The position numbers and the translations under genes were made by a program. The notes beneath the pieces are model-generated. The model saw nothing but the letters and a program-made list of their open reading frames with translations. It ran no database searches and was not told the DNA's origin. This document shows, piece after piece, positions 1 to 22,886 of a DNA stretch of 22,886 nt (within the stretch, counting starts at the first letter, position 1; the number at the start of each line of letters is the position of its first letter). The stretch lies in IMG/VR virus record IMGVR_UViG_3300031658_000142, positions 1-22,886 of that record, one strand, 5' to 3'. The DNA comes from a virus.

Positions 1-205
1 TCCAAGTGGTTTCGACTCGGCTGGTTAGTTCAGGCACCCATCCCCATTGCTTCTCTAGGGGAGAACTACCTACTCTAAAAGGGTTACTGCAAAGGCTGTC
101 ATAAATTACTTTGCACTTGTGAATATAAAAAACCTCACCAGCTCTAACTCGATCAATGAAAGTATCAACTGTTAAATTCGCTGGTACATATTTGTAATTG
201 CTCAT
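1..205 (-). CDS. Hypothetical protein of the leftward early operon (partial, runs off the window)
   Basis: A reading frame opens at an ATG at 205 on the minus strand and stays open for 68 codons to the edge of the window, so the C-terminus is missing. Its start overlaps the stop of the gene at 202-429 in an ATGA arrangement, which indicates translational coupling in a leftward operon. The visible part begins MSNYKYVPANLTVDTF and contains a Trp-rich stretch (QWGWVPEL) near residue 55. I do not recognise a family. Its position, third in an operon leaving a pL-like promoter, is where temperate phages usually keep recombination, host-takeover or integration-control genes, but no function follows from that. 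Confidence 0.6.
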   Translation of the reverse strand, partial: MSNYKYVPANLTVDTFIDRVRAGEVFYIHKCKVIYDSLCSNPFRVGSSPLEKQWGWVPELTSRVETTW

Positions 206-429
206 ACTCCCACCTCACAAAGCTTTACCATGTGAAACACGCCATGCTTAAACTTCGTCGCGCCCACTGGCTTAAACTTCGCTTCAAACGCCTTGTAATG
301 AATGGGTCCATTTTTACCGGCAACAATTACCAAGCCATTGCCTTTGAATTCAAACTTAATTTTTAGCTGATTGAGCAGATTAATAGCCCGAGCTGCGTTT
401 GCTTTACTTCGTTCGCTTATCTTTTTCAT
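202..429 (-). CDS. Small hypothetical basic protein, leftward early operon
   Basis: This 75-residue protein starts at an ATG that overlaps the stop of the upstream gene (426-599), and its own stop overlaps the start of the next gene, so it is the middle gene of a tightly coupled leftward operon. It is rich in Lys and Arg: an N-terminal helix-forming part (residues 1-24, KKISERSKANAARAINLL) is followed by an alternating hydrophobic part that looks like beta strands. No transmembrane segment, signal peptide or cysteine motif is visible. I do not recognise the family. A role in nucleic-acid binding is possible from the charge but is only inference. Confidence 0.65.
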   Translation of the reverse strand: MKKISERSKANAARAINLLNQLKIKFEFKGNGLVIVAGKNGPIHYKAFEAKFKPVGATKFKHGVFHMVKLCEVGV

Positions 430-599
430 GACATCACTTCCAATTTAAATGCGACCTGATTATTAAAGCCGCATATCTTCTTTTTTATGCTGTAAAGACT
501 TTCGCGGTGTGAATTGCTTTTGCCACCTGAAATCGAAACGATCACAACATCGGTTTTCGTCTTAGATAGCAGTTTAGAAATAGCTTTGATTAGCTCCAT
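426..599 (-). CDS. 57-residue hypothetical protein, first gene of the pL-like operon
   Basis: The frame starts at an ATG at 599 (minus strand) with a GGAG ribosome binding site 8 bases upstream, about 25 bases after the start predicted for the pL-like promoter. It stops at 426-428, overlapping the ATG of the next gene. The product begins MELIKAISKLLSKTKTDVVI and includes the short string SISGGKSNSH. That string resembles a nucleotide-binding loop, but it is too short and isolated to call one. There is no known family that I recognise. The position, the ribosome binding site and the coupling to the next gene make it a credible real gene despite its size. Confidence 0.6.
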   Translation of the reverse strand: MELIKAISKLLSKTKTDVVIVSISGGKSNSHRESLYSIKKKICGFNNQVAFKLEVMS

Positions 600-630
600 T
601 TGCTTAACTCCATTGCTAGTTGATAAGTAA

Positions 631-659
631 AATATAGCATTAAGCTAAACACATTACAA
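631..659 (-). promoter_or_regulatory. pL-like early leftward promoter
   Basis: On the minus strand the sequence reads TTGTAA (654-659), a 17-base spacer, then TATATT (631-636), preceded by TGC as an extended -10. It sits about 32-60 bases upstream of the first leftward gene. It overlaps two copies of the CI operator, as a CI-repressed pL should. Confidence 0.65.
634..648. promoter_or_regulatory. Putative CI/Cro operator OL-a
   Basis: ATAGC-ATTAA-GCTAA is a near-perfect inverted repeat of the form TTAGC-N5-GCTAA. It shares 14 consecutive bases with the best right operator (1497-1511). It overlaps the -10 and spacer of the pL-like promoter, so occupancy would block transcription. Confidence 0.65.
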
Positions 660-673
660 TAGCACAATGCTAA
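659..673. promoter_or_regulatory. Putative CI/Cro operator OL-b
   Basis: ATAGC-ACAAT-GCTAA is a second copy of the TTAGC-N5-GCTAA operator, centred 25 bases from OL-a. It touches the -35 of the pL-like promoter. A further GCTAA half-site lies at 683-687 with a degenerate partner, which may be a weak third site. Confidence 0.6.
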
Positions 674-711
674 ATTTGTTATGCTAATGAAATTAAGGCA
701 AAAAAGAGGCG

Positions 712-740
712 AAAAAAAACCGCTATATAAGCGGCTTTTA
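712..740 (-). terminator. Rho-independent terminator of cI
   Basis: On the minus strand CCGCT-TATAT-AGCGG (720-734) forms a short GC hairpin followed by eight T residues (712-719). It lies about 30 bases beyond the cI stop codon. Flanking A and T runs let the stem lengthen around a bulged G. It would keep cI transcription from pRM out of the pL-like operator region. Confidence 0.75.
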
Positions 741-763
741 AGGAAGGGAAGTGGGGATTATTT

Positions 764-1438
764 CTATTCTGGCATGAAAGCGCCGATTATCACGCCGCAA
801 ATACGCATAACTCCCGTAGGAATAATTAATGGGTGCCGGTCGTTGAGCGGTTTTAGGTAATACGACCCGTCTTCGTCTTCCATAAGCTGTTTAAACGTGG
901 TTTTATCGCCGATCCTTGCTATCACCCTTGACCCAGAAGCCCAGTCTCCCTCGGGGTCAACGTAGATTATCGTACCTTCCGGATAGCTGCGAACGCCTGG
1001 CGAAGAGGCGGTCATAGAATCTCCCTTAACAAGAAGAGCAAAGGTTAAGGGGCCAGCACTCGCCACAGGGCACGGAAAATGCTGTGTTTTCTCATCTATA
1101 GTCATTAATTCTCCAGTTTCGCAAAAACCACCCGCCTGAACCCATGTGAGCAATGGAATCATTCGAGCCTGCGGAGATTGCGATGTGTTGTCTATATCCT
1201 CTTGTTTTATTTCATTATCAAGCCAACCTAACGGCTTGTCCGTTTTTTTTTCTATATATCTAGCTACTTCGTCGGAGATGCCTCGCGCTTTCCCTGTAGA
1301 TGAACTTTTAGAGCCATTTTTCCATTGACTCACCTGTGCAGGTGATTTCTCTAGCAATTCAGACAGCTGTTTTAGAGTACCAAACTCATTCGCAAGCTGC
1401 TTGATTTTACCCTGCCTTATCTCAAGTATCGTTTTCAT
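764..1438 (-). CDS. cI: CI-like repressor, HTH plus S24/LexA-type autocleavage domain
   Basis: This 224-residue protein has the two-domain design of lambdoid repressors. Residues about 12-45 fit a helix-turn-helix (LKQLSELLEKSPAQVSQWKNG), and residues about 92-224 match an S24 peptidase domain. The Ala-Gly cleavage site is visible at 102-103 (WVQAGGF), the catalytic Ser at 141 (KGDSM) and the likely general-base Lys at 183 (TFKQL), followed by the typical LKPLND strand. It should bind the TTAGC-N5-GCTAA operators on both sides, hold the prophage silent, and be cleaved with RecA help after DNA damage. It is transcribed leftward and divergently from cro. The predicted pRM start coincides with the ATG and no ribosome binding site precedes it, so translation is probably leaderless, as for lambda cI. 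Confidence 0.93.
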   Translation of the reverse strand: MKTILEIRQGKIKQLANEFGTLKQLSELLEKSPAQVSQWKNGSKSSSTGKARGISDEVARYIEKKTDKPLGWLDNEIKQEDIDNTSQSPQARMIPLLTWVQAGGFCETGELMTIDEKTQHFPCPVASAGPLTFALLVKGDSMTASSPGVRSYPEGTIIYVDPEGDWASGSRVIARIGDKTTFKQLMEDEDGSYYLKPLNDRHPLIIPTGVMRICGVIIGAFMPE

Positions 1439-1444
1439 AGCTTT

Positions 1445-1472
1445 ATTATAGTAGCAATCTGCTAAATAACAA
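1445..1472 (-). promoter_or_regulatory. pRM-like promoter of cI, predicted leaderless
   Basis: On the minus strand TTGTTA (1467-1472), a 16-base spacer and a perfect TATAAT (1445-1450) lie directly upstream of cI. Only six bases separate the -10 from the cI ATG, so RNA should begin at or next to the A of the start codon. The operator at 1451-1465 fills the spacer, which suggests autorepression. Confidence 0.65.
1451..1465. promoter_or_regulatory. Putative operator OR3-like (in pRM)
   Basis: GTAGC-AATCT-GCTAA matches the TTAGC-N5-GCTAA pattern at 9 of 10 half-site positions. It lies between the -10 and -35 of the predicted cI promoter, so a protein bound here would shut off cI. That is the role OR3 plays for lambda Cro. 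Confidence 0.6.
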
Positions 1473-1488
1473 ATAGGAATAATGCTTG
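1473..1488. promoter_or_regulatory. Putative degenerate operator OR2-like
   Basis: ATAGG, six bases, then GCTTG is an imperfect version of the operator with a one-base longer spacer. Its centre (about 1481) is 23 bases from the centres of both neighbouring sites, which is the main reason to take it seriously. It overlaps the -35 of the pR-like promoter. Confidence 0.35.
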
Positions 1489-1514
1489 CATTAGCATTAG
1501 CATTAAGCTAAATT
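1486..1514 (+). promoter_or_regulatory. pR-like promoter of the rightward early operon
   Basis: TTGCAT (1486-1491), a 17-base spacer and TAAATT (1509-1514) lie upstream of cro. The best operator copy (1497-1511) covers the spacer and -10. The RNA would start near 1521, giving a very short leader that begins at the AAAGGAG ribosome binding site of cro. Confidence 0.55.
1497..1511. promoter_or_regulatory. Putative CI/Cro operator OR1-like
   Basis: TTAGC-ATTAA-GCTAA has perfect inverted half-sites and overlaps the pR-like -10. An extra TTAGCATTAGC direct run immediately upstream (1491-1501) offers an additional half-site in tandem. Confidence 0.7.
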
Positions 1515-1536
1515 ATTGACAAAGGAGAATTAATCA

Positions 1537-1755
1537 ATGAAATTAGCGTTATACGTATCACCAAGAGGAATGCAAAGTATCTTAGCTGGCTTTATTAAAG
1601 TCTCTCCTGTGCTTATTCATCAATGGTCAACCGGAAAAAGGAGAGTACCAGCAGAAAAGTGCGGAGCAATAGAAAAAGCTACAAACGGGATAGTAACTAA
1701 GCATGAGCTTAGGCCGGACGTATTCGATAAACCGGTAGAAATTAACAAAACGTGA
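1537..1755 (+). CDS. cro: Cro/YdaS-like helix-turn-helix regulator
   Basis: This 72-residue protein is divergent from cI and is the first gene after the pR-like promoter. Residues about 10-46 fit a helix-turn-helix (LAGFIKVSPVLIHQWSTGKR). The following AEKCGAIEKATNGIVTKHELRPDVF segment, at about residues 39-63, is typical of the YdaS/Cro-like family found in many lambdoid immunity regions. The start is supported by AAAGGAG with suitable spacing. It probably competes with CI for the operators and favours lytic growth by repressing pRM. Family members are also annotated as the YdaS part of a YdaS-YdaT pair, but no YdaT-like partner follows here. The assignment as Cro rests mainly on position. 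Confidence 0.85.
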   Translation: MKLALYVSPRGMQSILAGFIKVSPVLIHQWSTGKRRVPAEKCGAIEKATNGIVTKHELRPDVFDKPVEINKT

Positions 1756-1764
1756 CATGTCACG
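1751..1764. repeat. 14-bp perfect palindrome over the cro stop codon
   Basis: CGTGACATGTCACG reads the same on both strands and contains the cro stop TGA. The 16-base string AAACGTGACATGTCAC (1748-1763) occurs again inside the portal gene at 19240-19255. It could be a protein binding site; no known recognition sequence is assigned. Confidence 0.6.
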
Positions 1765-1782
1765 AAACTTAAAAAGTAGACG

Positions 1783-1824
1783 AAAAAAAGCCGCGATAAT
1801 CGGGACAGCAATCCCTACGCGGCT
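1783..1824 (-). terminator. Leftward terminator hairpin, possible 3' end of a small antisense RNA
   Basis: AGCCGCG (1789-1795) pairs with CGCGGCT (1818-1824), and an inner GGGA (1802-1805) pairs with TCCC (1812-1815). On the minus strand the stem is followed by seven T residues (1783-1789, the last within the stem). On the plus strand it is followed by AAATT, so it looks like a terminator only for leftward RNA. A leftward promoter-like sequence lies just to its right (1844-1873). Confidence 0.6.
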
Positions 1825-1843
1825 AAATTCAAAACGAGGCAAC

Positions 1844-1873
1844 ATTATGACACAAATAATAGTTTTATTTCAA
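1844..1873 (-). promoter_or_regulatory. Candidate leftward promoter of an OOP-like antisense RNA
   Basis: On the minus strand TTGAAA (1868-1873), an 18-base spacer and CATAAT (1844-1849) each match the consensus at five of six positions. Transcription would start near 1837 and run into the terminator at 1783-1824, giving an RNA of roughly 55 bases antisense to the leader of the next gene. The position resembles the lambda OOP RNA; the existence of the RNA is inference. Confidence 0.35.
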
Positions 1874-2059
1874 CCAATCATTCAGCGCGTTCAGGACTGG
1901 CAGAGAGAGCAGCGTATTACACGTATGAGCAACAAGCTATCGACACTAGCAGATCGTCGTCAAGCAGCTCTTGATACGTTCAACGCAATGTCAACAGAGA
2001 TCAGCAGCCGGTCTATTGAGCAGGTTCAGCGCATGGAAAAGAAAGGCGGGTTGATATGA
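1847..2059 (+). CDS. Small helical hypothetical protein in the cII position
   Basis: I chose the ATG at 1847 because a GAGG ribosome binding site lies seven bases upstream. The in-frame ATG at 1757 would put a palindrome and a strong hairpin inside the coding region. The resulting 70-residue protein (MTQIIVLFQPIIQRVQDWQR at the start) is almost entirely predicted helix with heptad-like spacing and many Arg and Gln, so a small coiled coil is possible. It occupies the place of cII in lambdoid maps but has no helix-turn-helix like CII. Its stop overlaps the start of the replication gene (ATGA). I do not recognise a family. Confidence 0.6.
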   Translation: MTQIIVLFQPIIQRVQDWQREQRITRMSNKLSTLADRRQAALDTFNAMSTEISSRSIEQVQRMEKKGGLI

Positions 2060-3015
2060 GTAATGTACATCAATTAAGCAATTATCAACAGAGGTTTGCG
2101 GTAGTGCCTAAATCGTCAAGCTATTGTGATAAGGGGTGGGTGAAAGATCATCGTAAATCTTTGGATAGCGTGATTGCTAAATGCTGCGTTAAATCGCATA
2201 TCTGGTCATTTCTTATAAAGAGCGCGACTCATAAGCAATATACAACAAGATACGGCAAGGATCAGGTGCTGTTACATCCTGGGCAGCTGATAACAAGCCA
2301 AGCGAAGATACTGGCTAGATTTGAAGACACAGCAAGCAGCCTAACACCAACCGGCGACCATATCAGAGGCGCGATAGATTTCATGGTTAGAGAGGGGATG
2401 TTAACAGTAAGCGGATCAAGAAAAGGTAGTATTTTTACTATCGTAAACTGGGCTGAATATCAGGCTGAAATAGAGGCTAAAAACACCCATTTTGAGCCCG
2501 AACAGTTCCCGAACATGAATCCCGAACATGAAAACGCACAGGAAGCTAGCAAATACGAGGCTTTCAAGGCATATGAAGAAAGCCTAATCCCAAACAGTTC
2601 CCTAACACCATTCCCGACTATACAAGAAGACAATAATTTAAACCTTAAAACACCTTGTCAGATTGCTAACGCAAACGACGGTGAAGAATCAATTATTTTG
2701 ACCTCTGATCAACCGGTTTTAAAAGCTAAATCGTCACCGGTTCCTTTTCAGAAAATAGTTGATTCTTACAATGAATTGATTGGCGATGATTTCCCGAAAT
2801 GCCAATCGGTATCTAGCTCAAAACGCAAAACGGCAATACGCAAATTTTGGAAAGAAATGCGCAGCGACCTAAACCGAGTTCAATCGTATTTTACGTATTT
2901 TGCAGAGTACGCCACACCACACTATCGCGGCGAAAACGACCGAGGCTGGAAAGCTGATATTGAGTTTATTTGCCGCGATACTACTGTAGAGAAAATGCGG
3001 GAGTTGGGCGAATGA
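2056..3015 (+). CDS. O-like phage replication initiation protein
   Basis: This 319-residue protein lies directly upstream of the DnaB-type helicase. The N-terminal part (about 25-155) resembles the winged-helix domain of phage O/DnaD-like replication proteins, including the RGAIDFMVREGMLTV helix-strand and a following IVNWAEYQ strand. A low-complexity, Glu/Asn-rich linker covers about 160-225. The C-terminal part (about 230-315) has the pattern found in helicase-loader-interacting domains of phage replication proteins: a VDSYNELI helix, spaced basic helices and a GWKADIEFICR motif near the end. It probably binds the phage origin and recruits the helicase. An origin inside this gene, as in lambda O, is possible, but I saw no clear iterons. 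Start and stop overlap both neighbours. Confidence 0.75.
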   Translation: MSNVHQLSNYQQRFAVVPKSSSYCDKGWVKDHRKSLDSVIAKCCVKSHIWSFLIKSATHKQYTTRYGKDQVLLHPGQLITSQAKILARFEDTASSLTPTGDHIRGAIDFMVREGMLTVSGSRKGSIFTIVNWAEYQAEIEAKNTHFEPEQFPNMNPEHENAQEASKYEAFKAYEESLIPNSSLTPFPTIQEDNNLNLKTPCQIANANDGEESIILTSDQPVLKAKSSPVPFQKIVDSYNELIGDDFPKCQSVSSSKRKTAIRKFWKEMRSDLNRVQSYFTYFAEYATPHYRGENDRGWKADIEFICRDTTVEKMRELGE

Positions 3016-4430
3016 ATGATTGCCTGGATTTTCCCCCACCCCCACCCCCATACCCATACCAAGAAACACCCACTATTCGCCAGCTTTGCGCTATTGATTC
3101 AGAGCAAAACATTATCGGCACAATTTTACTCAAACCTGAAAAGCTGCTCGATGTGCCAGAGCTAAGATCAATCGATTTTTTCGACAATCAAAACGCAATG
3201 ATTTTTGACGCAATGATCGCAATCTCGGAAGCTAACAAACCTATCGACGTTGTAATTGTCGCTGAGTATTTCGAGAGACGGGGGCAGCTAGAAAATATCG
3301 GCGGCATGGGTTACATGATTGATCTTGTTAAAAACCTTGCAAGCTCACGGAATATTTTAGCTCACACGAAATTAGTAACTGACAGAGCAAAAGAACGTCG
3401 GTTAGTGCAGGCCGCACAGGATATTCAAGAGGCGATCTATCAAGACGGCGAGCTTGGCACCGAGGAAAGGCTAAGCAATGCTGAGGCCATTTTTACAGCC
3501 GCTAACGTGTCGATTGAATCTACCGCAGAGGTCGTTGAAATGAATACGGCGGTTAAGGATTACATTGAATATTTAAGCTGGCGTTTTGAGAACGAAGGCA
3601 TTCACGGCGTAAAAACTGGATTTGAAAAGATCGACGAAAGGTTGCAAGGATTGAAGGGCGGCGAAATGTACATAATTGCAGCTCGCCCAGGCATGGGAAA
3701 AACAACCTACGCTACCAATATTCTAGCTAACGCTTGCCGACAAGGTGTGAAAGCTTATTTCTCAAGTTTGGAAATGCCGCGCAATCAGTTAGTACAGCGA
3801 ATGATAGCCAGCACCGGAAATATTAACCTTTCAAAACTTAAGGACGCGAGCATCTTGGCATGTAGTCACGAAAGCGCAAAGCTAACCGTTTCGATTTCTT
3901 TAGTCAAGGATATGAACGTGGCAATTGACGACCAAGGCGGCGTTGACATAGCTGATATTCGCAGCCGATGCCGCGCAAAATTCCGAAAGGGTGGTCTTGA
4001 TATTCTGCTGATTGATTACCTACAGCTCATTGAAGATCGCACCGCCAAAAGCCGATTCGAGGTTGTTTCTAGCGTATCGCGAAAGCTTAAAGCGCTGGCT
4101 AAAGAGCTTGATATTCCTGTTGTCGCCTTGTCGCAGCTATCTAGAAAGCTAGAAGAGCGCCCAGATAAGCGGCCAATTATGTCAGACCTTCGAGAGTCAG
4201 GGCAAATTGAGCAGGATGCCGACGTTATTCAATTTCTTTTTCGCGATGAAGTTTACAACGAGGACAGCAATAAAAAAGGGATTTGCGAGGTTATCACATC
4301 AAAGTTTCGCGATGGTGAAACGGGCACTGATTACGTGGCATTTTTTGGCGCACAGAATCGCATGGCTGATTTAGCGCACGAATACACCCCGCCGGTAGAC
4401 GAGCAGAAAACCAAAAAGAAGGGCTTTTAG
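3012..4430 (+). CDS. dnaB: Replicative DNA helicase, DnaB family
   Basis: This is a hexameric 5'-3' helicase that unwinds the phage replication fork. I chose the ATG at 3012 because it overlaps the upstream stop (ATGA). That gives 472 residues, the normal size for DnaB. A Pro-rich N-terminus (six consecutive Pro near residues 8-13) precedes the DnaB N-terminal domain (about 20-130). The RecA-like domain shows Walker A ARPGMGKTT (about 224-232), Walker B LLIDY (about 332-336), a SQLSRKLEERPDKRP segment and the DLRESGQIEQDADVI motif near 392-406. All expected ATPase motifs are intact. It follows the O-like protein without a gap, so the phage brings its own helicase rather than only a loader. 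No intein is present. Confidence 0.95.
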   Translation: MNDCLDFPPPPPPYPYQETPTIRQLCAIDSEQNIIGTILLKPEKLLDVPELRSIDFFDNQNAMIFDAMIAISEANKPIDVVIVAEYFERRGQLENIGGMGYMIDLVKNLASSRNILAHTKLVTDRAKERRLVQAAQDIQEAIYQDGELGTEERLSNAEAIFTAANVSIESTAEVVEMNTAVKDYIEYLSWRFENEGIHGVKTGFEKIDERLQGLKGGEMYIIAARPGMGKTTYATNILANACRQGVKAYFSSLEMPRNQLVQRMIASTGNINLSKLKDASILACSHESAKLTVSISLVKDMNVAIDDQGGVDIADIRSRCRAKFRKGGLDILLIDYLQLIEDRTAKSRFEVVSSVSRKLKALAKELDIPVVALSQLSRKLEERPDKRPIMSDLRESGQIEQDADVIQFLFRDEVYNEDSNKKGICEVITSKFRDGETGTDYVAFFGAQNRMADLAHEYTPPVDEQKTKKKGF

Positions 4431-4431
4431 T

Positions 4432-4854
4432 ATGAGCGATGAAGTTATTAACTCCCACGCTTCACTAGTGGCGCATATCACAAAGCTTACCGCCGATTTT
4501 GCCCAGCACAAGTATTTGCGGGTGTCGGTTAAGACAGGCAAGCAGCGCACAAACACACAAAACAGAGCGTTACATTTGTATTTAACCAATGTCGCTGACT
4601 CATTAAACAGCGCTGGCCTAGACCTTCGCAAGACGATTAAAAACGAGCTTGACATCCCTTGGACAACTGAATTAGTCAAAGACAATATTTGGCGAATTAT
4701 TCAGAAAGCATCGACGGGACACGACTCTACAACCAAGCCGCTAACGAGCGATTACAGCACAGTTTATGAAATTATGAACCGACACCTGAGCGCAAAGTTG
4801 GGCGTTTATGTCGCTTGGCCCACGCTAGAAAACAAAAAGGATTTAGCAGCATGA
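4432..4854 (+). CDS. Conserved phage protein, possibly NinB/Orf-like recombination mediator
   Basis: This 140-residue protein starts one base after the helicase stop codon. Its core pattern, RTNTQNRALHLYLTNVADSL followed by a GLDLRKTIK helix, a DIPWT strand and a NRHLSAKLGVYVAWP tail, recurs in many phage early regions beside replication and recombination genes. The TQNRALH element resembles the start of NinB (Orf) proteins, which help load recombinases on single-stranded DNA, but the rest diverges. I therefore give NinB-like only as a possibility. Neighbours (helicase upstream, SSB later in the operon) agree with a DNA-transaction role. No catalytic residues are evident. Confidence 0.6.
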   Translation: MSDEVINSHASLVAHITKLTADFAQHKYLRVSVKTGKQRTNTQNRALHLYLTNVADSLNSAGLDLRKTIKNELDIPWTTELVKDNIWRIIQKASTGHDSTTKPLTSDYSTVYEIMNRHLSAKLGVYVAWPTLENKKDLAA

Positions 4855-5714
4855 GCGGCAAGGAAACAATATTCGTCTCATTTTCCGGCGGCCGGACCTC
4901 GGGCTATATGTGTAAATGGCTTATAGACAATATAAGTGCGAATACCAACCTCATATTTGTTTTCGCTAACACAGGGCAGGAGCACGAAGAAACTTTAAAT
5001 TTTGTTAACAAGTGCGATAAGAATTTTGGCTTAAATTTGGTTTGGGTAGAGGCGATAATTCACAAACAATTTGGCAAAGGCTCGACTCATAAAATAGTTG
5101 ATTTTGAGACAGCAAGCAGGCATGGAGAGCCTTTTGAGGAAATGATAAAAATTTATGGAATACCTAACCCTGATTACCCGCATTGCAATCGCGAGCTAAA
5201 AATAAACGCAATTAGGAGCTATAAAAAATCGTTAGGCTTTAGATCCAGACACAAAACAGCGATTGGAATTAGAGTCGATGAAATAGACAGAATGAGCGCC
5301 AAAGCCAAAGAGGAGGGGCTTTTTTATCCCTTGATATCATTAACTCAAAGAACTAAAGAGCAAATAAGGCATTGGTGGAAAGCTCAAAATTTTGACTTAA
5401 AAATACCGGAGCATCTAGGTAATTGCTCCACTTGCTGGAAAAAATCAAAACGCAAGCTTATGACCATAGCAAAGCATGAGCCGGAGCGCTTCGATTTCTT
5501 TAAGCGAATGGAAAAAGAAAACCCTAACGCTGGTGCGGGCGAAGATGGGCGAGTTTTCTTTAGGCAGTACGAATCAGCCGAGGACATTATAAAACAAAGC
5601 AAGCATCCATTTGTTGAGTTCGTGGATACCATGCCAGAGCTACAGCTTGGAATGTTTGACGCAGACCTAATCGACTTTGAACATAGTTGCGGCGATAGCT
5701 GCGAGGCGGCATAA
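4851..5714 (+). CDS. PP-loop ATPase, PAPS reductase/adenylyltransferase-like family
   Basis: The ATG at 4851 overlaps the previous stop (ATGA), giving 287 residues. An N-terminal PP-loop is visible at residues 10-17 (SFSGGRTS, with Arg in place of the more common Lys of SGGKDS), followed by FVFANTGQEHEETLNF, the second strand and helix of the adenine-nucleotide alpha-hydrolase fold. Cysteines stand in potentially metal-binding pairs: C112, C192-x2-C195 and C280-x3-C284. The ECGLH active-site motif of sulfate-assimilation CysH is absent, so it is probably not a sulfate reductase. Such proteins are common in phages, with sulfur transfer to nucleic acid or nucleotide modification as possible roles. 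The family call is firm; the substrate is unknown. Confidence 0.8.
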   Translation: MSGKETIFVSFSGGRTSGYMCKWLIDNISANTNLIFVFANTGQEHEETLNFVNKCDKNFGLNLVWVEAIIHKQFGKGSTHKIVDFETASRHGEPFEEMIKIYGIPNPDYPHCNRELKINAIRSYKKSLGFRSRHKTAIGIRVDEIDRMSAKAKEEGLFYPLISLTQRTKEQIRHWWKAQNFDLKIPEHLGNCSTCWKKSKRKLMTIAKHEPERFDFFKRMEKENPNAGAGEDGRVFFRQYESAEDIIKQSKHPFVEFVDTMPELQLGMFDADLIDFEHSCGDSCEAA

Positions 5715-5715
5715 G

Positions 5716-5886
5716 ATGAATACATTTAACAACGCAATCCACAGTTTCATTATCCCAAAATCTCGCGGCACAAAAAGCCCTTACACAGATGAGCAGAAAG
5801 CGCAGATAACAGCTAAACGCGTAGCCGTCGAAAATAAGCTCGATGATATGCGGCTAACTGCCGAATTAACCGAGGTCTACGCATGA
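5716..5886 (+). CDS. 56-residue hypothetical protein
   Basis: I chose the ATG at 5716, which follows a GAGGCGG ribosome binding site and begins one base after the stop of the PP-loop gene. An earlier in-frame ATG (5677) would bury the start inside the upstream gene. The product is polar and ends in a helical, charged segment (EQKAQITAKRVAVENKLDDM at about residues 26-45). Its stop overlaps the ATG of the next micro-gene. I do not recognise a family, and the order of genes gives no specific clue to function. Confidence 0.6.
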   Translation: MNTFNNAIHSFIIPKSRGTKSPYTDEQKAQITAKRVAVENKLDDMRLTAELTEVYA

Positions 5887-5987
5887 TTTATTTATACGCT
5901 TACTTTGCTGTCAGCGCGTTATGTCTCGCGTTTAATCATGCTGCTAGTGTCAATAACGCAGAATTGTACGGGGCAGAGCATGATTAG
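5883..5987 (+). CDS. 34-residue putative membrane micro-protein
   Basis: The ATG at 5883 overlaps the upstream stop (ATGA), and the frame ends at 5987, a few bases inside the next gene (start 5980). The product begins MIYLYAYFAVSALCLAFNHA, a single hydrophobic stretch of about 17 residues, then turns polar. It would be a one-span membrane peptide. Support comes from the coupling at both ends and the hydrophobic run; its shortness means it could still be a chance frame bridging two genes. Confidence 0.4.
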   Translation: MIYLYAYFAVSALCLAFNHAASVNNAELYGAEHD

Positions 5988-6294
5988 ATCAAAACACCTC
6001 ACACAATCAGCCCGTGATCAAGATTGCACGCTTCAAATTGCCGATGTATGCCATAACAACACAGCCACTACGGTTCTGGCTCATTTGCCCGACGAGAGCG
6101 CAGGCCGAGGGCTTAAAGCAGATGATATATCCTCATGCTTCGCTTGCGCTGATTGCCACGCTGTACTTGATCGGCAGGTAAATACTGAGCTATCGAATGA
6201 GGACAGAGAATTTTATATGCGTCGCGCTCAAGTTAGAACGTTGAGAGTTTGGATTGATTTAGGTTTAGCTAAGTTTAAAGGGGTGGCAGCATGA
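5980..6294 (+). CDS. DUF1364-like phage protein, probable zinc-binding nuclease-type fold
   Basis: I chose the ATG at 5980 because the DUF1364 pattern begins right there (MIRSKHLTQSARDQDCTLQI). This gives 104 residues, the usual size. Conserved features are C16 and C24 (DCTLQIADVC), H35 (TVLAHLP) and a C53-x2-C56-x2-C59-H60 cluster (CFACADCH), which together look like an HNH-type zinc site. The family is found in lambdoid nin-like regions and is often annotated as a nuclease-domain protein, with a role in recombination or packaging suspected but not shown. Its stop overlaps the next start (ATGA). The family call is good; the activity is inference. Confidence 0.75.
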   Translation: MIRSKHLTQSARDQDCTLQIADVCHNNTATTVLAHLPDESAGRGLKADDISSCFACADCHAVLDRQVNTELSNEDREFYMRRAQVRTLRVWIDLGLAKFKGVAA

Positions 6295-6905
6295 GAAGTC
6301 GTAAATCAAAGTGGACGCTTGAACTGCTAATAATTGAAGCAGCTAAATACACAACTTTAAAGGGGTTCAGAGAAGGGAGCGCTAGGGCTTGCAGAGTAGC
6401 ATCAGTACACAAAGACAAAGCCCTAATCATGGGTCATTTATTAAAATACGGCAGCAAATGGACTCTCGAATTAATCAAAGAGCAAGCAGCGCAATATAAA
6501 TTTAGATGCGAGTTTCAAAAGGGGTCAAGCGGCGCGTACCAGGAGGCTTGTAGACGAGATGATTTTGAAGAAATAGTGGCGGACATGCCAAAACAGCGCA
6601 GGCTACACAGCGAAGAAAGTATCTTAAAAACCGCTCAGTCCTGCACAACTAGACAAGAGTTTAGAGCAAACCATCCGAGGTTATACAGTGCAGCATGTAG
6701 CAGGAATATTTTAGACAAAGCTTGCCAGGGGCTAAGTACGAGCTTTATGACTTGGCAAAAAGCCGAAGAGATAGCGAAAAATTGCGGATATAAATCGGAA
6801 TTCAGAACTAAGCATAAAAAAGCATATATCTTCGCGTACAGCCTAGGGCCCGAGTACTACCAAGCTATCACTGCACACATGACAGACATGAGAGGCAAAG
6901 TATGA
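6291..6905 (+). CDS. Four-repeat protein built from endonuclease-associated 'KWT...EF..GS..AY' modules
   Basis: This 204-residue protein consists of four tandem copies of a module of about 45-50 residues, starting near residues 6, 55, 104 and 152. Each module has an aromatic or basic lead (KWTLE, KWTLE, LHSEE, FMTWQ), an Ala-helix, then an EF (or GF) pair with basic residues, an AY or LY pair (AC in the first copy) and an Ala/Cys helix. The second copy is the clearest (KWTLELIKEQAAQYKFRCEF, then KGSSGAYQEACRR). Similar modules are found beside GIY-YIG or HNH domains in phage homing endonucleases, where they probably contact DNA. Here there is no nuclease domain, so it may be a DNA-binding array on its own. 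The start overlaps the DUF1364 stop. Confidence 0.7.
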   Translation: MRSRKSKWTLELLIIEAAKYTTLKGFREGSARACRVASVHKDKALIMGHLLKYGSKWTLELIKEQAAQYKFRCEFQKGSSGAYQEACRRDDFEEIVADMPKQRRLHSEESILKTAQSCTTRQEFRANHPRLYSAACSRNILDKACQGLSTSFMTWQKAEEIAKNCGYKSEFRTKHKKAYIFAYSLGPEYYQAITAHMTDMRGKV

Positions 6906-7366
6906 AAAGCAGAAAGGGCAAGAAGCGCAACGCTCTAAAAGCATTACAGCCAGCGCTCGATAACGTTGTTTTATATTCAGCGCATTGTTTTGATCAAATG
7001 CAGATAATCGGTGTTAAAAACCGCGCAATACATGAAGCAATATTTAATCAGAGCCACAAATTCAACATTATGTTGTTAACGTTTTGCAGCGACGGGGCGA
7101 GTCAGTGGGTGGACACATTCATACCAAATATATCACCGTGTAAATCACGAGAAGCGCAGGATATTTGCGACCCTATCAGCGAAAAAATGATAGCCAACCA
7201 CAACCCTAAGCATTTTATTTGTAGCGCTTGGTATTGCACATTGACCGACAAAATAGACTTAAAAGCAATGGAGCAAGACATTGTCGAGTTGTTTAGAAGT
7301 GCCGGGGCATTTGATCGGCAGATTTGTAATTTAGCGTGGAACATGAGGCCGGAAAATGAAAAATAA
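6902..7366 (+). CDS. Hypothetical protein, early operon
   Basis: This 154-residue protein starts in an ATGA overlap with the repeat protein. It has a strongly basic first 13 residues (MKSRKGKKRNALK), a mixed core and a helical C-terminus (IDLKAMEQDIVELFRSAGAF at about 118-137). Several cysteines (for example C29, C62, C80, C89, C107 and C112) are scattered without a clear zinc-binding pattern. The coupling with the upstream repeat gene suggests the two products are made together. I do not recognise a family and see no catalytic motif. Confidence 0.6.
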   Translation: MKSRKGKKRNALKALQPALDNVVLYSAHCFDQMQIIGVKNRAIHEAIFNQSHKFNIMLLTFCSDGASQWVDTFIPNISPCKSREAQDICDPISEKMIANHNPKHFICSAWYCTLTDKIDLKAMEQDIVELFRSAGAFDRQICNLAWNMRPENEK

Positions 7367-7388
7367 CATAAGCCATAAAGGGGAATAT

Positions 7389-7913
7389 ATGAGCGCTTTA
7401 TCAGCACACATTCTATCAGAAGTAGCGGCTTTCAGGGCGTTAACGGGCATGACAGGGCAAAGCAACACAGTACATGAGTGCTTGTATGCCTCGGAATCTA
7501 TTGAGCTTCTAACAGCTACAGAGCAGCATAAGAGAGCCGACGCTTTTGCTGATATGGCTGTCGTTATGGCGGGCCACTATTTAGACGGCACGCCTTTTTA
7601 TGACTTTGAAAAGGCTATTTTAGGACTAGTTAATCAAACGGTGTTAAACGGCATTTACTTGCCCGCATCGTTCTCGATTGTGATGGAGTCCAATTTCACA
7701 AAGGTTTGTGCAGAGGAGTTTATACAGCTAACGAATGAAAAATATCTAGCAGAGGGCGTGGGTTTAACTTGGTTGCAAACGCGGGGTATGTGGGCGTGTT
7801 TCTCTGCATTTGATATGCCAGACAAGCCCAAAGGAAAGCTTCTAAAGCCTGTCACATACAAAGCGCCTGATTGGTCGGGTGATTCATGGTTGATTAGGAG
7901 TGCTGGCGTATGA
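7389..7913 (+). CDS. MazG-like (all-alpha NTP pyrophosphohydrolase-type) phage protein
   Basis: I preferred the ATG at 7389, which has an AAGGGG ribosome binding site, over the in-frame ATG at 7356 inside the upstream gene. The product has 174 residues. E36-x2-E39 (ASESIELL) and D51-x3-D55 (RADAFADMAVV) fit the metal-binding helices of the all-alpha NTP pyrophosphohydrolase fold. The region from ESNFTKVC through TNEKYLAEGV to KGKLLKPVTYKAPDWSGD (about 100-165) matches phage-encoded MazG/phosphoribosyl-ATP diphosphatase-like proteins. Such enzymes hydrolyse nucleoside triphosphates and may clean the pool or lower ppGpp during infection; the substrate here is unknown. The stop overlaps the next ATG. 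Confidence 0.65.
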   Translation: MSALSAHILSEVAAFRALTGMTGQSNTVHECLYASESIELLTATEQHKRADAFADMAVVMAGHYLDGTPFYDFEKAILGLVNQTVLNGIYLPASFSIVMESNFTKVCAEEFIQLTNEKYLAEGVGLTWLQTRGMWACFSAFDMPDKPKGKLLKPVTYKAPDWSGDSWLIRSAGV

Positions 7914-8179
7914 ACATAGACGAGCACTACAACAATACTCTACGCCTAAGAGTCACACAGCACGATTTAAACGTGGGTTATATAGATGTAAAGATTGACC
8001 CATATCTAGTCGCCAGCGTGTGCAGTGTTGGCGGTGGTGCGATGGAGCATATTATGAAAAAAGCAATGCGAGGCGAGAGCAAAGGGCACAAGAAAAACGA
8101 GGTTTACAAAGAGATCATAGCGGCAGCAAAACGGGCAATTGAGCTAAATAATTTAATCAGCATAGGTAAAGATCAATGA
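7910..8179 (+). CDS. Conserved small phage protein of unknown function
   Basis: This 89-residue protein begins in an ATGA overlap. The pattern IDPYLVASV, then GAMEHIMKKAMRG, then a basic linker and a KEIIAAAKRAIELN helix matches a small family that is frequent in early regions of gammaproteobacterial phages; I know of no established function for it. The predicted fold is mainly helical. Its stop overlaps the following micro-gene, so it lies inside the coupled block from 7389 to 8510. Confidence 0.65.
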   Translation: MNIDEHYNNTLRLRVTQHDLNVGYIDVKIDPYLVASVCSVGGGAMEHIMKKAMRGESKGHKKNEVYKEIIAAAKRAIELNNLISIGKDQ

Positions 8180-8340
8180 ACGAATTTACAGATTTAGAAT
8201 TAACAGAGCTCCACAGCGTATTCAGCGGATTTAGTGGCCCGAGCAAAGTAGCTATTAGCGATAAACTAGAGGCTGAGCTAGAGCGGCGCAAAGAGCTAAG
8301 CGCTTTAGATTTTGAAGACTGCGACGGCTGCAAGCTTTGA
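8176..8340 (+). CDS. 54-residue hypothetical protein with C-terminal CxxC
   Basis: The ATG at 8176 overlaps the upstream stop and the frame runs to 8340. The product (MNEFTDLELTELHSVFSGFS at the start) is acidic and helical with a LEAELERRKEL segment near residues 31-41, and ends DFEDCDGCKL, which holds a CxxC pair. The following gene also has CxxC pairs. The two-helix form with a LTELH opening is common among tiny phage early proteins. No function can be given. Confidence 0.55.
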   Translation: MNEFTDLELTELHSVFSGFSGPSKVAISDKLEAELERRKELSALDFEDCDGCKL

Positions 8341-8510
8341 GAATATGCGAGCGATGCCAGTTCGATAGATTTATCAGATACAGCAGCACGCAAAAAGAAC
8401 AATGCGGCAAATGTGGCGGCGTTCGAGATTGGAAATTAAAAGAAGGTCAAACGCCGACAATTGGCAATAACCGACAAAAAACAAAGGTAGACAAAAATGC
8501 AAGCAACTAA
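8337..8510 (+). CDS. Putative zinc-ribbon micro-protein with TTG start
   Basis: This frame begins at a TTG (8337) that overlaps the stop codon of the preceding gene and runs for 57 residues, ending 14 bases inside the next gene. It reads as a compact zinc ribbon: CERC at residues 4-7 and CGKC at residues 23-26, separated by about 16 residues with aromatic positions between. The paired CxxC knuckles argue that the frame is real even though no ATG is available and the ribosome binding site is weak. It may be translated by coupling to the upstream gene. Zinc ribbons of this size often bind nucleic acid or RNA polymerase; the target is unknown. Confidence 0.5.
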   Translation: MRICERCQFDRFIRYSSTQKEQCGKCGGVRDWKLKEGQTPTIGNNRQKTKVDKNASN

Positions 8511-8805
8511 AAAGCCAGTGACTATTAATTTTATCGAGTGGACGGGTGATAATTTATATGAGGTTATCAAGTTTATTACAGGTGCTAATCCTGACATAAA
8601 AAATAACATGGCGTCGCAGTGGTGGGAAGATTACAAAGACTTAGTAAAGCGCGACGGCCTGATTATAAAAACGCTCGAAGGCCAGCACATAGCAAGTATT
8701 GGCGACATGATAATACAGGGCGTATCAGGCGAGTTTTACCCGTGCAAGCCGGAAATATTCGCATTAACTTATGACATACACACAGAAAAAATGGAGCAGA
8801 AATAA
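8497..8805 (+). CDS. Conserved phage protein of the '[11 protein letters not shown]' type
   Basis: This 102-residue protein has an opening [20 protein letters not shown] and the closing block [20 protein letters not shown] followed by PEIFALTY. Both are hallmarks of a small family that is widespread in tailed phages, usually of unknown function. The GD-x-I-I-x-G-V turn suggests a small beta barrel. The gene lies directly upstream of ssb with one base between them, and its start overlaps the end of the zinc-ribbon frame. Family recognition is good; role unknown. Confidence 0.7.
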
Positions 8806-8806
8806 G

Positions 8807-9415
8807 ATGGCTAGAGGCGTAAATAAAGTAACTATTATCGGCAATGTTGGCGGCGACCCTGAAACGAAGTACATGCCAAACGGCAACGCAGTGACAAATA
8901 TCACAGTAGCGACTAGCGAAAGCTGGAAGGATAAGCAAACAGGTCAAAAACAGGAGCGCACAGAGTGGCATCGCGTTTCATTCTTTAATCGACTAGCTGA
9001 GATTGCAGGCGAGTATTTACGCAAGGGAAGCAAAGTTTATGTCGAGGGATCGCTAAGAACCCGAAAGTGGCAGGACAAGGAAGGCAAGGACTGCTATACA
9101 ACTGAAATTATCGCTAATGAAATGCAGATGCTAGACAGCCAGCAGCAAGGACAGCAAGCCCCGCAGCAGCAAAACCAAGGCTACCAGCAGCAAGCGCCGC
9201 AAAACAACCAGCAGCAGCGCCAACAGCAAGCCCCGCAACAACAGCAACAACACAGGCAATCACCAAATCAGGGGACGCCAAACGCAGCGGCATTTAATCA
9301 AAATCAGCAGCAGCAATCGACAGCAGGTAATGGCAAACCGCCGCCAAACTTTGATGAATTCGACGACGACATACCTTTTGAAAATCCCTACAAAGGTATT
9401 GAATGTATAGTTTAG
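8807..9415 (+). CDS. ssb: Single-stranded DNA-binding protein with Gln-rich linker and extended C-terminus
   Basis: This 202-residue SSB coats single-stranded DNA during phage replication and recombination. I chose the ATG at 8807 ([19 protein letters not shown]), the standard SSB opening. Residues 1-110 form the OB fold, with the W54-H55 pair in [14 protein letters not shown] and [13 protein letters not shown]. Residues about 111-170 are a Gln-rich linker made of CAG/CAA runs. The acidic tip DEFDDDIPF is at about 183-191, but it is not the end of the protein: eleven more residues ([11 protein letters not shown]) follow. In E. coli SSB the final Phe carboxylate of that tip is what partner proteins bind. 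It is the last gene of the rightward early block. Confidence 0.93.
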
Positions 9416-9433
9416 GCTAACTAGCGTACAAAG

Positions 9434-9462
9434 CTGACACAGCATGACTTTTAGGATATAAT
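9434..9462 (+). promoter_or_regulatory. Near-consensus sigma70 promoter at the early/late boundary
   Basis: CTGACA (9434-9439), a 17-base spacer and TATAAT (9457-9462) lie just after ssb and upstream of the lysis and structural genes. The position corresponds to lambda pR'. RNA would start near 9469, inside the 5' arm of the terminator-like hairpin at 9466-9498. The string GATATAATAAG at the -10 recurs at the portal promoter. Confidence 0.65.
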
Positions 9463-9465
9463 AAG

Positions 9466-9502
9466 CTGTGCATAGGATATGTATAACCCTGTGCACAGTT
9501 TT
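9466..9502 (+). terminator. Terminator-like hairpin after the early operon
   Basis: CTGTGCA (9466-9472) can pair with TGCACAG (9492-9498), followed by TTTTATT. The loop is about 19 bases. It would end transcription coming from ssb. RNA initiated at the promoter just upstream would lack the first bases of the 5' arm and so form a weaker hairpin. The 3' arm is itself part of a 10-base palindrome, CTGTGCACAG (9489-9498). Confidence 0.5.
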
Positions 9503-9538
9503 ATTAAAAATAAATTATAGCACAGAAAACGGTCTAAC

Positions 9539-9560
9539 CTTGAGTATCAAGTTTAACTTG
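9539..9560. repeat. Overlapping inverted repeats in the late control region
   Basis: CTTGA-GTA-TCAAG (9539-9551) and CAAGTT-T-AACTTG (9548-9560) share their central half, so the RNA could fold either way and the DNA offers two symmetrical sites. They lie about 50-80 bases upstream of the lysin gene and could be an activator or antiterminator site. Apart from these, the promoter and the hairpin, I see nothing else in 9416-9608. Confidence 0.4.
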
Positions 9561-9608
9561 TGTCGATGATAGGCGAGGGCTGTTTTAAATTAAAGCAATG
9601 AGGCTCTA

Positions 9609-10205
9609 ATGCTGAAATCTGATATTACAATTAGCTCGCTACGCCGGACACTAAAGAGTTTAGGTTATCTCTTTTTTGAAAACGGCGATTTTAATTTAAA
9701 CATCATCGGTATTAGAACCAAATCGAAAGTTTCAAACACATTCGACGATTTTATTTGCGTTGCATTCAAAGACGGCGGCGATTGGAATCTAAACGTGTAC
9801 GAAGCTACAACAGATCCAGGCGTGTATTGGCGTAAACACCCAATGAACCGCAAAGGGGCTGCAATACTAGTGCCTGGACAGTATAGAGGAAGCTATAGAA
9901 TTGGAGCTCATCAGGGAAAATATGACGCATTAGTTCAAGCCAAGACACTACCGGTTTTCCGCGACAACAACAAAGACGGCATTATTGACGTTGGCGGTGA
10001 TATCGATACCGGCTGGCACGGTATCAACATACACAGAGCATCACACAAATGGCAAAGTAAGCTGGTAAGTAAATGGTCGGCTGGCTGTCAAGTACTTGCT
10101 AGCCCCGTGCAACATGATCGATTCATAAAAATCTGCAAAACATCGTGCGAAATGTACGGCCCATCGCTCACATACACTTTAATTAAAGAATGCGACCTAA
10201 TTTAA
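9609..10205 (+). CDS. Putative YkuD/L,D-transpeptidase-like endolysin
   Basis: This 198-residue protein is the first gene after the late control region and directly precedes a holin-like gene, which suggests a cell-wall role. Residues about 90-185 carry GSYRIGAHQGKYDAL, then GINIHRAS with H142, then WSAGCQV with S157 and C160. The spaced His and S-x-G-C pair resembles the YkuD active site of L,D-transpeptidases. A DNNKDGIIDVGG loop at 119-130 looks like an EF-hand-type calcium site. Close relatives occur in many phages, mostly annotated as hypothetical. There is no signal peptide, so export would depend on the holin. A GAGG ribosome binding site precedes the ATG. The enzymatic call is inference from motifs and position. 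Confidence 0.6.
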   Translation: MLKSDITISSLRRTLKSLGYLFFENGDFNLNIIGIRTKSKVSNTFDDFICVAFKDGGDWNLNVYEATTDPGVYWRKHPMNRKGAAILVPGQYRGSYRIGAHQGKYDALVQAKTLPVFRDNNKDGIIDVGGDIDTGWHGINIHRASHKWQSKLVSKWSAGCQVLASPVQHDRFIKICKTSCEMYGPSLTYTLIKECDLI

Positions 10206-10417
10206 TGCTTGCATCTAACCCTGTTGTGCAGCAGAAAGCTGCTACTTTCGCTAGCTATGCAGTAAGTAGCGGATTGTTTGTTGGCGATACAATGAACTAC
10301 TTAACGCAACATGCCGCTGGCTTTGGAGTGGTCATAGCAATCGCGACTTTTCTATTAAATTGGCGATTTCAACACAAGAATTTCAAAAAAAATCAGATAA
10401 AGGAAGAATCAAAGTGA
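10205..10417 (+). CDS. Small holin-like membrane protein
   Basis: The ATG at 10205 overlaps the stop of the lysin gene (TAATG), giving 70 residues. An in-frame ATG at 10190 would add five residues (MRPNL), and a dual start as in some holins cannot be excluded. A weakly hydrophobic segment (about 13-34) is followed by a clear transmembrane helix (about 38-53, AAGFGVVIAIATFLLNWR) and a basic C-terminal tail (QHKNFKKNQIK). This short layout with a charged tail fits small class II or III holins such as those of the HP1 type. It would form the inner-membrane lesion that releases or activates the lysin. Its stop overlaps the next gene (GTGA). Confidence 0.65.
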   Translation: MLASNPVVQQKAATFASYAVSSGLFVGDTMNYLTQHAAGFGVVIAIATFLLNWRFQHKNFKKNQIKEESK

Positions 10418-10683
10418 AGATAATTTTAGCCTTATTAGTATCGCTGGCACTTACTGCGTGCGTAACTCAAACAACCCTGCCCGACGGCACAACTAAAGCT
10501 TTCTCTATCACAGAGTCAATCAGCTTGCTTAAAGCCAAAGGTTGCGATGCTTTGCCGCCTCTAGAGCGCAGACTTTTAGTACTAGCCATAAAATCACAAG
10601 TGCCAAATTACCCAGTAAACGGAATTTGTGATCCGGTATTTGTCGAAAACTGGATTATTGGTTATATCCAAAATAATCCGTAA
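10414..10683 (+). CDS. Small lipoprotein of the lysis cassette (GTG start), possible spanin-like
   Basis: I chose the GTG at 10414, which overlaps the holin stop and places a complete lipoprotein signal at the N-terminus: VKIILALLVSLALTAC, with lipobox LTAC and the lipidated Cys at residue 15. The mature part is about 75 residues with a PPLERRLLVLAIKSQVPNYP segment and two further Cys. The position after holin is where Rz/Rz1 spanins are found. However, there is no separate Rz-type inner-membrane coiled-coil gene, and the C-terminus has no transmembrane helix as a unimolecular spanin would have. It is secure as a lipoprotein and open as to role. Confidence 0.65.
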   Translation: MKIILALLVSLALTACVTQTTLPDGTTKAFSITESISLLKAKGCDALPPLERRLLVLAIKSQVPNYPVNGICDPVFVENWIIGYIQNNP

Positions 10684-10725
10684 ATATCATATTAGTTTTT
10701 ATATTGTTGCGAGAGTGATTCGATA

Positions 10726-12801
10726 ATGGCGGTTTCATATTCATCAAACAGAATAACAGTGTCGGGTTCTAAAGATTCAGGCGTCTCCACAAATGGAAGC
10801 ACAAGCTCTGTAACAGACTCAAGCAAGTCATGGGCTGCTGATGAATATGCCGGTCGCTACGTGTGGATTCGCAGCGGGACTGAAGCAGGTCAGTCTCGGA
10901 TGATAAAGTCAAACACCAGTACAAAGTTGACTATTGAAGATGATCATAACTTTACCTCAAGCATAGCTGCTGGGGCTCAGTACAGAATATCTTATAATTA
11001 TCAAGACATTTATGATGCTGAAATTGCAGGCTCATGGGGTATCGTTGTTAAATCTAATGAGTTAACGTTTGGGTTTGAGGTGGCTCTAAGAATTAATTCG
11101 GGTGGATTTTTGGGTGCAGAACAATCCGCCAGCATCAGTATAAAACATATACCATCTTGTTCTTTTCAGATCGTATCAGGCAGCAGATACTGCCAAGGGA
11201 GACTAAGGAATGACTTTGGATTTGGCGGTGGAAGCCTAAGATTGAATGGCGGGCTGGCTGGTAAAGGTACACATATAATTACCACGGGTGGCGGAGGACC
11301 ACAACCTGGGGACATATTCTTGCAGGGCTGTTGTGTAGATACGGATTGTTTTTTTAACCTGTACAATTCTAGCTCTACTCCAACCAATTACTGGGATATT
11401 AGAGATTGCCTTTTCGGTAAGCTTGGCGGTAGATTTCAAAAGGGCAATAGCGGGCAAGTTTTGCGAGTTAGAGCGCTAGGCAACTCAATGGAATTGCTAG
11501 ATACCTTGATAAATGTAATATCACCTGAACCGGTTATGAAAGAAATTGAGGTGAGCAACTCGACATATGGCGCTTACTGCTATGCGCCATTCGGCGGGTT
11601 TACACTAACAGATTTCTATTGGCATGATGTTCAATATTTGCTTAGAGCAAGACTAGAAAAAGAAAACACTTATGTCAATTTTGTAGATGCTGATCCCAGA
11701 TCAGATTTTAATGCCCCTGTTTATTATGAAAAGGCTAATGATGACAAAGCGGTTAAAGTAAGATTTTATACATCTTGGTATCCATACACTCAAGTTGATG
11801 GGGTTTATGAAACTGGGGCCGCTTACAGAGCGGTAAATAATATTAATGAAGAGACTGTCTTATCCACGACTGATTCAAACTTATTGCTAACTGAAATACT
11901 ATGGCGTGAGATAGTTTACAACAATTCTATAACCAACTATGGGGTTTTTGAAGTAGTTATTGCTAAATACGGGTATGTAAGCCAACGACTAACAAGAGGT
12001 TTTAATGTAGTCACTAGTTATGTTGATAATTCAGCAGCTGTTAAAAAAGGCGAGCTAGTTAATTTAGTGTCTGACCCAAGTTTGATTGCGAACGAATCAA
12101 CAGCCGGAAGTTACGCTTCCAAAATTAATATAAATGGCTCAACAAGAATAATAACAGTTTCAGATGTAACGAACTCACAAGAACTATACGACTATTATGC
12201 ATATTGGAGCAATCAAGAGACTAGCCTTCAGTATATACAGCTAAGCGATATATTATCATCTTCAGCGCCAAGCAGTTTTTTAAATATAAATGGAACGCTG
12301 GAAATAAATCAAGTGATTACTAATGGGATTAATGTCTTGGGAGATATGCGTATTACATCGGTATTTGATTTCGATAATCATAATGTTTCAGGTGTTTTGA
12401 CCTTTACATCTCCAGGAACGTACAGCGTATCAAACTCAACGATTAATGAAGTAATTAATGCTAGCGGTGGAGCTGTCACTTTAACGCTTGATAGCGTTTC
12501 TAGCGTGACGATTAACACAGGGCCAAACATTACAATAGCGGTACCTTCTACCCAACTAACAGTATCAGTTAACCAAACAGGCTGTGACGTAGTGATACTA
12601 GCAGCAGGCACTAAAACAGTGCTAGCTAGCGTTGACGCGCAAGATGGTACTAATTTTGTTTACACATTTTCAGGCACGTTTGATATTGACATAGGCGTGA
12701 TTAAACAAGGATTCATTGTTAATTACACTTATGCTTTTTCTCTTACAGGGTCAAGCACTACATTACCAATCACACTTTTACCAAGCAGGGATTACGTATG
12801 A
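10726..12801 (+). CDS. Large beta-rich virion protein, probable tail fibre or receptor-binding protein
   Basis: This 691-residue protein is Ser, Thr, Gly and Asn rich, with no signal peptide. The N-terminal ~100 residues contain the SSKSWAADEYAGRYVWIRSG and EAGQSRMIKSNTSTKLTI pattern seen at the head of many phage tail-associated proteins. The middle (about 120-300) has Gly-rich beta repeats. The C-terminal part (about 500-650) is a regular alternation of short strands (LTFTSPGTYSVSNSTINEVI, then LTLDSVSSVTINTGPNITIA), which suggests a beta-helix or jelly-roll stack. It is unusual in preceding the terminase genes. Its stop overlaps a 58-residue gene. A structural role is likely; the exact part of the particle is inference. 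Confidence 0.6.
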   Translation: MAVSYSSNRITVSGSKDSGVSTNGSTSSVTDSSKSWAADEYAGRYVWIRSGTEAGQSRMIKSNTSTKLTIEDDHNFTSSIAAGAQYRISYNYQDIYDAEIAGSWGIVVKSNELTFGFEVALRINSGGFLGAEQSASISIKHIPSCSFQIVSGSRYCQGRLRNDFGFGGGSLRLNGGLAGKGTHIITTGGGGPQPGDIFLQGCCVDTDCFFNLYNSSSTPTNYWDIRDCLFGKLGGRFQKGNSGQVLRVRALGNSMELLDTLINVISPEPVMKEIEVSNSTYGAYCYAPFGGFTLTDFYWHDVQYLLRARLEKENTYVNFVDADPRSDFNAPVYYEKANDDKAVKVRFYTSWYPYTQVDGVYETGAAYRAVNNINEETVLSTTDSNLLLTEILWREIVYNNSITNYGVFEVVIAKYGYVSQRLTRGFNVVTSYVDNSAAVKKGELVNLVSDPSLIANESTAGSYASKININGSTRIITVSDVTNSQELYDYYAYWSNQETSLQYIQLSDILSSSAPSSFLNINGTLEINQVITNGINVLGDMRITSVFDFDNHNVSGVLTFTSPGTYSVSNSTINEVINASGGAVTLTLDSVSSVTINTGPNITIAVPSTQLTVSVNQTGCDVVILAAGTKTVLASVDAQDGTNFVYTFSGTFDIDIGVIKQGFIVNYTYAFSLTGSSTTLPITLLPSRDYV

Positions 12802-12974
12802 TAGAAAGAATAGTTGAATCAACAGACAACAAGTTTATCGGCAGTATTTATGACCCTGCTCAAGACAACTTAAAAGGCTTAGATTTCAGGCCAAGCATTG
12901 TAAAGGATGTCGGTAATGGTTTTACTAGGTACTCCCACTCTACATACTCAATACTTACTAAGAGAGATAGCTAA
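12798..12974 (+). CDS. 58-residue hypothetical protein between virion genes
   Basis: The ATG at 12798 overlaps the upstream stop (ATGA), and the stop at 12972-12974 overlaps the next ATG (TAATG), so the frame exactly bridges two genes. The product starts MIERIVESTDNKFIGSIYDP and ends with a SHSTYSILTKRDS tail. It is probably a small virion or assembly protein co-translated with its neighbours. I do not recognise a family. Confidence 0.6.
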   Translation: MIERIVESTDNKFIGSIYDPAQDNLKGLDFRPSIVKDVGNGFTRYSHSTYSILTKRDS

Positions 12975-14335
12975 TGGCTAAAATAGAAACAAGAGCTGCA
13001 TTAAACGTTGGCGTTGAGATTGTAATAGATGAACCAAACAGAACAATCGAGCTTGTAGCTACTGGCAACCTAGTGGCAAAAGATGGTGTAAGTACTGTAA
13101 CAATTTTAAACAAGTTGGCTGATCTATGGGCTACTGCAACTTACCAAGACTCCCCCTTTCCAGGTAATACCTTAGATGGAAGATCTGGTCAGTTTGAAGT
13201 GGGTGTTGATGCTGCAGCTAATGCAAACGGGTGGAAGTGGTTAAACGATACTACTAGATCTTATTTGCGCGATGGTGGTTGCACAGAATATAACGCAACT
13301 GGCGGGATAGGCAGAATTTATGCAGGCATTGGCGGTCTTGGTATAGTGTCTTCTGGCGCTCAGTTATACTACCAAGACACTGTAGGTGGTACTCCAAAAG
13401 ACTTTACTTATGATGATCAAGCAAATGAAATGATCCAAGTGTTTGGTAATTCAATTGAAGACCCAACAACTACAGATTTTGATAACAGAGCTTACTTTAA
13501 AGTTTTTGCTAGAGAGCAAGGCAAGTTGTATGCATCCTCAGTTCTTTCTGATACAGGAGAAACTGAAACAGGTCCATACAGTGTGAGTTTCTTGATCGGA
13601 AATAGTGATGACCTTAAGATATCTGCCTCTGACTCTACCATTGAAAATGATGCACCCTACACTGGCATAACTGTAACTTTCTATGCAACAGATCAAGCAC
13701 GAATTATTGGCGGAATTGTTAGGCAGTTTAGAATTATAGTAGAAGGTAATGGCGCTACTCTTGAGCAGATATATGAGAAGATTCAATACCTCTTAAGGCA
13801 GAATTCTGACATTGATAGTGGTAGCGGTACAGTAACAGGAAAGACAGCAGCTTCTTTGCTATCTTTTGCCACTGGACCTCTCATTACTTCATTCGGTGTT
13901 TATGTTGATAACATACAAAACGTTGACAGTGATCGAATTGGGTTTACTGATAGATCTAACATTGTTAGAACTAACCCCTTCGAGTCAGCAGGAATACTAA
14001 GCTTTAACCCAGTAATGGTGGGCGCTGGATCTAGTTACAGACTAATGTATACAAACCTCGCTGGTACTGATAATGACTATGGCTCTTCTAAGGCTGTTAC
14101 AGTGCTTGACGCAAGCGGTAATATTATTGAAGGTGTAATAACTTCTGGTGAAATTGCTTTTACTTTTGACCATGAGAATGACAATATTGGCGGAGCTGCT
14201 GGCACAGATAAAGCTGTTACCTTAATAGGAATTAGACCTTCTGGGTCTAAGTTTGCCGTTGCTCATGGCTTCTTAACTAGAAGTAAGCTGATTAGCTTGT
14301 CGCTAACAGCAGAGCAAAATAGAGCATACAAGTAG
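12974..14335 (+). CDS. Conserved phage virion-associated protein
   Basis: This 453-residue protein is of a type common in tailed phages and prophages, with TRAALNVGVEIVIDEPNRTI and LVAKDGVSTVTILNKLADLW near the N-terminus, and the block QARIIGGIVRQFRIIVEGNG followed by EQIYEKIQYLLRQNSDID at about 235-280. The whole chain is predicted beta-rich with few charged helices, typical of tail, baseplate or fibre parts. It is followed by small genes of the same set. The exact structural position is unknown. The reading frame is intact and the start is supported by the TAATG overlap with the micro-gene upstream. Confidence 0.65.
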   Translation: MAKIETRAALNVGVEIVIDEPNRTIELVATGNLVAKDGVSTVTILNKLADLWATATYQDSPFPGNTLDGRSGQFEVGVDAAANANGWKWLNDTTRSYLRDGGCTEYNATGGIGRIYAGIGGLGIVSSGAQLYYQDTVGGTPKDFTYDDQANEMIQVFGNSIEDPTTTDFDNRAYFKVFAREQGKLYASSVLSDTGETETGPYSVSFLIGNSDDLKISASDSTIENDAPYTGITVTFYATDQARIIGGIVRQFRIIVEGNGATLEQIYEKIQYLLRQNSDIDSGSGTVTGKTAASLLSFATGPLITSFGVYVDNIQNVDSDRIGFTDRSNIVRTNPFESAGILSFNPVMVGAGSSYRLMYTNLAGTDNDYGSSKAVTVLDASGNIIEGVITSGEIAFTFDHENDNIGGAAGTDKAVTLIGIRPSGSKFAVAHGFLTRSKLISLSLTAEQNRAYK

Positions 14336-14344
14336 AGGCTAATA

Positions 14345-14767
14345 ATGGCAATTACATTTGACCCTATAACCAAAATCATTCAACTAGACCGTTTTAATAT
14401 ATCTGAGATAGATCTGTGGATGGCGTATGTTGAGTGGTCGGTGTTATCTGATAACCTGAAATATGGAGTAGGTATGACGCAAGTAGGTGGCTTTGAACCT
14501 GTTGCGTTATATATATACTTAGAGCAAGGTTGGTTGATTAGACCTCAAGAAGCTAATGGCATAACTACAATCACAGGAAATGTATTGGTTAAAGACGGTG
14601 GTAGCCCTATTGCTCCGACGTTAGGAAGTTTTAATATATTGGTTAATATGGAGACACCTGTAAAAGCAGTAGCGCTAGAAGTGAACACAGGTGGCGGCAG
14701 TGGTGGATCAGCAGTAGGGCCAACATCAGCAGAGATAGCAGAAAGCGTCTGGCGGTATACGCGCTAA
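14345..14767 (+). CDS. Conserved phage virion-associated protein, small
   Basis: This 140-residue protein begins nine bases after the previous stop. Its opening MAITFDPITKIIQLDRFNIS and the middle block (LYIYLEQGWLIRPQEANGIT at about 55-74, then a VLVKDGG turn) are typical of a small beta-rich protein that travels with the 453-residue protein in other phages. The C-terminus carries a Gly/Ser linker (GGGSGGS) and a SAEIAESVWRYTR helix. In many phages an AEIA-x-x-VW motif of this kind sits at the end of a virion protein. It is likely a partner in the same tail or fibre substructure. Confidence 0.65.
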   Translation: MAITFDPITKIIQLDRFNISEIDLWMAYVEWSVLSDNLKYGVGMTQVGGFEPVALYIYLEQGWLIRPQEANGITTITGNVLVKDGGSPIAPTLGSFNILVNMETPVKAVALEVNTGGGSGGSAVGPTSAEIAESVWRYTR

Positions 14768-14973
14768 TGGATGCTTGGGAGTCGTTGTTCGGAAAATCAA
14801 CAGCGCTATCGGTCGATGATGCTTGGACGCAGGTAATAAGCTCAGGCGGCTTAGGGGATGTATCAGTGATAATCACAGAAGAGAGCGATACTATAATCGT
14901 AAGCGAGATATCAGACAGCGTTGTGATCGAACAAATAACCGAAGAAATAATACTTGAAGAGGTGGAAGGCTAG
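14767..14973 (+). CDS. Small acidic hypothetical protein of the virion block
   Basis: The ATG at 14767 overlaps the previous stop (TAATG). The 68-residue product is very acidic, especially the C-terminal half, where ITEESDTIIVSEISDSVVIE (about 36-55) alternates hydrophobic and acidic residues as an amphipathic beta hairpin. It starts with a short DAWESLFGKS helix. Its stop overlaps the GTG start of the next gene. I do not recognise a family. Co-translation with its neighbours suggests a virion or assembly role. Confidence 0.6.
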   Translation: MDAWESLFGKSTALSVDDAWTQVISSGGLGDVSVIITEESDTIIVSEISDSVVIEQITEEIILEEVEG

Positions 14974-15290
14974 TGGCTCATTTAAAACTAAAACAGGGCG
15001 AAAGCTCAAACGTTATTAATTTAAAAGTATCGATTGGCGGTGAAATGGTAACAGACTTAGCCGGGTACGCTTGTGAGTACAGAATTAAAAACTCGGACGG
15101 CACAACAGCGCAAAGCGACCTTTCAATCAGCGCTAGCTCTGGGGCGTTCCCTTTACGACTCACCCCGGCTCAAACACAAGCTCTAGACGAGGGTCAATAC
15201 TCTATTTGTGCAGAGATAACAAACGCGACGCAAGAGTTTAACAGAGAGAGCTTAATACCTCTGCAAATTACGCCGCAGAGTTTAGTTTAG
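14973..15290 (+). CDS. Hypothetical beta-rich protein of the virion block (GTG start)
   Basis: The start is a GTG at 14973 that overlaps the upstream stop (TAGTG). The 105-residue product is a single beta-sandwich-like unit: LKLKQGESSNVINLKVSIGG, DLAGYACEYRIKNSDGT, then ALDEGQYSICAEITNA and a closing PLQITPQ strand. This is the form of small Ig-like or BppU-N-like domains found in phage fibres and baseplates. It is the last gene before the small terminase. Assignment to the virion is by position and fold impression only. Confidence 0.6.
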   Translation: MAHLKLKQGESSNVINLKVSIGGEMVTDLAGYACEYRIKNSDGTTAQSDLSISASSGAFPLRLTPAQTQALDEGQYSICAEITNATQEFNRESLIPLQITPQSLV

Positions 15291-15296
15291 TATTAT

Positions 15297-15734
15297 ATGT
15301 CAGACCGTAAACTAACGATTAAACAAGAAAACTTTTGCCAAGCATTTTTGGAGACTGGTGACTTATCGGAAGCTTATAGACGGTCATATAACACTGCAAA
15401 AATGTCGCCAAAATCAATAAATGGCAAGGCTTGGGAGCTAAAAAACAACGGGGAGATTACGGGGAGAATTGAAAATCTTTTAGAAAGCGCGCAAAAGAGA
15501 AATCGCAAGACAATGGACGACCTTTTGAGAGACTTAGAAGAGGCTCGACAATTAGCGCTAGAGACTCAGCAGCCCTCAGTCATGGTCACAGCGACGATGG
15601 GAAGCGCTAAGCTGTTAGGGTTAGACAAGCCAGCCCCAGAAGACGACGACAAAGGCGATATTATGCAGAACAATTTTACTGTTAACGCGTCTATTGATGA
15701 AATAAAAGTCACTCGCGGCCAACCGGCTAAATAA
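15297..15734 (+). CDS. terS: Small terminase subunit
   Basis: This 145-residue protein lies immediately upstream of the large terminase with a TAATG overlap. Residues 5-50 (LTIKQENFCQAFLETGDLSE, then AYRRSYNT and KSINGKAWELKNN) give the DNA-recognition helix-turn-helix of the Terminase_2 family. The following region (about 55-110) is helical and would form the oligomerisation core, with a GSAKLLGLDKPAP turn. The acidic C-terminal tail may contact TerL. It should recognise the pac or cos site, which cannot be located here. Length and order are normal. Confidence 0.85.
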   Translation: MSDRKLTIKQENFCQAFLETGDLSEAYRRSYNTAKMSPKSINGKAWELKNNGEITGRIENLLESAQKRNRKTMDDLLRDLEEARQLALETQQPSVMVTATMGSAKLLGLDKPAPEDDDKGDIMQNNFTVNASIDEIKVTRGQPAK

Positions 15735-16987
15735 TGGAGTTATCAGCACCCCAGCACATATTTCTTAACCAGCTCGACACTAAGTTCAGAGCTTATGTGG
15801 GAGGATATGGTAGCGGTAAAACATTTGTTGGATGCCTTGATCTGCTGTTATTCTTTTCTAAACACCCAGGAACAGTACAGGGATATTTTGGCGCAACTTA
15901 CCCCAGTATTAGAGATATATTTTACCCCACGTTCGAGGAAGCTGCTGAATTAATGGGCTTTCGTACAGTTACCAACGTTTCAAACAAAGAAGTTGCTGTA
16001 TACCGAGGCCGCAAATATTACGGCACAGTGATATGTAGATCAATGGAAAAGCCAGCGTCGATAGTTGGCTTTAAAATATCGAGGGCACTGGTTGACGAGA
16101 TTGACGTATTAGAAACGAAGAAAGCAGGCGATGCGTGGCGTAAAATCATTGCTCGGATGCGTTTGGTTATTCCTGGGGTAGTTAACGGCATCGGTGTAAC
16201 AACAACCCCAGAAGGTTTTAAATTCGTTTATGAGCAGTTTGCCAACAATCCAACAGAATCATATTCGATGGTACAGGCATCCACGTATGAGAACGCAAAA
16301 TTTTTGCCGCCTGATTACATCGCATCATTAATCGAAACTTACCCAAAGGAATTAATTAATGCCTATCTTAAAGGTTTGTTCGTTAACCTCACATCCGGGA
16401 CTGTCTATAAGTCTTACGACAGAGCCTTTCATAGCAGTTTCGAGTCCATCCAGGCGAATGAGCCTTTACATATTGGCATGGATTTTAACGTCACAAAACA
16501 GGCTGCAACTATCTATGTTCACCGCAAAGCCTCGAAAGGTGTTGTATGGCACGCTGTTGAAGAATTGGTCGATATGTACGACACACCCGAAACGATAAAG
16601 ATTATCGACGATCGATACGCAGGGCATAAGATCAATGTTTATCCTGATGCCTCGGGCAAAAACCGCAAATCAGTTGATGCTAGTACTTCAGACTTAGCAA
16701 TGCTTGAGCAGGCCGGCTATACAGTACACGTTAACAAATCCAACCCCGCAGTAAAAGACCGCATAAACGCGACAAATGCAGCGTTTGAGAATGGCTTGCT
16801 GTTTGTTAACTCTCTGCGCTGCCCGACAGTAGCATCCAACCTAGAGCAGCAAGTTTACGATGATAATGGTCAGCCTGATAAGAAAAGCGGCAAAGACCAT
16901 CAAAACGATGCTTCAACTTACCCAATTTGTTACGCGATGCCGATTAGAAAGCCGGTAGCGAATATAAATATAAGCTTCTCAATCTAG
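15734..16987 (+). CDS. terL: Large terminase subunit (ATPase and nuclease)
   Basis: This 417-residue protein is the DNA packaging motor and headful or cos nuclease. The ATPase domain has Walker A GGYGSGKT at 23-30 and Walker B RALVDEID at 117-124 with the catalytic acidic pair. The nuclease domain has the three expected acidic sites: D250 (GMDFN), D305 (YPDAS) and D388/D392 (KDHQNDA). It is complete, and all key residues are present. It follows TerS with a four-base overlap type start (TAATGG) and precedes the MuF-like head protein. The packaging mode cannot be assigned from motifs alone. Confidence 0.95.
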   Translation: MELSAPQHIFLNQLDTKFRAYVGGYGSGKTFVGCLDLLLFFSKHPGTVQGYFGATYPSIRDIFYPTFEEAAELMGFRTVTNVSNKEVAVYRGRKYYGTVICRSMEKPASIVGFKISRALVDEIDVLETKKAGDAWRKIIARMRLVIPGVVNGIGVTTTPEGFKFVYEQFANNPTESYSMVQASTYENAKFLPPDYIASLIETYPKELINAYLKGLFVNLTSGTVYKSYDRAFHSSFESIQANEPLHIGMDFNVTKQAATIYVHRKASKGVVWHAVEELVDMYDTPETIKIIDDRYAGHKINVYPDASGKNRKSVDASTSDLAMLEQAGYTVHVNKSNPAVKDRINATNAAFENGLLFVNSLRCPTVASNLEQQVYDDNGQPDKKSGKDHQNDASTYPICYAMPIRKPVANINISFSI

Positions 16988-16995
16988 GGGGATTT

Positions 16996-18003
16996 ATGGC
17001 AACGCAAAGCTATATTATAAACGAGATCACAAACCGCGAGATTGATACTATACGCGCGGCTAATGGCACGTCTCAAAGAGCATCAAGCGGGCTAAAGGAT
17101 TTATACGAGCTAATACAAAAGAAGATCGCCAAAGCGCCCACAAGCCGTTTATATCGCCTCTCGAATGAGATTGAAAAGCTTATGAAAGAGGAAATGACCC
17201 GCGCTGCAATAATCATTCAATCAGACCTAGCCGAGCTATCAGCAATTGAGGCAAGATTTGCAGAGCAGCTATTAGTTACCGCGACGACTATCAAAAGCAT
17301 TGATCGAACACCGGCATCGATACTGAAAACCTTTGCCAACTCACCAATCAAAAATTTTATCACCGGTAACGAAGTCACTAAGCCAACTGTAAACGACTTG
17401 CTCAAAAAGTTAGGCAATACTAACGCTCGACAAGTGCGCAACATTATTCGCGACGCTAGCTTAAACGGCCGCACAGCTAATGAGATCACAGATGAAATTC
17501 AGGCGCTAGTAATCAATAAGAACCGTAACGATATTGACGCGACAACACTGACAGCTTTTAATCACGTCAGCAATCAATCGAAAATGGGCGTATACCAAAG
17601 CAATGCTGATATTTTAGATGGTATGCGAATTGTTGCGACACTAGACAGCCGTACATCGATTACTTGCATGGGCTTAGATGGTAAAATAATTCCACTCGAT
17701 AGCACTCAAGCGCCGCCGTTTCATTACCGGTGCAGATCACAGCTTGTGCCAGTGGTAGCCAAAGATTTAAGACTTGATATACCAGGAAGACAACGAGCGT
17801 CAGAAGATGGGCCCGTGGATGCCTCGCTTACATACGACGGATTTCTACGCAAGCAGAGCAAAGAGCGTCAAATAGAGATACTTGGCGCATCTAGAACAAG
17901 GCTATTCAGAAAGGGCGTTAGCATCAAACGATTTACTAATAATTCGGGCGTAGTGCTAACGATTAAGCAGCTAGAGGCCAAGATGCCGAATGAGTTCAAC
18001 TAA
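16996..18003 (+). CDS. MuF/SPP1 gp7-like minor head protein
   Basis: This 335-residue protein has the MuF (Phage_Mu_F, gp7) domain near its C-terminus: RIVATLDSRTSITCMGLDGK, then FHYRCRSQLVPV (about 211-254), including the conserved C224, H243, C246 and R247. The N-terminal 200 residues are mainly helical. Family members bind the portal and enter the prohead, helping DNA ejection or head maturation. A strong AGGGGG ribosome binding site precedes the ATG. In many phages this gene follows the portal, but here it comes before it, separated by two small ORFs. The domain call is firm. Confidence 0.9.
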   Translation: MATQSYIINEITNREIDTIRAANGTSQRASSGLKDLYELIQKKIAKAPTSRLYRLSNEIEKLMKEEMTRAAIIIQSDLAELSAIEARFAEQLLVTATTIKSIDRTPASILKTFANSPIKNFITGNEVTKPTVNDLLKKLGNTNARQVRNIIRDASLNGRTANEITDEIQALVINKNRNDIDATTLTAFNHVSNQSKMGVYQSNADILDGMRIVATLDSRTSITCMGLDGKIIPLDSTQAPPFHYRCRSQLVPVVAKDLRLDIPGRQRASEDGPVDASLTYDGFLRKQSKERQIEILGASRTRLFRKGVSIKRFTNNSGVVLTIKQLEAKMPNEFN

Positions 18004-18090
18004 GAGAGGTTTATCAAGATGCCTAGTTAAATCAGAAAAAAATCAATTCCGGATAAGTTTAACCAACCAACCAACTAAAAGGCAACAAAA

Positions 18091-18342
18091 ATGAATCAAA
18101 TGAATTTTATAGTAAAGGCTTACAGCTCGTCTAACAGTGGAGTTAGGAATATAGAGTTTCACGCTTGTTCGAATATTCATGTCGAATGGGGCGTTGACGA
18201 CAGCGTAATTCTTTCTGCTGAAAGCAGAAATTCACCGGAGGGCGCTACAATTTTTTCCATGAGCAACAAAAGCGATAGCAGGTTTGACGAAATAATTATT
18301 GAAAATATGAACGGAAAGACAGTGCATAGGTGGGTGCAATAG
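18091..18342 (+). CDS. Hypothetical small protein inserted between minor head and portal genes
   Basis: This 83-residue protein starts at an ATG preceded by AAAAGG. It has a beta-rich look (NFIVKAYSSSNSGVRNIEFH, then IHVEWGVDDSVILSAESRN) and ends in HRWVQ. I do not recognise a family. It and the next ORF have separate ribosome binding sites and gaps on both sides, unlike the overlapping head genes, and are followed by a terminator. That is the arrangement of a moron (an accessory gene inserted in a late operon). The 87-base gap upstream (18004-18090) holds an AACC simple repeat but no convincing promoter. Confidence 0.55.
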   Translation: MNQMNFIVKAYSSSNSGVRNIEFHACSNIHVEWGVDDSVILSAESRNSPEGATIFSMSNKSDSRFDEIIIENMNGKTVHRWVQ

Positions 18343-18382
18343 CAAAAATAACTAATTAATTCAACTAAGATAGGGTTATGTG

Positions 18383-18643
18383 ATGGGTGAAGTAGTAAGC
18401 ATTAAGAAGGAAAACAAAGGCTATAATATTGTTGACGAAAAGGTAAGCGGCGTATTTGTGGAGAATATTGTTGCTATTATTTCTGATGACAAGATAGATG
18501 TTTTAATCGGTGAGAAATGTGACGAAGGGATAGAAAACCCTTTACAGGTATCAATGAAGGATATGAACGAGTTTTGTTTGATGTGGCTTCTTATATTTAA
18601 TGAAAGCGTTATAAAAGAGGACTATCTAGATCAACCCACCTAA
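18383..18643 (+). CDS. Hypothetical small acidic protein, second ORF of the insert
   Basis: I chose the ATG at 18383, seven bases after AGGG; a GTG directly before it (18380) is a less likely alternative. The product has 86 residues, is acidic, and alternates short beta strands (EVVSIKKENKGYNIV, VSGVFVENIVAIISDDKIDV) before a C-terminal helix (DMNEFCLMWLLIFNESVIKE at about 61-80). No family is recognised. It ends 21 bases before a terminator hairpin. Together with the preceding ORF it forms a probable accessory insert. Confidence 0.55.
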   Translation: MGEVVSIKKENKGYNIVDEKVSGVFVENIVAIISDDKIDVLIGEKCDEGIENPLQVSMKDMNEFCLMWLLIFNESVIKEDYLDQPT

Positions 18644-18651
18644 TAGCTTTT

Positions 18652-18680
18652 TTCTATTAACAATCCCTATGTGATATAAT
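18652..18680 (+). promoter_or_regulatory. Extended -10 promoter for the portal gene
   Basis: TGA-TATAAT (18672-18680) is an extended -10; the -35 region (18652-18657, TTCTAT) is weak. RNA would start near 18687, about 22 bases before the portal ATG and inside the hairpin loop. The 11-base string GATATAATAAG is identical to that at the 9434-9462 promoter. Confidence 0.5.
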
Positions 18681-18707
18681 AAGACAATAACTCACACAGG
18701 GCTTTTT
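18665..18707 (+). terminator. Terminator hairpin that also holds the portal ribosome binding site
   Basis: CCCTATGTGA (18665-18674) pairs with TCACACAGGG (18692-18701) at nine of ten positions and is followed by CTTTTT. The AGGG at 18698-18701 is the only ribosome binding site for the portal ATG at 18709 (spacing seven), so it lies in the 3' arm of the stem. Read-through RNA would terminate or hide it; RNA from the loop promoter would not. Confidence 0.65.
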
Positions 18708-18708
18708 A

Positions 18709-20094
18709 ATGTCAATTACCGATCTAAATCCGCAATACACCGACGGCATGAAAGCAGTAAAGCGCTGTCGTGATGTGTTCAAGGGTCAGTCAGCAATCCA
18801 AAAAATCAACGGCAGCGGCGTTACCGATTATTTCCCGATGCACGTACCTGAAGACAAAGAGCGTTATGCTCGGGTGATCGCCCTTTCATCTTTCACGAAT
18901 TACACCGGGCACACTGTCAATAAGCTTGTTGGCGCGGCATTCAATGAAGAGCCCACAACTAATCTTTCTGATAACTCAGCAATGGCTTATATGATCGAGG
19001 ACTGTGACGGCGGCGGCGGTGATCTTGAGCAGCTAGCAACCAGCGCAGTATTAGATAATACAATTGCCGGCCGCCTTGGATTGCTTGTTAATTTTCCCGT
19101 TACCAATGGCAAGGTTCACTCTAAAGAAGATGTTAAGCGGCTAAATCTTCGAGCGTCTATTCACCGATACCCCGCTGAATCAATACCGAATTGGGGAGTC
19201 GTAAACGGCCAGCTATCATACGTCGTGTTACTAGAAGATAAACGTGACATGTCACAAGATATGTTTTCTCATCAATCGACAGTTGGTCACCGTGTTTACT
19301 ATATTGCAGAAGACGGCTTTTGTTATCAGCAATTTGTTGAAGATGGTAAAGAGTTTTTAGCGGAAGGCGGTCAAATGGTGCTGGATTACAACGGGGCAGG
19401 ATTTGCACAAATACCAATGATAATTATTGGCTCTGTCGATAACTCGGCTAGCGTCGATAAACCGCCTATCTCTGCAATGGCGGATGTAAATATCTCACAC
19501 TATCAGATCAGCGTGCTAGAGAGCGAAAACCTGGCGATACATGGTCAAATGACGTTAGGCGTAACCTCAGATTTATCAGTAGCAGAATGGAACACAGCAA
19601 ACCCTGAAGGCGTAAAAGTAGGCGCAAATAGCGGTTACTTTCTTGGCTCAAAAGGCGGTTTTCACACAGCAACGGCCCCAGAATCCAGCGCATTGCCAGC
19701 GGCCAAAGAGGCCAAGGTTAGAGAAATGGAAGCTTTAGGCGCAAGTCTAATCGACAAGAACGCGACAGCCAAAACAGCAACAGAGGCAGGCATTAACGCG
19801 AAAGAGCAGACCAGCATAATGATGAACGTTGTTAACAATGTATCGGACGCTATTGAGAAATGTTTAGAGTGGGCTGAAATGATGACAGTTGCTAAACCCC
19901 AAGGCGATTTTGAGTACAGAATTAATACTGAATTTTACGACAGCACGATTAGCCCTGATCTATTCACAGCAGCACTAGGTGCAGTTGACCGCAGTATGTT
20001 TGATCAGAACGCTCAACAGCAGCTTTTAGAACAAACATTCCCAACCATACTTTTCAATGAAAATTCTGTCATAGCAGCAGAAGAGGCGCTTTAA
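18709..20094 (+). CDS. Portal protein, DUF4055 type
   Basis: This 461-residue protein fits the DUF4055 family of portal proteins, which form the dodecameric ring at the head vertex through which DNA passes. The N-terminal region begins with KRCRDVFKGQSAIQKINGSG. The central block QIPMIIIGSVDNSASVDKPP followed by ISAMADVNISHYQISVLESE (about 236-276) is the family signature. A long helical clip/stem region (about 325-390, rich in Ala and Glu) follows. The frame is intact. Neighbours (terminase and MuF upstream; scaffold and capsid downstream) confirm the role. Translation may depend on the promoter inside the upstream hairpin. A copy of a palindrome from the cro region lies within the gene at 19244-19255. 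Confidence 0.88.
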   Translation: MSITDLNPQYTDGMKAVKRCRDVFKGQSAIQKINGSGVTDYFPMHVPEDKERYARVIALSSFTNYTGHTVNKLVGAAFNEEPTTNLSDNSAMAYMIEDCDGGGGDLEQLATSAVLDNTIAGRLGLLVNFPVTNGKVHSKEDVKRLNLRASIHRYPAESIPNWGVVNGQLSYVVLLEDKRDMSQDMFSHQSTVGHRVYYIAEDGFCYQQFVEDGKEFLAEGGQMVLDYNGAGFAQIPMIIIGSVDNSASVDKPPISAMADVNISHYQISVLESENLAIHGQMTLGVTSDLSVAEWNTANPEGVKVGANSGYFLGSKGGFHTATAPESSALPAAKEAKVREMEALGASLIDKNATAKTATEAGINAKEQTSIMMNVVNNVSDAIEKCLEWAEMMTVAKPQGDFEYRINTEFYDSTISPDLFTAALGAVDRSMFDQNAQQQLLEQTFPTILFNENSVIAAEEAL

Positions 20095-20123
20095 TTGCCT
20101 AGTCATAATCATAATGTTATAAT
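20095..20123 (+). promoter_or_regulatory. Promoter of the scaffold-capsid unit
   Basis: TTGCCT (20095-20100), a 17-base spacer and TGT-TATAAT (20115-20123, extended -10) start right at the end of the portal gene. RNA would start near 20130, about 50 bases before the scaffold ATG. The -10 lies inside a perfect 17-base palindrome. Confidence 0.6.
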
Positions 20124-20130
20124 ATAACAT
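20114..20130. promoter_or_regulatory. 17-bp perfect palindrome over the scaffold promoter -10 (possible operator)
   Basis: ATGTTATA-A-TATAACAT has eight perfectly matched bases on each side of a central A. It covers the whole -10 and the start region of the promoter. A dimeric regulator bound here would block transcription; none is identified. Confidence 0.45.
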
Positions 20131-20179
20131 AACACGCATTGGCCGACGGTTAGTGCTCTCCTGATAGGATAAATTATAA

Positions 20180-20845
20180 ATGGCTCTTAGTTATAAATTG
20201 AATAATCTTGAAGGCGTCGACGACGCTCACAAAGGTTTATACAAGCAAGTTGATGGTGTGTTTTTCTTGGATGTTGACGGCGTAGAATCAGCCGAAAGCG
20301 TAACAGGATTAAAGAACGCATTGCAGGCCCAAAAAGATACAGTCACCGCGTTAAAGCAACAAGAAATTGATGCTACTACAGCGGCAACAGCAGCAGAGCA
20401 AGCGCGGCTATTAGAAGCAGGCAAGCACGAGGAATTGGCGGCTAATTTAACCGACCAGCTCAACGGCTTAAAAGCATCTAACGAAGCGGCAAGACAAGAC
20501 AAGCTATCGAGCGATAAAAAAGCAGCGGCTATGCAAATGGCCTCGACTGTTGGGAAGGATGCAAACGCAATTGCAATGCTGACCTCTCTATTTGAACTTG
20601 ATATGTCTTACAGCGATGCGGGTATCTTACAAGGTAAAGCAGGCGAAACTTTAGCACAAATGCTTGATCGAGTTAATAAGAGCGGTATGTACGATTCACT
20701 AATTAAAGGCTCACAGGCAAGCGGCGGCGATTTACATAGCGCCGGCGGCAGTGGGCGTAAAAAACTAAAAGATATGAACGATGCGGAACGCATACAGTTT
20801 AAAGCTGATGATCCCGCAGCATTCTCAAAAGAACTTAAAGGATAA
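20180..20845 (+). CDS. Head scaffolding protein
   Basis: This 221-residue protein lies directly before the major capsid gene. It is rich in Ala, Lys, Gln and Glu, with a long coiled-coil-like region (about 45-130, LKNALQAQKDTVTALKQQEI onward) and a charged, basic C-terminal end (GRKKLKDMNDAERIQFKADD near 192-211). This is the classic form of phage scaffolds, whose C-terminus binds the capsid protein during prohead assembly before the scaffold leaves or is digested. There is no protease motif, so it is not a fused protease-scaffold. The start is supported by AGGA upstream. It probably shares a promoter (20095) and terminator (21877) with the capsid gene. Confidence 0.85.
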   Translation: MALSYKLNNLEGVDDAHKGLYKQVDGVFFLDVDGVESAESVTGLKNALQAQKDTVTALKQQEIDATTAATAAEQARLLEAGKHEELAANLTDQLNGLKASNEAARQDKLSSDKKAAAMQMASTVGKDANAIAMLTSLFELDMSYSDAGILQGKAGETLAQMLDRVNKSGMYDSLIKGSQASGGDLHSAGGSGRKKLKDMNDAERIQFKADDPAAFSKELKG

Positions 20846-20851
20846 GCTAAA

Positions 20852-21865
20852 ATGGCTATTGTAAGACTATCAGATGTTCAATTTGACGCAGACGTGTATA
20901 CAACTTATCTGCAAGAAGACCGCACAGATCGCAACGCGTTTATCGCGAGCGGTGTGGCGACAACTAACCCGCTTTTATCAAGCCGCGCTGCTGGGGAGGG
21001 AGATCTAACGACCATCCCGTACTGGAATGATCTTAATTCCGACAACGAGAATATCAGCTCGGACGATCCAGCAGAAAAAGCCGTACCCGAGAAAATTAAT
21101 ACTGGAAAAATGCAGGCACGACGAATTCACATTAACAACGCTTGGCAAACCGCCAACTTAGTTAGTGCTGTTATGGGTTCTGAGGATCCAATGCGGCAGA
21201 TACAGTCTCGCACATCAGCGTATTGGGATCAGCGTTTTGCGGCACGAGTTCAGGGCGTTACCTTGGCGATGTACTTGGATAATATTGCGAACGGCTCTAG
21301 CGATATGCTTTTTGATGTATCTGTTGAGAGCACGGGATCAGCAAGCGCAGCGAATCGCTTCTCTTTCGAGGGCTTTGTAGATGCGCTGGCAACAATGGGC
21401 GAGAATGACGAAGCTCTGGCTTTGATTGGCGTGCATCCCAAAACGTTAGCGCAGATGAGAAAGCAGAAATCGGTTGACGATATCCAGGACGCAGTCACAG
21501 GCATTCTAATACCATTCTACAACGGCAAGCGCGTTATTGTAGACAAGAAGCTGCCCGTGATTGCTGGCACTACGTCAGGCCTTCGCTATGTCTCTGTGCT
21601 TTACAAAATGGGGGCCATTGGATACGGCGAAGCGCTAGCAAATCGACCTGTCGGGGTTGAGTTCGATGAGCTAGCGGCTAACGGCGCAGGCATCGAAACA
21701 CTGGTTGAGCGCAAGCAAATGATTATCCACCCAGAGGGCTACTCATGGAACGAAACCACTGTATCTGATGGTTCGCCCACGGTTGCAGAGTTCTCTCTAG
21801 CGGCTAACTGGACGCGCAAAATGCAGCGTGAAAACGTCGGTATGGCTTTCTTTGTTCACAACTAA
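20852..21865 (+). CDS. Major capsid protein
   Basis: This 337-residue protein starts six bases after the scaffold gene with an AAAGGA ribosome binding site. It matches the phage coat protein family with HK97-like fold: IPYWNDLNSDNENISSDDPA (about 55-74), a QSRTSAYWDQRFAARVQGV spine helix (about 118-136), ALIGVHPKTLAQMRKQKSVD (about 190-209) and IPFYNGKRVIVDKKLPVIAG (about 220-239). No N-terminal cleaved delta domain is evident, so the separate scaffold should do that job. A strong terminator follows, which fits very high expression. The frame is complete. Confidence 0.92.
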   Translation: MAIVRLSDVQFDADVYTTYLQEDRTDRNAFIASGVATTNPLLSSRAAGEGDLTTIPYWNDLNSDNENISSDDPAEKAVPEKINTGKMQARRIHINNAWQTANLVSAVMGSEDPMRQIQSRTSAYWDQRFAARVQGVTLAMYLDNIANGSSDMLFDVSVESTGSASAANRFSFEGFVDALATMGENDEALALIGVHPKTLAQMRKQKSVDDIQDAVTGILIPFYNGKRVIVDKKLPVIAGTTSGLRYVSVLYKMGAIGYGEALANRPVGVEFDELAANGAGIETLVERKQMIIHPEGYSWNETTVSDGSPTVAEFSLAANWTRKMQRENVGMAFFVHN

Positions 21866-21876
21866 ACGCAAGTAAC

Positions 21877-21901
21877 AAAAAGGGGCATTTAGCCCCTTTT
21901 T
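21877..21901 (+). terminator. Strong rho-independent terminator after the capsid gene
   Basis: GGGGC (21882-21886) pairs with GCCCC (21892-21896) around an ATTTA loop. It is flanked by five A before and five T after, so it can work in both directions. It closes the scaffold-capsid transcription unit 11 bases after the capsid stop codon. Confidence 0.85.
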
Positions 21902-21919
21902 AGCATCGGGATTAAGAAA

Positions 21920-22045
21920 ATGATCGAAAAAACAAACAAAGACGGACATACGGCTGGCGCTATATTAACGCAAGAAGAACAAAAGCAATTCTCCCTAAAG
22001 AAAGCCAAAGAGCAGCGTGAAGCGGCGAATAAATCCACTAAATAA
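21920..22045 (+). CDS. 41-residue charged hypothetical protein
   Basis: The frame opens at an ATG at 21920 with GGGA 9 bases upstream and ends at 22045. The product is highly charged, with a single predicted helix (LTQEEQKQFSLKKAKEQREA at residues 16-35). It could be a small assembly or decoration-related protein, but I do not recognise a family. Support comes from the ribosome binding site, the position between capsid terminator and next gene, and a complete lack of stops; the short length leaves doubt. Confidence 0.45.
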   Translation: MIEKTNKDGHTAGAILTQEEQKQFSLKKAKEQREAANKSTK

Positions 22046-22063
22046 TCACACCAGAGGCTTGTC

Positions 22064-22886
22064 ATGGCTTTAAAAAATAGGCTGCGCAGGCCTCGAAACC
22101 TCATCGAACGCAAACAGCTAGCATCTAGAGACTTTCTAAGACGACAGCAAAAAGCGGCGCGTCTTAGAAATGCTATATCAGAGATCATACGCAACCTCAC
22201 ACGTCTAACAGCAGGGGTACAACAGTACTTCAAAGTACCGACTCGAACAGCTACTGGTGACTTTGAGTTTGAGCAGGGAGTTTACATAAGCGAAGAAGCT
22301 GCTTCACATAACATGGTGGCGGGTTATTCCATAAGTTCCTCTAACTATATTTCTTTTAGAAACACATCATCAAAAACAGTAAGAATTGTTATTGCAGGCA
22401 CTACACTCGAATCATCCTCTAACAAATTTACAGTAAATAAGTTTTATACAATGTCAGTTAGCAGAGTTTCTAATGTAGTTACAGTTAAGCTTAATGGCAT
22501 TGTTATACTAACAGGAACAGCAGCAGGTGATTTTTTCATAAATAGGTTGGGCCATTATTCATCAGGTCTATTTGTTTCAGGCTACCTTGCCAACGTTCAC
22601 TTCAAATCAGGATGGGACGATAACCCACTGTATCGCATAGATGAAACATGGGCTAACGGTAGCACTGTGCTACATAATGCTAACGCTACGATTGGGAGTG
22701 ACATAACTAACATAGACGCATTAAATACTACTGCGATTGGTGAACCTTTAACTTCTACGTACACTGTAGTAAGTACTGGGCAGTTAGTTGTTGGTAATCA
22801 GTACGTTATACATGCTACTGTTTCAAATTATCAGGGTAGCAGCACATTAGGGTTTTTAAACGACAACGGCGTTAGCGCGGCAGCGA
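22064..22886 (+). CDS. LamG/concanavalin-like putative virion protein (partial, runs off the window)
   Basis: The frame opens at an ATG at 22064 with AGAGG upstream and stays open for 274 codons to the end of the window. The first ~55 residues are strongly basic (MALKNRLRRPRNLIERKQLA at the start) and helical. From about residue 55 the chain is beta-rich with a LamG/ConA-like pattern: alternating strands VRIVIAGTTLESSSN, YTMSVSRVSNVVTVKLNG and GYLANVHFKSGWDDNPLYRI, the last being the usual closing strand of such lectin-type domains. The final part has a TSTYTVVSTGQLVVGNQYVI strand pair. Sugar-binding or surface decoration of the virion is plausible. Its place right after the capsid gene, where head-tail connectors are expected, is unusual. 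The C-terminus is not visible. Confidence 0.6.
   Translation, partial: MALKNRLRRPRNLIERKQLASRDFLRRQQKAARLRNAISEIIRNLTRLTAGVQQYFKVPTRTATGDFEFEQGVYISEEAASHNMVAGYSISSSNYISFRNTSSKTVRIVIAGTTLESSSNKFTVNKFYTMSVSRVSNVVTVKLNGIVILTGTAAGDFFINRLGHYSSGLFVSGYLANVHFKSGWDDNPLYRIDETWANGSTVLHNANATIGSDITNIDALNTTAIGEPLTSTYTVVSTGQLVVGNQYVIHATVSNYQGSSTLGFLNDNGVSAAA

Follow-up and report, generated by a model that had tools for sequence, protein, structure and literature searches.

The stretch analysed (the window) is the complete IMG/VR record IMGVR_UViG_3300031658_000142, 22,886 bases long, and comes from a tailed phage to which no close relative is known. In the packaging region TerS, TerL, MuF-like head protein and two small ORFs precede the portal gene, in that order, and scaffold and major capsid follow it. 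The ORF directly before the portal gene gave no match in the family search and a single phage match (49% identity), L248:2521-2760, which in Vibrio phage 1.177.O occupies the slot before the portal. The best portal match was 35% identical, in Oceanospirillum phage GJ44. Positions 16996-20094 run TerL, MuF, two small ORFs, portal and scaffold, and GJ44 has TerL, portal, MuF, so that MuF and portal are swapped relative to GJ44, whose TerL is 67% identical to that of the phage studied here.

The original prediction had placed an extended -10 promoter across the 5' arm and loop of a hairpin that hides the portal Shine-Dalgarno (SD) site and is followed by a T run. All of these features were found on direct reading of the 65-nt gap before the portal gene (Table 1). 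The two arms pair at 9 of 10 positions, with one A.C mismatch, around a loop of 17 nt, and the hairpin alone folds at -8.8 kcal/mol. AGGG forms the distal part of the 3' arm. The motif TGATATAAT starts within the 5' arm and finishes within the loop (-10 hexamer 18675-18680), and scores 6/6 as an extended -10, that is, TGn then a near-consensus -10; the extended -10 TGATATAATAAG is of host type. The leader from the predicted +1 is 22 nt.

Table 1. Features at the portal gene start, with positions in the window
Feature	Coordinates	Strand	Basis and remarks
Upstream ORF, 86-87 aa	18383..18643	+	stop 65 nt 5' of portal ATG
Hairpin 5' arm CCCTATGTGA	18665..18674	+	sequence, fold; A18669 opposite C is the sole mismatch
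Extended -10 promoter TGATATAAT	18672..18680	+	sequence; no recognisable -35
Predicted transcription start (+1), A, in hairpin loop	18687	+	inferred: 7 nt past the -10 hexamer
Hairpin 3' arm TCACACAGGG, includes SD	18692..18701	+	sequence, fold
Portal Shine-Dalgarno AGGG	18698..18701	+	sequence; 7 nt from ATG 18709
T run after hairpin, in CTTTTTA	18703..18707	+	sequence; absent from terminator scan list
Portal protein gene, 461 aa	18709..20094	+	phrog_145, E 2.7e-85; DUF4055

Elsewhere in the window, TTGCCT-17-TATAAT with TG overlaps the perfect dyad TGTTATA-A-TATAACA 5' of the scaffold gene (20095-20126). Nested dyads, CACAGC..GCTGTG and CTGTGCATAGG..CCCTGTGCACAG, lie 3' of the SSB gene (9437-9505) and are followed by TTTTATT; TATAAT at 9457 stands between the dyad arms, and the site may be another promoter-terminator overlap.

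Dyads of equal quality numbered 20 in the window and 16 in shuffles, and TGNTATAAT was present in three copies against 1.6 expected; with both counts near chance, neither component is remarkable by itself. The local fold (18660-18708) was mildly unusual at z = -2.8, with 1.2% of shuffles equally stable, and the fold of the entire pre-portal gap z = -1.7 only. The combined score, which was composed after the first examples had been seen and fits the studied element, was reached by none of the 3000 shuffled versions of the 90 nt 5' of the portal gene. Any such combined element was carried by 0.4% of shuffles, and the portal start was the sole combined element among the 28 gene starts tested in the window. 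A chance origin was rejected for the combination (0/3000), not for the dyad alone. Because the scoring was devised with this element in view, the shuffle test alone is weak, and the argument is carried by the comparison with relatives.

Predicted SD accessibility was compared between RNA reading through from upstream and RNA beginning at 18687. The probability that the SD is free was 0.015 in the former and 0.48 in the latter, and the cost of opening it 6.6 and 1.9 kcal/mol, respectively, which supports the claim that the hairpin covers the portal SD. Across 13 folded elements, the studied one included, the predicted free fraction of the SD did not exceed 1.5% in read-through RNA and was higher in own-start RNA. 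Partial re-pairing left the SD mostly paired even in own-start RNA of L248, L254 and L306 (probability free 0.04 in L248 and 0.006 in L306). GJ44, which has the promoter without the mask, gave no contrast in SD access between the two RNAs. Translational coupling from the upstream ORF was also considered; its stop at 18643 is 22 nt 5' of the hairpin, a distance at which a terminating ribosome would probably not unfold the stem, so coupling is unlikely.

Direct conservation was sought at several levels. The studied hairpin had no DNA match among phages, the exact hairpin search returned no match, no close portal relative was found in viral contigs, and nothing matched in Rfam. With the nearest portal only 35% identical, the hairpin could not be aligned to a homologue, and it was therefore asked whether the design recurs.

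A non-redundant set of 28 portal genes of the same family, each separated from the preceding gene (gapped), was used for this comparison. Of these, 15 had an extended -10 upstream, compared with 60 of the 930 other genes that were likewise gapped (p = 1e-10); a small number of the 28 portal starts are likely miscalls, an error that tends to lower the enrichment. Nearly all of these motifs lie at -30 to -37 from the ATG (-34 in both the studied phage and GJ44). Enrichment at a near-constant position indicates that portal genes share a specific promoter whose leader is about 22 nt long. The predicted promoter of the studied phage thus gains support from its type and position, both of which recur 5' of the portals of distant relatives. 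The mask is optional, since GJ44 lacks it and at most gapped portals the promoter stands alone.

The full design was defined as a hairpin over the SD with a -10 placed so that +1 falls inside the hairpin. Six of the 28 gapped portals carried it, as did 7 of the 1416 genes of other kinds (p = 5e-8). The best recurrences were portals of two Vibrio phage clades (1.177.O/jenny 12G5/K68 and 1.047.O/BUCT006), which may share one ancestral element, so that the counts are not all independent. In 1.177.O, jenny 12G5 and F89 the element reads TTGCTAAAAT-GGCCTCATA-tcaac-TATGAGGC-TTTTTT-ATG, and in 1.047.O and others TTTGCTACAAT-AGCCTCATT-aatgac-AATGAGGC-TTTTTT-ATG; the arms are CCTCTAT/ATAGAGG in K68 and GCCCTATA/TATAGGGC in BUCT006. 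Two-sided changes were counted in 5 of 8 pairs of the Vibrio stems, with 100% pairing and 0 of 500 shuffles matching, on hand-set arms with loops replaced by N (MAFFT had displaced two rows), a procedure that biases the count towards pairing. The L193 portal has the design with another sequence, ACACCGTTATA/TATAACGGTGT with TATACT inside, followed by only CTTT. In L010/L013 the arms ATCAATCC/GGATTGAT mask the SD and a T run is absent; in L254 the T run is broken and the stem lengthened. The promoter-in-hairpin design of the original prediction is therefore upheld by recurrence in unrelated sequence and by compensatory changes in the Vibrio forms. The parts of the module, their spacing, this recurrence and the Vibrio changes are apparent from sequence and comparison, and a layout that recurs with different sequence suggests a real and reusable device for expressing a single gene without dependence on those around it.

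Two simpler readings were weighed against these data. The portal may merely have its own extended -10, the hairpin of the studied phage being a chance dyad. The dyad count at chance level in the window and the promoter without mask in GJ44 and most gapped portals agree with this, but the joint arrangement was absent from all 3000 shuffles and the same arrangement stands at portals of other clades; we consider the promoter-only reading unlikely. The dyad could instead be an operator, with TGTGA and TCACA half-sites flanking the -10, for a repressor or a CRP-like protein over the promoter, and L008 has TGTGATCATCTCACA near its portal start. The half-site spacing, however, is 17 in the studied phage and 5 in L008, as against the fixed 6 of CRP, so that a CRP site (TGTGA-N6-TCACA) was rejected. 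The arm sequence is not shared between clades: in others it is entirely different with pairing kept, which fits RNA pairing and not the site of one protein, and an operator is accordingly very improbable.

Another arrangement was observed before the portals of L188, L190 and L197-L204, where TAGTATAAT lies about 50 nt 5' of the ATG and is followed by TTAAGCC..GGCTTAA over the SD. That hairpin is downstream of the expected start and so within the RNA, and represents a different design.

The design was also found outside the portal. In BUCT006 it stands before the MuF gene and dUTPase as well. Viral contigs were searched by DNA pattern, with no homology criterion, using GAGGCTTTTTTATG first and AGGGCTTTTTTATG and AGGGCTTTTTAATG as held-out data. 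The AGGGCTTTTTTATG search returned the portal of L445 (phrog_145) and the MuF genes of L391 and L453, each with the element. Further elements from the pattern searches were located at TerS (L589, L290), PmgG-like head genes (L432, L416), a head protease (L306) and an integrase (L397). For the held-out patterns, the -10 ended 0-2 nt 5' of the 5' arm in 15 of 35 hairpins that open an ORF, compared with 5 of 63 that open none (p = 7e-5). Ordinary terminators served as control, and abutment of the -10 was concentrated in ORF-opening hairpins; across all loci collected by then, 20% of the terminators that open a gene, as against 1.8% of the rest, had a -10 ending exactly 1 nt before the 5' arm.

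An intrinsic (Rho-independent) terminator has a G+C-rich stem, a short loop and at least five T directly after. The element resembles this in having a stem and then a T run, and the Vibrio forms match very well (8-9 bp stem, 4-7 nt loop, T6). It differs in that the 3' arm is the SD, the T run is the spacer between SD and ATG, and a promoter lies inside. The studied hairpin departs further, with its 17-nt loop, A.C mismatch and CTTTTT, in which T5 follows an unpaired C; it was not listed by the terminator scan, for which the loop is too long. From these sequences, elements with a good loop and T run, such as the Vibrio forms, are likely to terminate transcription, and termination is predicted to be weak or absent in the studied phage, L193, L010/L013 and L254. 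The original prediction had also called the hairpin a terminator; with that half weak in the studied phage, we favour SD masking of read-through RNA with escape by internal start, termination being a possible extra.

Terminators after TerL or cargo genes (L260:250-285, L263:140-180, L006:2235-2275) have -10-like hexamers filling the loop, as in ACCCTC-TAAACT-GAGGGT-TTTT. These may be promoters in terminator loops or merely A+T-rich loops.

The element could also be a compact terminator with a restart promoter, the SD lying in the 3' arm for lack of space and masking having no role. The textbook terminators of the Vibrio forms and the abutment of -10s on gene-opening terminators agree with this reading, and the TerL-portal slot of otherwise related Vibrio phages (L248, L254-L268) holds variable cargo (lipocalin-like, PAPS reductase, DNA methylase, YopX-like and unknown genes) that would favour insulation. 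Against it stand the 17-nt loop, the mismatched stem and the lack of a called terminator in the studied phage, the CTTT of L193, the missing T run of L010/L013, and the broken T run and longer stem of L254. We regard a terminator and promoter without masking as improbable. SD masking with internal start is the common denominator of the elements, and a self-exempting gene-start module is the best explanation, one that we hold to be rather probable.

Phage morons are extra genes with their own promoter and terminator. The variable genes that separate TerL from portal in the related Vibrio phages are like moron cassettes, but here the signal is part of the core gene that follows and not of the cargo itself. 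A closer parallel is found in T4, where I-TevI, e, soc and segB, like Aeh1 mobE, are hairpin-silenced late genes: the SD is hidden by a hairpin in early RNA, and the late promoter lies at a point from which late RNA is made without the hairpin (PMC2988022). The comparison with T4 drawn in the original prediction was thus right (PMC2988022). In both cases the SD is paired in RNA from upstream (here by prediction, as above), and RNA from the local promoter lacks the 5' arm, here by sequence with +1 predicted at about 18687. The T4 genes use the T4 late promoter (TATAAATA type, gp55-dependent), whereas the studied element has a host-type extended -10; upstream RNA is early or middle in T4 and comes from packaging and accessory genes here. 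Unlike the T4 genes, the Vibrio forms add an intrinsic terminator, with the T run leading straight into the ATG. Because its promoter is host-type and not T4 late, the element works like the T4 genes without being classed among them. The masking principle is already known from T4; the promoter class, the terminator fusion and the setting at portal and head genes differ. No report of a promoter inside a terminator or SD hairpin outside T4 was found in the literature covered, chiefly freely accessible papers.

Hairpins in which an SD-covering stem appears to enclose a T4 late promoter of the classic type were seen in L338:9444-10574 and in L396 near 3257-3270. Both have TAAATAC in the loop (GCTaaatacAGC), leading to T6 and ATG; that of L338 stands before a head-tail adaptor-like gene.

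In the mechanism proposed, RNA entering from the upstream genes would have both arms, so that the hairpin folds, the portal SD is hidden and translation is poor. A tight stem, short loop and T6, as in the Vibrio phages, would terminate such RNA as well. RNA from the internal extended -10 would start in the loop at about 18687, without the 5' arm; the hairpin could then not form, and AGGG would be exposed within the 22-nt leader. We infer the start site, masking in vivo and dependence on the promoter. The element would thus act as a compact switch, a promoter inside an SD-hiding hairpin, such that only locally started RNA should be translated. The portal gene would be uncoupled from the variable genes upstream and its level set by its own host-type promoter. 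A module that ignores upstream RNA and restarts may protect the dose of portal protein; the changing cargo of the Vibrio slot, together with the sole match of the 87-aa ORF in that same slot, suggests why it might pay.

Taken more broadly, the element may exemplify a cassette, some 45 nt long and of general use at phage gene starts, that consists of an extended -10, a hairpin whose 3' arm holds the SD, a T-run spacer and the ATG. Such a cassette would stop and silence RNA arriving from upstream, would exempt its own, and would have arisen or spread more than once at genes for head and packaging functions (portal, MuF, TerS, head protease) beside accessory slots; we judge the chances for and against this to be evenly balanced. 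If true, T4 late-gene silencing would not be a peculiarity of T4, and phages with host-type promoters would combine a promoter, a terminator and a ribosome binding site within a single module of 45 nt. This would matter for the annotation of phage promoters and terminators, the same bases being both, and would provide a compact insulator directly testable in E. coli. It would also explain the correct expression of essential head genes while accessory genes change just upstream.
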